From Acuticoccus mangrovi (GTDB lineage Bacteria; Pseudomonadota; Alphaproteobacteria; Rhizobiales; Amorphaceae): a stretch of 64,000 nt of DNA. Position numbers and translations under genes: made by a program. Of this stretch, positions 1-64,000 are shown piece by piece. Positions within the stretch are counted from its first letter, which is position 1. Each line of letters begins with the position of its first letter. Where the stretch lies: the NCBI RefSeq assembly GCF_016411865.1, contig NZ_JAEKJA010000021.1:62001-126000 (forward strand), given 5' to 3'. The notes below the pieces were generated by a model. That model was not told where the DNA came from, did no database searches, and saw only the letters and a program-made list of their open reading frames with translations.

Positions 1-92
1 ACGGCGACCGCCGTAAGGCCCATCGCCTTCAGCGTCCGGATGATGCGACAGGCGATCTCGCCCCGGTTGGCGACGAGGACGCGGCCGATCAC
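1..92 (-). CDS. Biotin-dependent carboxylase (guanidine/urea carboxylase type), N-terminal fragment
   Basis: The 30 codons present read VIGRVLVANRGEIACRII, the canonical start of a biotin carboxylase domain (ATP-grasp carboxylase N-terminus). The rest lies beyond the left edge. The start is a GTG whose last two bases overlap the TGA of the upstream DUF1989 gene (GTGA), so the two are translationally coupled. Carboxylases with two DUF1989 partners were long annotated as urea carboxylase. Those under a ykkC/guanidine-I riboswitch are known to prefer guanidine, giving carboxyguanidine. The riboswitch about 1.5 kb upstream therefore favours guanidine carboxylase here; that substrate is inferred. 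Confidence 0.85.
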   Translation of the reverse strand, partial: MIGRVLVANRGEIACRIIRTLKAMGLTAVA

Positions 93-721
93 GCCGGATC
101 CCAGATCAGAACCTCGATGGGGGTCGGGTCGAAGCCGTTGCAGGGATTGTTGATCTGCGGGCAGTTGGAGATCAGGCAGATGACGTCCATCAGCGCCACG
201 AGCTCGACATAGTTGCCGGGCTCCGACAGCCCGTCGACGATTGCGAGACGCCCGTCCGGCTCGATCGGCACGTTCATGAAGAAGTTGATGTTGGAGACGA
301 TGTCGCGCTTCTGCATCCCCCAGCGGGCGGCTTCGACGACGAAATTCTCGCGGCAGGCGTGGAGGTGGCGCGTCTCGTGACCGAAGCGGACGGTGTTCGA
401 TTCCACCGAGCAGGCGCCGGCGGAGGTGTCGTGATAGCCCACCGTGTCGGCCGTCATCGTCAGCATCGGGTTGCCGTCGTTGGAGATCAGCGTGGTGCCG
501 GCGCGGATGTAGGCGTAGCGGGCGGCCTGAAGGGTGTCCTGGGCGCTGTAGCGCTCGGAGGTGTCGTGGGCGTTGTAGAAGAGGGTGTCGACCGCCTGCT
601 GGCCGCAGCTGTCGACGATGCGAATCGACTGCCCCTTCTTGACGAGGCCCGACCAGCCGAGGGTGGCGGCGATCTCGTGGCGGGCGACGGCGGCGGCGGG
701 GTCGAGAGAGGAGCGTGTCAT
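89..721 (-). CDS. DUF1989 protein, carboxyguanidine deiminase subunit / urea carboxylase-associated protein 2
   Basis: A 210-aa protein beginning MTRSSLDPAA. It carries the cysteine-rich DUF1989 signature: SCGQQAVDTLFYNA near residue 38, a CSVESNTVRFG segment near 104, and NCPQINNPCNGFDPTP near 186. Two DUF1989 proteins beside this type of carboxylase form the CgdAB heterodimer, which removes ammonia from carboxyguanidine to give allophanate (family knowledge). The ATG start overlaps the stop of the preceding gene (ATGA), and its own stop overlaps the carboxylase GTG, so three genes form one operon. Which of the two is CgdA and which CgdB cannot be decided from sequence alone. Confidence 0.85.
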   Translation of the reverse strand: MTRSSLDPAAAVARHEIAATLGWSGLVKKGQSIRIVDSCGQQAVDTLFYNAHDTSERYSAQDTLQAARYAYIRAGTTLISNDGNPMLTMTADTVGYHDTSAGACSVESNTVRFGHETRHLHACRENFVVEAARWGMQKRDIVSNINFFMNVPIEPDGRLAIVDGLSEPGNYVELVALMDVICLISNCPQINNPCNGFDPTPIEVLIWDPA

Positions 722-1497
722 CGGCCGGCCTCGTTGTTGATGAAGGCGCGTTCGGCCTCGGGCGTCGCGGTGCGGCAGAAGTCGGGCGCGGACGCCGGGC
801 GCCACAGCGTGATGGTGATGGGCCGCGCCTCGGCCGACGGGGCGAGCGGGTGCGGGCAGTTCGCCACGGCGGCGATGAGGTCCATCTCGGCGAGGAGGTC
901 GACGCGGCCGGCGAGCGGGGCGTCGCCCCACACGAGGTTGCCCTCGGCGTCGGTCACGACGGGCGCGAAGAGGCTCATCACCGGGCCGACGTCCCGCTTG
1001 CCGAGGCCGTGCTTGGCGGCGGCCTTGATGAAGTGGTCGCGGGCGTTGAACCGGCCGGGGCCGGCGGAGAAGGCGGTGGAGCCGCCGGCGACGAAGTCCA
1101 TCGCCGCGTCCGGCCCGTCGACGACCGAGGCCATGGCGCGGCCCATGTCGGACAGGAGCACGCGGCCGCGGCCGATGGCGGCGGTCCACTGCACCTTGAT
1201 GGTGTCGGCCGGGTTGAGGCGCTCGGAGGGGTCGACGGCGCTCCACAGGATCAGCGACGCGCCGGGGGTCGCCGCGGGATTGTCGATGGACAGAATCTCG
1301 CCGGCGGCGACGTGGCCGTGCCAGTACCAGTCGGCGGGGATCTCGTCGGTGAAGCGGGCGGCGTCGGCGGGGATGGCGCCGAGGCGGGGGGCGGCGTCGC
1401 GCCTCGCCTCGAAGGCACCCTCGGTCTGGCCGGCGGCCTTCAGCTCGCCATAGCGCGCCTTGGCGGCGGCAATGATCTCGGGGGAGAAGGTGGTCAC
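718..1497 (-). CDS. DUF1989 protein, carboxyguanidine deiminase subunit / urea carboxylase-associated protein 1
   Basis: A 259-aa protein beginning MTTFSPEIIAAAKARYGELK from a GTG preceded by AGAGGAGC. It is the longer of the paired DUF1989 proteins. The conserved C-terminal part includes LLAEMDLIAAVANCPHPLAP followed by ITLW. It is the first gene behind the guanidine-I riboswitch, about 100 nt downstream of the aptamer. Its expected role is hydrolysis of carboxyguanidine to allophanate and ammonia together with its partner. An older name would be urea amidolyase-associated protein 1. Confidence 0.85.
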   Translation of the reverse strand: MTTFSPEIIAAAKARYGELKAAGQTEGAFEARRDAAPRLGAIPADAARFTDEIPADWYWHGHVAAGEILSIDNPAATPGASLILWSAVDPSERLNPADTIKVQWTAAIGRGRVLLSDMGRAMASVVDGPDAAMDFVAGGSTAFSAGPGRFNARDHFIKAAAKHGLGKRDVGPVMSLFAPVVTDAEGNLVWGDAPLAGRVDLLAEMDLIAAVANCPHPLAPSAEARPITITLWRPASAPDFCRTATPEAERAFINNEAGR

Positions 1498-1599
1498 GGC
1501 GCTCCTCTCGTCACTGTGCGGGACGCACCCGCGGGGTGGACGATGCGGAGGAGGCGACGGCGACGGGACGGGTCACCGATGCGTTCGACCGCATCAAGG

Positions 1600-1702
1600 A
1601 CCTCCCGGGCTTTTGTCCCGCCGTGTACCTGCATGGGCAGGCGGCGGCTCTCGGACCAGCCGCGACGCCGAAGCGCCGCCGGAACCCTAGCCGCTAGCTT
1701 TG
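1600..1702 (-). promoter_or_regulatory. Guanidine-I riboswitch (ykkC/yxkD class)
   Basis: Read on the minus strand, the leader contains in order GCTAGCGGCTAGGGTTCCGG, GGCTGGTCCGAGAGCC and ACACGGCGGG followed by ACAAAAGCCCGGGAGG. These are the conserved blocks of the guanidine-I aptamer (CUAGGGUUCCG, CUGGUCCGAGAG, ACACGG, AAAAGCCCGGGAG), with pairing arms between them. A further perfect hairpin, GATGCG-GTCGAA-CGCATC (about 1578-1595), follows and may belong to the expression platform. The aptamer directly precedes the DUF1989-DUF1989-carboxylase operon, so the operon is expected to be induced by guanidine. Confidence 0.95.
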
Positions 1703-1710
1703 TTCCGACC

Positions 1711-2409
1711 TTAGCGGGTCGCGGCGGGGTTGGAAAGCGTGCACCCCTCGCGCCAGGGCAGCGTCGAGTGGAGGATCAGCCAGCGGCCGTCCGCGATCCG
1801 GCCGAGCGAGATCTCGCAGTCGAGGAGGGCGGCGGGATCCGCGCCGGCCTCGACGCTCGCGACGAGAGTGCCCGGCGGAGGCGGCACGGGCCGGCGCTCC
1901 TCGGCGGAGAGGAACGCGTCGCCGGCCCGCACCACGATGTGGCGCGGCGCGTCGAGCACCACGGCGAGCGGCGCGCCGGGGGCGTCGTCCCACCAGTGCT
2001 CGACATAGGCGTGGTGGATGCCGTGCTCGGTCATCATGCGCCGGTCGCGCACGAGGGTGCCCTCGTCGGGCGGGCCCGCGGGCGGCGAGAAGTCGATGCG
2101 GCGCTGCCAGTGGGCGTCGTCGCCGCGCCAGCGCAGGGTGCCGGCGAAGCCGCCTTGGCTCGCGAGATAGCGGCGCATCTCGGGGGTGAGATCGGCAAAG
2201 CCCGTCACGCCGGTGAAGTCCGGACGGCCGGCGGGCTGGCGCAGGTCGACATAGAGGTGGGCGGTCTGCAGCCACAGGACGCGAGCGGTCGTGTCGTCGG
2301 TCCCGTCGGCGCGTTCGAGGGCGAGGCGGCGCCACAGGCCCTGCCACGATTGCGGGACGGGATCATCCCGCCATAGGCTCGCGGCGTCACTGTCCGAAGG
2401 GTTAGTCAT
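1711..2409 (-). CDS. HRI1-like protein of unknown function
   Basis: A 232-aa cytosolic protein starting MTNPSDSDAASLWRDD. No signal peptide or membrane segment is seen. Its arrangement recalls the HRI1-type beta-barrel family: WRRLALERADGTDDT, VLWLQTAHLYVDLRQP, then IDFSP, GTLVRDRRMMTEHGIHHAYVEHWW. No enzymatic motif is evident and the function is not known. Its ATG lies on the same four bases (CATG, 2407-2410) as the ATG of the divergent cysteine hydrolase, so the two genes have no intergenic space. A GTG nine bases upstream (2418) would add three residues. Confidence 0.6.
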   Translation of the reverse strand: MTNPSDSDAASLWRDDPVPQSWQGLWRRLALERADGTDDTTARVLWLQTAHLYVDLRQPAGRPDFTGVTGFADLTPEMRRYLASQGGFAGTLRWRGDDAHWQRRIDFSPPAGPPDEGTLVRDRRMMTEHGIHHAYVEHWWDDAPGAPLAVVLDAPRHIVVRAGDAFLSAEERRPVPPPPGTLVASVEAGADPAALLDCEISLGRIADGRWLILHSTLPWREGCTLSNPAATR

Positions 2410-3079
2410 GAGCCTCACCGTCGATTGCCGTCACGGCCGCACCTTCGCCTTCGATCCGGGGCGGACGGCGCTTCTCGTCATCGACATGCAGCGCGAATTC
2501 CTCGATCCGCAAGGGGCGATCGGCGCGGCGGGGGGCGATATTCTCCCGCTCGCCGCGGTGATCCCCAACGTCAAGCGCGTGGTGGAGGCGGCGAGGGGGG
2601 CGGGGATCGCCATCGCCCACACCCGCGAGGGTCACGCCCCGGACCTTGCCGACGTGCCGCCCGCCAAGCGCCTGCAATATCTGGAATCGGGCATCGAGAT
2701 CGGCGCGGAGGGTCCGCTCGGGCGCTTCTTCGTGCGCGGCGAGCGGGGGCACGACTTCGTCGACGAGCTGGCGCCCGCTCCCGGCGAATGGGTGATCGAC
2801 AAGCCCGGCTTCGGCGCCTTCTACGCGACGGATCTGGAGCACCGGTTGCGGCAACGCGGGATCCGCGACCTGATCCTCACCGGCGTCACCACCCAATGCT
2901 GCGTCCACACCACGCTGCGCGAGGCGGTCGATCGCGGCTTCCGCTGCCTCACGGTGGCCGACGCCTGCGCCACCCAGAGCGAGGTGCTGCAGGCGGCGAC
3001 CTTGGCGATCATCGCGAGCGAGGGCCACCTCTTCGGCTGGATCACCGATACCGATAGGCTGACGGCCGCGCTCGCCTGA
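2408..3079 (+). CDS. Isochorismatase-family cysteine hydrolase
   Basis: A 223-aa protein with the full catalytic triad of the family: D26 in LLVIDMQREF, K132 in EWVIDKPGFGAFYATDL and C165 in LTGVTTQCCVHTTLREA. The family includes biuret, triuret and N-carbamoyl amide hydrolases as well as nicotinamidases and isochorismatases. The nearby guanidine/allophanate operon makes an amidase on a small nitrogen compound (for example biuret) plausible, but this is inference. The start at 2408 has GAAGGG seven bases upstream, and that SD lies inside the divergent gene. It converges with the SMP-30 gene, with a 3-bp gap. Confidence 0.85.
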   Translation: MSLTVDCRHGRTFAFDPGRTALLVIDMQREFLDPQGAIGAAGGDILPLAAVIPNVKRVVEAARGAGIAIAHTREGHAPDLADVPPAKRLQYLESGIEIGAEGPLGRFFVRGERGHDFVDELAPAPGEWVIDKPGFGAFYATDLEHRLRQRGIRDLILTGVTTQCCVHTTLREAVDRGFRCLTVADACATQSEVLQAATLAIIASEGHLFGWITDTDRLTAALA

Positions 3080-3082
3080 GGC

Positions 3083-4096
3083 TCAGGCGAACGCCGCCGC
3101 GACGAGCGGGGCGATGTCGACGCTCTGCTGCGGCAGCGGCAGGCCGGCGACGGGAGCCGGCAGGCTCACGATGGCCTCGCCCGCGAGGCAGCCGAGAAAG
3201 ATCGTCCGGTGACCCTCGCCGCCGAAGGCGAGGTTGGAGATGTTCTTGAGGCGCCCGGCGTGGTGCGCGTCGAGCAGCTCCCGGGTGAGCGAGCCAGCGC
3301 CGTAGGCCCGCTCCATCACGGCGACATAGTCGTCGTCGCGGTCCTGCACCATCAGCGTGCGCGAGCCGTCGGGCAGCACCCGCAGCACGGTGTTGGACAC
3401 GATGGAGGTCACCCAGAGGCCGCCTTCGACGTCGAAGGCGAGGCCGTCGGGATAGATGCCGTCGCCGTAGCGGGCGACCACCTCGCGGGGGCCGAGGCTA
3501 CCATCGGGAGCGACGGCGAAGCGGCTCGTCTCGCGGCTGAACGTCTCGTTGACGTAGAGGTGGCGGCCGGCGGCGTCGAAGACGCACTCGTTGGTGTAGC
3601 CGAGCCCGTCGGCGACGATGCGCGGTTCGCCGTCGACCGGACAGAGCACGATGAAGCCGTCGCGCACGCCGGCATGGGCGGCGCGGTGGCGCGGCACGTG
3701 GCGGGTCGAGACGGTGACGTAGAGCCGGCCTTGCGGGTCCTTGGCGACGAAGTTGGTCGGCGGCAGCGGGGCGCCGTCCGCGGCGGTCAGCACCGGCTCG
3801 TCGCGACCGTCGGGGAAGAGGCGGTAGACGCCGCCGTCCTCGGCGCCGAGGTGGGTGAGAAGCACGCTGCCGCCCGCCTCCAGCATGATGCCGTTGGGCT
3901 TGAGGCCGGCGCCGGCGCGGCGGGCGAGGACGTGGCCGACGCGGCCGCTCGCGATCTCGACGACGGCGACGCCCCCTTCGTCCGTCCAGTCGGGCACGAC
4001 GATGCAGCCGCTATCGTGGACGACGACGCACTCGGGACGGTGAAGGCCCGCCCCATGGATCGACAAGGATTCGAGGGGTATGGTCGGTTGCGTCAT
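3083..4096 (-). CDS. SMP-30/gluconolactonase/LRE family protein
   Basis: A 337-aa beta-propeller lactonase-like protein. Characteristic segments are HRPECVVVHDSGCIVVPDW near residue 19, KPNGIMLEAGGSVLLTHLG, DGLGYTNECVFDAAGRHLYV and GDGIYPDGLAFDVEGGLWVT. The metal-binding E, N and D positions of the family are present. Such proteins hydrolyse sugar lactones or related esters and are usually soluble. It is divergent from the aldo/keto reductase across 46 bp, so the two may share control. A lactonase would suit the uronate pathway encoded at 8.7-14.4 kb, but the distance leaves that open. Confidence 0.8.
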   Translation of the reverse strand: MTQPTIPLESLSIHGAGLHRPECVVVHDSGCIVVPDWTDEGGVAVVEIASGRVGHVLARRAGAGLKPNGIMLEAGGSVLLTHLGAEDGGVYRLFPDGRDEPVLTAADGAPLPPTNFVAKDPQGRLYVTVSTRHVPRHRAAHAGVRDGFIVLCPVDGEPRIVADGLGYTNECVFDAAGRHLYVNETFSRETSRFAVAPDGSLGPREVVARYGDGIYPDGLAFDVEGGLWVTSIVSNTVLRVLPDGSRTLMVQDRDDDYVAVMERAYGAGSLTRELLDAHHAGRLKNISNLAFGGEGHRTIFLGCLAGEAIVSLPAPVAGLPLPQQSVDIAPLVAAAFA

Positions 4097-4142
4097 GACT
4101 CAGCGGTACGTCAGATATCGCCTTCATTAAAGCGGGGTAGGA

Positions 4143-5147
4143 ATGAGCGCAACGACACGTCTCGGCCGCAGCGGCCTCACTGTTTCGCGTCTCTGCCTGG
4201 GCACGATGACCTTCGGTGCCCGCACCGACGAGACCGAAGCGGCGCGCATCTACGCCCGCGCCCGCGAGGCGGGAATCAACTTCATCGACACCGCCGACAA
4301 CTATAATGGCGGCCGGTCCGAGGAGGTGACGGGCCGCGTCATCGGCGCCGACCGGGACAACGTCGTCCTCGCGAGCAAGGTGGCGACGCCTTCGAGCGGC
4401 GACCCCAACCATCGCGGCCTGTCGCGGTCGTGGATCATGCAGCAGGTGCCGCGCTCGCTGAAGCGTCTCGGCACCGACCGGCTCGACGTCCTCTATCTGC
4501 ACAAGGAGGACCCGAACACGCCGCTGGAGGAGACGGTGCGCACGCTCGAAGACCTCGTGCGCGGCGGCCTGGTGCGCCACATCGGCGTGTCGAACCACAA
4601 GGCGTGGCGGGTGGCGGAGCTGGTACGCTATTGCGACGAGGCGAACATCACTCGGCCGGTGGTGTGCCAGCCTTACTATCACGCGCTGAACCGGGTGATC
4701 GAGGTGGAGCTGCTGCCCGCCTGCGACGCGTTCGGCATCTCGGTGTTTCCCTATAGCCCGCTCGCCCGCGGCGTGCTGTCCGGCAAATATGCCGGCGACC
4801 AGCTGCCGGCGGACAGCCGCGCCGCCGTGTCGGACGCGCGCATCATGGAGACGGAGTTCAACCCCCTCACCATCGCCGCGGCCAACAAGGTGGTGGAGCG
4901 GGCGAGGGGGCTCGGCATCGACCCGCCAGCCTACGCCATCGCCTTCGTACTGGCGAACCCGATGGTGGCGGGCGCCGTGGTGGGCCCGCGCACGGTGGAG
5001 CAGCTCGAATCCTATCTCGGCGCCACCGACGTGGCGTGGAGCGCGGACGACGAAGCGGCGATCGACGCGCTGGTGTCACCGGGCTTCCACGCGGTGCCCA
5101 ACTTCGTCGATCCGCAATACCCGATCGAGGGCCGCCCCATGGGGTGA
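4143..5147 (+). CDS. Aldo/keto reductase
   Basis: A 334-aa (alpha/beta)8 NADPH-dependent oxidoreductase. The catalytic tetrad is visible: D49 and Y54 in NFIDTADNYNGGRSEE, K79 in VVLASKV and H120 in VLYLHKEDP. Cofactor-binding segments near the C-terminus include AIAFVLANPMVAGAVVGPRT. It starts MSATTRLGRSGLTVSRLCLG, with GGGTAGGA just upstream. The subfamily is that of YajO/IolS-like reductases, and the substrate is not evident. It stands alone, divergent from the SMP-30 gene and followed by a GST. Confidence 0.9.
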   Translation: MSATTRLGRSGLTVSRLCLGTMTFGARTDETEAARIYARAREAGINFIDTADNYNGGRSEEVTGRVIGADRDNVVLASKVATPSSGDPNHRGLSRSWIMQQVPRSLKRLGTDRLDVLYLHKEDPNTPLEETVRTLEDLVRGGLVRHIGVSNHKAWRVAELVRYCDEANITRPVVCQPYYHALNRVIEVELLPACDAFGISVFPYSPLARGVLSGKYAGDQLPADSRAAVSDARIMETEFNPLTIAAANKVVERARGLGIDPPAYAIAFVLANPMVAGAVVGPRTVEQLESYLGATDVAWSADDEAAIDALVSPGFHAVPNFVDPQYPIEGRPMG

Positions 5148-5257
5148 GGCGGTTGGGGTGAGGCGGCCGCCGCTCGCGAAAATGTGCTATGGCGCCTATT
5201 GGTGGGAGAATGCCGGCGGGCTAGGGAACCGGCAACGTTCCAGCCCGCGAGAGGCCT

Positions 5258-5935
5258 ATGATCCGCTTGTTCTTCCACCGCACGCCGAACCCGATGAAGG
5301 TCGCCCTTCTCCTCGAGGAGCTCGGCCTCGAATACGACCTCGTGCCCGTCGACACCTATAAGGGCGAGCACCACGCCGAGGCCTTCCACGAGATCAACCC
5401 CAACGGCAAGGCGCCGGCGATCCTCGACGACGGGGTGCGGGTGTTCGATTCCAACGCGATCCTGCTCTACCTCGCCGAGAAGCATTCCGCGCTCCTCGGC
5501 GAAGCCTCGGACCGGGCCGAGCTGTTGTCGTGGCTCTTCTGGATCGCCTCGGGGCTCGGGCCGTTCTCCGGCCAATGGGTGCACTTCCAGACCGCCGGCG
5601 CAGCCGACGGGGGCGACTACGCCAAGCGCCGCTACCGCTTCGAGGCGCACCGCCACTACCGGGTGCTCGACAACCACCTCGCCGGCCGCGCCTACATCGT
5701 CGGTGACACCTACACCATCGCCGACGTCGCGGCGTGGGGCTGGATCGACCGCCACGTGCGGGTGCTCGGCGAGGGCGGGCTCGCCGCCTATCCGGAGGTG
5801 GCGCGTTGGTTCGCGGCGATGGAGGAGCGTCCGGCGGTCGCCCGCGCCCGCGCCGTCGCCGCGGGGATCGACTTCAAGGTGGATGTCGACGAGGTGACGA
5901 AAAAGGCTCTGTTCCCGTCCAACTACGCCGAGTAG
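5258..5935 (+). CDS. Glutathione S-transferase family protein
   Basis: A 225-aa GST with an N-terminal thioredoxin-fold domain (RLFFHRTPNPMKVALLLEEL). The glutathione-contact segment is NPNGKAPAILDDG, followed by VFDSNAILLYLAEK. The all-helical C-terminal domain includes the conserved N-capping region YIVGDTYTIADVAAWGW. It resembles the YfcG/nu-class proteins, which often act as disulfide reductases. The start has GAGAGG five bases upstream. It sits about 100 bp before ruvC on the same strand with no sign of functional linkage. Confidence 0.9.
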   Translation: MIRLFFHRTPNPMKVALLLEELGLEYDLVPVDTYKGEHHAEAFHEINPNGKAPAILDDGVRVFDSNAILLYLAEKHSALLGEASDRAELLSWLFWIASGLGPFSGQWVHFQTAGAADGGDYAKRRYRFEAHRHYRVLDNHLAGRAYIVGDTYTIADVAAWGWIDRHVRVLGEGGLAAYPEVARWFAAMEERPAVARARAVAAGIDFKVDVDEVTKKALFPSNYAE

Positions 5936-6032
5936 ACCGGACCGGCCGGGGGCGACCATCGCATCCCGGCTTTGCTGGTGACGGACGGTTCACTCCTCCC
6001 CCATAGTGTAGCCGCCTTCGAGGAGGACACCG

Positions 6033-6530
6033 ATGGCGGTCATCATACTGGGGATCGATCCGGGGCTGCGGGCGACCGGCTGGGGCGCGATCCGCGCCGA
6101 GGGCTCGGCGCTCGCCTTCCTCGGCGCCGGGACGATCACCTCGGACGCCGCGGAGAGCCTCGCCGAGCGCCTGTCCTGCCTCTACCAGGGCCTGAGCGGG
6201 GTCATCGCCGAGATCGCGCCGGACGAGGTGGCGGTGGAAGAGACCTTCGTCTCGCGCGACGGGCGGGCGACGCTGAAGCTCGGACAGGCGCGCGGCATCG
6301 CCCTGCTCGCCCCGGCGCAGGCGGGCGTGTCGGTCGCCGAATATGCGCCGAACCTCGTCAAGAAGACCGTCGTGGGAGCCGGCCACGCCGACAAGCACCA
6401 GATCCGCCACATGGTGCGCATGCTGTTGCCGAAGGCCGTCGCGAAGACCGAGCACGCCTTCGACGCGCTGGCGATCGCTATCTGCCACGCGAGCCATCGC
6501 CGCACGGCGCGGATGAGGATCGCCGCGTGA
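6033..6530 (+). CDS. ruvC: Holliday junction resolvase RuvC
   Basis: A 165-aa endonuclease that resolves four-way junctions. The acidic active site is intact: D9 in [15 protein letters not shown]69 in [12 protein letters not shown], then H141 and D144 in [25 protein letters not shown] and [18 protein letters not shown] are typical. GAGGAGG lies just upstream of the ATG. The stop overlaps the GTG of ruvA (GTGA), giving the usual ruvC-ruvA-ruvB order. Confidence 0.97.
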
Positions 6531-7129
6531 TCGGCCGCCTGCGCGGTGAGGTGGTCGAGTCGGGGGCGGCGGACGTCGCCATCATCGACGTCCACGGCGT
6601 GGGCTACGAGGTGCACATGGCAAGCCGCGACCTCGCGGCGCTGCGGCCGGGCGAGACCGTCACCCTGGTGATCGAGACGGTGGTGCGGGAGGACATGATC
6701 CGCCTCTACGGCTTCCGCCACGGCACGGCGCGGGACTGGTTCCGCCTCCTCCAGAGCGTGCAGGCGGTGGGGGCGAAGGTGGCGCTCGGGGTGCTCTCGG
6801 TGCTGTCGCCCGACGAGCTCGCGACCGCCATCGCCGCCGGCGACCGGGTGGCGGTGGCGCGGGCGCCGGGGGTCGGCAAGCGCGTCGCCGAGCGCATCGT
6901 GACGGAGCTGAAGTCGAAGGTGGCGACGATGGCCATGCCGCCGATCGCCGCCACCGCCGACGCGCCGGCGGTGGGCGACGAGGCGCTGGCGGACGCGGTA
7001 TCGGCGCTCGTCAATCTCGGCTATGACGAGCGGGAGGCGCGGGCCACGGTGATGCGGCTGCGGGCGGCGGCGCCGGAGGCGAGCGCGGCGGAGCTGATCC
7101 GCGGCGGCCTCAAGGCGCTCGCGGCGTGA
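6527..7129 (+). CDS. ruvA: Holliday junction branch migration protein RuvA
   Basis: A 200-aa protein starting with [23 protein letters not shown]. Domain I is the OB fold with GVGYEVHM. Domain II has the helix-hairpin-helix motifs [18 protein letters not shown] and [19 protein letters not shown]. Domain III at the C-terminus ([19 protein letters not shown]) is the RuvB-contacting UBA-like part. It acts as a tetramer binding the Holliday junction. It overlaps ruvC by 4 nt and is followed 55 bp later by ruvB. Confidence 0.97.
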
Positions 7130-7184
7130 CGGCCGGCGCGCTCCCACGCGAACGAACGGCGCGGCGGCGCTGCGAGGCATTGCG

Positions 7185-8207
<1,023 letters not shown>

Positions 8208-8225
8208 TTTATTAATCAGAGGTTG

Positions 8226-8245
8226 CGGAGTTGTGGATAACTCCG
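8226..8245. promoter_or_regulatory. Perfect inverted repeat containing a consensus DnaA box
   Basis: CGGAGTT and AACTCCG form a 7-bp perfect inverted repeat around a 6-nt loop. The same stretch contains TGTGGATAA (8232-8240), the exact complement of the DnaA box TTATCCACA. It lies between the ruvB stop and the small membrane gene at 8277. It could be a DnaA site or an operator for the small gene. It lacks the T-run of an intrinsic terminator. Only one box is seen. Confidence 0.4.
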
Positions 8246-8276
8246 TAAGATTGTGCTCGCGACGGTGGAGGGCACA

Positions 8277-8573
8277 ATGGCGATCATGTTGAAGCTGATT
8301 GGCACGCTGATGGTGCTGTGTGGGTTCGTCGTCGGCTTTGCGGCGTCCGCCATGGATCCGCTGTGGCTGATGACGGTGTTGTCGAGTGCGTTCGTCGTGT
8401 TCGTGGCGGGGATCCTGGTGGTGGCGCTCGGGCTGGTGCTCGACCGGCTGCGCGCCATCGACAATGCGGTGACCGCTCAGTTCAAGCTGTTGGAAGACTA
8501 CCGGAAGTTGCGGCTTCCGGAGGACCGGCCGGCGCGCAATCGCCTGCCCACCGCCGCCTACCGGGCGGCCTGA
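8277..8573 (+). CDS. Small two-helix membrane protein
   Basis: A 98-aa protein beginning MAIMLKLIGTLMVLCG. The first hydrophobic segment is about residues 4-25 and the second about 30-55 (LMTVLSSAFVVFVAGILVVALGLVL). A charged, possibly amphipathic tail follows (LDRLRAIDNAVTAQFKLLEDYRKL). GGTGGAGGG precedes the chosen ATG; an in-frame start 24 bases earlier is less well placed. No family is recognised. It follows ruvB by about 70 bp and may be read through from it. Confidence 0.65.
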   Translation: MAIMLKLIGTLMVLCGFVVGFAASAMDPLWLMTVLSSAFVVFVAGILVVALGLVLDRLRAIDNAVTAQFKLLEDYRKLRLPEDRPARNRLPTAAYRAA

Positions 8574-8691
8574 TCCCGTCGCCACGCCTTGTCCGCGGCG
8601 TGGCGGTCGGAACGCGGGGCGCTGGAGGGGAGCGCCCCGCGTCTTCCAAGCGGAATGCCCCGATCAGGCCCCTCGGATCAGGGCTTCCGGA

Positions 8692-9450
8692 TTACGACCA
8701 GGGTACGTCGAGGCGGGCGGCCACCTTGCCGACGCCTTCGAACTCCACGATCACGAGGCCGGGTCCGGTGGGCGTCGGCTTGGTGTGGGTGCCGGTGGTG
8801 ATGATCATGCCGGCAGGCAGCGTCTCCCCCCGCTCGGTGACGAAGTGGGAGAGGAACGAGACCACGGCAAGCGGGTCGGGCCGTCCTTCCGGAGGCAGGC
8901 TCTCGACGATGCCGCCGCCGCCGAGCTGCGTGGTGACGGGGGCGGAGACGGCGGCCTCGTAGCCGTCCATCGCCATCAGCGGGCCCACGATGAGGGCGCC
9001 GCAGGAGTTCATGTCGGCGATGACGCCCGAGGGCACCATCGCCGGCTTGTCGACATAGCGCGTATCGGCGATCTCGATGGCGAGGCGGAAGCCGGCGCAG
9101 GCGCCGAACACCTCGTCGGGCGACACCGGCCCCTCGATGGGGGCGGCGAGCTCCAGCGCGATCTCGGCCTCGGCCTCAGGCTTATAGAAGGCCTTGGCGG
9201 GGAAGACGTGATCGGCGGGGAAGATCATCCCGTCGAGGAGCGGCGCCACGGTCGGCGCGTCGATGCCGGCGGCGGCCTGCGCCGCCGGGGTGGTCTGGGC
9301 GAGCTTCCAGCCGATGACGGCGCCGCCGAGAGCCGCCCGCACCGCGTCCTGCAGGGCGTAGCCGGCGACGACGTCGGCCGGCTTGTTCTCGAGTTCGGCG
9401 ATGGGGCCGGCGCCCTTGAAGGCGGCGGCGAGGGAGGCGGCGTCGTTCAT
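8692..9450 (-). CDS. 2-keto-4-pentenoate hydratase-like (FAH-fold) protein
   Basis: A 252-aa protein of the fumarylacetoacetase/hydratase superfamily. Segments typical of MhpD/HpaH hydratases are visible: GWKLAQTTPAAQ near residue 50, PLLDGMIFPAD, AEAEIALELAAPI (metal-ligand glutamates) and GFRLAIEIADTRYVDKPAMVPSGVI. It starts MNDAASLAAAF, with AAAGGA seven bases upstream. A TTG 24 bases earlier overlaps the preceding stop but has no SD. It is the last gene of the minus-strand cluster and directly follows the aldehyde dehydrogenase, so a role on a keto-deoxy acid intermediate is likely. Confidence 0.8.
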   Translation of the reverse strand: MNDAASLAAAFKGAGPIAELENKPADVVAGYALQDAVRAALGGAVIGWKLAQTTPAAQAAAGIDAPTVAPLLDGMIFPADHVFPAKAFYKPEAEAEIALELAAPIEGPVSPDEVFGACAGFRLAIEIADTRYVDKPAMVPSGVIADMNSCGALIVGPLMAMDGYEAAVSAPVTTQLGGGGIVESLPPEGRPDPLAVVSFLSHFVTERGETLPAGMIITTGTHTKPTPTGPGLVIVEFEGVGKVAARLDVPWS

Positions 9451-9470
9451 CGATGGGTCCTTTGGCGCGC

Positions 9471-10910
9471 TCAAGCGAGCGAGTAGGCGGTCTTGACGGT
9501 GGTGTAGAATTCGGCCGCGTACCGGCCCTGCTCGCGCGGGCCGTAGCTCGACCCCTTGCGCCCGCCGAACGGCACGTGCGGATCGACGCCCGCGGTCGGC
9601 AGGTTGACCATCACCATCCCGGCCTCGGCGTTGCGCTTGAAGTGCGTCGCATATTTGAGGCTGGTGGTGCAGATGCCGGAGGAGAGGCCGAACGGGGTGT
9701 CGTTGGCGAGCGCCAGCGCCTCGTCGTAGTCCTTGGCGCGGATCACCGTCGCCACCGGGCCGAAGATCTCCTCGCGGTTGATCCGCATATCGTTGGTGGT
9801 CTCGGTGAAGAGGGCGGGCTGGAGGTAGAAGCCCGGCGTCGCCCGGTTGAGGAGCTCACCGCCCCAGGCGAGGTTGGCGCTGTCCTCGGAGCGGCCGATG
9901 TCGAGATATTTGAGGTCGGTGTCGAGCTGCTTCTGGTCGACGACGGGGCCGATGTGGGTGCCGTCCTTGCGTGCGTCGTCGACGGTGAGGGCCTTCAGCT
10001 TGTCGATCGTCGCGGCGACGAACTTGTCGTGGATGCCCTCGGTCACGATGAGGCGCGAGGAGGCGGTGCAGCGCTGGCCGGTGGAGAAGAAGGCGCCGTT
10101 GATCGCGCAGTCGACGGCGATGCCGAGGTCGGCGTCGTCGAGCACCACGAGGGGGTTCTTGCCGCCCATCTCGAGCTGCACCTTGCGCATATATTGGGCG
10201 CACTTCGCGGCGACGTGCTTGCCGGTGCCCACCGAGCCGGTGAAGGTCACGGCGTCGACGTCGGCCGAATCGAGGATCGCCTCGCCCACCACCGAGCCGC
10301 GGCCCATCACGAGGTTGAGGACGCCGTCGGGCAGGCCGGCGCGCTTCAGGATGTCGGCGATCGCCCAGGCGCACCCCGGCACGAGGTCGGCCGGCTTGAA
10401 GACGATGGTGTTGCCGTAGCAGAGCGCCGGCGCGATCTTCCACGCCGGAATGGCGATCGGGAAGTTCCACGGCGTGATGATGCCGACGACGCCCATCGGC
10501 TCGCGGGTGATCTCGATGCCCACGTTGGGGCGGATCGAGGGCAGCACGTCGCCCGCAAGGCGCAGCGTCTCGCCGGCGAAGAAGTCGAAGATCTGACCCG
10601 CACGCGCCGCCTCGCCGATGCCCTCGGCGAGCGTCTTGCCCTCCTCGCGGGCGAGGAGCTCGCCGAGCTCGGCCTTGCGCGCCATGATCTCGGCGGCCGC
10701 GGCCGACAGGATCGCGTGACGCTGCGCCGGGTTGGACCGCGCCCACGCCGGTGCGGCGGCCTTGGCGGCGGCGATCGCCTCGCGCGTCGCGGCCGCGTCG
10801 GCCCGGGCGTAGCGGCCGATCACATCGTTGGTGTCGGACGGGTTGATGTTGTCGCTGGCGTCTTCGCCGCCCGTCCATTCGCCGCCGATAAGGTTCTGAT
10901 GCAGATCCAT
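9471..10910 (-). CDS. Aldehyde dehydrogenase, probable 2-oxoglutarate semialdehyde (2,5-dioxovalerate) dehydrogenase
   Basis: A 479-aa NAD(P)-dependent dehydrogenase. Active-site residues are N149 (TPWNFP), K172 (VFKPAD), E247 (QLEMGGKNP) and nucleophile C281 (STGQRCTASS). The pattern resembles alpha-ketoglutaric semialdehyde dehydrogenases, which finish non-phosphorylative pentose and uronate pathways by making 2-oxoglutarate. AGGA lies six bases before the ATG. The neighbours (DapA-like dehydratase, uronate dehydrogenase, mutarotase) support that role; the exact aldehyde is inferred. Confidence 0.87.
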   Translation of the reverse strand: MDLHQNLIGGEWTGGEDASDNINPSDTNDVIGRYARADAAATREAIAAAKAAAPAWARSNPAQRHAILSAAAAEIMARKAELGELLAREEGKTLAEGIGEAARAGQIFDFFAGETLRLAGDVLPSIRPNVGIEITREPMGVVGIITPWNFPIAIPAWKIAPALCYGNTIVFKPADLVPGCAWAIADILKRAGLPDGVLNLVMGRGSVVGEAILDSADVDAVTFTGSVGTGKHVAAKCAQYMRKVQLEMGGKNPLVVLDDADLGIAVDCAINGAFFSTGQRCTASSRLIVTEGIHDKFVAATIDKLKALTVDDARKDGTHIGPVVDQKQLDTDLKYLDIGRSEDSANLAWGGELLNRATPGFYLQPALFTETTNDMRINREEIFGPVATVIRAKDYDEALALANDTPFGLSSGICTTSLKYATHFKRNAEAGMVMVNLPTAGVDPHVPFGGRKGSSYGPREQGRYAAEFYTTVKTAYSLA

Positions 10911-10918
10911 GATTGGTC

Positions 10919-11860
10919 CTATTCGGCCGCCTGGGCCGTCGGGTGGTTAGCGGAAAGGAGCGCCTTCGCCACGTCGCGCACGCGCGCCGCGTCGGCCGCT
11001 CCTAGGCGGGAAAGAAGTGGCAGCATCGGCCCGGTGGCGGCGATGCCGGCCTGGTCCACGGCCTCGTGGAGCACGCGGATCTGGCTGATCTCGTCGCGCA
11101 GGTCCTCGAGCGGGCGCAGGCGCTGCCAGATGGCGTCGGCCTCGTCGGGCCGGCCCGCCTCGAGCGCGGCCTTGAAGGCGGTGGAGAGCGCCGGCGCGAT
11201 CGACACAGAGCCCGAGGTGAAGCCGCGCAACCCCTTGCCCCATTGGGCGATCACCGGCCGCTCGCCCATGCCCGACACGATCCGGTCCGCCGACCCGACG
11301 GCGTCGAGCAGCGCGTCGAGGAAGGCGTCGTCGGCGGGGTCCGGCCGGTCGATGGCGTATTTGATGGCGGCGGCGGTTCCCTCGCGCAACAGCGCCGCGA
11401 CCGACGCGGGGCAGAGCGCCGCCTCGTTCTTCAGGTAGACGGTGAGGGGGCGGCCGAAGCGGGCCGCGGCGCGGCGGATGCCGTCGACGACGCCGTCCTC
11501 GGTGAACGGGAAGGGGCGGGCGACGGGCAGCACCATCGCGGTCGGGAAGGCGCGGGTGGACAGGATCGCCGCCTGATCCATCATGCGACCGAAGTCGGGG
11601 CCGATCGACGGGATCATCCAGGCGTCGGCCGGGGCGCTCTCCTCGATGGCGTCGAGGATCGCGCCGTAGTCGGCGACGCCGACATGGTAGAACGCCGCGT
11701 TGCCGCCATAGAGGATGCTGGTGACGCCGCCGGCCGTCAGATGGTCGTGCAGCCGCTTCATCTCGGCCGGAGCGGGTCGCAGCTCGGCATTGAGGCAGAG
11801 GGGTGGAACGGCAATCACGCTGCGGCGGAGCAACGCCGTGTCGACGACACCCTGATACAT
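10919..11860 (-). CDS. DapA/N-acetylneuraminate lyase family aldolase or dehydratase
   Basis: A 313-aa TIM-barrel enzyme starting MYQGVVDTALLRRS, with GGGAGGGAG upstream. YGGNAAFYHV near residue 51 replaces the usual GTTGE region, and the probable Schiff-base lysine is K167 in AAAIKYAIDR. The family contains dihydrodipicolinate synthase, 2-keto-3-deoxy-arabinonate dehydratase and 5-dehydro-4-deoxyglucarate dehydratase. The downstream semialdehyde dehydrogenase fits a dehydratase giving 2-oxoglutarate semialdehyde. The sequence departs from typical KdgD proteins, so the substrate stays open. The stop is 8 bp before the next ATG. Confidence 0.75.
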   Translation of the reverse strand: MYQGVVDTALLRRSVIAVPPLCLNAELRPAPAEMKRLHDHLTAGGVTSILYGGNAAFYHVGVADYGAILDAIEESAPADAWMIPSIGPDFGRMMDQAAILSTRAFPTAMVLPVARPFPFTEDGVVDGIRRAAARFGRPLTVYLKNEAALCPASVAALLREGTAAAIKYAIDRPDPADDAFLDALLDAVGSADRIVSGMGERPVIAQWGKGLRGFTSGSVSIAPALSTAFKAALEAGRPDEADAIWQRLRPLEDLRDEISQIRVLHEAVDQAGIAATGPMLPLLSRLGAADAARVRDVAKALLSANHPTAQAAE

Positions 11861-11940
11861 CGCTGGCTCCCTCCCATTGTGTTTTTCCGAGGGGTAGCGG
11901 GCCACCGTACCGAGCGCAAGCGAGATGGCGCCTTCCCCCC

Positions 11941-12936
11941 TCAGCGCGGCGTGATGGTGATCCGTGTCGTCTGGCGATAGGGCCGCTCGGGTGTCGCGAT
12001 GACCGAGGGGAAGGTGGGGTGGTTGACGGCGTCCGGCCAGTCCTGCGCCTCGAGGGCGATGCCGGCGAAGGGGCCGTAGCGCACCCCGTCGAGGCCCGGC
12101 ACCGGGATCGGCGGCATGTTGGCGGCGTTGTAGACCTGAACGCCCGGCCGGTCGGTGGTGAGGGAGAGGCGCATCGCCTCGCCCTCCAGCGTCACCGCAG
12201 GTGCCCCGGCCACGGCGGGACGGTCGCGCCCGTTGAGGCAGAAGTTGTTGTCGATCGGGACATCGCCGACGCGGCGCGGGGTGCGGAAGTCGAGCGGCGT
12301 GCCGGCCACGGCGGCGAGCGTCCCGGTCGGGATGTTGTCGCGATCGGTGGCGGTGATCCGATCGGCGTCGACCATCAGCACGTGCTCGGCCGTCGGCCCG
12401 CCGAGGGCGTAGTAGGAGTGCTGGGCGAGGGCGACGGGCGTCGGCCGGTCGGGCACCGCGGTCATGTCGAAGGTGACGGTGGCGTCGGCGAGCGTCACGT
12501 CCACCGTCACGGCGACGCGGCCGGGATAGCCCATGTCGCCGTCCGCGCTCGTCAGCGTGAGGTGCAGGGTGTCGCCGTCGGCGGCCATCGCCCAGAGACG
12601 CTGACCGAAGCCGGCGCGGCCACCGTGGAGGTGGTGGCGCCCCTCGTTGCGGTCGAGAGCGTGGCGCTCGCCGTCGAGGGTGAAGCGCCCTTCGGCGATG
12701 CGGTTCGCGACACGGCCCGCGACGACGCCGAAGGACCGGCTGTGGGCGGGATAGGGCTCGAACGTCTCGAAGCCGAGGGTTACGGTGCGCGGCGTGCCCG
12801 TGCGATCGCGCACCTTCCAGTCGCGCACCACCGCGCCGTAGCTGAGGAGGCTGAGCGCGACGCTGTCGGAGGTGAGGCGGGCTTCGTGCACCGTCTCGCC
12901 GCGGTGGGTGGCGACGGGGGTGACGGCGATCGTCAC
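11941..12936 (-). CDS. Aldose 1-epimerase (mutarotase)
   Basis: A 331-aa beta-sandwich epimerase interconverting alpha and beta hexoses. Family landmarks are FGVVAGRVANRIAEGRF, EGRHHLHGGRAGFGQRLW (first His), PVALAQHSYYALGG (catalytic His) and GIALEAQDWPDAVNHPTFPS (catalytic Glu). The start is a GTG overlapping the LysE stop (GTGA), so it is translationally coupled to that exporter. In a uronate operon it would supply the beta-anomer used by uronate dehydrogenase. Confidence 0.9.
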   Translation of the reverse strand: MTIAVTPVATHRGETVHEARLTSDSVALSLLSYGAVVRDWKVRDRTGTPRTVTLGFETFEPYPAHSRSFGVVAGRVANRIAEGRFTLDGERHALDRNEGRHHLHGGRAGFGQRLWAMAADGDTLHLTLTSADGDMGYPGRVAVTVDVTLADATVTFDMTAVPDRPTPVALAQHSYYALGGPTAEHVLMVDADRITATDRDNIPTGTLAAVAGTPLDFRTPRRVGDVPIDNNFCLNGRDRPAVAGAPAVTLEGEAMRLSLTTDRPGVQVYNAANMPPIPVPGLDGVRYGPFAGIALEAQDWPDAVNHPTFPSVIATPERPYRQTTRITITPR

Positions 12937-13553
12937 GAGCGCTGGGCGGTGGTGGCGAGGAGGCCGGCCGCGCCCAGCATCATGCCGCCGCTGATGCGGT
13001 TCATCAGGCGCTGGCGCGCCGCCGTCAGCTCGAAGCGGCGCAAGAGGGCGCCGGCGAGGGCGTAGCCGCACGCCATCGCGAACTCGATGACGAGATAGAG
13101 CGCGCCGAGGGCGACGAGCTGGCTTGCGACCGAGCCACTCATGTCCACGAACTGCGGGATGAAGGCGGTGAAGAGGAGCATCGCCTTGGGATTGGTGATG
13201 GCGACGGCGAACTCCTTGCGGGCAAGGCTCATCGGCGTGCCCGCCTTCACCGGACCGTGGCTCACGACCCGCGCCCGCCAGGTCTTGACGCCGAGGAAGG
13301 CGAGATAGCCGACGCCCACCCACTTGATGACGGTGAAGGCGACCTCGGAGGCGGCGACCACCGCGCCGAGGCCGGCGATCACCAGGGCGAGCAGGATCGC
13401 AAAGGCGGCGAGGCGGCCGGACAGGCTCAGCGCGGTGGGGGCGAAGCCCGAGCGCATCCCGTTGCCGAGCGACAGGAGATTGTTGGCCCCCGGCGAGGCG
13501 GCGACCAGTGCCGCCGCGGGCACGAAGAGGATCAGCGTGCTGAAGGTCAGCAT
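12933..13553 (-). CDS. LysE family exporter
   Basis: A 206-aa membrane protein with the RhtB/LysE signature: AASPGANNLLSLGNGMRSGF in the N-terminal part, then VGVGYLAFLGVKTWRAR and ITNPKAMLLFTAFIPQFVD. About five to six hydrophobic segments are seen, typical for the family. LysE proteins export amino acids or related small molecules. It lies between uronate dehydrogenase and the mutarotase in the same orientation and overlaps the latter. Its place in a sugar-acid operon is unusual and the substrate is unknown. Confidence 0.88.
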   Translation of the reverse strand: MLTFSTLILFVPAAALVAASPGANNLLSLGNGMRSGFAPTALSLSGRLAAFAILLALVIAGLGAVVAASEVAFTVIKWVGVGYLAFLGVKTWRARVVSHGPVKAGTPMSLARKEFAVAITNPKAMLLFTAFIPQFVDMSGSVASQLVALGALYLVIEFAMACGYALAGALLRRFELTAARQRLMNRISGGMMLGAAGLLATTAQRS

Positions 13554-13590
13554 GGCGGACGGTCCTGTTGCGGGCGATCGCCGTGCACTA

Positions 13591-14424
13591 TCACCGCGGC
13601 AGTCGGGCGGAAAGGGTGCGGGAGAGATCGCCGTCGAAGCCGTCGGCGCAGAAGGCGCCGCCCTGCAGGAGGTCGCCGACCGGATCGGCGGGAAGCTTCG
13701 CCTGCTCGGCCATCGCGTAGTCGACATGATCCTCGGCATGGTGCTTGGGCGCGTAGCCGAGGGCGAAGGCGGCCGAGTTGTCCCACCAGGCGCGCTCGTT
13801 GTGGGAGGCGCCATAGACGATCGCGTGATGGATGTCGGGGTGGGTCAGCCCGATGTCGATGAGCTGGGCGAGGTCTTCCGGGTGCAGCCAGATGGACAGG
13901 CGCCGATGGTCGGCCGGCTTCTCGGCGACGTTGCCGATGCGGATCGACATGACGCGCAGCCCGTGCTTGTCGGCAAACAGCGAGCCGAGTGCCTCGCCGA
14001 ACGCCTTCGATACCCCGTAGAGACCGTCGGGACGCACGGCCTGATCGACGCCGATCCGGCGGGTGCGCGGATAAAACCCCACCGCGTGGTTGGAGGAGGC
14101 GAAGATGATGCGCGCCACCCCTTCGGCGCGGCAGGCGTCGTAGATGTTCCAGAGGCCGGCGATGTTGGCGTCGTGCACCGTCTGCCAGTCGGCCTCGACG
14201 GACTGGCCGCCGAGATGGATGAGGCCGTCGGCGCCGCGCATCAGCTCGTCCACGGCGGCGCGGTCGGTGAGGTCCGCGGTGTGCCAGGTCTCCTCGGCGG
14301 TGAGATCGGCGGGCGGCTCGGTGCGGTCGGACAGGATGAGGCGGTAGCGCGCGGCAAGGAGCGGCCGCAGCATCCCGCCGACGCCCCCTGCGGCGCCGGT
14401 GAGCACGATGGTGGGCTTCGTCAT
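13591..14424 (-). CDS. udh: Uronate dehydrogenase
   Basis: A 277-aa short-chain/extended Rossmann enzyme starting MTKPTIVLTGAAGGVGGMLR. It matches Agrobacterium-type uronate dehydrogenase in its landmarks: GLIHLGGQSVEADWQ, IIFASSNHAVGFYPRTRRIG, RPDGLYGVSKAFGEALG (catalytic Tyr-Lys), VMSIRIGNV and ASHNERAWWDNS. The reaction is oxidation of D-glucuronate or D-galacturonate to the aldarolactone with NAD. The SD GGGAGGAA is in range. It is the first gene of the minus-strand cluster. Confidence 0.9.
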   Translation of the reverse strand: MTKPTIVLTGAAGGVGGMLRPLLAARYRLILSDRTEPPADLTAEETWHTADLTDRAAVDELMRGADGLIHLGGQSVEADWQTVHDANIAGLWNIYDACRAEGVARIIFASSNHAVGFYPRTRRIGVDQAVRPDGLYGVSKAFGEALGSLFADKHGLRVMSIRIGNVAEKPADHRRLSIWLHPEDLAQLIDIGLTHPDIHHAIVYGASHNERAWWDNSAAFALGYAPKHHAEDHVDYAMAEQAKLPADPVGDLLQGGAFCADGFDGDLSRTLSARLPR

Positions 14425-14543
14425 CCCTCGTTCCTCCCGAGTGTTGTTCGCGCGGGGGTACGACACGACGTCGCGGTTGTAAAACGCCGGCGGCGAGGGC
14501 GAAGGAAGTGGCGGGAGAAGAGACCTGGCGCGGGCGGCGAGAT

Positions 14544-14618
14544 TGGCACGCCCTAGGGGAATCGAACCCCTCTTTCCAGAATGAGAATCTGGCGTCCTAA
14601 CCGATAGACGAAGGGCGC
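14544..14618 (-). tRNA. tRNA-Glu (anticodon CTC)
   Basis: A 75-nt cloverleaf on the minus strand starting GCGCCCTTCGTCTATCGG. The anticodon arm is CCAGA-TTCTCAT-TCTGG with CTC at the wobble loop centre, and the T arm is GGGGTTCGATTCCCC. CCA is encoded (14546-14544). The acceptor closes with G1 opposite U72, and the discriminator base is G. A near-identical tRNA-Glu(TTC) lies 1.8 kb to the right. Confidence 0.95.
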
Positions 14619-14763
14619 GTGGCTCCGTGGGAACCGTCACCTAATCGGTTTTCGTGCGTTCGCCAAGGGGGGAAATGCAGTTCATCGCCATTTGATGTCG
14701 CAGCCCGTCGCCCGCGCCCGATCGTCGCCTATCTCGCCCGGTGGGACACGGGGAGACGATGCC

Positions 14764-15144
14764 ATGACGATGACACGCCGAACGACCCTCGCCACCGCTC
14801 TTGCCACCGGCCTCGGCCTGGTGCTCGCGACGCCGGCCCTCGCCCACCACGGTTGGGCCTGGACGACGGGCGGCAACATCGTGCTGACCGGGATCATCCG
14901 CTCGGTTTCCCTCGGCAATCCGCACGGCGTGCTCGAGGTGGACGCGGAGGGCGAACTCTGGACGGTGGAGGTGGGGCAGCCGTGGCGCAACGCCCGTGCC
15001 GGCCTTGTCGACGGCGACCTCGCCGAGGGGGTGGAGGTCACCATCGAGGGGGAGCCGAGCGCCGACCCCGACGAGCGCTTGATGAAGGCCGAGCGCATCA
15101 CCATCGCCGGCAAGGTCTACGAGCTCTACCCGGCGCGGAGCTGA
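14764..15144 (+). CDS. DUF6152-like exported protein
   Basis: A 126-aa secreted protein starting MTMTRRTTLATALATGLG, with a clear signal peptide ending ATPALA just before HHGWAWT. The mature part has the DUF6152 pattern: HHGWAWTTGGNIVLTGIIRS, LGNPHGVLEVD, WTVEVGQP and DPDERLMKAERITIAGKVYELYP. The function is unknown; the histidine pair at the mature N-terminus could bind metal. GGGGAG lies about eight bases upstream. The stop overlaps the next ATG (TGATG), so the downstream membrane protein is its probable partner. Confidence 0.75.
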   Translation: MTMTRRTTLATALATGLGLVLATPALAHHGWAWTTGGNIVLTGIIRSVSLGNPHGVLEVDAEGELWTVEVGQPWRNARAGLVDGDLAEGVEVTIEGEPSADPDERLMKAERITIAGKVYELYPARS

Positions 15145-15608
15145 TGGAGGGGCTACTCGCCGCGCTCGAGGGGAGCGGCCTCGCGACCTGGGCCCGCGGC
15201 GCGCGCTGGGGCTACGCCGCGCTGAGCGGCGCGCACGTGCTCGGCATCGCTCTTCTCGTCGGGGCGATGGTGCCGCTCAACCTGGTGCGGCTGGGGCTCG
15301 GCCGGGTGCCGCAGGAGCCGATCGCCCGCGTCCTGGTGCCGGCGGCGGGGGTGGGGCTCGCTCTCGCCGCGGCGACGGGGGCGGTGCTCTTCGCCGTCCG
15401 CGCCAGCGAATATGCGGCGCTCGCGGTGGTGCAGGCGAAGCTCATTCTCGTCGCCCTCGGGACCGCGAGCGCGCTCGTGCTCCACGCCGCCTACGGGTGG
15501 TTCATGGAGCGGGCGGGGGCGCGCCGTCGCGCCATCCATGCCGGCGTGTCGCTGGTACTGTGGCTGATGGTGCTGGCGCTCGGCCGGCTGATCGCCTTCG
15601 TCGGGTAG
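15144..15608 (+). CDS. Four-helix integral membrane protein
   Basis: A 154-aa hydrophobic protein with about four transmembrane segments: near 21-45 (YAALSGAHVLGIALLVGAMVP), 62-85 (VLVPAAGVGLALAAATGAVLF), 92-115 and 130-150. A histidine lies in SGAHVLGIALL and a second in LVLHAAYGWFM, a pattern seen in small DUF membrane proteins paired with DUF6152. It is translationally coupled to the exported protein before it. No function is known; a metal- or haem-related membrane role is only a guess. Confidence 0.65.
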   Translation: MEGLLAALEGSGLATWARGARWGYAALSGAHVLGIALLVGAMVPLNLVRLGLGRVPQEPIARVLVPAAGVGLALAAATGAVLFAVRASEYAALAVVQAKLILVALGTASALVLHAAYGWFMERAGARRRAIHAGVSLVLWLMVLALGRLIAFVG

Positions 15609-15725
15609 CGCACGTCCCACTCGCGTGGAATCATTCGAGTGGGAATGCGTTCTCGCATCCAAAGAGTTGGAGCCTCTTGTCAGCGCTCGATGGCGAGTGG
15701 GATGCGCTGTCCGGCCGACTCGCAT
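15609..15725. repeat. Possible Hyphomicrobiales-type dispersed intergenic element
   Basis: This non-coding stretch contains CCCACTCG, ATCATTCGAGTGGGAATGCG, CGCATCCAAAGAGTTGGAGC and CGAGTGGGATGCG: two copies of GAGTGGGA(A)TGCG about 65 bp apart, with complementary pieces between them. The wording resembles short palindromic intergenic elements scattered in rhizobial genomes (AAAGAGTTGGAGC-type tails). Only this copy is seen in the window, so the repeat status is inferred. Confidence 0.3.
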
Positions 15726-15770
15726 TGCGGGCGGTGAGCCGCATGGACGTTGCGTAGATGCACGGCCCGC

Positions 15771-16193
15771 CTATTGCGGCGGCACGGGGCAGGCGGTGTC
15801 GCCTTCCTCGCACGACAGGTAGGCATCGAGCGTTTCGGTGCGCGCCTTGGTGAGCCCGGTGAGGCACTCGGCCCAGACGAGCGGGTAGATCGATCCGCCG
15901 GACACCGCCGAGGTGGCGAAGGTGCATTCGGCGTCGCGGTAGGCGACCCACGCCTCTTCGGCCGCGCGCAGCAGCGCCGCCGCGTCGCTGTCGCTCGCGA
16001 GGCGGGCGAGGATCGCCTGATATTTGGCGTCGCGCGCGTCGTCGGCGGCCTCGTAGGCTTTGGCGGCGCATTCGTTGAGGTCGGCCTGGGTGGCGTCGTC
16101 GCCGCAGCCTTCGGCCGCCGCCGCCGTGGCGAAGCCGACGCAGAGGGCGACCGCCGCCGCGCGCAGAAGGTGGTGCATGGTGCCGTCGGACAT
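15771..16193 (-). CDS. LprI-like (DUF1311) secreted protein
   Basis: A 140-aa exported protein. The signal peptide is in MSDGTMHHLLRAAAVALCVG and ends about ATAAAA. The mature region has the lysozyme-inhibitor LprI N-terminal pattern: CGDDATQADLNECAAKAYEAAD (CxxxxTQxxLNxCA), a central coiled helix, EEAWVAYRDAECTFATS and the paired cysteines of ECLTGLTKARTETLDAYL. Members inhibit lysozyme or have unknown periplasmic roles. A second ATG 15 bases downstream (MHHLLRAA) is possible; GGGAGAGGA favours 16193. Confidence 0.8.
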   Translation of the reverse strand: MSDGTMHHLLRAAAVALCVGFATAAAAEGCGDDATQADLNECAAKAYEAADDARDAKYQAILARLASDSDAAALLRAAEEAWVAYRDAECTFATSAVSGGSIYPLVWAECLTGLTKARTETLDAYLSCEEGDTACPVPPQ

Positions 16194-16359
16194 TGTCCTC
16201 TCCCGTCTTCCGAATTCTTCTTGGGGAGGCCCATGGGGCGCTCCTCCCACGATCTGTCGGACCACAGCGGGCCGCCTCGGTCAAACGATGATGCGCGGAA
16301 GGCGGATGGGAATAGGGGCCGGCTCGGCGCGTGCCCGATCGCGCCTGCGAGGCGAGCGA

Positions 16360-16434
16360 TGGTACGCCCTAGGGGAGTCGAACCCCTCTTTCCAGAATGA
16401 AAATCTGGCGTCCTAACCGATAGACGAAGGGCGC
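16360..16434 (-). tRNA. tRNA-Glu (anticodon TTC)
   Basis: A 75-nt cloverleaf on the minus strand, starting GCGCCCTTCGTCTATCGG. The anticodon arm is CCAGA-TTTTCAT-TCTGG (TTC), the T arm is GGGGTTCGACTCCCC, and CCA is encoded. In its body it differs from the CTC copy only at the wobble base and one T-loop position, but its discriminator base is A instead of G. The acceptor again closes with G1 opposite U72. Confidence 0.95.
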
Positions 16435-16499
16435 CCGGCCGTTGGCTTGGCGGGGGTTATAGTGACGCCCGGGGCGGGAGACAAGGGGCCGTGACGCCC

Positions 16500-18167
16500 T
16501 CAGTCCTCCGGCACCACGAACTCGATGACGGCGCCGGCGTCGAAGCGGCCGTCGAGAGCGCCGTAGGCGGCGCGGAAGCGCTCGCGCAGGCGCGAGGCGA
16601 TGTAGGCCTCGGAGATCATCCGCGGCAGGTTGCGCCGCATCGCCGCGGCGGCGGCGGCCATCGCGAGCTGCTCGGCGAAGGTGCGCGCGAGGCTCGCATC
16701 CTGCGCGGCCCGCTCGCCGAGACGGGCGATGTCCTCCACGATGTCCTCGTTCTGGCCGCCGAGGTCGGCGCCGATCTCGTCGAGCGCGTCGCGCAGCACC
16801 GCGGGGTCGCGCTCCACCATGGCGGCGACCTCGAGGGCGGCCTCGTTGGTGGTGCCGTCCCACTGGGCGAGGGCGGCGAGGTCGGTGGCGATCCGCGCGG
16901 CCGGATGGGTGGAGATGGCGGCATGGGCGCCGATCGCCTCCACCGCCTCGATGGCGAAGGAGGGCGCGATGGTGAGGGCGTAGACGCGCGCGGCCGGCGT
17001 GACGAGACGGGCGAGCGCGTGGTCGCCGTCGCGCTCGAAGGCCTGGTCGAAGGCGATGGCGAGGCGCATGGCGAGGGCGGTCTGGGCGGCGCTTTCGAGG
17101 GCGAGGTCGGCGAGGACGCGGGCGTGGAGCGGCTGGGCGATCAGCGCCCGGTCGAGGCTCTGGGCGTAGCGGGCGTGATGGGCGACGCGGCTGACGGCGG
17201 CCCGCATGGCGCCGGCGGCGATCACCACGGCGTCGAGCTGGGTGAGGGTGCGCACGTCGCGCAGCACCTGGAGGCCGCGGCCCGGCTCGCCCACGAGGCG
17301 GGCGGCGGCCCCGTCGAACGCGACGCCGGCGATCGCCTGGGCGGCGAAGCCTCCCACCGACTTCAGCCCGGCGATGCGGATCGCCTCGGCATTCTCCGGC
17401 GCGAAGCGAGGCACCATGGCGGCCGTCGGCCCCTCCGGCGTGGTGCACAGGACGAGGGCCATGTCGCTCGCCGGCGCACAGACGAACCACTTCTCGCCGG
17501 TCACGTGGATGCGGTCGCCGCCGGTGATCTCGCCGCGCATGGCGACGGCGGCGCGGTCCACCCCGGCGCCGCGCTCGGCGAGGGCGAGGGTCACCGTCGC
17601 CCCCTCCTTGTCGTCGAGCGGCACGGGGCGGCGGTCGTAACGGCGCGAGGCGATGAGGGGGAAGAGCTCGGCCTCGAGGTCGGGCATGTGGGCGAGGGCG
17701 GCGACGGCGGCATGGGTCGCCGAGATCGGCAACAGGTGGCCGCGCTCGCACTGCGCCGTGAGGAAGAGGGTCGCGGCGCGCAGGCGATGCTGGCGGCGGT
17801 CCTCGCCCTCCTCCCAGGCGGAGGAGAGGAGGCCCGCGCTCACGCTGCGGTTCATCAGCGCGTGATAGGCGGGGTGGATCTCGAGCTGGTCGATGCGGCG
17901 GCCCTCGAAGTCGTCCGGGCGCAGGGCGGGTCCGTGCGCGGTCGCGAGGCGGGCGACCTCCTGCGCCTCCGACGAGCCCCAATAGGTGCCGAGCGTCGTC
18001 AGCTCGTCCTCGGTGGTCTCGTCGAGGGTGGAATCGAGCGAGGCGGTGAGCACCGGGTCGGAGGCAAAGGCGTTGAGGCCGGCATAGTCGGGCTGGCGGG
18101 CGGGCGCGCGAGGGCTGGCGGCGGTGGCGCGGCGGGCGCCGGCGCGGCGGCTCAGCGTCTCGTCCAT
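16500..18167 (-). CDS. AidB-like acyl-CoA dehydrogenase
   Basis: A 555-aa flavoprotein of the AidB branch of acyl-CoA dehydrogenases. AidB features are the N-terminal LNAFASDPVLTASLD, RRIDQLEIHPAYHALM, LFPLIASRRYDRRPVPLDDK, HVTGEKWFVCAPASDM (FAD contact), VGGFAAQAIAGVAFDGA and the C-terminal AQWDGTTNEAALEVA. E. coli AidB is an alkylation-response protein that binds DNA and has weak dehydrogenase activity. The start chosen is MDETLSRRAG; a TTG 36 bases upstream is possible. It is divergent from plsY across about 157 bp. Confidence 0.87.
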   Translation of the reverse strand: MDETLSRRAGARRATAASPRAPARQPDYAGLNAFASDPVLTASLDSTLDETTEDELTTLGTYWGSSEAQEVARLATAHGPALRPDDFEGRRIDQLEIHPAYHALMNRSVSAGLLSSAWEEGEDRRQHRLRAATLFLTAQCERGHLLPISATHAAVAALAHMPDLEAELFPLIASRRYDRRPVPLDDKEGATVTLALAERGAGVDRAAVAMRGEITGGDRIHVTGEKWFVCAPASDMALVLCTTPEGPTAAMVPRFAPENAEAIRIAGLKSVGGFAAQAIAGVAFDGAAARLVGEPGRGLQVLRDVRTLTQLDAVVIAAGAMRAAVSRVAHHARYAQSLDRALIAQPLHARVLADLALESAAQTALAMRLAIAFDQAFERDGDHALARLVTPAARVYALTIAPSFAIEAVEAIGAHAAISTHPAARIATDLAALAQWDGTTNEAALEVAAMVERDPAVLRDALDEIGADLGGQNEDIVEDIARLGERAAQDASLARTFAEQLAMAAAAAAMRRNLPRMISEAYIASRLRERFRAAYGALDGRFDAGAVIEFVVPED

Positions 18168-18324
18168 CGTCTTGTGCAACCCGACATCCTTTGCCCCATC
18201 CAACCCATAATATTGGGGAATATGAAAGTTTACCTGCCTGCCATCGGGACAGCAACGGCTGTCTTGCGGCGCTGCGGTGATTGAGCCACTGATCGGGGCG
18301 GGGAAGCAACACGTTGGGACGAAA

Positions 18325-18939
18325 ATGCCCGATCCAATAAGCTGGGCTGCGGTCTGGCCCTACTTCGCGGCCATGTTCTTGGTCGCCTATCTTCTCGGAT
18401 CGATCCCGTTCGGTGTCCTTCTGACCCGTTTCGCGGGGCTCGGGGACGTGCGCAACATCGGCTCCGGCAACATCGGGGCGACCAATGTCTTGCGCACCGG
18501 TCGCAAAGATCTCGCGGCGGCGACGCTCCTGTGCGACGCGTTGAAGGGGGCGGCGGCGGTGATCATCGGCGCCCGATGGGGCGGGCCGGACTTCGTGGTG
18601 ACGGCGGCGCTCGGCGCCTTTCTCGGTCACCTCTTTCCGGTGTGGCTGGGCTTCAAGGGCGGCAAGGGCGTCGCGACCTACGTGGGCTGTCTGATGGCGG
18701 CGGCGTGGCCGGCGGGGCTCGCGTTCGCCGCGATCTGGCTCGGCGTCGCCTTCACGCTGCGCTATTCTTCGCTCGCCGCGCTGCTCGCCTCGCTCGCGAC
18801 GCCCTTCGTGCTCGCGGCGCTCGACCGCTACCAGCTCGCCGAGGCGTTCGCGCTGCTGACGCTCCTCCTGTGGCTCAAGCATCATGCCAACATCCGCCGG
18901 CTGATCCGCGGCGAGGAAAGCCGGATCGGCAAGAAATGA
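18325..18939 (+). CDS. plsY: Glycerol-3-phosphate acyltransferase PlsY
   Basis: A 204-aa integral membrane enzyme transferring an acyl group from acyl-phosphate to glycerol-3-phosphate, the first step of phospholipid synthesis. All PlsY motifs are visible: [33 protein letters not shown] and the glycine-rich [12 protein letters not shown]. About five transmembrane segments are seen. It starts [18 protein letters not shown]; an in-frame ATG 48 bases upstream would add a polar stretch. The stop overlaps dprA (ATGA). Confidence 0.95.
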
Positions 18940-20075
18940 GGCCGCCGCGCGCCGACGAGGAGGACGACTGGATCCGCTTGGCGCGATCGGAGAATGTCGG
19001 CGCGGCCACCTTTCACGACCTCGTCGCCCGCTGCGGCAGTGCGGCGGCGGCGCTCGAGATGATGCCGGAGCTCGCCACCCGGGGCGGGGCGCGGCGGCCG
19101 CTGCGCATCGCATCGCGCGATGTGGCGGCGCACGAGCGGGCGGCGGCGAAGCGCCTCGGGGCGCGTCACGTGTTCCTCGGAAGCGCCCTCTATCCGCCGC
19201 GGCTCGCGCGGATCCATGCGCCGCCGCCGGTCATCATGGTGCGCGGCGATCCGGCGTTGTTGAGCCGACGGGCGATCGCGGTGGTGGGCTCGCGCCGGGC
19301 CTCGGCGGCGGGGCGGACGATGGCGTGGACCCTGGCCGAGGCGTTCGCGGCGGCGGAGCGGGTGGTGGTGTCCGGCCTCGCCCTCGGGATCGATGGGGAG
19401 GCGCATCGCGCGGCGCTCGCCGGCGGCACGGTGGCGGTGATTGCGGGCGGCATCGACCGGCCGACACCGGAGGAGCATCTCGAGCTCGCCGAGGAGATTG
19501 CCGAGCGGGGGGCGTTGGTGTCGGAGATGCCGATGGGCTGGGCGCCGTTCGCGCGCGACTTTCCGCGCCGCAACCGGCTGATCGCGGGGCTGTCGGAAGG
19601 CGTCGTGGTGGTGGAGGCGGCGGCGCGCTCCGGTGCCCTCCACACCGCCCGCTATGCTCTGGACCAGAACCGCGAGGTTTTCGCCGTGCCTGGCTCGCCG
19701 CTCGATCCGCGGGCCGCCGGGGCGCTCGCCCTCCTGCGCGACGGGGCGACGATGGTGATCGAGCCGCGCGACGTGCTCGACGCTCTCGGCAGCGAGGCGA
19801 CCACTCTTCCGCTCGGTTTCGACGAGCCGCCGGCCCCGTTCGAGGCCGGTCCGCTCGGGGCCGGCGGCTTCGCGGCTGGCGTGGCGGGGGCCGCCGAGCG
19901 GGTCGCCGATGCCCTCTCCCTGACGCCGGTGAGCCACGATGCGCTGGTGCGGGCGACGGGGCTCGCGGCGGGCGCCGTCGCCGCGGCGGTGGTGGAGCTG
20001 GAGTTGGCGGGCCGCGCCGAGCGGGAGGGCGACGGCCGTGTGCGCCTGAGCCTCGCAGACCGCGGGTCGCGGTAG
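18936..20075 (+). CDS. dprA: DNA-processing protein DprA
   Basis: A 379-aa protein that loads RecA on incoming single-stranded DNA during transformation. The Rossmann-like core is seen in [67 protein letters not shown] and [20 protein letters not shown]. An N-terminal helical region ([17 protein letters not shown]) and a C-terminal winged helix ([18 protein letters not shown]) complete the family layout. It overlaps plsY by 4 nt. Confidence 0.95.
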
Positions 20076-20197
20076 CCGCACCGCGGCGGGCGGCGTTGCG
20101 GAGCGGCTGCAGGCGGCCTTTTCCATGGTCGCCTGCGTGGCGGTCCGCAACGCCCGCGCGAGCTTTCGCTGCGGCGAGAGCGCCCCGGGCCGACAAA

Positions 20198-21661
20198 TCA
20201 GAGGGTGAACGGCTCGTCGCCGATCGTCTCCAAGCTGCGTCCGGCGGTCTCGATCCGGAAAATATAGGTGATGAGGGCGCCGAGGAGGGAGGTCACGACG
20301 AGACCCCCGAGTAGGACCTCGGTGCCGATGTCGGTGAGGAGAATGGGGAAGAGAAAGGCCGTCGCCACCGCGCCGATCTTGGCGAACGAGGCGGCAAAGC
20401 CCGCTCCCTTGGCCCGGATCTCGGTGGGGAAGACCTCGCCGGCGATCAGGTAGGTCTGCGCGTTCGGGCCCATGTTGGTCATGAAGTTGAAGAGCATGAA
20501 GCCGACGAAGATCAGCGCCGTTTGGGTCGCGCCGTCGGTGGTGGCGGAGAGCACGGCGATCGCGAGGCCCAAGGCGCAGCCGACGAAGCCCACCACCTGC
20601 AGTCGGATCCGGCCGACCCGATCGGCGAAGAGGATCGCTGCGAGGATGCCGACGAGCAGGAGCACGTCGATCAAGGCGGCTCCCTTGGCGGCGATCATGT
20701 CCTTCTGCACCAGGACGGCGATCGACGTGGCGTGCTCTTGCGCCGAGCCGATGGTGCTCGCGAGGATCACCGGGGTGAAGATGCCGATCCCGTAGGTTCC
20801 GAGGTCCTGTAGGAACCAGGGGACCGAGGCGAGCATGGTCGCGCGGATGTTGCGGCGACTGAAGAGCGCGCCATAGCCCGTTTCGGCGGATCCGTCGGCA
20901 CCCTGCGGCTCGGCGAGATCGATGGCGCGCGGGTATGTGGGCTCGCGCTTCAGCAGCCGCAGGGTCGAGGCACGCGCGGCCTCCAGGCGTCCGTTCACCA
21001 TGAGAAAATGCGGGCTTTCGGTGATCGTCAGCCGCGCCGCGACGACGGCGAGGGCGGGGATCACCGCAACCGCATACATCCAGCGCCAGGCGCCGATGTC
21101 CTGCACGTTGGCGAGGATCAGATAGCCGACGGCGGTGCCGAACAGCGCTCCGACCGCCTGGAAGGCGAACGCGCCGAGCACCAGACGGCCCCGCAGATGG
21201 GTGGATGTGGTCTCCGAAATGATGAGATGGGCCGTCGGGTAGTCGCAGCCGAGGGCGATGCCGATGCCGAACAGGCAGGCGAGCAGCCACCAGATGTCGG
21301 GGCTGAAGCAGACGAGCACGAGGAAGACGGTGAAGATCACCATCTCGAACACGAAGAGGCGTTTGCGCCCGTGCCGGTCGGCGAGGCCGCCGAGGAGGCT
21401 GGCGCCCACCAGGATGCCGGCGAGTGAGGCGGCTGTCACGAGGCCGTGCTGAAGCTTCGAGATCGCGAATTCCTGCGCGATGAGGGGCAAGGCGATGCCG
21501 CCCATGAAGACGACCATCCCCTCGAAGAATTTTCCCGCCGAGGCGAGCGCCCAGATGCGGATCTGCATCGGCGTGATGGGCGTCCCCGGTGAGGGTGTCC
21601 CGTCCGCCCAAGCGGGGCGTTCGTCGAGGTAGCTTTGTACGGTGCGAGGAGTGCTGGCCAT
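20198..21661 (-). CDS. MFS transporter (sugar-porter/metabolite:H+ symporter type)
   Basis: A 487-aa protein with 12 predicted membrane helices. Conserved MFS loops are GGLADRHGRKRLFVFEM after helix 2 and FADRVGRIRLQVVG in the second half. GCDYPTAHLIISETTSTHLRGR resembles proton-coupled metabolite symporters, as does LIAGEVFPTEIRAKGAG. A 35-residue cytosolic N-terminus precedes helix 1. AAAGGACG lies upstream of the chosen ATG. The substrate is unknown and no catabolic gene is adjacent. Confidence 0.88.
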   Translation of the reverse strand: MASTPRTVQSYLDERPAWADGTPSPGTPITPMQIRIWALASAGKFFEGMVVFMGGIALPLIAQEFAISKLQHGLVTAASLAGILVGASLLGGLADRHGRKRLFVFEMVIFTVFLVLVCFSPDIWWLLACLFGIGIALGCDYPTAHLIISETTSTHLRGRLVLGAFAFQAVGALFGTAVGYLILANVQDIGAWRWMYAVAVIPALAVVAARLTITESPHFLMVNGRLEAARASTLRLLKREPTYPRAIDLAEPQGADGSAETGYGALFSRRNIRATMLASVPWFLQDLGTYGIGIFTPVILASTIGSAQEHATSIAVLVQKDMIAAKGAALIDVLLLVGILAAILFADRVGRIRLQVVGFVGCALGLAIAVLSATTDGATQTALIFVGFMLFNFMTNMGPNAQTYLIAGEVFPTEIRAKGAGFAASFAKIGAVATAFLFPILLTDIGTEVLLGGLVVTSLLGALITYIFRIETAGRSLETIGDEPFTL

Positions 21662-22460
21662 CCGGCGTCGTCCTTTGGCTGCCGTACCGTTGAGCAGCCG
21701 GCCGTCGCGAGCAGAAGGGACTGCAAATCCCCCCTGCAGGAACGGTCGGTCGGCACGGCGGTGAGGGCTTGCCGGACGGGTTGATCTGCGGGCCGGCGCC
21801 ACGAGGGGCGCTTAACCGATGACTATCAAACTCCTGTGACAGCGGGCGGATTGCGTCCGCCTGGGGGGCTTGCGATGGCTCGCATGCGTTCGACCCGCAG
21901 TGCCGGTCGCGGCGCCGCGCCGGTATCGGCCGACATCGCACCGCCCTGCAGTCTGGTGGCGCGGCGAAACGCTTCGGTCGCTTGCGGGAGAGGCGTATAC
22001 GGCAATGCTTGCATATGCGGCGACGGTCGGCGCATGCCGGCGCTGCGCCCATCCTCTTTGTGGTTTGGCGAGCCTCGGAGGGGGGAGGCTCTGCCGTCGG
22101 AGCGAGATCGCGGCCTCGCGTGTCCGAGATGCTGCGGAAGGCGCGGCCGATCGTGTTCGGACGGCGGGAGGTTTGCGCGGCCGCTCGTCGCATCGGCGCC
22201 GGAGACGCCTCCTCGCGACGCTCCGATGCCCATCTCCCATCGAGAGCCGTCGCCGGTGCATTCTGCGGTTTACCGGCACGGCCGGCGCATCGGCGACATC
22301 GGTGGCGATCAGCGGATCGTTGGCGATCACGCAAACATGACGATTGTGATCCGAGTGCAGCGCAATATGTAGCCGACGTGCGGCCGACCGCCATGAGCGC
22401 GCGGTGAAGGCGGTTCCAAATGCGGGCGATGAGGCTGCCCGTCGATGCAAAGGGCCAACG
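21662..22460. other. About 800 bp without a recognisable gene
   Basis: This stretch separates the minus-strand MFS gene from the plus-strand ABC gene. Open frames exist on both strands, but none has a convincing SD, codon pattern or motif. It is rich in CGGC/GCCG words and lower in GC than its surroundings toward 22.3 kb. It must hold the divergent promoters; no clear -35/-10 pair or operator stands out. Confidence 0.5.
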
Positions 22461-23147
22461 ATGGGAGCTTCCCCGCTGATCGAGATGCGCGACGTTCATC
22501 TGACCCTCGGTCGTGGACCGACCGCCGTTCCCATCCTGCGCGGCGTGGACCTCAGCGTCGATGGCGGTCGATCGGTCGGGGTGATCGGCCCTTCCGGGTC
22601 GGGGAAGTCGACCCTTCTGATGGTGCTCGGAGGGCTGGAACGGCCCGACGCCGGGAGCGTGCGGATTTCCGGCGAGGAACTGACGGCAATGGACGAGGAT
22701 GCACTGACGGTCTTCCGAGGACGATCGATCGGCATCGTCTTCCAGTCCTTTCATCTTATCCCGACGATGACGGCACTTGAGAATGTCGCGGTCCCGCTGG
22801 AGCTTGCCGGGGTCGAGGACGCCATCGCCCGTGCTCGCGCGGAGCTTGCGGCGGTCGGGCTCGGGGAGCGGACCGGCCATTATCCGACCGAGCTTTCGGG
22901 CGGCGAACAGCAGCGTGTCGCCATTGCCCGGGCGCTGGCGCCGCGTCCGGCCGTGCTCCTCGCCGACGAGCCGACCGGCAACCTCGACGATGCGACGGGA
23001 CGCGACATCATCGAACTGATGTTTGCGGTGCAGGAGCAGCGGCGGCAGACCCTGCTTTTGGTCACCCACGACCGCTCCCTCGCCGCCCGGTGCGACGAGT
23101 GCGTGCGCATGCGGCAGGGGCGTATCGATACGGAAGTCGCGGCTTGA
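22461..23147 (+). CDS. ABC transporter ATP-binding protein (LolD/YbbA type)
   Basis: A 228-aa ATPase. Walker A is GPSGSGKST near residue 46, the Q-loop is [20 protein letters not shown], the signature is [15 protein letters not shown], Walker B is [12 protein letters not shown], and the switch histidine is in [10 protein letters not shown]. It starts [19 protein letters not shown] behind AAAGGG. It pairs with the FtsX-like permease that follows by 23 bp, making a MacB/LolCDE-type exporter probably acting on envelope lipids, lipoproteins or an exported molecule; the substrate is not evident. Confidence 0.92.
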
Positions 23148-23170
23148 CGCGCTCGGTGGGGCCGGCCGGC

Positions 23171-25705
23171 ATGCGACTTCCCCTCGTTGTTCGCTTCGCG
23201 CTTCGGGAGATGCGTGGAGGGCTGCGCGGCTTCTATGTCTTCATCGCCTGCATCGCACTCGGGACGGGCACCATCGCCGCGGTCAACTCGCTGGCGAGCG
23301 GTCTCGGCGACAGCATCCGCGCCGAGGGGCAGGCGCTGCTTGGGGGCGACATCGCGTTCTCGCTGATCCACCGTCGGGCGAGCGAGGATGAGCTGTCCTT
23401 CCTCGAGAAGGCTGGCCGGCTCACGACGGTCGCGACCCTGCGGGCGATGGCGCGCCCGCCGGATGGGCGGCAGACGCTCGTCGAGGTGAAGGGCGTCGAC
23501 GACGCCTATCCGCTCTATGGCGATCTCGAGCTCCGATCGGGGCGTCCTCTCGCGGCCGATTTTGCTGACGCCGGCGAGGTGATACCCGTCGTCGTCGATG
23601 CGAGTCTCCTGACGACGGCCGGCCTTTCGATCGGCGACGAGTTCGGCCTCGGGCGGCTGACCGTGCGCGTCGCCGACGTGATCACCCGAGAGCCGGACAA
23701 ACTCTCGGGAGGGATTGCGTTCGGGCCCCGCGTCCTCATGCCGATCGAGGCGCTCGATGCGTCTGGGCTCGTCGCCACGGGCAGCCTGGTCCGTTGGGGA
23801 TATCGGATTGCCGGCACCGACAGGCCGATGTCCGAGGCCGAGATCGAGGCGACGATTGCAGCGGCGCGCGAGGCGTTTCCGACGGCGGGGTGGCGGATCG
23901 AGACGCGGAACGAGGCCGCGCCGCAACTGCGTCGCTCCATCGACAGTTTCGCGCAGTTCCTCACCCTCGTCGGTCTGACGTCGCTCGCCGTCGGCGGTGT
24001 CGGTGTCGCCAATGCCGTCCGTGCCTATCTGGCGCGTAAGCGCACTTCCATCGCGACGTTCCGCTCGCTCGGCGCTTCGCGCGGCTTCGTCGTCCGGCTC
24101 TATCTGGTGCAGATCATGATGCTGGCGTCGATCGGGGTCGTCGCGGGCTTGCTCCTCGGAGCTGTCGGACCGCCGATCGCGGCGTTCGCTCTGCGTGACT
24201 TCCTGCCGGTGTCGGCGCTTTTTTCCATTTTCCCCGCCGATCTCCTGCTTGCTGCCGTCTACGGTCTGCTGACGGCGGTCACCTTCGCCTTGTGGCCGCT
24301 CGGACGGGCCTACGCGATCCGTCCGAGCGCGCTTTTCCGCGACGATCCCGCCCCCGTCGCCGGCGGTGGGCGGATCTTTCTGGCGCTGACGAGTGTCTCG
24401 GCAGCACTGTTGTGCGGGCTTGCGATCGCGGCGGCCTATGATCCCTTGCTGGCACTCTTCTATGTGCTCGGCGCGGGGGCCGTCTTCGTCGTCCTCAGGG
24501 TGATTGCCGGAGCGATCATGGCTGCTGCCCGGCAGCTGCCGCGGTCGCGTTCGGTGGTCGTGCGCCTTGCGGTGGCAAACATTCACCGCCGTGGCGCCCT
24601 GACGCCGACGGTCACTCTGTCGCTCGGCTTGAGCCTCACCCTTCTCGTGACCCTGGCGCTCGTCGACGGTAATCTGCGCCATACGCTCACCTCGAGCCTT
24701 CCTGCCGAGGCGCCGAGCTTCTTTTTCATCGATATTCAGAATGAAGAGCTGGATGGCTTTCTTCAGCTTCTGAACGACGTCGCCCAAGGGGGCGACGTGC
24801 GCTCGCAGCCGATGCTGCGGGGGCGGATCGTCGCGATCAACGGCGTTGCGGCGGAGGATTGGCCGGAAACGGAGGCGTCTTGGGTGCTGCGGGGCGACCG
24901 CGGCATCACCTACGCGGCCGAGCTTCCCGCCGACAGCCGACTTGTTGCGGGGCGGTGGTGGCCGCCCGAAGGCGCGGAGGGCAACGAGGTGTCGTTCGCC
25001 GCGGGACTTGCCGAAGAGCTTGGGGTCGGGGTGGGTGACCGGTTGCGCGTGAACGTGCTGGGGCGGGAGGTGGAGGCCACCATCACGAACCTGCGGACCG
25101 TCGATTGGGAGACGCTGTCGATCAACTTCGTGATGGTGTTTTCGCCGAATGTGTTCGCGGGCGCACCTCATGCCCATCTTGCCACGCTCACGTTTCCGGA
25201 GGGTGGGGAAGATGCGCTCGAACTCGCGGTGCTGAAGCGTGTCAGCGAGGCCTATCCGACGGTCACGAGCATTCGCGTGAAAGAGGCGCTGGAGGCGGTG
25301 AACGGGGTCATTTCCGATCTTGCCCTCGCGGTCCGGGCTGCGGCGGGCGTCACGTTGCTGTCGGCGATGTTGGTGCTCGCGGGAACGCTCGCAGCAAGCC
25401 ATCGCAGTCGGATCTACGACGCCGTCATCTTGAAGACGCTCGGGGCGCGGCGCCGGGTGCTGCTCGAGGCTTATTCTTTGGAATATGCACTGCTCGGCCT
25501 CGCTTCGGCGGTGTTCGGGGTGCTGGCGGGGACGGCGGGGGCCGTCGCAATCACCGTGGGCTTGATGGACTTGTCCTTTGTGTTTCTTCCTGTTTCGGCG
25601 ATCGGCGCCGTGGTGGTGGCCGTCGTGGTGACGGTGGGACTTGGGCTGGTGGGAACGTGGCGCGCCTTGAATGAAGCGCCGGCCGCAGTCCTTCGCGATC
25701 TGTAG
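23171..25705 (+). CDS. FtsX-family ABC permease (YbbP type)
   Basis: An 844-aa permease with the duplicated FtsX arrangement. One N-terminal helix ([21 protein letters not shown]) is followed by a periplasmic domain, then a block of three helices from about residue 255 ([40 protein letters not shown]). Further central helices, a second periplasmic domain and a C-terminal block follow ([41 protein letters not shown]). The length and layout fit YbbP. It forms a two-gene operon with the ATPase. A TTG at 23144 could extend it by nine residues. Confidence 0.9.
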
Positions 25706-25807
25706 GCCCGACCGGCAGCGGTCGGCGGGCGATCTGGTCATACGGCCTCCAGCACATCCGTTGAGGGCATCGCGTCACAGATACATCTATAAATTGATAT
25801 TTTCGCG

Positions 25808-25853
25808 TTGACAAGAGTCTTGTATCCTGTATGTTCCGATTATGGACGGAACA
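25808..25853 (+). promoter_or_regulatory. Promoter of imuA with inverted repeat over the start codon
   Basis: TTGACA (25808-25813) and TATGTT (25830-25835), 16 bp apart, make a good sigma-70 promoter. A perfect inverted repeat TGTTCCG-N8-CGGAACA (25832-25853) overlaps the -10 element and contains the imuA ATG at 25842. No SD precedes that ATG, so a leaderless transcript is likely. imuA cassettes are normally LexA-controlled. This repeat is not the usual alphaproteobacterial direct repeat GTTC-N7-GTTC, so the repressor identity is uncertain. Confidence 0.55.
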
Positions 25854-26636
25854 TTAACCAATCCCCCTATTGTGTCGCCTTCTGCAGAGGCTTTGCGTTC
25901 TCTTATCGATCGCGCATGCGACGTGCATTTCGTTCCCAACCAACGATCAAAACAGGAATTATTTTTTAGCTCATCGACATTGCGTCAATTTTTCTCTCAT
26001 CAGATTCGAGCATCTCTTCATATTTTTCACATGAATAATATCCTGATTTCAGGAATTTTAAGTGGATTTATCTTGAATCTAGTGCACTCAAGAAATTTAA
26101 AATATAAATTATGTACTTATGTAACTCATGAATATCTAGAGGGCGAAAGTGGACGGTTGGATGGGGCTGGGCTGGAAGGGTTAGGGTTCGAGCCTTCAGA
26201 GTGGCTGGTTGTGTTTGCTAAAAATTCCTCTTATGTTCTTTTTGCGATCGAAGAAGCTCTTCATTCAGGAGTCGTCGATGCCGTGGTGGCCGAGCTGCCC
26301 GTCACTACGGCCGTGGAATTCAAGACGACCCAGCGGTTGGCGTTGAAGAGCACTCGGGCGGGCGTTCCGGTTTTTCTCATCCTGTCGGGGCCATCTCTGC
26401 CGCTTCCGACGGCGGCCCGGACACGTTGGGAGGTCTCCGCGGTCCCCTCGCGATGCGGTGATCAGGATCGGTGGCTCGGGGATCCGGCATGGAGGGTTCG
26501 CCTGCTCAAGAATCGGGATGGCCCGTGTGGTGAGGCCATCGTCCGGTTCTCGCCGCGAGAGCAGCGTATTTACGAGGTGCCGACGCAAGAGAGGAGCGGC
26601 CGTCTCTCGGCGAATTTCCCAAGGCTGGCACCATGA
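25842..26636 (+). CDS. imuA: SOS mutagenesis protein ImuA (divergent, AT-rich 5' half)
   Basis: A 264-aa RecA-like accessory protein of translesion synthesis. The C-terminal two thirds align by eye with ImuA: YLEGESGRLDGAGLEGLGFE, FAIEEALHSGVVDAVVAELP, KTTQRLALKSTRAGVPVFLI and the end PAWRVRLLKNRDGPCGEA. The first ~100 codons (25842-26150) are strikingly AT-rich (many TTT, ATT, AAA codons) against a 70% GC genome, and the usual GLPxGALHE segment is hard to see. The stop overlaps imuB (ATGA). The gene may be a mosaic. The start has no SD; an alternative is MNNILISG near 26033. Confidence 0.75.
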   Translation: MDGTLTNPPIVSPSAEALRSLIDRACDVHFVPNQRSKQELFFSSSTLRQFFSHQIRASLHIFHMNNILISGILSGFILNLVHSRNLKYKLCTYVTHEYLEGESGRLDGAGLEGLGFEPSEWLVVFAKNSSYVLFAIEEALHSGVVDAVVAELPVTTAVEFKTTQRLALKSTRAGVPVFLILSGPSLPLPTAARTRWEVSAVPSRCGDQDRWLGDPAWRVRLLKNRDGPCGEAIVRFSPREQRIYEVPTQERSGRLSANFPRLAP

Positions 26637-28246
26637 GTGGCGCCGATGGGCGAGCGCGTCGGGTCATGCATGTGTGGCTTCCCTCGCTGGCGACGGATCG
26701 CCTCTCCATCGAGCGTGTTCGGGAGTTGCGTCGACAGCGCAGCGGGGCCGCTTTCTCCGAACTTCTGGCACAGGTGAGGGCGGAACCGCTGGCAACGGTG
26801 ATGCCCGCCTCTGGAGGCCGGTCGATCGATGCATTGAATGAAAGCGCCAGAGCGGCGGGGCTGAGCGTGGGTCTCAGTCTCGCTGATGCAAGAGCGCAAT
26901 TTCCGGAACTGCAGAGCGATCCGTCGGACCCGGTCGCGGATCAGGAAACGCTTGTAGCGATCGGCCGCGCGGTCGATCGCTACACGCCTTTCGTCGGCCT
27001 TGCGCCACCGTCCGGCCTGTTCCTCGACATTAGCGGCTGCGCTCACCTTTTCGGCGGTGAGGAAGCCCTGCGCGCCGATATCCTGAAGCGGCTGTCGGCT
27101 TGGGGATATGAGGTGAAGGCGGCGATTGCCGACAGTCCGGCGGTGGCCTGGGCCGTCGCCCGTCATGGCGAGATGGGCATAATTCCGCCGCGGCAGAGCC
27201 GAGAGGCGGTTGCATCGCTGCCAGTCGAAGCGCTGCGCATCGCGCCGGACATGGCCTCGATGCTGCGGCGCCTCGGTCTCAAGACCGTCGATGCCGTGCT
27301 GTGTCAGCCGCGACGCCCGCTCTTGGAGCGCCTCGGTCCATGGCTCACCCGGCGGATCGATCAGATCGAGGAGCGGGAGAGTGAGCCGATCACGCCGCTC
27401 ACGCCAACGGCACCCTTCGTGGCGGAGCATAATTTTGCCGACCCCATCGCACATCTGGAGGCGATCGAAGGTGCGCTGCGCCATCTCGCGGAGCGGCTGT
27501 CCCGTGCGCTCGAGCAGCGGGGCGAGGGCGCACGTCGGTTGCTCTTGCGTCTCTTCCATGCCGACGGAGCTGTGCGGGAGGTCCGGGTGGGGGCGAGCCG
27601 CCCTCTCGCCGACCCCGATCGCATCCGGGAGCTTCTCGCCCCACGTCTTGCCATGCTGTCGGCCCGGATCGAAGCCGACAGCGGGATCGACCTCATCCGC
27701 CTTCATGCAGAGGAGACGGGACCCCTCGATCCCGAGCAGGGCGATTTTCAGCAGGAAAAGGTGGCGTTCGCCGATATCGCACGGCTCGTAGACGTTCTGT
27801 CGGAGCGTTTGGGAGCCGATGCCGTCCAGTGTTTCGTGCCCGTCGATACCCATCAGCCGGGCAAGGCCTATCTCCGCCGCCCCGCTCGCGAATGGCTCGA
27901 GAAGGGGAGGCGGGAGGCTGGTTCGCAGCCCATGCCGGCTTCGCTGGCGAGCGAGAGATTGCCGCCCTTGCGTCCGATCAAGGTTTTCACGCCGCCTGAG
28001 CCGATGGAGACGCTCGCAAGCGTTCCCGATGGTCCGCCGATCCGCTTCACCTGGCGGCGCGTCTCCTATCACGTGGCCGCGGCGGAGGGGCCGGAGCGGA
28101 TCGCCCCGCCTTGGTGGGAGGGCGGTGAGACGTGCGACTATTATCGCGTGGAGGATATCGAGGGTCACCGGTTCTGGATATTCCGCCAGGGCCTCTATGG
28201 CGAGGCGCAGCAACCCCGTTGGTTCATGCATGGGCTCTTCGCGTGA
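26633..28246 (+). CDS. imuB: Y-family polymerase-like protein ImuB
   Basis: A 537-aa catalytically degenerate Y-family protein that links ImuA and DnaE2 to the beta clamp. It begins with a short leader, then RRVMHVWLPSLATDRLSIER. Core segments are VDRYTPFVGLAPPSGLFLDISGCAHLFGGE, AIADSPAVAWAVARHG and the helix-hairpin-helix MLRRLGLKTVDAVL. The C-terminal conserved part is RFTWRRVSYHVAAAEGPERIAPPWW and DYYRVEDIEGHRFWIFRQGLY. It overlaps imuA by 4 nt and ends just before or inside the start of dnaE2. The cassette is expected to be DNA-damage inducible. Confidence 0.93.
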   Translation: MSGADGRARRVMHVWLPSLATDRLSIERVRELRRQRSGAAFSELLAQVRAEPLATVMPASGGRSIDALNESARAAGLSVGLSLADARAQFPELQSDPSDPVADQETLVAIGRAVDRYTPFVGLAPPSGLFLDISGCAHLFGGEEALRADILKRLSAWGYEVKAAIADSPAVAWAVARHGEMGIIPPRQSREAVASLPVEALRIAPDMASMLRRLGLKTVDAVLCQPRRPLLERLGPWLTRRIDQIEERESEPITPLTPTAPFVAEHNFADPIAHLEAIEGALRHLAERLSRALEQRGEGARRLLLRLFHADGAVREVRVGASRPLADPDRIRELLAPRLAMLSARIEADSGIDLIRLHAEETGPLDPEQGDFQQEKVAFADIARLVDVLSERLGADAVQCFVPVDTHQPGKAYLRRPAREWLEKGRREAGSQPMPASLASERLPPLRPIKVFTPPEPMETLASVPDGPPIRFTWRRVSYHVAAAEGPERIAPPWWEGGETCDYYRVEDIEGHRFWIFRQGLYGEAQQPRWFMHGLFA

Positions 28247-28253
28247 GGGCGCC

Positions 28254-31200
28254 GTGTTCGTGGAGCTCGCGGCGAGCAGCAATTTCTCGTTTCTTCGTGG
28301 CGCGTCTCACCCGGAAGAGATCGCGGCGGCCGTCGCCGCGAGCGGAGCGTCGGGCTTCGGACTGTGCGACCGCAACACGTTGGCGGGCGTGGTGCGGGGC
28401 CATATGGCGGCTCGCCAGATGGGTCTCGACTTTGCGCCCGGGTGCCGCCTCGTGTTCGCGGACGCGACGCCCGACGTGCTTGCCTGGCCGATGGACCGGC
28501 GCGCCTATGGGCGTCTCTGCCGTCTCCTCACCATCGGCAACATGCGGGGCGAGAAGGGAGATTGCTCCCTCTTCCTCGATGATCTCGTTGCCTGGGGGGA
28601 GGGCCTCGCCCTCGCCCCCGTGGCGGAGACGGGGACGCATGATGCTCTCGACGCGGCGCTTGCCACGCTGGCGCCTGTCGCCGGCAGCCTGCGTCTTGCG
28701 GTCAACCGGCCATACGGTCCGGCCGACGCGCGCCTGCTCGCCACCTGGTCAGGCCTTGCGCGGCGCCATGGCGTTGCCCCGCTCGCCACCAATCTGCCCC
28801 TTTACCACACCCCCGCCCGCCGGCCGCTGCAGGACGTCGTTACGGCGATCCGCGCGCACACGACGGTGGATCAGGCGGGGCGCCGCCTCGCCGCCAATGC
28901 CGAGCGGCACATCAAGACGTCGATGGAAATGGCCCGTCTGTTCGCCGAGCTGCCCGAGGCGGTGGGAGAGACCCGGCGGCTGATGGAGAGCCTCGCCTTT
29001 TCGCTGGAGGAGCTGCGCTATGAATATCCCGAAGAGCCGACGGACCCGGGGCGGACCCCGCAGCAGACATTGGAGCGTCTCGTCGCACACGAGGCGAAGG
29101 CGCGATATCGGGCAGGGGTTCCGCCGAATATCGCAAAGGGCCTGCAGCACGAGCTTTCGATCGTCGAAGGCCTCGGCTATGCGCCTTATTTCCTCACCGT
29201 CTACGACATCGTGCGTTTTGCCCATAGTCGCGGGATCCTCGTCCAAGGGCGTGGCTCCGCCGCGAACTCGGCGATCTGCTATTGCCTTGGGATAACGGAA
29301 GTGGATCCGAGCAGCAGCGAGCTCCTGTTCGAGCGCTTCATTTCGCCGGAGCGGCCCGAGCCGCCCGACATCGACGTCGATTTCGAGCACGAGCGGCGCG
29401 AGGAGGTGATCCAATATATCTATGAAAAATATGGCCGGGAGCGTGCCGGGATCGCGGCCACGGTCATCACCTACCGCTCGCGCTCGGCGGTGCGCGAGGT
29501 CGGTAAGGCGCTGGGGTTCTCGGAGGACGCCGTCGCCGGCCTCGCCGGTGCCATCTGGGGGCGGTCGGACGGAGGGATCGCCGACGAGGACGTGCGCCGT
29601 CGCGGGCTCGATCCGACCGATCGCCGGGTCGACCATCTGATGCGACTGTCGGATGAGATCATCGGCTTCCCGCGGCATCTGTCGCAGCATGTGGGCGGGT
29701 TCGTCATCACCCGAGGGCGGCTCGACGAGCTCGTTCCCATCCGAAAGGCGGCGATGGACGGGCGCACCAACGTCGAGTGGGACAAGGACGATCTCGACGC
29801 CCTCGGGATCTTGAAGATCGATGTTCTGGCGCTCGGCATGCTGACGTGCCTGCGCAAGGGATTGGCCCTGCTCGCAGCGCACTACGCCGCCGATTTTCCC
29901 GCTCCGCCGGCGTGCTCGGCCCCGCCGGGCGAGACGGCCGGCGTGCCCGAACATGCGGACTGGCCGGTGACCATCGCCACCATTCCCAAGGAGGAGGCCG
30001 AGGTCTACAAAATGATCTGCCGCGCCGACACGCTGGGCGTCTTCCAGATCGAAAGCCGCGCGCAGATGACGATGCTGCCGCGCCTCAAGCCGAGCACATT
30101 CTACGATCTCGTGATCGAGGTGGCGATCGTGCGCCCTGGCCCGATCCAGGGGGACATGGTGCACCCCTATCTGCGGCGCCGGCAGAAGAAGGAGCAGGTG
30201 AATTATCCGACGCCGGAGCTGAAGGATGTGCTTCAGAGGACCCTCGGGATCCCGCTGTTCCAGGAGCAGGCGATGCGTATCGCGATCGTCGCGGCGGGCT
30301 TTACTCCCTCCGAGGCCGATCAGCTTCGCCGCGCCATGGCGACCTTCAAGAAGGTCGGCACCATCGGCACGTTTCAGCAGAAGATGATCGACGGGATGAC
30401 TGCGCGCGGCTATACGCGCGACTTCGCCGAGCGTTGCTTCAAGCAGATCGAGGGGTTCGGCGAGTACGGCTTTCCCGAGAGCCATGCGGCGAGCTTTGCG
30501 ATCCTCGTCTATGCCTCGTCCTGGTTGAAGTGCCATTATCCGGACGTTTTCTGCGCCGCCCTCCTCAACAGTCAGCCCATGGGGTTTTACGCGCCGGCCC
30601 AGATCATCCGCGACGCGCAGCGTCACGGCGTGGAGGTGCGCCCCGTCGACGTCAACCATTCCGAGTGGGACTGCACGCTTGAGGAGGGGCCGCCCGCGGC
30701 CGAGCGGCTGCATCCCGATCACGCCGAGATGCGTGGGGCGATCCGCTCGCGCCACGCCGTGCGGCTCGGCCTGCGGTTCGTGAAGGGGCTCGGGGAGGGA
30801 GCGGTCAGGCGGCTCGTGGCGGAACGGGGGGCGGGCTACGATTCGGTGCGCGATCTGTGGCTGCGGTCCGGCCTGTCGCGATCGGCGGTGGAGCGGCTCG
30901 CCGATGCCGACACCTTTGCCTCGATCGGCTTGAGGCGGCGCGATGGTCTGTGGGCGGCGGCGGCGCTCGATGCTGCCGGCCGGGCAGAGGATCTGCCGCT
31001 CTTCGCCGCCGCCAACTATGTGACGCTGCAGGAGGAGACCGCGGCCGACCTGCCGCCGATGCCGCCGGGCGAGGAGGTGATCCATGACTATCGCTTCCTG
31101 TCGTTCTCGTTGAAGGCGCATCCGGTAGGCTTCGTACGCCACCACCTGGCGCGCGAGAGGGTGGTGCGGGCGGAGGAGCTGCGGCATCGGGGCAACGGCG

Positions 31201-31823
31201 TGCGGGTCGCCGTCGCCGGGTTGGTGCTCGTGCGCCAGCGGCCGGGCTCGGCCAAGGGCGTCATCTTCATGACGGTGGAGGACGAGACGGGCATCGCCAA
31301 TGTGATCGTCTGGCCGCGCGCCTTCGAACGGTTCCGCCACGTGATCCTCGGGGCCCGTTTCGTCAGCGTGACGGGGCGCCTTCAGAGCGAGCAGGGGGTG
31401 ATCCACGTGGTCGCCGAAAAGGTGGAGGACCGGACCCATTTGCTCGATGGGCTGAGCGAGGAGGTGGTGACGTGGGACGCGCTCGACCGAGCCGACGAGG
31501 TGAAGCGGCCCGGCCATGACGGGCGCACGAGCGAGAGGGCAGGGGCCCGGCTTTCCCGCCTCTTGAAGGCGGCTCCGGAGCTCTCGGGCGATCTCGCCGC
31601 GGCGGTGGCGCAGAATGCGACGTTGAAGGCGGCGCTCGAGGCGCACCGGCATGCCGCGGCGCTGATCGCGACCGGACGCGGCGAGGATGACGATCCGCCG
31701 GGGTCTTCGCCTATGCTGCAGGAAAGGTCACGCCCGACGACCTCCGACCGTCCACCCCCAGGGGCGCGGCGGGGCGCAGGACGAACCCATCGCGCACTGC
31801 CCAAGGGGAGGAACTTCCATTGA
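28254..31823 (+). CDS. dnaE2: Error-prone DNA polymerase III alpha subunit DnaE2
   Basis: A 1189-aa C-family polymerase. The N-terminal PHP domain begins VELAASSNFSFLRGASHPEE. Catalytic aspartates are in PPDIDVDFEHERREEV. QGRGSAANSAICYCLGIT, HVGGFVITRGRLDELVPIR, FQEQAMRIAIVAAGFTPSEAD and FPESHAASFAILVYAS are typical. A C-terminal OB fold (GIANVIVWPRAFERFRHVIL) and the family's final RNFH end are present. The start is a GTG behind GAGGG; an ATG at 28230, inside imuB, would add eight residues. It performs mutagenic lesion bypass with ImuA and ImuB. Confidence 0.95.
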   Translation: MFVELAASSNFSFLRGASHPEEIAAAVAASGASGFGLCDRNTLAGVVRGHMAARQMGLDFAPGCRLVFADATPDVLAWPMDRRAYGRLCRLLTIGNMRGEKGDCSLFLDDLVAWGEGLALAPVAETGTHDALDAALATLAPVAGSLRLAVNRPYGPADARLLATWSGLARRHGVAPLATNLPLYHTPARRPLQDVVTAIRAHTTVDQAGRRLAANAERHIKTSMEMARLFAELPEAVGETRRLMESLAFSLEELRYEYPEEPTDPGRTPQQTLERLVAHEAKARYRAGVPPNIAKGLQHELSIVEGLGYAPYFLTVYDIVRFAHSRGILVQGRGSAANSAICYCLGITEVDPSSSELLFERFISPERPEPPDIDVDFEHERREEVIQYIYEKYGRERAGIAATVITYRSRSAVREVGKALGFSEDAVAGLAGAIWGRSDGGIADEDVRRRGLDPTDRRVDHLMRLSDEIIGFPRHLSQHVGGFVITRGRLDELVPIRKAAMDGRTNVEWDKDDLDALGILKIDVLALGMLTCLRKGLALLAAHYAADFPAPPACSAPPGETAGVPEHADWPVTIATIPKEEAEVYKMICRADTLGVFQIESRAQMTMLPRLKPSTFYDLVIEVAIVRPGPIQGDMVHPYLRRRQKKEQVNYPTPELKDVLQRTLGIPLFQEQAMRIAIVAAGFTPSEADQLRRAMATFKKVGTIGTFQQKMIDGMTARGYTRDFAERCFKQIEGFGEYGFPESHAASFAILVYASSWLKCHYPDVFCAALLNSQPMGFYAPAQIIRDAQRHGVEVRPVDVNHSEWDCTLEEGPPAAERLHPDHAEMRGAIRSRHAVRLGLRFVKGLGEGAVRRLVAERGAGYDSVRDLWLRSGLSRSAVERLADADTFASIGLRRRDGLWAAAALDAAGRAEDLPLFAAANYVTLQEETAADLPPMPPGEEVIHDYRFLSFSLKAHPVGFVRHHLARERVVRAEELRHRGNGVRVAVAGLVLVRQRPGSAKGVIFMTVEDETGIANVIVWPRAFERFRHVILGARFVSVTGRLQSEQGVIHVVAEKVEDRTHLLDGLSEEVVTWDALDRADEVKRPGHDGRTSERAGARLSRLLKAAPELSGDLAAAVAQNATLKAALEAHRHAAALIATGRGEDDDPPGSSPMLQERSRPTTSDRPPPGARRGAGRTHRALPKGRNFH

Positions 31824-32359
31824 GAGGATCGCTGCGGCTCCGCGCACCCGCGCGCAGTCGCGGCGATCCCGATCGGCTCGACCCCCGCGCCGGGCGTGAC
31901 GGTCGAGCCTCACCATTCCCTTCCGGCGGAGCAGTCGGCGCGGTGGCGCGAGGCCGGCCGCTCCGCGGGCCCTGCCGCGCCAGAGGCCCGGCTTCATGTC
32001 TGGGGAAATCGCAGCGCCGCCATGGACATGCCGGCCGCGACACCGTTACCCAGCTCCCAGCTCCCAGCTCCCAGCTCCCAGCTCCCAGCTCCCAGCTCCC
32101 AGCTCCCAGCTCCCAGCTCCCAGGGGCTCGGAAGCGATGCAGCCGCGCTGCAGCCATTCCCCTGAGCGTGGCCGGGCCGGTCGCGTCCGATCCCGTCTCG
32201 TCGGGCGAGCGCGGCATGCCGCTCGGGCGTCTCGGCGGGATGGCGGGGGCGGGGAAGTTCACGCCGGAGGCGCCGCGGGGGAAGCGCGTCGGCGGATCGC
32301 GCCGAGGAGGAAAGGGGGGCGCACCTCCCTTTCCGGTCGTCGAAGGCACCGGCTTGCGG
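31824..32359. other. Intergenic region of about 540 bp between dnaE2 and the RTX gene
   Basis: The two genes converge here, so no promoter is required. The region is GC-rich and contains a 7-bp tandem repeat tract (annotated separately). No convincing coding region was found: open frames through the tract only encode the repeat in each of three frames. A clear intrinsic terminator with a T-run was not found. Confidence 0.5.
32049..32123. repeat. Heptanucleotide tandem repeat (CCCAGCT)n
   Basis: Ten perfect copies of CCCAGCT (32049-32118) are followed by a partial CCCAG. The copies are identical, which points to slippage-driven expansion and a copy number that may vary between strains. The unit is not a multiple of three and lies outside the convincing coding regions, 225 bp past the dnaE2 stop and about 240 bp past the RTX gene stop. 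Confidence 0.95.
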
Positions 32360-35300
32360 TCAGAGGACGATGAAGTCGCTCTCGCTCAGCGAACCGGTGT
32401 TGATGCCCTGGAGGGCGGCGATCACGTTGCCGTCGAAGAGGATCTTGTCTCCGGAGAAGCTGAGGTCGCTGTACTCCAGCCCGTCGGCGAGGCCGATGAG
32501 ATCGAACGACGCGTCGAAGTCGCGCACCGTCAGCAGACCGCCATTGTCCTCCACCACGAAGATGTCGAAGCCGGCGTCACCGAAGGCGACGTCCTTGCCG
32601 GGGCCGCCGATGATGATGTCGTCGCCGTCGCCGCCGACGAGGGTGTCGTTGCCGGCATCGCCGAACAGGAGGTCGTCGCCGCCGTCGCCGATGACGTTGT
32701 CGCGCCCGTTGCCGCCGTAGAGGGTGTCGTCGCTGCCGCCGCCGCGCAGGGTGTCGTTGCCGCCGCCGCCGAACACGTGGTCGGAGGCGGAGCCGCCGTC
32801 CGCGTAGTCGTGGCCGCCGCCGCCGTTGAGGGTGTCGTCCTGGGTGCCGCCGCCGAGGACGTCGTCGCCGGAGCCGCCGCGAATGAGGTCCTCGCCGGTG
32901 GAGCCCGTCAGCGTGTCGTCGCCGCTGCCGCCGTTGAGCGTGTCGTTGCCGGCGCCGCCACGGGCGACGTCGCTGCCGTCGCCGGCGGCGGCGAGGTCGT
33001 CGTTGTCGCCGCCGTTGAGGCTGTCGGCACCGTCGCCGCCGACGAGGCTGTCGTCGCCATCGCCGCCGAACAGCGTGTCGTTGCCAGCCATTCCGGCGAG
33101 GAGGTTGCCGGCGGTGTCGCCGCCGAGCACGTCGCCTCCGGAGCCCCCGTCGACCTCGTCGGGGCCGATCACGGTGCCGGAGACGAGGATCTCGCCGCCG
33201 CTGCCCGAGCCGCCGGAGCCGATCGCTTCGCCGGAGAAGGCGTCGTTGGCGGTGACGACGGAGGTGCCCACCGAAAGCTCGGCGCCATCCGCGGCATAGA
33301 TGCCGCCGCCGTCGTTGGTCGCGCTGTTCTGGGTGATCGTGGCGCCCGCAATGGTGCTGCTCGTGCCCGCGCCGACCCAGAGGCCGCCGCCATCGTTGTT
33401 GGCGGAATTGGCGCTGAACACGTCGTCGGTGGAGACGAGGCTCGTGCCGCTGCCGGCAACGTGCAACCCGCCGCCGTCGCCCGGGCTGGAGAAGACCGTG
33501 TTGCTGATGTAGGCGTTGTCGGTGGATACGAGCGTGCCGCCGCTGATCTGGGCACCACCGCCGCCGCCCCGCCTCGCCAGGTTGTCGCGCAAGGTGGTGC
33601 CGCTGATCGTCACATCGCCGCCGGTGGACAGGAGCCCGCCGCCGGAGCCCCAGGCACCGATCGCCGCGTTGGCGGCGATCGTGGCGTTCGTGATCTCCAG
33701 CGTGCCGCCGTTGTTGAAGATGCCGCCGCCGCCGTTGTCGGCATCGTCCCCCAGTGCCGTGTTTCGGGCGATGGTGCTGTCGTCGATCACCATCGTCGCA
33801 CCGGCCTGGTTCCAGAGGCCGCCGCCCTCGGAGGCGGCCTCGTTGTCCGAGACGGTGGTCGTGGAGAGCGAGACGTTGGCCGCGCCGCTCACGTGCATGC
33901 CGCCGCCGTTGCCGGGGTTGCTGCCGGTGTCGTTGCTCTCGCCAGCGACGTTGTCGACGATCGTGGAGTCGACGATGTCGACGTTGCCCTCGACCACCTC
34001 GATGCCGCCGCCGGCGCGTGAGGCGGCATTGTCGGCGATGTAGGTCGCGTCGATCTCGACATTGCCGCCGGTGGAGAAGATGCCGCCGCCGGAGCCGGAC
34101 ATGCCCATGGCGGCATTGCCGAGGACGGTGCTGGTTTCGACGGTCAGGTCACCGCCGTTGTTGAAGATGCCGCCGCCGCCGTTGGTTGCCTCGTTGCCGC
34201 GGGCCCTGTTGTCCTCGACCGTGCTGTCGATCAGGACCATCTCGCTGCCGGCCTGGTTCCACAGCGCGCCGCCTTCCGAGCTCGCCTGGTTCAGCGCGAA
34301 GAGCGAGTTGCGGATCGCGATCTCGCTGCTGCCGGAGACGTGGAGGGCGCCGCCGTTGCCGGGGTTCGCGACGGTGGCCTCGCGGTCGAGGTAGGCGGAC
34401 AGCTCGATGTACGCGTCGAGGAGGGCGTAAGGGCCGTCGCCGGCCTCCACGCCGTCGGCCGCGTCGGGGTCGCCGACGATGGCGTCGGCGTCGCCTGCGA
34501 GGTTCTCGGCGAAGTCGGACGAGCTCACGTCGACGGTGCCGTCGACGACCTCGACCGCGCCGCCCGCACGCGAGGCGGCGTTGCCGACGAAGGTGTCCTC
34601 ATGGACGATCAGTCGCCCGTCGGCCGACAGGACCGCGCCGCCGGAGCCGGAGGTTCCGCTCGCGGTGTTGTTGATGAACGTGCTTTCGAGCAGCACGGTG
34701 AGGCCGCCTTCGCTGAAGACGGCGCCGCCGCCTTGGTCCGCCGCGTCGCCTTGGGCATCGTTGCTCAAGAAGATGCCCAGGGCGACGTTGACGGCGGAGT
34801 CGGCGGCGTTCCAGATGGCACCGCCTTCGCCCGAGGCGACGTTGTCGGCGAACACGGCGTTGACCAGGGCGACGATATTGTCCGCGCCCGTGACGTGGAT
34901 GGCGCCGCCGTTGCCGGCGAGGCCGTCCGGATCGATGGCGGCATTGGCCGTGAAGCTCACGTCACTGCCGTCGAGCTCGCTCTCGTCGGCGAGTTCGATG
35001 GCGCCGCCCGCCTCTTCGGCGGTGTTGTTCTCGAACGACACGTAGGTGAGCTCGAGGCTGCCGTCGAAGCCGGCGGTGGAGCGGATGCCGCCGCCGGAGG
35101 CGCCGTCGCCGGTGACGGTGTTGTCGCTCACCTCGACCCCTTCGAGGGCGAGGCGGCCGTCGGTGTGGAGGATCGCGCCGCCGCCGGAGCCGTCGGTGGT
35201 GGCGCCGTTGGTGAGGTCGAGGCCCCGCAACGTCACGTCGTCGCCGGAGATGGTGAAGAGGCGGCTCGCCGCGTCGCCGTCGAGAACGATGTTGAGATCG

Positions 35301-35557
35301 TTGAGGATCGCGTCGCCGTCGTCGTCTTCCTCGAGCTCGATTTCTTCGTTGTTGCCGTTGATCAGCACCGAGTCGGTGATGGCGATCTCGCCGAGGGTGA
35401 AGGTGAGCGTGCCGCCCTCGAGCGAATCCTCGAAGACGATCGTGTCGGCGCCTGCGTTGGCATTGGCGAGGGCGACGGCTTCGCGAAGGGACGTTCCCGC
35501 CCCGGCTCCGGCCCCGTTGTCTTCGTCAGTCAGCGTATCGACGATGAAGACTGTCAT
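32360..35557 (-). CDS. CSLREA-domain, right-handed beta-helix, RTX secreted protein
   Basis: A 1065-aa acidic protein without a Sec signal. It opens with a CSLREA-like domain (MTVFIVDTLTDEDNGAG, GTSLREAVALANANAG). Residues of about 110-790 are Pmp/beta-helix repeats (GGGAILHTDG, GGGIFNNGG, NNTASGTSGSGGAVLSADG). Residues of about 802-992 carry some twenty RTX nonapeptides (GGxGxDxLxGG, for example GGDGDDSLVGGDGADSLNGG) that bind calcium. The tail (about 70 residues, ending SESDFIVL) suits a type I secretion signal. No type I exporter genes are adjacent. GGAGAG precedes the ATG. Likely a surface or biofilm adhesin or a lyase-like enzyme. Confidence 0.85.
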   Translation of the reverse strand: MTVFIVDTLTDEDNGAGAGAGTSLREAVALANANAGADTIVFEDSLEGGTLTFTLGEIAITDSVLINGNNEEIELEEDDDGDAILNDLNIVLDGDAASRLFTISGDDVTLRGLDLTNGATTDGSGGGAILHTDGRLALEGVEVSDNTVTGDGASGGGIRSTAGFDGSLELTYVSFENNTAEEAGGAIELADESELDGSDVSFTANAAIDPDGLAGNGGAIHVTGADNIVALVNAVFADNVASGEGGAIWNAADSAVNVALGIFLSNDAQGDAADQGGGAVFSEGGLTVLLESTFINNTASGTSGSGGAVLSADGRLIVHEDTFVGNAASRAGGAVEVVDGTVDVSSSDFAENLAGDADAIVGDPDAADGVEAGDGPYALLDAYIELSAYLDREATVANPGNGGALHVSGSSEIAIRNSLFALNQASSEGGALWNQAGSEMVLIDSTVEDNRARGNEATNGGGGIFNNGGDLTVETSTVLGNAAMGMSGSGGGIFSTGGNVEIDATYIADNAASRAGGGIEVVEGNVDIVDSTIVDNVAGESNDTGSNPGNGGGMHVSGAANVSLSTTTVSDNEAASEGGGLWNQAGATMVIDDSTIARNTALGDDADNGGGGIFNNGGTLEITNATIAANAAIGAWGSGGGLLSTGGDVTISGTTLRDNLARRGGGGGAQISGGTLVSTDNAYISNTVFSSPGDGGGLHVAGSGTSLVSTDDVFSANSANNDGGGLWVGAGTSSTIAGATITQNSATNDGGGIYAADGAELSVGTSVVTANDAFSGEAIGSGGSGSGGEILVSGTVIGPDEVDGGSGGDVLGGDTAGNLLAGMAGNDTLFGGDGDDSLVGGDGADSLNGGDNDDLAAAGDGSDVARGGAGNDTLNGGSGDDTLTGSTGEDLIRGGSGDDVLGGGTQDDTLNGGGGHDYADGGSASDHVFGGGGNDTLRGGGSDDTLYGGNGRDNVIGDGGDDLLFGDAGNDTLVGGDGDDIIIGGPGKDVAFGDAGFDIFVVEDNGGLLTVRDFDASFDLIGLADGLEYSDLSFSGDKILFDGNVIAALQGINTGSLSESDFIVL

Positions 35558-35767
35558 AGCTGCTCTCCAATGATTTTCCGCCGAAAGGTGATCCGGACGT
35601 TCCCGTTTCTTTTCTTACGAACGCATCTGGCGTGCGGATCTCGGAGGCGGAGAAGAAATGTAAAAACTTGTATTCTTAGGGAAAACGACGCGTCCTGGGG
35701 ATCGTAGCGACATAAAATTTCGATGGAAAGACCAGACACGTTCTGGTCGAGTCCGGGCGGTTGGCGC

Positions 35768-37342
35768 TCAGCGGCCGGCGAGGCGGCGCCCGACCATGTA
35801 GCCGGAGCCCGCTCCCGCCCCGGCGCCCGGCCAGGTCGAGGCCCCGACCATGAAAAGGCCGGCGACGGGGGTCGCGTGATCCGCCATGCCGATCGCGGGG
35901 CGGAACAGGAAGTTCTGGAAAAGGTGATGGCTGCCGCCGAGCGAGTCGCCGCCCACGAGGTTGCGGTTCATGCGCTCCAGATCGTCGGGCGCCATCACGG
36001 TGCGGGCGAGGATCGTGGTGGCGAAGCCCGGGGCGTAGCGCTCCACGATGTCGACGACGCGGTCGGCCATCGCCTCCTTGATGTCGGCCCAGGCGCCGGG
36101 GCGGACGGCATCGAGGGCGTCGCCGCGCACCGTCCCTGGAACGACGCGCACCTGGAGCCACAGGACGTGCCGGCCGTGCGGCGCGCGCGAGGGGTCGATG
36201 GCGGTGGGCTGCCCCACCACGATGGCGGGTTCGGCGGGCAGGCACCCCGCCATCGCCTCGGCGTAGGCCCGCGACAGCGTCGCGAGCGAGGGGGCGAGGT
36301 GGACGTAGGCGAAGCGCTTGAGGTCGTCGCCCGCCCGCCAGTCGGGCAGCGAGGTGGCGGCGATGTGGATCATCATCGTGCCGGGGCCGTGGCGGAAGGC
36401 GGTGAGGCGGCGGTCGGTCGCAGCGTCGCCGGTGCTGCCGCCGAGGAGGCGGAGGAGGCCGCTCGGGGTGACGCTCGCCACCACCCGGCGCGCCGCCACC
36501 ACTTCGCCGCCGGCAAGGCGCACCCCCGCCGCCCGGCCGCCCTCGCGCACGATCTCGGCGACCGGGCTCGCGGTGTGGATCGCCCCGCCCGCCGCGCGGA
36601 CGGCGCCGGCGAGAGCGCGGGGCACGACGTCGGCACCGCCCTTGCCGACAACCATGCCGAACGCCTGGTCGGCCATCGCTTCGAGGTAGGGGAAGAGGGC
36701 GCCGCCGGCGGCGTCGGGCGGGAAGTCGAGATGCATCGCCCAGGGAGCGAGGAGGGCCTTCACGTCGGGATGCTCGAAGGTGGCGTCGAGGAAGTCGCGG
36801 GGGCTCGAGGCGAGGAGGCGCATCGTCTCCAGCGTCCAGCCCCAGCCCTTCGCGCGCACGGTGCGCCAGAGGAGGCCGGCGACGGCGCGCCGCCGCATCG
36901 GCGTGCCGAGGACGGCGAAGAGGTGCGGCGCGTCGGCGGCGAAGCCCTCCGAGAGGCGCTGCCAGGCATCGGCGTCCGCCGGGCTCTTCTGCGCGATGCG
37001 GGCGACGTTCGTCTCGACGTCGGTGGAGACGCCGAGGAAGCTCCCGTCGGCAAAGGCGCTCGCGAAGCAGTCGCTCGCCGGGGCGTAGGCGAGGCCGTGG
37101 GCGGCGAGCGTCTCGCCGTGCTCGGCGGCAAACGGCGAGCCGGCGAAGAGCGAGAGGTTCATGGCGAAGAGGTCGTGGCGGAAGCCCGGCAAGGTGATCT
37201 CTTCGGTGCGGATCGCGCCGCCCACCGTGTCGGCGGCCTCGAAGAGCGCCACCGACATGCCGCGCGAGGCCATGTGGAGCGCGGCGGCGAGGCCGTTGTG
37301 CCCGGCCCCGATCACCACCGCGTCATAGGTTGCGTCCGCCAT
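35768..37342 (-). CDS. Phytoene dehydrogenase-like FAD-dependent oxidoreductase (copy A)
   Basis: A 524-aa flavoprotein of the CrtI/phytoene desaturase-like family. The FAD-binding GxGxxG is in DAVVIGAGHNGLAAALHMAS, followed by EAADTVGGAIRTEE. The C-terminal FAD segment is FMVGASTWPGAGAGAGSGYM. Internal landmarks are VGQPTAIDPSRAPHGRHVLW and MNRNLVGGDSLGGSHHLFQ. No carotenoid genes are nearby. A paralogue with the same landmarks lies on the other strand at 38877. The gene is divergent from the cyclase gene across about 120 bp, so it may be co-regulated with the aromatic cluster. Confidence 0.85.
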   Translation of the reverse strand: MADATYDAVVIGAGHNGLAAALHMASRGMSVALFEAADTVGGAIRTEEITLPGFRHDLFAMNLSLFAGSPFAAEHGETLAAHGLAYAPASDCFASAFADGSFLGVSTDVETNVARIAQKSPADADAWQRLSEGFAADAPHLFAVLGTPMRRRAVAGLLWRTVRAKGWGWTLETMRLLASSPRDFLDATFEHPDVKALLAPWAMHLDFPPDAAGGALFPYLEAMADQAFGMVVGKGGADVVPRALAGAVRAAGGAIHTASPVAEIVREGGRAAGVRLAGGEVVAARRVVASVTPSGLLRLLGGSTGDAATDRRLTAFRHGPGTMMIHIAATSLPDWRAGDDLKRFAYVHLAPSLATLSRAYAEAMAGCLPAEPAIVVGQPTAIDPSRAPHGRHVLWLQVRVVPGTVRGDALDAVRPGAWADIKEAMADRVVDIVERYAPGFATTILARTVMAPDDLERMNRNLVGGDSLGGSHHLFQNFLFRPAIGMADHATPVAGLFMVGASTWPGAGAGAGSGYMVGRRLAGR

Positions 37343-37406
37343 CCCGCGTCCTCCCGTCTCGCCCGCTCGCGATCGAAGGACGCGGGCGGGCCGAACGCAA
37401 GAGGCG

Positions 37407-37424
37407 TTTGCATTTGCATGGATC
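37407..37424 (+). promoter_or_regulatory. Candidate MarR operator before the cyclase gene
   Basis: TTTGCATTTGCATGGATC, 59 bp before the cyclase ATG (first base to first base). It matches TATGCATTTGAATAGATC at 40950-40967 at 15 of 18 positions; the second copy lies 57 bp before the iorA ATG. The gene for a MarR regulator lies between the two sites. Confidence 0.5.
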
Positions 37425-37465
37425 TTGCTTCTACGCTTCCGGCGCCATTTGGAGGAAATCTGGCG

Positions 37466-38245
37466 ATGTCAGCACTCAAGGAGTTGGCCGAGGGCCTGTT
37501 GTCCGGGGCGATCGAGGTGGTGGACTTGTCGGGACCCTTGGGGCCCGACACGCCGCTCCTGAAGCTGCCGCCGGAGCTCGCCGTCGACACCCCGAAGATC
37601 GAGATCCACAAGATCTCCGAATACGACAATAACGGGCCGTTCTGGGCGTGGAACTGGCTGAAGCTGGGCGAGCATTCCGGCACCCACTTCGACGCGCCGA
37701 TCCACTGGATCACCGGCAAGGACGTGCCCCACAACACCACCGACTCGCTGCCGATCCAGAAGGTGGTGGCACCCGTCAACGTGATCGACTGCTCCAAGGA
37801 GGTCGCGGCGGATCCGGACTTCCTGCTGACGGCCGACGGGGTGCGGGCATGGGAGGCCGAGCACGGCGCGATCGAGCCCGGTACCTGGGTGGTGATGCGC
37901 ACCGACTGGCACAAGCGCAACCACTCGGAGGCCGAGTTTCTGAACGCCGACGCCACGGGGCCGCACTCGCCGGGGCCGACGCCGGACTGCATCGAACTCG
38001 TGGTGGAGCGCGGCGCCGTCGGCTGGGGCACCGAGTGCATCGGCACGGACGCGGGCCAGGCGGGCGGGATGGATCCGCCCTTTCCGGCCCACAATCTGCT
38101 TCACAAGAACAACCGCTACGGCCTCGCGAGCCTCGTCAACCTCGACAAGCTGCCGGCGAAGGGGGCGATCCTCATCGCGACGCCGCTGAAGATCGTGCAC
38201 GGCACCGGCAGCCCGGTGCGCGCGATCGCGCTGGTGGCGAAGTAG
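37466..38245 (+). CDS. Cyclase-family / kynurenine formamidase-like metal hydrolase
   Basis: A 259-aa protein with the cyclase-family metal motif HSGTHFDAPIHW (HxGTHxDxPxH) near residue 72. Other segments are VVDLSGPLGPDTPLLKLP, PGTWVVMRTDW and VGWGTECIGTDAGQAGGMDP. Members include bacterial KynB and isatin hydrolase, which hydrolyse amide or lactam bonds in indole and tryptophan derivatives. GGAGGAAA precedes the ATG. It starts a plus-strand run that continues to kynU. An isatin hydrolase-type or other amidase role in indole breakdown would suit the indolepyruvate oxidoreductase downstream, but this is inferred. Confidence 0.85.
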   Translation: MSALKELAEGLLSGAIEVVDLSGPLGPDTPLLKLPPELAVDTPKIEIHKISEYDNNGPFWAWNWLKLGEHSGTHFDAPIHWITGKDVPHNTTDSLPIQKVVAPVNVIDCSKEVAADPDFLLTADGVRAWEAEHGAIEPGTWVVMRTDWHKRNHSEAEFLNADATGPHSPGPTPDCIELVVERGAVGWGTECIGTDAGQAGGMDPPFPAHNLLHKNNRYGLASLVNLDKLPAKGAILIATPLKIVHGTGSPVRAIALVAK

Positions 38246-38247
38246 GA

Positions 38248-38880
38248 ATGGGGTGCGGCGGGCTCCGGTTCGCCGCGCCCGCCGCCGCCGTGAACCTTCT
38301 CCTCGTCAACGGCCACCACCCCTATTCGGGGGCGAAGGGAGCGCTCGCCGACGCCTTCCTGGCGCGCGCTCGGGCTCTTGCCCGGGCAAGGGGCGACGCG
38401 GTGCGCGAGACCCACGTCGCGACCGATTGGGCGATCGACGAGGAGGTCGATCGGCACGTCTGGGCGGACGCCGTCCTCTACCACTATCCCGTCTACACGA
38501 TGAGCGTGCCCTGGCGGACGAAGCGATATCTCGACGAGATCTTCACGGCCGGGATGGATGGGCGGATGTCGAAGGGGGACGGCCGCTCGCGGCGCGATCC
38601 GACCGCCGAATACGGCATGGCGGGCGTGCTGACGGGGACGCGCTACATGCTGTGCGTGACCTTCAACGCGCCGGCGGCCGCCTTCGACGATCCGGCCAAG
38701 CCCTTCTTCCAGGGGATGAGCGTCGACGATCTGATGCGCCCGGTTCACCTCGCCATGAAGTTCGTCGGCATGCGGCCGCTGCCCTCCTTCGCCGCGTTCG
38801 ACGTGCACAAGAACCCCGACACGGCCGGCGATCTCGCCCGCTTCGAGCGTCACATCGAGGAGCATCTGGTGCCGGCATGA
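38248..38880 (+). CDS. NAD(P)H quinone reductase / MdaB-like flavodoxin-fold protein
   Basis: A 210-aa flavodoxin-fold protein. The FMN/FAD region is VNLLLVNGHHPYSGAKGALA, then VLYHYPVYTMSVPWRTKRYLDEIF and GVLTGTRYMLCVTFNAPA, as in modulator-of-drug-activity B. The ATG at 38248 is 3 bp past the cyclase stop. A GTG at 38290 would give 196 aa, closer to MdaB proteins, and removes a low-complexity N-terminus. Neither has a good SD, so expression is probably coupled. The stop overlaps the next ATG. Confidence 0.8.
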   Translation: MGCGGLRFAAPAAAVNLLLVNGHHPYSGAKGALADAFLARARALARARGDAVRETHVATDWAIDEEVDRHVWADAVLYHYPVYTMSVPWRTKRYLDEIFTAGMDGRMSKGDGRSRRDPTAEYGMAGVLTGTRYMLCVTFNAPAAAFDDPAKPFFQGMSVDDLMRPVHLAMKFVGMRPLPSFAAFDVHKNPDTAGDLARFERHIEEHLVPA

Positions 38881-40445
38881 ACGCGTACCATCACATCATC
38901 GTGGGGGCGGGCATAAACGCGCTGGTGTGCGCCGCCATGCTGTCGCGCAAGCGCCGCGTGCTGGTGCTGGAGCGCGAGGCGGTCGCCGGCGGCACCATGC
39001 GCACGGCGACGCTCGCCGAGGGCTTCACCTACGACCCGCTCGCGACCACCTTCGTGCTCTTCATGGCCTCGCCCGCCTATGCCGCGCTCGGCGAGGCGCT
39101 GGCGGCCGAGGGGCTGACGTTCGCCAAGACCGCCCATCCGACGGGCGTCCTGATGGTGGACGGGCGGGCGCTGGCGCTCTCGAGCGATCGGGCGGCGAAC
39201 ATCGCCGCGTTCGACGCCCTCGCCGCCGGCGACGGAGTGCGCCACGGCGCGGAGATGGCGGGGATCGAGCGCGATGCCGACCTCATCTTCGGCCTCTTCA
39301 ACAACCGGCTGTGGAGCGCGGCCACGCTGAAGCGGCTGGCGCGCGAGGCGATGAAGCGTGGACCGCGGGGGTTCGCCGCCTTCTTCGGCGAGGCGCTCGT
39401 CACCAACCGGCGGCGGCTCGAGCACGACTATGGCAGCGATCTCGTGGCGGCGCTGTCGGCGCCGTGGCCTCTTCATGCGGGGCTGACGCCGGAGCAGCCC
39501 TTTTCCGGCAAGATGGCCGAGGTGATGATGTTCGCGCTCGAGGCGATCGGAGCGCCCGTCGCCGTGGGCGGGGCGGCGCGCGTCGCCGAGGCGCTGGTGC
39601 GGGTGATCGAGGCGCGCGGCGGCACGGTGCGCACCGGCGCCGAGGTGGCGGCGGTGACCGAGGCCGGCGGCCGGGCGAGCGGGGTGCGGCTCGCGACCGG
39701 CGAGACGATCGCGGCGCCTTCGGTGATCTGCTCGGTGACGCCGGGTCAGCTCTATGGCCGCCTCCTCGCGGGCTGGTCGCTGCCGGAGGGGGTGACGCGC
39801 GACGTGCGGCGCTATCACCGCGGGCGGGCCGATATGCAGCTCCACTACGCGCTGAAGCGGCCGATCGCCTGGCCCGACGCCTCGCTCGCCGACGTGCAGC
39901 TCGTCCACCTTTGCGACGGGGTGGACGCCGTCTCCAAGGCGAGCAACGAGGCCGAGCGGGGGATGCTGCCCGAGCGGCCGACCGTATGCGTCGGCCAGCC
40001 GACGGCCGCCGATCCCTCGCGCGCGCCCGCCGGGCAGGCGGTGGTGTGGATCCAGCTTCCCGACTGCCCGCGGGTGCTGAAGGGCGATGCGGCGGGCACC
40101 ATCGAAACCCCCGCCGACGGGCGGTGGACCGAGGCGGTGCGGGAGGCCTATGCGGACCGGGTCGAGGCGATGATCGCCGCGCACGACCCCGGCTTTCGCG
40201 ACCAGGTGGTGGCGCGCCGGGCGCTCTCTCCGGTGGATATCGAGGCGATGAACGTCAACCTCGAAGGCGGCGACCCCTATGGAGGGTGGTGTGGGCTCGA
40301 TCAGTTCTTCCTGTTCCGGCCCTTCGCGAACCAGGTGAACCACCGGACGCCGGCAAAGGGGGTCTCGATGATCGGAGCGTCGACCCATCCGGGCCCGGGG
40401 CTTGGGGGAATGTCGGGCTATTTGGCGGCGGAGGCGCTGACGTGA
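38877..40445 (+). CDS. Phytoene dehydrogenase-like FAD-dependent oxidoreductase (copy B)
   Basis: A 522-aa paralogue of the minus-strand protein at 35768. FAD binding is in YHHIIVGAGINALVCAAML and EREAVAGGTMRTATLAEGF; the C-terminal segment is MIGASTHPGPGLGGMSGYLA. It shares VGQPTAADPSRAPAGQAVVW and MNVNLEGGDPYGGWCGLDQ with copy A. It overlaps the MdaB-like gene by 4 nt and the MarR gene by 4 nt (GTGA), which places a flavin oxidoreductase, a quinone reductase and a regulator in one transcript. The substrate is unknown; a carotenoid is unlikely from context. Confidence 0.85.
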   Translation: MNAYHHIIVGAGINALVCAAMLSRKRRVLVLEREAVAGGTMRTATLAEGFTYDPLATTFVLFMASPAYAALGEALAAEGLTFAKTAHPTGVLMVDGRALALSSDRAANIAAFDALAAGDGVRHGAEMAGIERDADLIFGLFNNRLWSAATLKRLAREAMKRGPRGFAAFFGEALVTNRRRLEHDYGSDLVAALSAPWPLHAGLTPEQPFSGKMAEVMMFALEAIGAPVAVGGAARVAEALVRVIEARGGTVRTGAEVAAVTEAGGRASGVRLATGETIAAPSVICSVTPGQLYGRLLAGWSLPEGVTRDVRRYHRGRADMQLHYALKRPIAWPDASLADVQLVHLCDGVDAVSKASNEAERGMLPERPTVCVGQPTAADPSRAPAGQAVVWIQLPDCPRVLKGDAAGTIETPADGRWTEAVREAYADRVEAMIAAHDPGFRDQVVARRALSPVDIEAMNVNLEGGDPYGGWCGLDQFFLFRPFANQVNHRTPAKGVSMIGASTHPGPGLGGMSGYLAAEALT

Positions 40446-40912
40446 GTGACATGGTGGCCGCGACGGCGGAGGAGGACGCGCTCGATCTGGAGACGTTCGC
40501 GCCCTACCTCATCAACCGCATCTCGGCCCGCTACAACATCGACATGGCCGAGGCGCTGCGCGAGCACGGGCTGACGACGCCCAAGATGCGGGCGCTCGCC
40601 GTCCTGAAGGTGAAGCCGGGCATCACCGTCAACGAGCTCGCCGTCTACGCGGTGATGGAGCAGTCGACCATGAGCCGCACGCTCGATCAGATGGAGGAGG
40701 CGGGGCTCGTCGTGCGCAGCGCCCGCGAAGGCGACGGGCGGGTGCGCGAGGTGGCGCTGACGCCGGACGGCGAGGCGGCCTTCGCCGAGGTGCTGCCCAT
40801 CGTGCGCGCGCAGGAGGAGCGGATGTTCGCCGGGATCGGCAAGCGCGACCGGGCCGCCTTCCTCAGGACGTTGCACAAGATGCTGAGGAACATCCGCCAG
40901 CATCCCTTCTGA
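40442..40912 (+). CDS. MarR family transcriptional regulator
   Basis: A 156-aa winged-helix protein. The DNA-binding domain spans about residues 40-110 (TTPKMRALAVLKVKPGITVN, YAVMEQSTMSRTLDQMEEAG, then [16 protein letters not shown] for the wing). The start GTG overlaps the preceding stop; an ATG three codons later is an alternative. It is encoded in the operon it probably controls and lies between the two matched 18-bp motifs. MarR proteins of this type usually release DNA when an aromatic acid or its CoA ester binds. Confidence 0.92.
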   Translation: MSDMVAATAEEDALDLETFAPYLINRISARYNIDMAEALREHGLTTPKMRALAVLKVKPGITVNELAVYAVMEQSTMSRTLDQMEEAGLVVRSAREGDGRVREVALTPDGEAAFAEVLPIVRAQEERMFAGIGKRDRAAFLRTLHKMLRNIRQHPF

Positions 40913-40949
40913 GGCCGGGCTCGGGGGTCGATTGCAAGCTGGCCCGTCC

Positions 40950-40967
40950 TATGCATTTGAATAGATC
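40950..40967 (+). promoter_or_regulatory. Candidate MarR operator before iorA
   Basis: TATGCATTTGAATAGATC begins 57 bp before the iorA ATG. It shares the core TGCATTTG-AT-GATC with the motif before the cyclase gene. The matching position and sequence suggest one regulator at both promoters. Confidence 0.5.
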
Positions 40968-41006
40968 GAAGCGAGAATTGGTGGAATTCGGCACGGAGGA
41001 CGAGCC

Positions 41007-43154
41007 ATGGCCGAGCGATCCTTTGCGAAGGAGGTCCAGCAGCTGAAGATCGGCGCCGGGGAGGAGTTCCGCGGCGAAGGAATCCTCGCCATCACCAAGG
41101 CGCTGCTGCAATGCGGCGTCGGCTATGTCGGCGGCTATCAGGGGGCGCCGATCAGCCACCTGATGGACGTGCTCGCCGACGCCGAAGAGATCATGTCCGA
41201 CCTCGGCGTGCACCTCGAGGCGTCGGCCTCGGAGGCGGCGGCGGGGGCGACGCTCGCGGCCTCGGTGCACTATCCGATCCGCGGCGCCGTCGCCTGGAAG
41301 TCGACGGTGGGCACCAACGTCGCCTCCGATGCGCTGGCGAACCTCGCCTCGGGCGGGGTGCTGGGCGGGGCGCTCATCATCGTCGGCGAGGACTACGGCG
41401 AGGGCTCCTCGATCATGCAGGAGCGCAGCCACGCCTTCGCGATGAAGAGCCAGATCTGGCTGCTCGATCCGCGGCCGAACCTTGAAAGCATCGTCAAGGC
41501 GGTGGAGGACGGGTTCGAATTGTCGGAGGCGACCAACACGCCGGTGATGCTCGAGGTGCGCATCCGCTCGTGCCACGTGCATGGCCGCTTCAAGGCGAAG
41601 GACAACAAGCGGCCGACGATGACGGTGGCCGAGGCGCTGGAGAACCCGCAGCGCGACACCAACCGGATCGTGCTGCCGCCGGCCTCGTTCGGGCACGAGC
41701 AGGAGAAGATCAAGGTTCGCTGGCCGAAGGCGCTGGAGTTCATCAAGGAGCGCAAGCTCAACGAGCATTTCGGGCCCGATGAGGGCAAGGTCGGCATCGT
41801 CTGCCAGGGCGGCATGTACAACGGGGTGATGCGCGCGCTGCAGCGGCTGGGGCTCGCCGACCTCTACGGCGCGTCGGCGGTGCCGATCTACTGCCTCAAC
41901 GTGACCTATCCGCTGATCCGCGAGGAGATCGTCGACTTCTGCCGCGGCAAGGATGCGGTACTCGTGGTGGAGGAGGGGCAGCCGGAGCACATCGAGCAGG
42001 CGATCGGCGACATCCTCTATAAGGCCGGCGGCACGGCGAAGCTCGAGGGCAAGGGCATCCTGCCGATGGCGGGCGAGTACACCGGGGCGGTGATGCTCGC
42101 GGGGCTGACGGACTTCCTGCGCGCCTATCAGCCGGAGCTGTTGCCGGCGCAGGAGCGCTCGCCGAACGATCCGGAGGAGCGGGTGGAGCTGCCCGACCTC
42201 ACCGGCAAGGTGCCGGTGCGCCCGGCGGGCTTCTGCACCGGCTGCCCGGAGCGGCCGATCTTCGCCGGCATGAAGCTGATGGAGAAGGAGCTCGGCGAGC
42301 ACCATGTGGCGGCCGACATCGGCTGCCATCTCTTCTCGATCCTGCCGCCGTTCAACATCGGCGCGACCACGATGGGCTACGGGCTGGGGCCGGCATCGGC
42401 CTCCGCCTTCAACGTGAAGGCGAAGAAGCGGCCGATCGCGGTGATGGGCGACGGCGGCTTCTGGCACAACGGGCTGACGTCGGGCATCGGCAACGCGGTG
42501 TTCAACCAGCAGGACGGGGTGATCCTCGTCGTCGACAACTATTATTCGGCGGCGACGGGCGGGCAGGACATCCTCTCCTCGCGCGCCGACAACCGCTCGC
42601 GCTCCACCCGCCATCCCATCGAGGAGGCGGTGAAGGGGCTCGGCGTCACCTGGGTGCGGCGCATCGACCGGACCTACGACGTCGGCAAGGTGCGCGACAC
42701 CTTGACCGAGGCGCTGACGACGGAGGAGACCGGGCCGAAGGTGATCGTCGCCTCCTCCGAGTGCATGCTGAACCGGCAGCGGCGCGAGAAGCCGCTGGTG
42801 GCGAAGGCGATCAAGGCGGGCAAGCGCACGGTGAAGCCGCGCTTCGGCGTCGACGAGGACGTGTGCACCGGCGACCACGCCTGCATCCGCCTGTCAGGCT
42901 GCCCGTCGCTGTCGGTGAAGACGCTGGACGATCCGTTGCGGGACGACCCGGTGGCGGCGATCGATTCGTCCTGCGTCGGCTGCGGCAATTGCGGCGAGGT
43001 GGCGGAGGCGGCGGTGCTGTGCCCGTCGTTCTATCAGGCCGACGTGATCCACAACCCGACGCCCTTCGAGACGAAGGTCGCGAGCTGGCGCCGCGCCGTC
43101 ATCGGCTGGCTGCAGCGGCGTCGGGACCGGCGGCGCCTCGTGTTCGCGCGCTAG
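41007..43154 (+). CDS. iorA: Indolepyruvate:ferredoxin oxidoreductase, alpha (TPP) subunit
   Basis: A 715-aa iron-sulfur TPP enzyme that turns aryl-pyruvates into aryl-acetyl-CoA and reduced ferredoxin. The N-terminal pyrimidine-binding domain has YVGGYQGAPISHLMDVLADA. The TPP domain has FCTGCPERPIFAG, DIGCHLFSILPPFNIGATT and VMGDGGFWHNGLTSG. The C-terminus carries two cluster motifs: VCTGDHACIRLSGCP and SSCVGCGNCGEVAEAAVLCP. The length fits IorA. The ATG follows a GGAGGACGAGCC stretch. The beta subunit follows by 9 bp. Confidence 0.93.
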   Translation: MAERSFAKEVQQLKIGAGEEFRGEGILAITKALLQCGVGYVGGYQGAPISHLMDVLADAEEIMSDLGVHLEASASEAAAGATLAASVHYPIRGAVAWKSTVGTNVASDALANLASGGVLGGALIIVGEDYGEGSSIMQERSHAFAMKSQIWLLDPRPNLESIVKAVEDGFELSEATNTPVMLEVRIRSCHVHGRFKAKDNKRPTMTVAEALENPQRDTNRIVLPPASFGHEQEKIKVRWPKALEFIKERKLNEHFGPDEGKVGIVCQGGMYNGVMRALQRLGLADLYGASAVPIYCLNVTYPLIREEIVDFCRGKDAVLVVEEGQPEHIEQAIGDILYKAGGTAKLEGKGILPMAGEYTGAVMLAGLTDFLRAYQPELLPAQERSPNDPEERVELPDLTGKVPVRPAGFCTGCPERPIFAGMKLMEKELGEHHVAADIGCHLFSILPPFNIGATTMGYGLGPASASAFNVKAKKRPIAVMGDGGFWHNGLTSGIGNAVFNQQDGVILVVDNYYSAATGGQDILSSRADNRSRSTRHPIEEAVKGLGVTWVRRIDRTYDVGKVRDTLTEALTTEETGPKVIVASSECMLNRQRREKPLVAKAIKAGKRTVKPRFGVDEDVCTGDHACIRLSGCPSLSVKTLDDPLRDDPVAAIDSSCVGCGNCGEVAEAAVLCPSFYQADVIHNPTPFETKVASWRRAVIGWLQRRRDRRRLVFAR

Positions 43155-43163
43155 GAGGCGGCG

Positions 43164-44726
43164 ATGAACGTCCATGTCGAACCCGGCGGCGCGCGTGGCG
43201 GCGCGGCGGGCGTCATCAAGCTCGCGATCCTCGCGGTGGGCGGGCAGGGGGGCGGAGTCGTCACCTCCTGGATCGTCGCGCTGGCGGAGGCCAACGGCTA
43301 CTACGTGCAGTCGACCTCGGTGCCGGGCGTCGCGCAGCGCACCGGGGCGACGATCTACTATGTCGAGATGGTGCCGGAGGGCGAGGCGACGCCCATCCTG
43401 TCGCTGATGCCGGCGGCGGGCGACGTCGACATCGTGCTCGCGGCCGAGCTGATGGAGGCGGGCCGCGCGATCCAGCGCGGCTTCGTGAGCGCGCAGACGA
43501 CGCTGATCGCCTCCTCCCACCGCGCCTATGCGGTGGCGGAGAAGGCGGCCCCCGGCACCGGCATCCTCGACGGCGCGCCCATCCTGGAGGCGGCGGAGGC
43601 GGCGTCGTTGCGCTTCCTGTCGGCCGACCTCGAGCGGGTCGCGGTGGCGAACGGATCGGTGATCTCGGCGAGCCTCTTCGGCGCGCTGGCGGGGTCCGGC
43701 GCGCTGCCCTTTGCGAAGGAGGCGTTCGAGGCGACCATCCGGGCGTCGGGCAAGGGCGTCGGGCCGAGCCTTGCCGCCTTCGCGGCAGGCTTCGAGGCGG
43801 TGACCGCCTCAGCGCCCACGCCGGCCATGGGCGAGGCCGGCGCGACCACGCCGGCGGAAGCGCCGGAGGTCACCGGCCCGGCGGCGCTGCGGTCGGAATG
43901 GGCGGCGCTCTGCGCGCGCGCCGACGAGCTGCCGAGCGCGGCACGCACCATGGCGCGGCGCGGCCTTGAGAAGGTGGTGGACTATCAGGACCTTCTCTAC
44001 GGCGCCGAATATCTCGACCGGGTCGAGATATTCGCCGCGCTCGACCGCGCGTCCGGCCGCACCGACGGGGCGCTGACCGAGGCGGCTGCCAAGGCGATCG
44101 CCAACGCCATGGCCTACGACGACGTGATCCGCGTCGCCGACCTCAAGGTGCGTGCCTCGCGCGACCGGCGGGTGCGGCGCGAGGTCGGGGTCGGGGTCGG
44201 CGCGCTTCTCAACGTCACCGAATATATGCACCCGCGCGCCGAGGAGATCTGCGCGGTGATGCCGGCGGGCATCGGCACCTACGTGCTCGGCCACCGCTGG
44301 GCCTACGGCATCGTGGAGCGCCTGTTCTCCAACGGGCGGCGGGTGCGCACCGACCGGCTGCGCGGCTTCTTGCCGCTCTATGGTCTCGCCGCGCTGCGGC
44401 CCATGCGGCGCCGGCTGCTGCGCCATCGCGCGGAGGTGGCGCACATGGAGGCCTGGCTCGCGACGGCGCAGCGCGTCGCCGCCTCCGACCACGACCTCGC
44501 GGTGGAGATCCTGAGGTGCCGCCGGCTCGTGAAGGGGTACAGCGACACCCACGCCCGCGGCCTCTCGAAGTTCGACCGGGTGCTGTCGGCGCTGCCGCTC
44601 CTCGAGGGGCGCGCGGACGCGGCGGCCTGGCTGTCCCGGCTGCGCGCGGCCGCGCTCGTCGACGAGGCGGGCGAGGCGCTTGACGGAGCCCTGAAGACTG
44701 TGGCGACGCTCGACGCACCGACCTGA
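43164..44726 (+). CDS. iorB: Indolepyruvate:ferredoxin oxidoreductase, beta subunit (long form)
   Basis: A 520-aa protein. The first ~190 residues are the pyruvate-ferredoxin oxidoreductase gamma domain (KLAILAVGGQGGGVVTSWIV, STSVPGVAQRTGATIYYVEM). A C-terminal ~270-residue extension, of the DUF6537 kind found in long proteobacterial IorB proteins, follows (EKVVDYQDLLYGAEYLDRVE, VLGHRWAYGIVERLFSNG, SKFDRVLSALPLLEGR). It forms a complex with IorA. An aryl-acetyl-CoA product would feed phenylacetate or indoleacetate degradation, for which no genes are in the window. Confidence 0.9.
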   Translation: MNVHVEPGGARGGAAGVIKLAILAVGGQGGGVVTSWIVALAEANGYYVQSTSVPGVAQRTGATIYYVEMVPEGEATPILSLMPAAGDVDIVLAAELMEAGRAIQRGFVSAQTTLIASSHRAYAVAEKAAPGTGILDGAPILEAAEAASLRFLSADLERVAVANGSVISASLFGALAGSGALPFAKEAFEATIRASGKGVGPSLAAFAAGFEAVTASAPTPAMGEAGATTPAEAPEVTGPAALRSEWAALCARADELPSAARTMARRGLEKVVDYQDLLYGAEYLDRVEIFAALDRASGRTDGALTEAAAKAIANAMAYDDVIRVADLKVRASRDRRVRREVGVGVGALLNVTEYMHPRAEEICAVMPAGIGTYVLGHRWAYGIVERLFSNGRRVRTDRLRGFLPLYGLAALRPMRRRLLRHRAEVAHMEAWLATAQRVAASDHDLAVEILRCRRLVKGYSDTHARGLSKFDRVLSALPLLEGRADAAAWLSRLRAAALVDEAGEALDGALKTVATLDAPT

Positions 44727-44741
44727 CGACGGGGAGCGCCG

Positions 44742-45539
44742 ATGGAGACACCCACCGATCGAGCCTACGAAAACAGCGCCTATATTCCCGATGCCGACGC
44801 CTTCACCCACCGCTGGGCCGCGGCGGCACGGGCCTTTCGGGCCGACGCGCGCCGCCGTCTCGACGTCGCCTACGGCCTCGGGCCGCGCGAGCGCTACGAT
44901 CTCTTTCTGCCCGAGGGCGCGCCGCGCGGGCTCGTCGCCTTCATCCACGGCGGCTACTGGATGGCCTTCGACAAGTCGTCGTGGTCGCACCTTGCGGCGG
45001 GGCCGCTCGCGCACGGGCTCGCCGTGATGGTGCCGAGCTACCCCTTGTGCCCGCAGGTGCGGGTGGGGGCGATCGTGACCGCCGTCGGCGCCGCGATCGA
45101 CCATGCCGCCGAGACCGTCGCCGGACCCATCGTGGTGTGTGGCCACTCCGCCGGCGGCCATCTCGCGGCGCGGATGGGGTGCCGCGATGCGCCGCTCACG
45201 GAGGGGGTGGCGGCGCGGGTGGCGCGGATCGTGTCGGTTTCCGGCATCCACGATCTGCGCCCGCTGCTTACGACGCGGATGAACGAGACGCTCGGCCTCG
45301 ACCTCGCCGAGGCGCGCCGCGAGAGCCCGGTCCTCGCCGACCCGGCCGACGTCGACCTCGTGACCTGGGTCGGCGACGGGGAACGGCCGCAGCTGCGCCG
45401 CCAAAGCCGGCTCTTGTCGATGATCTGGGAGGGGCTCGCCCGCTCGGTGCGCCACGTGGAGGCGCCCGACCGGCACCATTTCGACGTGGTGGAGGACCTT
45501 GCCGACCCCGCCTCGGCGCTGACGCGGGCGCTGCTCTGA
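44742..45539 (+). CDS. Alpha/beta hydrolase, probable arylformamidase (kynurenine formamidase)
   Basis: A 265-aa hydrolase with the oxyanion-hole motif HGGYW (AFIHGGYWMAFDKSSWSHLA), the nucleophile elbow GHSAGGHLAARM and a C-terminal catalytic His in RHHFDVVEDL. The HGGYW form is typical of arylformamidases, which turn N-formylkynurenine into kynurenine. Kynureninase lies three genes downstream on the same strand, which supports that role. The ATG has GGGGAG six bases upstream, 15 bp after iorB. Confidence 0.8.
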   Translation: METPTDRAYENSAYIPDADAFTHRWAAAARAFRADARRRLDVAYGLGPRERYDLFLPEGAPRGLVAFIHGGYWMAFDKSSWSHLAAGPLAHGLAVMVPSYPLCPQVRVGAIVTAVGAAIDHAAETVAGPIVVCGHSAGGHLAARMGCRDAPLTEGVAARVARIVSVSGIHDLRPLLTTRMNETLGLDLAEARRESPVLADPADVDLVTWVGDGERPQLRRQSRLLSMIWEGLARSVRHVEAPDRHHFDVVEDLADPASALTRALL

Positions 45540-45650
45540 CAGGATCTCTGGCGGATCGTGCGATGCGGCCGCGTCTCGCTTCCCCGCGGCGACGTGTGGC
45601 TCTAGGCTGGGTGAGCTCGCCGCGCCGGCCGCAACGCTCCGGAGACCCCC

Positions 45651-46502
45651 GTGCCAGGTCCTCACCCCGCCCCCCTCGCGCCGCCTCTGCGGGACGAAGC
45701 CGCGAGCCGGTTCCGCGCCCTCCACGCTGAGTTCCTCGTGCTGCCCAACCCCTGGGACGCCGGCACCGCCCGCCTTCTCGCCGATCTCGGCTTTGCGGCC
45801 ATCGCCTCTTCCTCGGCGGCGCAGGCCTGGGCAGAGGGCAAGCCTGATGGAGCGATCGGCCGCAAGAGCGCCATCGCCCACGCCGCCATGCTGTCCGCCG
45901 CGTCCGGGCTGCCGGTGAACGGCGACTTCGAAGCCGGCTTCGGCATCACCCCCGCCGAGGTGGCCGACACGATCGAGGCGGCTCTCGAGGCGGGCGTCGC
46001 CGGCTGCTCGATCGAGGACACCGCCCACGACCGGCCGGAGCCGATCTTCGACGAGATCATGTCGTGCCGTCGCCTCGAGGCGGCCCGCGACGCGGTGGAG
46101 CGGGCCGGCAGCGACTTCGTGCTCACCGGGCGCTGCGAGATTCTCGCCTTCGACGTGCCCGATCGCCTCGCCATCGCCTGCCGGCGCTTGAAGGCCTACG
46201 AGGCGGCGGGGGCGCACGTCGTCTACGCGCCGGGCCTCACGCGGGCCGAAGACATCGAGCGGGTGCTCGTCGAGGTGTCCGTGCCGCTCAGCGTGATCGC
46301 GGGCGTCGGCGGGGTGAGCGACGATCTCGCGGCGCTCAAGGCGCTGGGCGTGTCGCGGGTGACGCTCGGCTCCAACCTCTACAAGGTGGCGCTCGGCGCG
46401 TTTGTCACCGCCGCCGAGGGGTTGCGCGAGGCCGAGCGGGCCGATCTGCCGGGCAAGCTCACCTCCGCCTTCTTCGACGACCGCTTCGAGCGCAAGAGAT
46501 GA
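45651..46502 (+). CDS. Isocitrate lyase/PEP mutase family protein
   Basis: A 283-aa TIM-barrel protein of the ICL/PEP mutase superfamily. Landmarks are [32 protein letters not shown] (metal-binding Asp) and [10 protein letters not shown], followed by TGRCEIL. Family members cleave or rearrange C-C or P-C bonds (methylisocitrate lyase, oxaloacetate decarboxylase, carboxyvinyl-phosphonate mutase), so the reaction is open. The start is GTG with GGAG six bases upstream. The stop overlaps the next ATG. Confidence 0.85.
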
Positions 46503-46846
46503 CCGAGGCCGACGTGCGCGAGCTCTTCGCCCCGGTGACGCCTGTCACGGTGCGGCGGATGTTCGGCGGGCTCGGCGTCTATGGCGAGGCCGGCATCTTC
46601 GCCCTCGTCGCCCACGGCGAGCTCTTCATGAAGGTGGACGGGGAAACGCGCGACGCCTTCGAGGCGGCCGGGTCCACCCCCTTCGTCTACGACGGATCGG
46701 GAAAGACGGTGACGATGCCCTATATGCGCCTGCCCGCCGAGGCGTTCGACGACGAGGAGCGGCTCGTCGCGTTCACCCGCCTCGCCCTTGCCGCCGCCGC
46801 CCGCGCGCCCGCCCGGCCGCGGCGCTCGGCACGGGGCGCGCGATGA
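46499..46846 (+). CDS. TfoX N-terminal domain protein
   Basis: A 115-aa protein with the TfoX N-terminal domain: [40 protein letters not shown] and [17 protein letters not shown]. It lacks the C-terminal domain of Sxy/TfoX competence regulators; such short proteins are common in alphaproteobacteria with no known role. It overlaps both neighbours by 4 nt (ATGA at each end), so it is made within the ICL-like/kynU operon. The tail is rich in Ala, Pro and Arg. Confidence 0.85.
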
Positions 46847-48066
46847 GCGCCGCGACCCGCGCCGAGGCGGCGGCGCTCGACGCCGCCGACCCTCTCGCCC
46901 ATCACCGCGCCGCGTTCGACTTGCCCGACGTGATCTATCTCGACGGCAACTCGCTCGGGCCGCTGACGCGGGCGGCGCGCGAGCGCGTCGCCACGGTGGT
47001 GGGCGAGGAGTGGGGGGAGGGGCTCATCCGCTCCTGGAACACCGCCGGCTGGGTGGATCTGCCGACCCGCGTGGCGGCCAAGATCGCCCCGCTGATCGGC
47101 GCGGCCCCGCGGGACGTGATCGTGACCGACTCCACCTCCGTCAACCTCTTCAAGGTGCTGTCGGCGGCGCTGTCGGAGGCTTTGCCGGGGCGCCGCACGA
47201 TCCTCTCCGAGCCCGGCAACTTTCCGACCGACCTCTATATCGCCGAGGGCGTCGCGGCGGGGGAGGGGGCGGCGCTGGCGCTGTCGGACGACCCGCTTGC
47301 CGCTCTCGACGAGAGCGTGGCGGTGCTGATGCTGACCGAGGTGGACTACCGCACCGGCCGCCGCCACGACATGGCCCGCGTGACGGCCGCCGCCCATCGC
47401 GTCGGGGCCCTGACCGTCTGGGACCTCGCCCATTCGGCCGGGGCACTGCCGGTGGACCTTGCCGGCGCAGGCGCCGACTTCGCCGTCGGCTGCGGCTACA
47501 AATATCTGAACGGCGGGCCGGGGGCGCCGGCCTTCCTCTACGTCGCGCCGCAGCATCAGGACGCGACGCAGCCCCTGTCGGGATGGTTCGGCCACGCCGC
47601 CCCCTTCGCCTTCGAGCCCGCCTATCAGCCGGCGGCGGGCATCGAGCGCTTCCTGACCGGCACCCCCTCGGTCATCGCGATGAGCGCGCTCGACGCGGCG
47701 CTCGACGTCTTCGCCGACGTCGATCTGACGGCGGTGGCGGCGAAGTCGGCGGCGCTCGCCGATCTGATGATCGCCCGCGTCGACGCCCTCTGCGGCGACC
47801 ATCTGACGCTCGCGAGCCCACGCTCGGCGGCGACGCGCGGCAGCCAGGTGTCGTTCCGCCATCCCTCGGGCTACCCGGTGATGCAGGCGCTGATCGCGGC
47901 GGGCGTGATCGGCGACTTCCGGGCCCCCGACATCCTGCGCTTCGGCTTCACGCCGCTCTACACGCGCTTCGTGGACGTGTTCGACGCGGTGGACATCTTG
48001 GCCGACATTCTCGCCGCGCGCCGGTGGGATGCGCCGCAATTCCACCGCCGCGCGGCGGTGACGTGA
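46843..48066 (+). CDS. kynU: Kynureninase
   Basis: A 407-aa PLP enzyme cleaving kynurenine to anthranilate and alanine. Signatures are [20 protein letters not shown] near residue 28, [45 protein letters not shown] and the PLP-lysine segment [17 protein letters not shown]-terminal [19 protein letters not shown] and [18 protein letters not shown] also fit. It overlaps the TfoX gene. With the arylformamidase it gives two steps of tryptophan breakdown; the dioxygenase is not in view. Confidence 0.95.
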
Positions 48067-48150
48067 ATTCTGAGTGGTTTGGTGGCGAAGTGGTGTTGCA
48101 AAGCGTCGTCGCCCCGGCTAGATGAGGGCTCCCGCGGGACACGCTCCCGC

Positions 48151-48167
48151 CCCGGGCCCCGCCCGGG
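48151..48167. other. Inverted repeat between kynU and tRNA-Arg
   Basis: CCCGGG-CCCCG-CCCGGG forms a strong 6-bp stem with a 5-nt loop, 84 bp past the kynU stop and 10 bp before the tRNA. It could slow or end transcription from the operon, but no T-run follows, so it is not a typical intrinsic terminator. Confidence 0.35.
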
Positions 48168-48177
48168 ACCCAGGCAG

Positions 48178-48254
48178 GCGCCGGTAGCTCAGCTGGATAG
48201 AGCACCAGACTACGAATCTGGGGGTCGGGGGTTCGAATCCTCCCCGGCGCGCCA
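48178..48254 (+). tRNA. tRNA-Arg (anticodon ACG)
   Basis: A 77-nt cloverleaf with acceptor GCGCCGG paired to CCGGCGC, D arm GCTCAGCTGGATAGAGC, anticodon arm CCAGA-CTACGAA-TCTGG (ACG), T arm GGGGGTTCGAATCCTCC, discriminator G and encoded CCA (48252-48254). It sits at the boundary between the catabolic cluster and the IS relic/CRISPR-Cas region, a position typical for integration sites. Confidence 0.96.
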
Positions 48255-48351
48255 TATTGCCAGTAACATACTGTTTTCCATGGTAATTTTCTAGGCGTTC
48301 CCAGCAATCGGCAGGTGAGCGTTCCCAATCGCGTTCACGCTCCACCCTCGA

Positions 48352-48756
48352 TCATGCGCCTCGACGCTGACGTTTCTCGACCAGCTGGTCGAAGAGATGC
48401 CCGTCTCGATCCAGCGCATCCAGACCGGTCGCGGCCAGGAGTTCTTCGCCTACGCGGTTCAGGAGCGGCTTCGCTCGTGGAGCATCAGGTTCCGCCCGAT
48501 CCGCCCGCGGTCACCGCATTTCAACGGTAAGGTCGAACGGGTGCAACGGACCGCGCCCGACGAGTTCTGGCCGATGGTCGACCTCAAAGACCCGGAGCTC
48601 GAAGCGCGACTGGCGGAGTGGCAGCACGTCGACAACTGGGCGCGTCCGCACGACAGCCTCGGTGGCAGCGCTTCCACCGGCGAGGACATCGCTGCGTCGT
48701 ATGACCCGAACGCCGAGCCCATCCTGCCGCGCGACCACTGGCCGGCGCGACGCTGA
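48352..48756 (+). pseudogene. IS481-like transposase, truncated C-terminal remnant
   Basis: The frame reads TFLDQLVEEMPVSIQRIQTG, then RGQEFFAYAVQERLRSWSIR, SPHFNGKVERVQRTAPDEFW and PHDSLGGSASTGED. This is the end of an rve integrase-core transposase of the IS481 type (HFNGKVERVQRT with the catalytic Glu). The N-terminal helix-turn-helix and the first catalytic aspartates are missing; upstream bases do not continue the frame cleanly. About 120 codons from the ATG at 48397 remain. It is a decayed copy between tRNA-Arg and cas3. Confidence 0.8.
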
Positions 48757-49038
48757 CGAGTGAAACGATGTCAGCAGATCCCACACTCCACAGTTGAAGC
48801 TAGCAGCGCAGAGCGAATTGTGGCGATCGCGAAGCGGTTTTAGACAAGGAATTACCGCGAAGAAATTCAACTACTTGAGGTGGCGTTAGCGTCTATCCAA
48901 AACGCACGGCAACGACTGCTACGGGCGGCTCGGCACGCGATATCCGCCCAAGCCGACTATCAGGACGATCGCGGGTCGGCGCCCAAACGGCTCGCCGAGA
49001 CCGTTTTTCGCTGGCATCGTTCGCTTTTGGGAATTCCG
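48757..49038. other. Region upstream of cas3
   Basis: About 280 bp between the transposase remnant and the cas3 start. An open frame continues upstream from cas3 (from 48880) but its translation lacks family similarity, so it is taken as leader. The cas operon promoter should lie here; AT-richer sequence is present around 48810-48890 but no clear -35/-10 pair was settled. Confidence 0.4.
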
Positions 49039-51273
49039 ATGTTTTATGCGCACTCGACTGACCGATCGGATCGCACGGACTGGCAAACACTTCAGCAACA
49101 CCTCGAAGCGGTCTCCGAGGATGCCGCGCGGCGCGGCGAGCCGCTAGGGATCGCGCCAGCAGCCCGGCTCGCTGGCCTACTGCATGATCTCGGTAAGTAT
49201 ACGCCCGCCTTCCAGGCACGGCTCGCCGGTGCCTCGGAACGAGTCGACCACTCGACGGCGGGGGCGGCCGTGGCCCTTGGGCTCGCCGCAACGGGGGACG
49301 ACCGGTATGTTGCCGAGCTTGTCGCCCACGCCATCGCCGGTCATCACGCCGGACTGCCCGATCGGATCGGCCAAGGCGCGCTCGATGATCGGTTGAAGAT
49401 GTTCGACCCGACGTCGCTCGCCCCGATGTGGCGTGACGAGATCGTGCCGGAGGCGAAGGGGCTGATGCCCACCCTCGACTGGGGTGTTGGCAAGGAGAGC
49501 TTCCTGTTCCGCTTTGCTCTTCTCGGGCGAATGATCTTCTCTTGCCTTGTGGATGCCGACTATCGCGACACGGAGGCCTTCTACGGCACCGTGCCGGCAG
49601 CGCGGCGCGAGCAGCCGCCGCTCGCCGAGCATCTTCCGGGCTTTCTCGAGCAGCTGAAGAAGCATCTGGCGGCCCTTTCCGGCGAGGGAGCCGTCAACTG
49701 CCTGCGCGGCGAGATCCTCCAGCACGTCCGCGAGCGGGCGGTGGAGGCGCCGGGGCTCTTCACGCTCACCGTGCCGACAGGCGGCGGCAAGACGCTCGCC
49801 TCGCTCGCCTTCGCGCTCGACCATGCCAACCGGCATGACCTGCGTCGCATCATCGTCGCCATCCCCTTTACGTCGGTCGTTGACCAGACCGCCGCTCTTC
49901 TGCGCGGTATTCTCGGCGCCGAGACCGTTTTGGAGCACCACGGCGCCATCGAAGTGGAGGGGCGGTCGAGCGACGCCGATAGCGGGGCAGACAAATTGCG
50001 CCTCGCCATGGAGGACTGGTCGGCACCCGTCGTGGTGACGACGCATGTGCAGCTCTTCGAGAGCCTCTTTGCCGCACGACCCTCACGCTGCCGCAAGCTG
50101 CACAACATTGCCGGCAGCGTCATCGTGCTCGACGAGGCGCAAACGCTGCCACGCCACCTCCTTGCACCGACGGTGCGGATGATCGACGCCCTCGCCGCCA
50201 ACTGGCGCACCTCGGTGGTGCTATGCACCGCCACCCAGCCCGCCTTCGACGCGGAGCGGCTGACGAAGGGGCACCCTTTGGCGCTGCCGCTCGCGGGGCG
50301 CGAACTTGCACCCGACCCGGCGCGGCTCGCCCGGGAGATGAAGCGGGTGCGCCTTCATTTTGGCGGTGCGATGGACGACACAGCCCTGGTGGGAGCGCTC
50401 GGCGAGACCGGGCAAGGCCTCGTCATCGTCAACAGCCGTGGGCATGCGCTGGCGCTCTACCGGGCCGCAGTCGCGGCCGGGCTCGACGGTATGGTTCACC
50501 TCACGACCAGGCAGTACGCAGCGCACCGGCGACGGATCCTCAAGGACGTTCGCGACCGGCTTGATGTGGGGGCGCCGTGTCGGGTGGTCGCGACGTCGCT
50601 GGTGGAGGCCGGCGTTGATCTCGACTTTCCGCGGGTCTGGCGCGCCGAGGCGGGGCTCGACCAGATCGCCCAGGCGGCGGGCCGCTGCAACCGCGAGGGG
50701 CGCCGGCCGGTGGAGGAGAGCATCGTCACGGTGTTCGAGGCGCCGAACAATCCGGCGCCGCCCGAGATCAAGGGCCTCGTCGGCGACCTCGCTCGCATGG
50801 CGCACAAGCATGACGACCTCCTCTCGCCAGATGCGATCACCGACTATTTCGGCGAAGTCTATTGGCGGCTCGACAGCGGCATCGACCGCGAGAGGATCTG
50901 CGACATGTTCCGGGCCGATGCCCGTGGCACGAACTTCGCGTACCGCAGCGCGGCCGAGGCTTATCGCATGATCGAGAGCGGAATGGTGCCGGTGATCGTG
51001 CCGCGCGAGACCGAGGCCGTGGCGGCCGTCGCCGACCTTGCGATTGCCGACGTGCCGTCCGGCCTTCTTGCGCGGCGGCTGCAGGCGCATCTCGTGCAGG
51101 TGCCACCGAAGGCACGGATTCGGCTCCTCGCCAACGGCCATGTCGCCTTCATCGCCCCCGAGATGCGCGGTGATCAGTTCGCCGTCCTACGCACGCTGTC
51201 GTTTTACGAGGAGGATATCGGGTTGGTGTGGGAGGACGCAGACTATCTCGAGGCGGAGAGCCTCTTGGTCTAA
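49039..51273 (+). CDS. cas3: CRISPR-associated nuclease/helicase Cas3 (type I-C)
   Basis: A 744-aa protein with an N-terminal HD nuclease (H5 in MFYAHST; H49-D50 in LAGLLHDLGKYTPAFQ; HSTAGA; AGHHAGLP) and an SF2 helicase. Walker A is PTGGGKT (246-252), the DEAQ box is at 365-368 (VIVLDEAQTLPRHLL), and motif VI is in QIAQAAGRCNREG. It degrades target DNA after Cascade binding. The start at MFYAH puts the HD motif where Cas3 proteins have it. It is first in the cas operon, 73 bp before cas5c. Confidence 0.95.
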   Translation: MFYAHSTDRSDRTDWQTLQQHLEAVSEDAARRGEPLGIAPAARLAGLLHDLGKYTPAFQARLAGASERVDHSTAGAAVALGLAATGDDRYVAELVAHAIAGHHAGLPDRIGQGALDDRLKMFDPTSLAPMWRDEIVPEAKGLMPTLDWGVGKESFLFRFALLGRMIFSCLVDADYRDTEAFYGTVPAARREQPPLAEHLPGFLEQLKKHLAALSGEGAVNCLRGEILQHVRERAVEAPGLFTLTVPTGGGKTLASLAFALDHANRHDLRRIIVAIPFTSVVDQTAALLRGILGAETVLEHHGAIEVEGRSSDADSGADKLRLAMEDWSAPVVVTTHVQLFESLFAARPSRCRKLHNIAGSVIVLDEAQTLPRHLLAPTVRMIDALAANWRTSVVLCTATQPAFDAERLTKGHPLALPLAGRELAPDPARLAREMKRVRLHFGGAMDDTALVGALGETGQGLVIVNSRGHALALYRAAVAAGLDGMVHLTTRQYAAHRRRILKDVRDRLDVGAPCRVVATSLVEAGVDLDFPRVWRAEAGLDQIAQAAGRCNREGRRPVEESIVTVFEAPNNPAPPEIKGLVGDLARMAHKHDDLLSPDAITDYFGEVYWRLDSGIDRERICDMFRADARGTNFAYRSAAEAYRMIESGMVPVIVPRETEAVAAVADLAIADVPSGLLARRLQAHLVQVPPKARIRLLANGHVAFIAPEMRGDQFAVLRTLSFYEEDIGLVWEDADYLEAESLLV

Positions 51274-51346
51274 GGTGAGAGTCGATTCACCGATTGCCAT
51301 ATTGTCATTCATCCCTCAGTATAAGTTTCATTCGAGTGAAAATTAG

Positions 51347-52036
51347 ATGACCTACGGTATTCACCTTCACGTCAGCGGGCCTTTTGCCTGCTTTACCCGC
51401 CCCGAGATGAAGGTCGAGCGGGTGTCCTACGACGTGATGACGCCGTCGGCAGCCCGCGGCATTCTGGAGGCGGTCCACTGGAAGCCAGCGATCCGTTGGG
51501 TGATCGACTCGATTCACGTCCTCAAACCGATCCGTTTTCAGTCGATCCGGCGCAACGAGGTCGGCGCCAAAGCTTCCTATGCCGCGGCGAAGAGCGCCAT
51601 GCGGCGTGGCGACGTGAACGGCCTCGCGCTGCGGATTGACGAGAACCGCCAGCAGCGCGCGTCCACCGTGCTCGTCGACGTCGCCTACGTCATCGAGGCG
51701 CACTTCGAGATGACGGCGAAGGCGGGGCCGGACGACAACCCGGCCAAGCACTTCGACATGTTCAACCGCCGTGCCGCGCGCGGCCAGGCGTTCGTGCAGC
51801 CGGTGCTCGGCACCCGCGAGTTCGACGCGCGCTTCACCCTGGTGCCGCAGGGAACGCCGACACCGGTGCCGGAGGAGACCGAAGGCCTCGGCTTCGACGC
51901 GCCGCGGGATCTCGGCTTCATGCTCTGGGACGTCGATCATGACACTCCCGGCAAACCCTCCATGTTCTTTCGCGCCACACTCACCAATGGGGTGTTGATG
52001 GTGCCGCAACCGGGTTCCCCGGAGATTCTCAAGTGA
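51347..52036 (+). CDS. cas5c: Type I-C Cascade subunit Cas5c (Cas5d), pre-crRNA processing
   Basis: A 229-aa protein with the Cas5d opening YGIHLHVSGPFACFTRPEMK and VERVSYDVMTPSAARGILEA. The family's KPIRFQSIRRNEV and central QRASTVLVDVAYVIEAHFE follow, as does FVQPVLGTREFDARF. In type I-C, which lacks Cas6, Cas5c cuts the repeat RNA; no cas6 is present here, in agreement. The stop overlaps cas8c (GTGA). Confidence 0.95.
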   Translation: MTYGIHLHVSGPFACFTRPEMKVERVSYDVMTPSAARGILEAVHWKPAIRWVIDSIHVLKPIRFQSIRRNEVGAKASYAAAKSAMRRGDVNGLALRIDENRQQRASTVLVDVAYVIEAHFEMTAKAGPDDNPAKHFDMFNRRAARGQAFVQPVLGTREFDARFTLVPQGTPTPVPEETEGLGFDAPRDLGFMLWDVDHDTPGKPSMFFRATLTNGVLMVPQPGSPEILK

Positions 52037-53763
52037 CGATCCTGTCGGCCCTCGCCGCAGCGACGCTGCCGGACGCGCCACCGGAGGGCTATGCGGAAGG
52101 GAAGGTCTCGATTCTCGTCTCGCTCGAGCCGGACGGCCGTGTGGCGAACGTTGCGGATCTGCGCATCCCGCGCGGCAAGAAGCTCACTCCGACGACCATG
52201 ATGGTGCCGGCGCCGGTGAAACGCACCTCCGGGATCGCGCCGAACTTTCTGTGGGACAAGACCGCCTATGCGCTCGGCGTGACGGCCGGAGCCGGCAAGC
52301 GAACCGCCGAGGAGCACGCCGCCTTCGTCGCGCGCCACGAGGAATGGCTCGCCGGCACGAACGACGAAGGTCTCGTGGCGTTCCTCGCCTTCCTGAGGGA
52401 CTGGTCGCCCGAGCGCTTTTCCACCCCCGAATGGCCAGTGGAGGCGATCGACGACAACGTCGTCTTCTGCCTCGAGAGCGAACGCCGCGCCGGCGTTCGC
52501 TTGCACGACCGTCCCGCCGCGAGAGCACTCTGGGCACGCCTCGGCGCGAAGGACCCGGCAAGCGACATCGTCTGCCTTGTCACCGGCGAGAGAGGTCCGC
52601 TCGCGGAGCTCCACCCGTCCATCAAGGGCGTTTGGGGTGGGCAGACGGCGGGTGGCTCGATCGTCTCGTTCAACCAGGACGCGTTCACCTCCTACGGCCA
52701 CGAGCAGGGAGCGAACGCACCCGTCTCTCAGGCAGCGGCGCTCGCCTACACCGGGGTGCTCAATCGGTTCCTCGCCCCCGGCAGCGGGCACCGCGTGCAG
52801 ATCGGCGACGCCTCCACGGTCTTCTGGGCCGAGGCGGCAGACGCGGCGGTCGCCGAGACTGCAGCAGGGGTGTTCAGCCAAGCCTTCGGCAACACGATCG
52901 ACAGCGAGATCGAGGCCGCCCGGGTCGGCGCCGTGCTCGAGGCGATCCATCGCGGCAGGCCACTCGTCGAGGCCGCGCCGGATCTCGCTGAAGGGGTGCG
53001 CTTCTACGTCCTCGGCCTTGCGCCAAACGCGGCGCGGATCTCGATCCGCTTCTGGCTGGAGGACGACTTCGCCACGCTGATGCATCACTACGGCCGCTTC
53101 GCCGAAGACATCCGCATCGAGCCCGCTCCGCGCGACGGGGTTCCCCCGCTGTGGCGCTATCTCCTGGAACTCGCGCCCCAGGGCAAGCGCGAGAATGTGC
53201 CGCCGAACCTCGCCGGCGAGGTGATGCGCGCGATCCTCACCGGCGCCCGCTACCCACAATCGCTCCTCGCCGCGACGCTAATGCGCATCCGTGCCGACCG
53301 CCGCGTCGGCCCGCTGCGCGCCGGGCTCGTCAAGGCGCTTCTCGCCCGCAACCATTCTGGGAGGCCACCCGTGGCGCGCGACGTCGACAACCCTTCCGCA
53401 GCCTACCAACTCGGCCGGCTCTTCGCCGTGATGGAAGCCGCACAATATGCCGCGCTCGGCCGGGTCAACGCCCCGATCGGCGACCGCTACTACGCCGCCG
53501 CTTCCTCGACCCCTGCCCGCGTCTTTGCCGCCCTGATGCGGGGCCTCAAGACCCACGTCTCGGATGCCCGCAAGCGTGGTCGCGGCGGCTGGATCGAGCC
53601 GCGAGTTGAGGAAATCGTCAGCAAGCTCGAACCAGATCTGCCGAAGACGCTGTGCCTCGAGGACCAGGGCCGCTTCGCTCTCGGCTACTACCACGAGAAG
53701 TCATACCGGCCGCCCGAGACGGTGGTTGAGGACAAGACGCCCGCTGAAGGAGACGCCGAATGA
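52033..53763 (+). CDS. cas8c: Type I-C Cascade large subunit Cas8c (Csd1)
   Basis: A 576-aa protein with Csd1 landmarks: VSILVSLEPDGRVANVADLR, PNFLWDKTAYALGVTAGAGK, HAAFVARHEEWLAG, GGSIVSFNQDAFTSYGHEQG, and later RISIRFWLEDDFATLMHHYG and SAAYQLGRLFAVMEAAQYAA. It recognises the PAM and recruits Cas3. The start is GTG overlapping cas5c. The stop overlaps cas7c (ATGA). Confidence 0.95.
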   Translation: MTILSALAAATLPDAPPEGYAEGKVSILVSLEPDGRVANVADLRIPRGKKLTPTTMMVPAPVKRTSGIAPNFLWDKTAYALGVTAGAGKRTAEEHAAFVARHEEWLAGTNDEGLVAFLAFLRDWSPERFSTPEWPVEAIDDNVVFCLESERRAGVRLHDRPAARALWARLGAKDPASDIVCLVTGERGPLAELHPSIKGVWGGQTAGGSIVSFNQDAFTSYGHEQGANAPVSQAAALAYTGVLNRFLAPGSGHRVQIGDASTVFWAEAADAAVAETAAGVFSQAFGNTIDSEIEAARVGAVLEAIHRGRPLVEAAPDLAEGVRFYVLGLAPNAARISIRFWLEDDFATLMHHYGRFAEDIRIEPAPRDGVPPLWRYLLELAPQGKRENVPPNLAGEVMRAILTGARYPQSLLAATLMRIRADRRVGPLRAGLVKALLARNHSGRPPVARDVDNPSAAYQLGRLFAVMEAAQYAALGRVNAPIGDRYYAAASSTPARVFAALMRGLKTHVSDARKRGRGGWIEPRVEEIVSKLEPDLPKTLCLEDQGRFALGYYHEKSYRPPETVVEDKTPAEGDAE

Positions 53764-54725
53764 CCAAGGGCACCCCGATCGCCAATCGCCACGACATCGT
53801 CGTTTTGTTTGAGGTGGTGAACGGCAATCCCAACGGCGATCCCGACGCCGGCAACATGCCGCGCATGGACCCTGAGACCGGCCACGGCCTCGTCAGCGAC
53901 GTGTCGCTGAAGCGCAAGATCCGCAACTACGTGGAGATGACCCGCGAAGGCGTGCCGGGCGACCGCATCTACGTGACCGAGGGCGCCGTTCTCAACGAAA
54001 AGCACCGCGAGGCCTACCTCGCCAAACGGCCGGACGACGCCGGCGTCGCCAAGGCCTCCAAGCTCACGCCGAAGTCGGACGAGGAGGCGAAGGCGATCCG
54101 CGACTTCATGTGCGAGAATTTCTACGACATCCGTACTTTCGGCGGGGTTCTTTCCACCGGCATCAACGCCGGTCAGGTGCGCGGCCCCGTCCAGTTCGCC
54201 TTCGCCCGCTCGGCCGAGCCGATCCTGCCCCTCGAAGTCTCGATTACCCGCATGGCTGCGACGAACGAGCAGGAGAAGAAGCAGCGCGTCGAGGGTGAAA
54301 CCGAGGACGATTCCGAAAAGCGGGGCGACAAGCGCACTATGGGCCGTAAGCACATCGTTCCTTACGGCCTCTACCGGGCGCACGGCTTTGTGTCCGCTAA
54401 GGTCGCGGAGAAGACTGGTTTCTCCGAGGAGGACCTCGACCTTCTCCTCGCCGCATTGGAAGAGATGTTCGAGCATGACCATTCGGCCGCGCGCGGGGAG
54501 ATGGCGACGCGCAAGCTGATCATCTTCCGCCACGACAACGCCCTCGGTCGCGCCCCGGCGCACGCGCTCTTCGACCGCATTCGCATCGGCCGGGCCGTCG
54601 ACGGCGAATTCCGCGAGATCGATGCGCGGCTCGACAATCTCGCCCCGGCGCGCTCCTTCACGGACTACGCCGTCACGATCGACCGGGAGGGTCTGCCACA
54701 GGGCATAGAGATCATCGAGAGGTAG
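53760..54725 (+). CDS. cas7c: Type I-C Cascade backbone subunit Cas7c (Csd2)
   Basis: A 321-aa RAMP protein starting MTKGTPIANRHDIVVLFEV. It shows NGNPNGDPDAGNMPRMDPET, GLVSDVSLKRKIRNYVE, FYDIRTFGGVLSTGINAGQV and RGPVQFAFARSAEPILPLEV, all typical of Csd2. It polymerises along the crRNA spacer. It overlaps cas8c by 4 nt and is followed 2 bp later by a small GIY-YIG-like gene rather than directly by cas4. Confidence 0.95.
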   Translation: MTKGTPIANRHDIVVLFEVVNGNPNGDPDAGNMPRMDPETGHGLVSDVSLKRKIRNYVEMTREGVPGDRIYVTEGAVLNEKHREAYLAKRPDDAGVAKASKLTPKSDEEAKAIRDFMCENFYDIRTFGGVLSTGINAGQVRGPVQFAFARSAEPILPLEVSITRMAATNEQEKKQRVEGETEDDSEKRGDKRTMGRKHIVPYGLYRAHGFVSAKVAEKTGFSEEDLDLLLAALEEMFEHDHSAARGEMATRKLIIFRHDNALGRAPAHALFDRIRIGRAVDGEFREIDARLDNLAPARSFTDYAVTIDREGLPQGIEIIER

Positions 54726-54727
54726 AG

Positions 54728-55015
54728 GTGCCGACGATCTATCGCATCACCTATCCGAACGGAAAGATCTATGTCGGCAAGGACCTCACCGACACGCTGA
54801 CCTATTTCGGCAGCCCGAACGCGGCGCTTGTCAGCGCCGACTTCCCGCCGCCGGATCGCGTCTCGTTCACGCTCACAAAGGACATCCTCTGGCGCTCGGA
54901 CATTGCGAGCCCGCGCGAGGTCGCCGCGCAGGAAGTCGGCTTCATACGCACGCTTTGCGCCAACAACCCGGCCATCGGCTACAATCGCTGGCCGAGGTTC
55001 GCCGCGTGGTCCTGA
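54728..55015 (+). CDS. Small GIY-YIG nuclease-like protein inside the cas operon
   Basis: A 95-aa protein starting at a GTG with GAGAGG nearby, 2 bp after cas7c. It reads IYRITYPNGKIYVGKDLTDT (residues 4-23), which matches the GIY...YIG two-strand motif as IYRI/KIYVG (Y5, Y15, G17). A helix with E69 (EVAAQEVGFIRTL) follows, then the closing IGYNRWP with N86, as in GIY-YIG folds where the Glu binds metal. The usual Arg after YIG is not obvious (R56 is a candidate). Its last 10 nt overlap cas4, so it is translated as part of the operon. The function is unknown. Confidence 0.75.
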   Translation: MPTIYRITYPNGKIYVGKDLTDTLTYFGSPNAALVSADFPPPDRVSFTLTKDILWRSDIASPREVAAQEVGFIRTLCANNPAIGYNRWPRFAAWS

Positions 55016-55668
55016 CGGCGAGCGCGGACGAGCGCGACACCGAGCCGATCCCGATCTCGGCCCTGCAGCACGTCGTCTACTGCCCGCGCCAGGCCGCACT
55101 GATCCACCTGGAGCGGATGTGGGCGGAAAACCTCCAAACCGCAGAGGGCCAAGTCGTCCACCTCGCCTCCGACCGGGGCGACAGGCGTCAGGCGCGGGGC
55201 GTGCGTCGCGTCCACGCGCTGCCACTCGCCTCCGCCCGGCTCGGCATTGCCGGGATCGCCGACCTCGTGGAGTTCATCGCAGGCCCAGACGGCGAGATCG
55301 CCTATCCCGTCGAGTACAAGCGCGGCAAGCCGAAGTCGCACAAGGCTGACGAGGTGCAGCTGTGTGCCCAGGCCCTCTGCCTCGAAGAGATGACCGGCCA
55401 TCCCGTCTCGGAGGGCGCCATCTACTATGCGACGACCCGCCGCCGTCTCGTCGTCGCCATCGACGACAGCTTGCGCAGGACGACCGAGGCCGCCATCGCG
55501 ACCCTCTCCGAGATTCTCGCTTCGGGCGTCACGCCGCCGCCGACGACCGAGAGAACCCGCTGTCGCGCCTGCTCCCTCGCCGAGTTGTGCCGTCCCAAGG
55601 CGAGCATCAAAGACGCCGTAGGGTGGCGCGCACGGACGCTCGGCACCCTCCTCAAGGAGGAGCCATGA
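55006..55668 (+). CDS. cas4: CRISPR adaptation exonuclease Cas4
   Basis: A 220-aa RecB-like nuclease. The first iron-sulfur cysteine is in HVVYCPRQAALIHLERMW; the nuclease residues are in GIADLVEFI and YPVEYKRGKPKS; then QLCAQALCLEEM. The closing cysteines are in RCRACSLAELCRP. Cas4 trims prespacers with Cas1-Cas2 to fix PAM orientation. The GTG start lies within the GIY-YIG-like gene. The stop overlaps cas1 (ATGA). Confidence 0.93.
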   Translation: MVLTASADERDTEPIPISALQHVVYCPRQAALIHLERMWAENLQTAEGQVVHLASDRGDRRQARGVRRVHALPLASARLGIAGIADLVEFIAGPDGEIAYPVEYKRGKPKSHKADEVQLCAQALCLEEMTGHPVSEGAIYYATTRRRLVVAIDDSLRRTTEAAIATLSEILASGVTPPPTTERTRCRACSLAELCRPKASIKDAVGWRARTLGTLLKEEP

Positions 55669-56696
55669 AGAAGCTCCTTAACACGCTCTACGTCACCACG
55701 GAGGGTGCCGCTCTGCGCAAGGATGGCGAGAACGTCGTCGTCCTGCTTGACGGTGAGGAGCGTGTGCGTGTCCCCTTCCACATGCTCGCCGCCATTGTCG
55801 CGTTCGGGGCGATCGCTCTGACGCCGGCGCTGATCGGGGCTGCGGCCGCTGCCGGTATCACCATCACGCTGCTTGAGCGCTCCGGCCGTTTCCAGGCGCG
55901 CGTCGAGGGACCGATCGCCGGCAATGTTCTTCTGCGGCGCGCTCAGTACCGCGCGGCGGACGCGCCATCCGAGATCGTCCGCTCGCTGGTGCTCGGCAAG
56001 ATCGCGAACCAGCGGGCCGTGCTCATGCGCGCTTTGCGCGACTACGGCACGCCGCGCGAGGGCAAAATGGCCGAGGTGGAGAGCGTGGCGCGGCGCCTCG
56101 CGACGATCCTGCGTCGCGTCGAGAAATCCGCGGACACGACCGACCTCCTGCGCGGCGCGGAAGGGGAAGCGGCAGCGCTCTACTTTATGGTCTTCGGCCA
56201 TCTGATCCGTTCCGAAGCCGCCGAATTCCGCTGGACGGTCCGCTCGCGACGGCCGCCGCTCGATCCGCCGAACGCGCTTTTGTCGTTCCTCTATACCCTC
56301 CTCGTCCACGACTGCCGCGCGGCTTGCGAAACCGTCGGCCTCGATCCCGCCGTCGGCTTTCTACATCGCGACCGACCCGGCCGGCCGAGCCTCGCGCTCG
56401 ACCTCATGGAGGAGTTGCGTCCGGTTCTCGTCGATCGGCTCGTCCTGTCGCTCATCAACCGCCGACAGGTGATCCCGCGCGACTTCATCGCCGCCGAGAC
56501 CGGCGCGGTCACGCTGACGGACGATGCGCGGCGAACCGTGATCGCCGCGTGGCAGGAGCGGAAGAAGGAGGAGCGGTTGCACCCGTTCCTGGAGGAGGCC
56601 GTCCCGTTCGGTCTCGTCCCCTATGTTCAGGCCCAGATGCTCGCCAGGACCTTGAGAGGCGACCTTTCGGCCTACCCACCCTGGTTCTGGACCTGA
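55665..56696 (+). CDS. cas1: CRISPR integrase Cas1 (type I-C)
   Basis: A 343-aa protein starting [20 protein letters not shown]. The N-terminal beta domain is followed by the helical catalytic domain, with the metal-binding Glu in [14 protein letters not shown], His in [13 protein letters not shown] and Asp in [20 protein letters not shown] is typical of I-C Cas1. GGAGG precedes the ATG. The stop shares a base with the cas2 ATG (TGATG). Confidence 0.96.
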
Positions 56697-56986
56697 TGCT
56701 CGTCCTCGTCACCTACGACGTCGCCACGACGACGCCGGGCGGCGCCCGCCGCTTGCGCCGGATCGCGAAGGCGTGCCGGGACTTCGGCCAGCGCGTACAG
56801 CTTTCCGTGTTCGAGATCGACGTCGACCCGGCGCAGTGGGCCTTCCTCAAGTCTTGTCTGGAGGCGATCATCGATCCGTCCTGCGACAGCCTGCGCTACT
56901 ATTATCTCGGTGCCGAATGGAAGCGCCGTGTCGAGCACGTCGGCGCAAAGCCCGCGACCGACCTCGACGGTCCGCTCATCGTATGA
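56696..56986 (+). CDS. cas2: CRISPR adaptation protein Cas2
   Basis: A 96-aa ferredoxin-fold protein starting [20 protein letters not shown] with the conserved Asp in VTYDV (D8). [20 protein letters not shown] and [19 protein letters not shown] follow. It forms the Cas1-Cas2 integration complex. It is the last cas gene; the array begins 193 bp downstream. Confidence 0.96.
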
Positions 56987-57179
56987 TGGGGCTGTGCCCG
57001 ACGCGGTGCGAACCGCAAGCGTGCCGACATTCCCGGGAGGTTCGCAGATGGATCAACGCATTGGCGGAGAAAGACGTTTTCGCTGCTCGATGAAAGCCGA
57101 CTGTTGGCCTCGCGCGGTGTTCCGAAGCGTTCGCAATCCCGGACAGAATTGCCGTTGTGCTCAAGGTGCTTGATGATAG
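56987..57179 (+). promoter_or_regulatory. CRISPR leader region
   Basis: A 193-bp non-coding stretch between cas2 and the first repeat, on the side away from the degenerate terminal repeat. By position it is the leader holding the array promoter and the Cas1-Cas2 integration signals. It is not especially AT-rich, and no clear promoter pair could be fixed. Confidence 0.7.
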
Positions 57180-57741
57180 GCCGCCTCTCGCGCAGAGGCG
57201 TGGATCGAAACAACCAAGTCAGCGATGCCGCAGTCGCTGAGGGCGGGTCGCCTCTCGCGCAGAGGCGTGGATCGAAACATCGACGGCATCGCCCTCAGTG
57301 GCGATACCGACAGTCGCCTCTCGCGCAGAGGCGTGGATCGAAACGTCGCTGCCAATAAGGCCGAGGATTAACCTCCGGTCGCCTCTCGCGCAGAGGCGTG
57401 GATCGAAACGATAACCTCAACGTTTGTTGAGGCCGCTCCGTAAGTCGCCTCTCGCGCAGAGGCGTGGATCGAAACATTGCTCGCGATCTCCGTGATCGCG
57501 CTCTCAACGTCGCCTCTCGCGCAGAGGCGTGGATCGAAACGTCCCCTGGCCTTCGAGGTCATCGGGAGGGACGTGTCGCCTCTCGCGCAGAGGCGTGGAT
57601 CGAAACGACGAGGCTCGCGGTGAGGACGTGCAGGGCTCTCGTCGCCTCTCGCGCAGAGGCGTGGATCGAAACACCGATCCGTCCGGGGTGATCGTTGGTC
57701 TATGCGCCAGTCGCCTCTCGCGCAGGGGCGTGGATCGGAAA
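57180..57741 (+). CRISPR. Type I-C CRISPR array, 9 repeats and 8 spacers
   Basis: The 32-bp repeat begins GTCGCCTCTC and ends GTGGATCGAAAC, with the internal hairpin GCCTCT-CGCGC-AGAGGC; the GGATCGAAAC end is typical of type I-C. Repeats start at 57180, 57247, 57313, 57378, 57444, 57509, 57575, 57641 and 57710. Spacers are 33-37 bp. The leader-proximal repeat carries C for T at position 2. The last repeat is degenerate (AGGGG in the stem arm, changed 3' end), which marks the distal end and confirms transcription on the plus strand, away from cas2. Confidence 0.98.
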
Positions 57742-58242
57742 TCCAATTCTGCGGTCAGGGAGAGCCCATCTCGCAGTGTTAGCCGACCCGTGCAAAGGCG
57801 AAGGTCTTTCGATGCCTGTCACGGAGCACTAGGCGGAGGCGCCATTTGATAGGCGCCTCCCGGTCCGAGATCGGGAGGCGGGTGGTGCGGGCGTTGGACG
57901 TGACCCGGTTTCTCAATCGGCTTCGACGACGTGGAGGTCTTTCGCCGCACCATGTCGCAGCGCGAACGCGGCCGCAGGCTCGGACGAGCCGGTTGTCGGT
58001 ACTGCGCGGCAATCTCTCCATGACTGCCCGCTCAAATCGCAAAACGTGGCGTCGGGTCTCCTGGAGCCGTACCCGGACGCGCTGTTGCCCACATGACTGG
58101 ACATATCCGCTCTGCGCCTCAGATTGATGGGAGCCCGTGGGCTTGCCGTCGGCTCCGCTTCGTCCCGACCGGGGTGATGAGCCGGCCACGCGCCCGAGGG
58201 CTCGAACGAACGAGGGGCTTCAGAAGAGTGGCATCCGTCGCG
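57742..58242. other. About 500 bp without a recognisable gene
   Basis: This stretch between the array end and the AraC gene shows short open frames only, none with family motifs. No further repeat copies, terminator-like hairpin with T-run, or copy of the tRNA-Arg 3' end was seen. Confidence 0.5.
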
Positions 58243-59253
58243 ATGACATCGACCCGCGGGCTCGGACCGTTGCCGGCGGTCATCGAAGCCCGTGGAGGCG
58301 AACGGGCGGTACGCCGCGTCTTCGACCGGGCCGGGATGCCGCACGATGTGCTCTCCGGATCCGAACGCATGGTGCCTCTCAAAGGGTTCATCGCCCTCTT
58401 CGAGCACGCGGCGGTCGTCACCGGCGACGAGCTGATCGGGCTCGAGACGGGCCGGTTGATGACCGACGAGTTCGGCCGTTGGGCGACCTACGCGCGCGCC
58501 GCTCCGACGCTCGGCACGTGCCTCGTTCGGATCGCGCGGGGCCTCGCCTTCCACCAGAGCGGCACCGAAATCGTCACGACGCTGCATGGAGACGAGGGGC
58601 GTTTCACCTACAAGGTCGGTGGCGTCGGGGGGCGGCAGTGCGCCCAGCATCTGGAGCACGCTTTCGTACCGGTGATCGAGGCGATGCGCCTCTATCTCGG
58701 CCCGGACTGGTCCCCGGACCGCATCGAGGTCAACTATCCGGCGAGCCCCCGGCTCGCCGCGCTCGAGACGCTTCTCGGGACTGCCGTGGTTCCCGGCGCG
58801 GCGCGGCCCGCCATCTGCTTCGCGGCGCCCCTGGTCGCGGCGGCCCGCCGCGCGCCGCCGCCCGCCCCGATCTCTTTCGAGGACTTGCGCGAGATCGTCG
58901 GCGGGCGCCCTCCAGCCACGATCGCCGGCGCGATCTGGCACGTCATTGACGCCAAGCTCGCCGATGGCGGCACGGAGCTGCCGGTGATTGCCGAGGCCGT
59001 TGGTCTGTCCCCGCGAACGCTGCAGCGGCGGCTTCAGGAGGAGGGCGCGTCCTTCAAGGCCGTCGTCGACGATGTTCGCCTCCACCGCGCGGCCCATCTC
59101 CTGGAGCGGCCGACGCTCGCCGTCACGGAAATCGCCTATCGCCTCGGCTATAGCGACTCGGCGCATTTCAGCCGGGCGTTCCGCCGCCTCACGCGGTTCA
59201 CGCCAAGAGCCTATCGCAAGTCCGCCATGGCGAAGCGGCGACGGCCGCAATAG
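58243..59253 (+). CDS. AraC family transcriptional regulator (AraC-binding-like N-terminal domain)
   Basis: A 336-aa regulator. The N-terminal ~200 residues resemble the arabinose-binding-like domain of OruR/ArgR-type AraC proteins (GMPHDVLSGSERMVPLKGFI, LGTCLVRIARGLAFHQSG). The last ~100 carry two helix-turn-helix motifs: LPVIAEAVGLSPRTLQRRLQ and VTEIAYRLGYSDSAHFSRAF, ending RFTPRAYRK. It starts MTSTRGLGPLP; a GTG 15 bases upstream is possible. No target gene is evident; the nearest plus-strand neighbour is the glycine-rich repeat protein. Confidence 0.92.
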   Translation: MTSTRGLGPLPAVIEARGGERAVRRVFDRAGMPHDVLSGSERMVPLKGFIALFEHAAVVTGDELIGLETGRLMTDEFGRWATYARAAPTLGTCLVRIARGLAFHQSGTEIVTTLHGDEGRFTYKVGGVGGRQCAQHLEHAFVPVIEAMRLYLGPDWSPDRIEVNYPASPRLAALETLLGTAVVPGAARPAICFAAPLVAAARRAPPPAPISFEDLREIVGGRPPATIAGAIWHVIDAKLADGGTELPVIAEAVGLSPRTLQRRLQEEGASFKAVVDDVRLHRAAHLLERPTLAVTEIAYRLGYSDSAHFSRAFRRLTRFTPRAYRKSAMAKRRRPQ

Positions 59254-59620
59254 CGGTCGCGATCGCTTCGTCGGCTGATCGGCGGCGGGCCGACGCATCG
59301 CGAGCCGGATCGGCGAGGGTCGTCTCGGCGTCGCCCCTTCGGGCGCCCCGGGTCGATGCGTGGCGCGAATGCGACACTCAGGGCTCACTCGGTGGTGGCT
59401 ATCCCATTGGCGCGCAATGGCAGGTTTCGACGCGGCCCCGGCCCTAAGACGTGCTGACGCGCCGGGCTGTGTCGCCGCCAGCCGACCATCATGCGACCTG
59501 TCGGAGGCTCCGGAGCGCTCTGTGGAACGTCAGCTGTCATCCGGCGCGACGGTGCAGAGGACATCGAGGGAATGACTGCGGGCCCGTCGGGCGCCGCGCG
59601 ACGGGTTGGGATGATCGACG
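59254..59620. other. About 370 bp between the AraC gene and the repeat-protein gene
   Basis: GC-rich sequence with no open frame of convincing content. It should hold the promoter of the repeat-protein gene; no clear -35/-10 pair or operator was identified. Confidence 0.45.
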
Positions 59621-62600
59621 ATGACGGGCGAAACCGCTCACGTGACCATACGAACCGGGTTCTGCGTCGCCGCGACGTGGATCGTACTCACCCAAAGCGC
59701 GGCCGCGAGCTGCGAGGCGACCAGCGACTGGTACGTCGAATGCACCGGCGACGTGCTGGAGGTTCTCGAGAACAGCTTCGTCGCGGGTCGGCAAAATACG
59801 GTCGACATCAATGATCTGACGTCCGACATCACCGGCGATTCCACGCGCACGAGCCTCGTCTACGGCCTCTTCGAGGCGCCCGCCATCGTGCTTTACGACG
59901 AGGACGCCACCGCCGACACCGATCTCCTCGTCTACTTCCGCGAGACCGAATACGGAACGGATGCCGAGGGCCACAGCATCGCCGTCGTGAACCAGGGTCC
60001 GGACGGGGCCGACGGCGCCAACGGCAACACGGCCGAAGCGGGTGAGGACGGCGGGGACAGCGGCGGCGCCCACATCATCCTGGTGGCGAGCGACTACGTG
60101 TCCCACTTCGACACTTCGACGGAGAGTTCGGGCGCTCTGCGCGCGGCGATCTTGGCGGAAAGCTGGGCCGGCGACGGCGGCGATGGCGGCAGGGGCTCCT
60201 ATTTGCCGTTAAACCGGGCCACCGGCGGGGCAGGCGGAGCGGGCGGTGACGGCAGCACCGTGGCCGTGACGCTCGCGAGCGGCGGGAGCGTCACGAGTGT
60301 CGGCGGGATCGGCATTGCCGCCCAGAGCATCGCCGGGGACGGTGGTGACGGGGGTGACGCTTCGCGCGGCGGGTTCGGTGGCGAGGGTGGCGCCGGTGGC
60401 GCGGGGGGCGACGGCGGCACGGTAAGGGCCACCGTGCGCGGGGATGTGACGTCCACCGGCATCGGCATCCTCGCTCGCTCCTATGGCGGTGCAGGTGGCG
60501 ATGGCGGTTCGGCCAACGGCATCGATGCCGAAGGTGGGGCGGGCGCGGGGGCCGGAGACGGCGGGTCCGTCACCGTCACTCTCGGTGGTTCGGTCGAGAC
60601 CAGCGACGGCGAGGCGACGGGCATTCTCATCCAGAGCGTCGGCGGCTTTGCCGGGGACGGCGGCGACGGCGGCGGTTTCGTCGGCTTCGGCGCGTCCACC
60701 GAGAGCGCCGGCGACGGGGGCACGGCGACCCTCGTCCTCGAGGACGGCGCTTCCATCGTCACCGCCGGGGACGATGCCGGCGGCGCCTACGTGGAGAGCG
60801 TCGGCGGGGGTGGCGGCATCGGCGGCTCGGGCAACGGGGTCGTCGGGCTCGGCGGCGAAGGCTCGGCCGGGGGTGACGGCGGCACCGTCGACGTCACCAT
60901 CGGCGAAGCTTCGATCACGACGCTCGGAGAAAGCTCCTCCGCGCTGGTCGCGACCAGCGTCGGTGGGGGCGGTGGTCTCGGCGGCGCCGGCCGCTCGTTC
61001 GTGATGCTCGGCGCCGACGCGGGCGAAGGCGGCGATGGCGGCACCGTCACGGTCACGAATCTCGGCACCCTTTCGACCTCGGGCGATGCGTCCGACGGCA
61101 TCAACGCCACCAGCATCGGCGGCGGCGGTGGTGTCGCTTCGTCGACGGTCGGCATCACCGCCTTTGGCTCCGGCGGCGATGGCGGCAGCGGCGGTGACGG
61201 CGGCACCGTCACCGTCGCCAACGGCGGCGACATCACCACCGAAGGGGATCTTTCGGACGGCGTGTTCCTCGCCAGCATCGGTGGCGGGGGCGGCAAGGGC
61301 TCGAGCGTCGGGTCGATTAGCGTCGGTCTCGCGATCGCGATGGGCGGCAGCGGCGGCGCCGGCGGGGACGGTGGGGATGTGACCTACACCGATGCAGACA
61401 CAGGCACTGGAGACGACGACTATTCCATCGTGACGACCGGCGATTTCTCCCGTGGCATCGTCGCGATGAGCGTCGGTGGCGGTGGCGGGTCGGGTGGCGA
61501 TGCGCGGGCGGTCGCCGCAGGAGCACGTGTGGCCGTCACCATCGGAGCCAACGGCGAAGGTGGCGCCGGGGGCGACGGCGGTGATGTGAGCGTCACGACC
61601 GATGCCGACATCTCGACGTCGGGCGACGAGTCGACGGCGATTCTGGCGTTGTCGGTCGGCGGCGGAGGCGGCGATTCGGGTAAAATCCTGACGATCACAC
61701 CCGCCCAGTACACGTTCAGCTTCGAGGAAGGTGCCGACGCGGGCGAAGGCGGCGATGGCGGCACCGTCACCGTCGTGGCCGGCGGCGACATCAGCACCGA
61801 GGGCGACCTCTCCGACGGCATCATCGCCCAGTCCGTCGGCGGCGGCGGTGGCAACGCACTCGCCTCCGGGTCGCTCTCCGGGGGCAGCAGCGGGCAGTTC
61901 AACATTGCCTCCTCCTCGGGCACCTCGGGCGGTGACGGCGGCGACGGGGGCGACGTCTCGGTGACGCAGACCAGCACCATCACGACCGAGGGAGACGCCT
62001 CGCGGGCGATCCTCGCCCAGTCCATCGGCGGCGGCGGCGGCAATGGCAGCACCGCGTTCTCGGCGAGCGCCGCCAGCTCCGTCTCCATCGTCGCCAGCTT
62101 CGGTGGCGATGGCGGTGCGGGCGGCGATGGCGGCACCGTGGCCGTCAATGCCGAAGGCGACCTCGCCACGTCGGGCGAAGACTCGACGGCGATCCTCGCC
62201 CAATCGATCGGTGGCGGCGGTGGTTCGGGCGGCACCGTCACCAACGTCGGCATCTATAACGAGGTGTCGATCGATGTCGGGCTCGGCGGCACCGGGGGGA
62301 CGGGCGGCGACGGCGGGGCGGTCACCGTCGACGTCAGCGGGACCGTCACCACCGAGGGCGACCTTTCCTACGGCATTCTGGCCCAGTCGATCGGCGGCGG
62401 CGGCGGTTCGGGCGGCAGCGCCTTCGGCGTCGCGATCACCCGTAACGTGGAGGTCGGCTTCAGTATCGGTGGCGCGGGCGGTGCGGGGGGTGACGGCGAC
62501 ACCGTCGATGTGACCGTCACCGGGACCGTCGAGACGGAGGGCGAAGGCTCTTCGGCGGTGATCGCCCAATCGGTCGGCGGCGGCGGGGGGACGGCCGGCA

Positions 62601-64000
62601 CGGCGTTCGCCATCCCGATCGTTCCCGGTATCGCGCTCGCCATCGGGGGCAGCTCCGGGACCGACGGCGACGGCGGCGCGGTCACCGTCGGTATCGGCGC
62701 CGACGCGAGCCTCTCGACGACGGGCGACGGTTCGGTGGCCATCATCGCGCAGTCGATCGGTGGTGGCGGCGGCATCGCCGATCTCGCCCTCGACGACGCC
62801 ACCATCGAAGATCTCGAGATTTCGCTCGGCGCGACGGGCGGGTCCGGCGACGGGGGCGCAGTGACGGTCACGAATGCCGGCACCATCACCACCACCGGCG
62901 ATGCGAGCTACGGCATTCTCGCCCAGTCGATCGGCGGTGGCGGCGGTGTTGTGCTGTCCACCGAGGTCGCGGAGACGAGCACCATCAAGATCGGCGGCAC
63001 CGGCTCCGACGGCGGAGACGCCAGCACCGTCACGGTCACGAACTCCGGCACGATCCATACGACCGGGGACCAGTCCGCCGGCATCGTGGCGCAGTCGATC
63101 GGCGGTGGCGGCGGTCTCGGCTCCAACGCGATGCTCGCCTTCGGCTTCACCGTCGACGAACTCAATCTCGGCACCGACGTGGGCGGCACCGAGAACGGCT
63201 TCGGCTTCAGCACGTCCGGCAGCAGCGCGGTGGCCCGCAAGGTCACGGTGACGAGCGGCTCGATCACCACCGAAGGCAAGGCCGCCCACGGCGTCGTGGC
63301 GCAGGCGATCGGCGGCTCGGGCGGCATCGGCACCGTCGTCGATGCCGACGGCACCGTCACCGCGGCGATGTCCGGCAGCAACGGCTCCAACGGCAACGGC
63401 GGCAATGTGGAGGTGACGGTCGACGGGGACATCTCGGTGAGCGGCGAGGAAGCGCACGGCGTCATCGCCCAGTCCGTCGGCGGCACCGACTCCAAGAGCG
63501 GCAAGGTGACGGTCACCGTCACGGGATCGGTGACGGCGAGCGGCACGAACGGCCGTGGCATCCTCGCCCAAAGCACCGGCGGCAAGACCGACAATACGAT
63601 CGCCGTGACCGTCGCCGACGGGGCGAGCGTGACGAGCGGATCGTCGTCACGCGCCGCGATCCTCCTCCTCGACGGGATCGACAATCTGATCACCAACGAC
63701 GGCACGATCACCAAAGAGGGGAGCTGGGACGACGAGAGCGACGAGAACTACGCCATCTATGCCGACGACGGAGCGACGATCGAGAATTCCGGCCTGATCT
63801 CCGGCGCGATCGCGGGCAATGGCGTGATCGTCGACAATCTCTCGGACGGTATCCTGGAGCTCGGCTCAGACAACGACCTCGGCAGCGGTGGATCGCTCAC
63901 CAATGTGGGCATCATCACGGCCGGCGAGCAAGGCACCATCCGCACCTCGACGATCACCGGCGACGTGACCCAGACGACGAGCGGAACCATCCTCGTCGAC
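59621..64000 (+). CDS. Large glycine-rich repeat protein, autotransporter-adhesin type (partial, runs off the right edge)
   Basis: The frame stays open for 1460 codons to the last base. It begins MTGETAHVTIRTGFCVAATW with a signal peptide ending near QSAAA-SC; a GTG at 59642 is an alternative start. An ~190-residue unique region is followed by repeats of 45-70 residues built on GGDGGTVTVT...G-ITTEGD-S-GI-AQSIGGGGG. The AQSIGGGGG loops recur through about residue 1310; after that the repeats thin into G-T-I beta-strand units. Such repeats precede autotransporter beta-barrel domains in Alphaproteobacteria and Pseudomonas; the barrel itself would lie outside the window. Confidence 0.82.
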   Translation, partial: MTGETAHVTIRTGFCVAATWIVLTQSAAASCEATSDWYVECTGDVLEVLENSFVAGRQNTVDINDLTSDITGDSTRTSLVYGLFEAPAIVLYDEDATADTDLLVYFRETEYGTDAEGHSIAVVNQGPDGADGANGNTAEAGEDGGDSGGAHIILVASDYVSHFDTSTESSGALRAAILAESWAGDGGDGGRGSYLPLNRATGGAGGAGGDGSTVAVTLASGGSVTSVGGIGIAAQSIAGDGGDGGDASRGGFGGEGGAGGAGGDGGTVRATVRGDVTSTGIGILARSYGGAGGDGGSANGIDAEGGAGAGAGDGGSVTVTLGGSVETSDGEATGILIQSVGGFAGDGGDGGGFVGFGASTESAGDGGTATLVLEDGASIVTAGDDAGGAYVESVGGGGGIGGSGNGVVGLGGEGSAGGDGGTVDVTIGEASITTLGESSSALVATSVGGGGGLGGAGRSFVMLGADAGEGGDGGTVTVTNLGTLSTSGDASDGINATSIGGGGGVASSTVGITAFGSGGDGGSGGDGGTVTVANGGDITTEGDLSDGVFLASIGGGGGKGSSVGSISVGLAIAMGGSGGAGGDGGDVTYTDADTGTGDDDYSIVTTGDFSRGIVAMSVGGGGGSGGDARAVAAGARVAVTIGANGEGGAGGDGGDVSVTTDADISTSGDESTAILALSVGGGGGDSGKILTITPAQYTFSFEEGADAGEGGDGGTVTVVAGGDISTEGDLSDGIIAQSVGGGGGNALASGSLSGGSSGQFNIASSSGTSGGDGGDGGDVSVTQTSTITTEGDASRAILAQSIGGGGGNGSTAFSASAASSVSIVASFGGDGGAGGDGGTVAVNAEGDLATSGEDSTAILAQSIGGGGGSGGTVTNVGIYNEVSIDVGLGGTGGTGGDGGAVTVDVSGTVTTEGDLSYGILAQSIGGGGGSGGSAFGVAITRNVEVGFSIGGAGGAGGDGDTVDVTVTGTVETEGEGSSAVIAQSVGGGGGTAGTAFAIPIVPGIALAIGGSSGTDGDGGAVTVGIGADASLSTTGDGSVAIIAQSIGGGGGIADLALDDATIEDLEISLGATGGSGDGGAVTVTNAGTITTTGDASYGILAQSIGGGGGVVLSTEVAETSTIKIGGTGSDGGDASTVTVTNSGTIHTTGDQSAGIVAQSIGGGGGLGSNAMLAFGFTVDELNLGTDVGGTENGFGFSTSGSSAVARKVTVTSGSITTEGKAAHGVVAQAIGGSGGIGTVVDADGTVTAAMSGSNGSNGNGGNVEVTVDGDISVSGEEAHGVIAQSVGGTDSKSGKVTVTVTGSVTASGTNGRGILAQSTGGKTDNTIAVTVADGASVTSGSSSRAAILLLDGIDNLITNDGTITKEGSWDDESDENYAIYADDGATIENSGLISGAIAGNGVIVDNLSDGILELGSDNDLGSGGSLTNVGIITAGEQGTIRTSTITGDVTQTTSGTILVD

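Follow-up and report, generated by a model that had tools for sequence, protein, structure and literature searches.

A mobile, single-domain gene of the GIY-YIG type, shared with phages, appears to ride in type I-C CRISPR-Cas operons and to be dispensable to them. This is the reading that we favor, with confidence somewhat better than even, for a 95-aa gene lodged between cas7c and cas4. The gene is not a fixed Cas component, since it is absent from most of the I-C operons viewed and some of its copies decay beside uninterrupted cas genes. Throughout, "the window" denotes the whole stretch of DNA that was analyzed, 64,000 nucleotides long. It holds a complete type I-C system, with Cas3, Cas5c, Cas8c, Cas7c, Cas1c and a CRISPR array all found, and the operon order is cas3-cas5c-cas8c-cas7c-nuclease gene-cas4-cas1c-cas2, followed by the array. 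All cas genes and the array are as usual for the type, and the operon differs by the guest between cas7c and cas4. The features are as follows.

48880..51273, + strand: cas3 (HD and helicase; Pfam/NCBIfam)
51347..52036, + strand: cas5c (TIGR01876)
52033..53763, + strand: cas8c, Csd1 (TIGR01863)
53760..54725, + strand: cas7c, Csd2 (TIGR02589)
54728..55015, + strand: nuclease gene, single-domain GIY-YIG-type, 95 aa, with Y5, Y15, E69 and N86 present
55006..55668, + strand: cas4 (TIGR00372; the alignment of the L167 cas4 begins at residue 1)
55665..56696, + strand: cas1c (TIGR03640)
56696..56986, + strand: cas2 (putative, by reading frame; related I-C operons hold frames 59-82% identical to it)
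57179..57754, + strand: CRISPR array, 9 repeats

The nuclease frame opens with GTG after a 2-nt spacer from the cas7c stop at 54725, and the GTG start of cas4 at 55006 lies inside its end, giving a 10-nt overlap, stop included. These coordinates bear out the original prediction, which had placed a 95-aa gene 2 bp after cas7c with cas4 starting within its last codons. A chance open reading frame was ruled out by the 272 conserved coding relatives found and by the residues invariant in 79 sequences. A protein search of the source genome recovered one copy of the gene, and searches of seven other genomes of the window's genus recovered none; the genus members within the order sample (G446 and G481) were without Cas8c.

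The AlphaFold model of the protein forms one compact domain (mean pLDDT 93.9, pTM 0.85). Comparing it with a viral library by Foldseek returned 18 models at E <= 0.001, and every named one is a GIY-YIG, Seg-like or intron-associated endonuclease. The top match was a protein of mycobacteriophage Gaia (E 2.6e-9, TMq 0.83, 44% identity), and an intron-associated endonuclease in the same library matched with E 3.4e-5 and TMq 0.72. The window protein has the same fold as these and the Seg-type phage endonucleases, and the Gaia gene is homologous by sequence too; it differs from the phage GIY-YIG endonucleases in being 95 aa in all, with no further part, and in having no conserved arginine at the usual place. 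Against the PDB, the fold search gave no support (best E 0.97) and the sequence search found nothing convincing, the SegB chain that it returned (E 0.53) not being claimed as a relative. The window protein itself matched no family in Pfam, NCBIfam or PADLOC, with the GIY-YIG family PF01541 absent at E <= 1, but 24 of the 79 family members matched PF01541 weakly (best E 0.0024). In PHROGs, the only match was a weak one to a homing endonuclease (E 0.013, residues 1-18).

The 79-row alignment comprises the window protein and 78 of its 80 nearest relatives; L074 was left out for its in-frame stop and L065 for being the same protein as L063, while L023 and L076, whose frames run into another gene, were cut to 93 residues. 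By eye, the nuclease frame continues stop-free into an acetyltransferase-like frame in L023 (5001-5816) and into an oxidoreductase-like frame in L076 (4989-6305); natural fusions are possible. Invariant in all 79 sequences are Y5, T8, Y9, P10, N11, K13, Y15, G17, D19, Y26, D38, E69, N79, G84, N86 and P89. By comparison with I-TevI, Y5, Y15 and E69 are assigned to catalytic positions, within a Tyr/Tyr/Glu/Asn set that fits GIY-YIG. The GIY-YIG-type fold and the candidate catalytic Glu69 are thereby supported, and within the closing GYN of the original prediction G84 and N86 are constant. The catalytic arginine of the first helix, which we presume would fall near position 25, has no conserved counterpart there in the 79 sequences; Y26 is invariant at that place, and positions 6, 13 and 51 always, and position 44 commonly, carry a basic residue. 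Because no arginine is conserved at the usual place, the protein is termed "GIY-YIG-like", with an atypical site, and to judge from its conserved residues it is likely to have a putative DNA-cutting activity. A separate DNA-binding or target-recognition part, such as known homing enzymes carry, is absent from the 95-aa protein. The source genome also encodes a second GIY-YIG protein, found on another contig (L001) by a PF01541 search; HHalign gave no alignment between the family and the single L001 domain, the one domain compared.

Genome contigs yielded 272 coding relatives, and the best 80 of these are 49-66% identical to the window protein and, by their titles, come from many phyla. Searching with the window's Cas proteins (tblastn) placed four of the 80 inside I-C operons: at the cas7|cas4 junction in Natronohydrobacter (L006), Roseinatronobacter (L052) and a Chloroflexi MAG (L022), and at cas8|cas7 in Halomonas (L041). 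In L017, cas1/cas4-like genes lie about 3 kb from the nuclease gene. The other 75 had no cas gene in their stretch, which extended up to 5 kb per side and less on short contigs; several contigs are short, so that a cas locus farther off may have escaped notice. Homologues had been expected to be linked to cas loci, and most are not. The four I-C copies, two of them probably one insertion, compare with a rough expectation of about 0.01 for 80 random insertions, obtained by multiplying the share of phylum genomes with Cas8c (30/398) by 7 of about 4000 gene junctions, the latter assumed; the 80 were picked by likeness to an I-C copy, so that the I-C share is inflated.

We also approached the question from the side of the operons. 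A search for Cas8c (TIGR01863) recovered it from 13 of 385 genomes of the class, 14 of 150 of the order, 30 of 398 of the phylum and 19 of 149 of family f2 in the window's order, giving 68 different Cas8c genomes when the samples were pooled. The nuclease gene sits in the I-C locus of six (the window, G685, G883, G933, G956 and G924). This is a lower bound, because the operon region was viewed whole or mostly in 38 genomes and in the other 30 only partly (about 1.5 kb to either side of cas8c, some of these loci lying at contig ends), and because second Cas8c copies of G745 and G581 were left out. Apart from the window, all the carriers belong to family f2 (5 of its 19 I-C genomes) and hold the gene at cas3|cas5. 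The gene is rare altogether, being present in 4 of 385 class and 5 of 398 phylum genomes; two of these five phylum matches lie in I-C (the window and G685), and the other three have no I-C gene within about 1.5 kb. Similarly, 2 of 70 relatives of G685 carry it, both in I-C. Among 61 of the window's own relatives it was found in 2, one of these copies being a fragment. Regular linkage to cas loci was thus found neither among the 80 nearest relatives (4) nor among the 68 Cas8c genomes in the part viewed (6).

As the original prediction had it, standard I-C operons pass directly from cas7 to cas4. This holds for 41 of the 43 loci that lack the gene there and have both cas7 and cas4 in view, in which the estimated cas4 start lies -29 to +64 nt from the cas7 stop; the remaining two (L138 and L144) have a different insert of about 490-500 nt, and for nine further loci no cas4 was found in the stretch. 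By eye, the L138 insert (4096-4606, genome G551) holds two small frames like an antitoxin-toxin pair, and the L144 insert is like it in size and start. Inserts may also be present in L139 and L162, which begin like L138 after cas7c, and in L141, which begins differently; none of these three stretches yielded a cas4.

How the gene enters an operon could be seen in one pair of loci. The Halomonas operon L041 and the gene-free operon L143 of G860 are 82-86% identical at the DNA level in their flanks. In L143, the last 4 nt of cas8c are shared with cas7. At this spot L041 holds the nuclease frame alone, with a 4-nt overlap at either end, of its start with the stop of cas8c and of its stop with the start of cas7; the C-terminal residues of the nuclease resemble the former end of cas8c. 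No repeats or duplication were seen in the alignment. This one pair therefore shows a bare gene inserted into a gene-free allele, for which homing would be a possible cause. The window insertion is similar in style, with a 2-nt gap upstream and an overlap downstream.

To follow the gene and its host operons separately, we built a tree for each. On the gene tree, the seven I-C copies need five changes, of which at least four are forced by branches marked with an asterisk and any of which may be a loss rather than an entry. The I-C copies are clustered, none of 500 shuffles needing as few as five changes. The tree has 99 rows, rests on a short alignment and contains many weak forks; it was built without L074, L065, L102, L103, L121, L123 and L104 (the last having the protein and coordinates of L100) and without G883, G933, G956 and G924. 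L006/L052 join the viral copy L119 (99/83*), and the window copy groups with these three (97/79, just below the asterisk). The Halomonas copy L041 pairs with the viral copy L112 (99/82*), and the cas3|cas5 copies form a group (100/98*) with one from G260 that lies outside that genome's own I-C locus. On the tree of cas5 plus cas7 from 55 I-C loci, the window operon belongs to a 27-row clade (99/90*) made up largely of operons from its own order, and L006/L052 branch elsewhere. The cas7|cas4 junction would thus have been reached in unlike operons, by gene transfer or through many losses. Gene-free kin stand close to most carriers: L190 by L186, L193/L203 by L187, L143 by L041, L146 by L006/L052 and L207/L216 by the plasmid copy described below. 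Since three separate gene lineages occupy three different junctions, the gene apparently entered I-C operons at least three times, at cas7|cas4, cas8|cas7 and cas3|cas5.

Substitution patterns point to constraint on the protein, and several copies are broken. Between L006 and L052, both intact, the nuclease has dN 0.134 and dS 0.939 (dN/dS 0.14), next to 0.041/0.996 for cas7 and 0.139/0.795 for cas4, and the window compared with L006 gives 0.363/1.505, or 0.24. Six pairs of cas3|cas5 copies gave 0.08-0.15 and four could not be estimated; the sole pair with both copies intact, L167/L186, gave 0.08 at a saturated dS of 3.2, and the other values cover the readable part before the break. Judged by this dN/dS range of 0.08-0.24, the nuclease protein is under purifying selection. 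Three of the five chromosomal cas3|cas5 copies are broken, by frameshifts in G956 and G933 and by a stop and a frameshift in G924. Beside the broken gene, each of the seven cas matches is stop-free in both G933 and G924; G956 (L188, positions 10730-11165 of the stretch in operon orientation) yielded no cas1 and a cas4 match of only 55 aa, while the effector genes remain. Repeated homing into cas3|cas5 was our first idea for this group. As nuclease divergence there rises roughly with cas divergence, one old gain with later losses fits at least as well.

The original prediction had argued from the tight coupling that the gene shares the function of its operon, and from its place beside cas4-cas1-cas2 that it might trim prespacers, serve adaptation or add a nuclease step. 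In a broader form of this idea, I-C immunity would have recruited the gene as an accessory nuclease that works with the I-C proteins, say by trimming DNA that has been captured or by adding a cut to invaders, and would keep it for that benefit. We consider this unlikely, though it is kept in play by repeated entry into I-C above a rough chance estimate and by purifying selection. Apart from the cas1/cas4-like genes of L017, all cas operons recognized among the 80 relatives, with the window's own I-C proteins as queries and among the best 25 of 43 PADLOC families, are of type I-C. The apparent three or more entries, the excess over the chance estimate and the clustering on the gene tree speak for it too, as do the share of family f2 I-C operons that carry the gene and the two copies among the relatives of G685, both in I-C. 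However, few of the Cas8c genomes have the gene, and it occupies three different junctions. Most relatives have no cas neighbor even though the 80 were selected by likeness to an I-C copy, and in G933 and G924 the gene decays while the cas matches stay stop-free. The coupling itself stands, but the same gene couples likewise in other operons; a benefit to I-C is left possible by purifying selection and repeated entry. The argument for prespacer trimming lost its specific support, because the gene also lies at cas3|cas5 and cas8|cas7 in other I-C operons and so is not tied to cas4. Of the earlier interpretation as a whole, the fold and E69 survive, and the cas-linked role fits less well with a gene found mostly as an orphan and decaying in two genomes beside uninterrupted cas genes. 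A further possibility, doubtful in our estimation, would have a new kind of phage-shuttled, minimal one-domain GIY-YIG-type gene invade several junctions with a preference for I-C, as a bare frame that retains translational coupling, serve the host there as an extra nuclease linked to I-C, and then be lost, in a cycle of gain, use and decay.

The surroundings of the copies outside I-C are diverse. A total of 150 neighbor frames of the relatives matched 179 Pfam families, 164 of which occurred in a single frame; these tallies are approximate, as gene calls were crude (longest frames), and the L006 upstream and L052 downstream neighbors were taken from cas matches instead. The commonest were Cas7 (4), Mrr_cat (4) and, matching those same Mrr proteins, a model of an inactive nuclease (4), followed by Mrr_N (3) and DUF4357 (3). 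Some copies have metabolic neighbors, including histidine biosynthesis, aldehyde dehydrogenase and nitroreductase genes. For example, in Rhodopseudomonas (L007, 5001-5300) the gene lies between a hisH-like GATase gene and His_biosynth, with a 1-nt gap and a 4-nt overlap, and in Pseudolabrys (L026, 5001-5285) it occupies the same histidine operon setting with homologous flanks. Plasmids matched in six records, four of which had their surroundings viewed. One of these, from Rhizobium sp. Q54, carries a frameshifted copy in I-C at cas3|cas5; a sequencing error is possible, because cas3 and cas8c of this plasmid are likewise annotated in pieces. A Tistrella plasmid carries cas1-cas2 some 7 kb upstream of the nuclease gene.

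Viruses carry the gene as well. Three phage records, all Gaia-like, matched (surroundings viewed for one), together with 15 viral contigs, one very weakly. The gene lies between the large terminase and portal genes in L112, and antisense between terminase and portal in L119, where it is truncated before E69. A PAPS-reductase-like gene adjoins or lies near the nuclease gene in viruses L118 and L122 and mycobacteriophage Nebkiss (L108), and a ParB-like gene is directly beside it in L122 and Nebkiss.

These settings bear on a further alternative, that a phage-derived nuclease was domesticated for defense, cutting phage genomes that lack the gene (for instance between terminase and portal), protecting the host on its own and gathering in defense loci. 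The viral sisters of two I-C lineages do lie between terminase and portal, and Mrr-type restriction endonuclease genes are the nearest neighbors in 4 of 80 loci (downstream in L016, upstream in L019, L023 and L053). Published accounts offer a precedent in Odn, an anti-satellite nuclease of the GIY-YIG superfamily whose locus is held by CRISPR-Cas in other ICP1 phages (PMC11656645, PMC8263062). We nevertheless regard this alternative as improbable. Copies also sit in ordinary operons such as those for histidine synthesis, the protein has no targeting part, and the L119 copy stops short of E69. PADLOC family counts showed no preference for defense genes either: near frames matched 43 families, with Cas7c, type IV restriction and PDC models heading the best 25, and far frames (a control set of 150 of 169 frames) matched 109, where the best 25 are headed by Cas3 models that stem from these I-C loci and inflate the far count. 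Odn differs from the window protein in being a chimera with a DNA-recognizing part and in keeping the catalytic arginine (PMC11656645, PMC8263062). A chance passenger, transferred at random into I-C, expressed by accident and of no use, would account for the rare, patchy distribution, the broken copies and a cas7|cas4 junction that hosts other guests (L138, L144), but is highly improbable given that intact copies keep the putative catalytic residues under purifying selection and that I-C was entered repeatedly.

We therefore return to a mobile gene carried by I-C operons but dispensable to them, a reading that accounts for the orphan copies, the use of three junctions, the kinship with viral genes, the empty site and the decay. 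A widespread, free-standing GIY-YIG-type gene would travel between genomes and phages and lodge at operon junctions, having settled in I-C operons at least three times. The sequence of the one near-empty-site case shows entry as a bare frame between two overlapping genes, by which the gene borrows the operon's transcription and translation and leaves its neighbors readable. The putative nuclease would probably cut DNA by means of Y5, Y15, E69 and N86, presumably acting alone and outside the Cas4-Cas1-Cas2 step. Its spread would be explained most simply by homing-type copying, in which an allele or phage without the gene is cut and repaired from one that bears it. The lack of a DNA-binding part is the weak point of this step. 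Also weighing against the reading, purifying selection and a divergence that, among the cas3|cas5 copies, roughly tracks that of the cas genes point to long residence with use, I-C is over-represented relative to the rough chance rate, the gene tree shows clustering of the I-C copies, and the empty site comes from one pair only.

Related behavior is described for GIY-YIG-superfamily genes that settle next to essential genes, namely the nuclease Odn and, in ICP1-like phages, homing genes of the T5orf172 type (PMC10448857, PMC8263062, PMC11656645). The searches run here gave no link of the window protein to the T5orf172/Odn subfamily. Among the literature matches listed, no title described a GIY-YIG gene inside an I-C operon, most subscription papers lying outside the coverage of the searches.

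If a dispensable mobile gene is indeed what these operons carry, gene order within a cas operon does not prove that a gene has a Cas function, and a selfish or autonomous nuclease can appear fully integrated in an operon. Related genomes with empty, filled and decaying sites would also make this a tractable example of genes passing between phage and host into an immune operon, and the GIY-YIG-type protein, being very small, would lend itself to tests of cutting and mobility.

The I-C locus of the window may itself be an acquired island. A tRNA-Arg gene lies just upstream of it (48178-48254), followed by a frame (48397-48756) that, by eye, resembles the end of a transposase.
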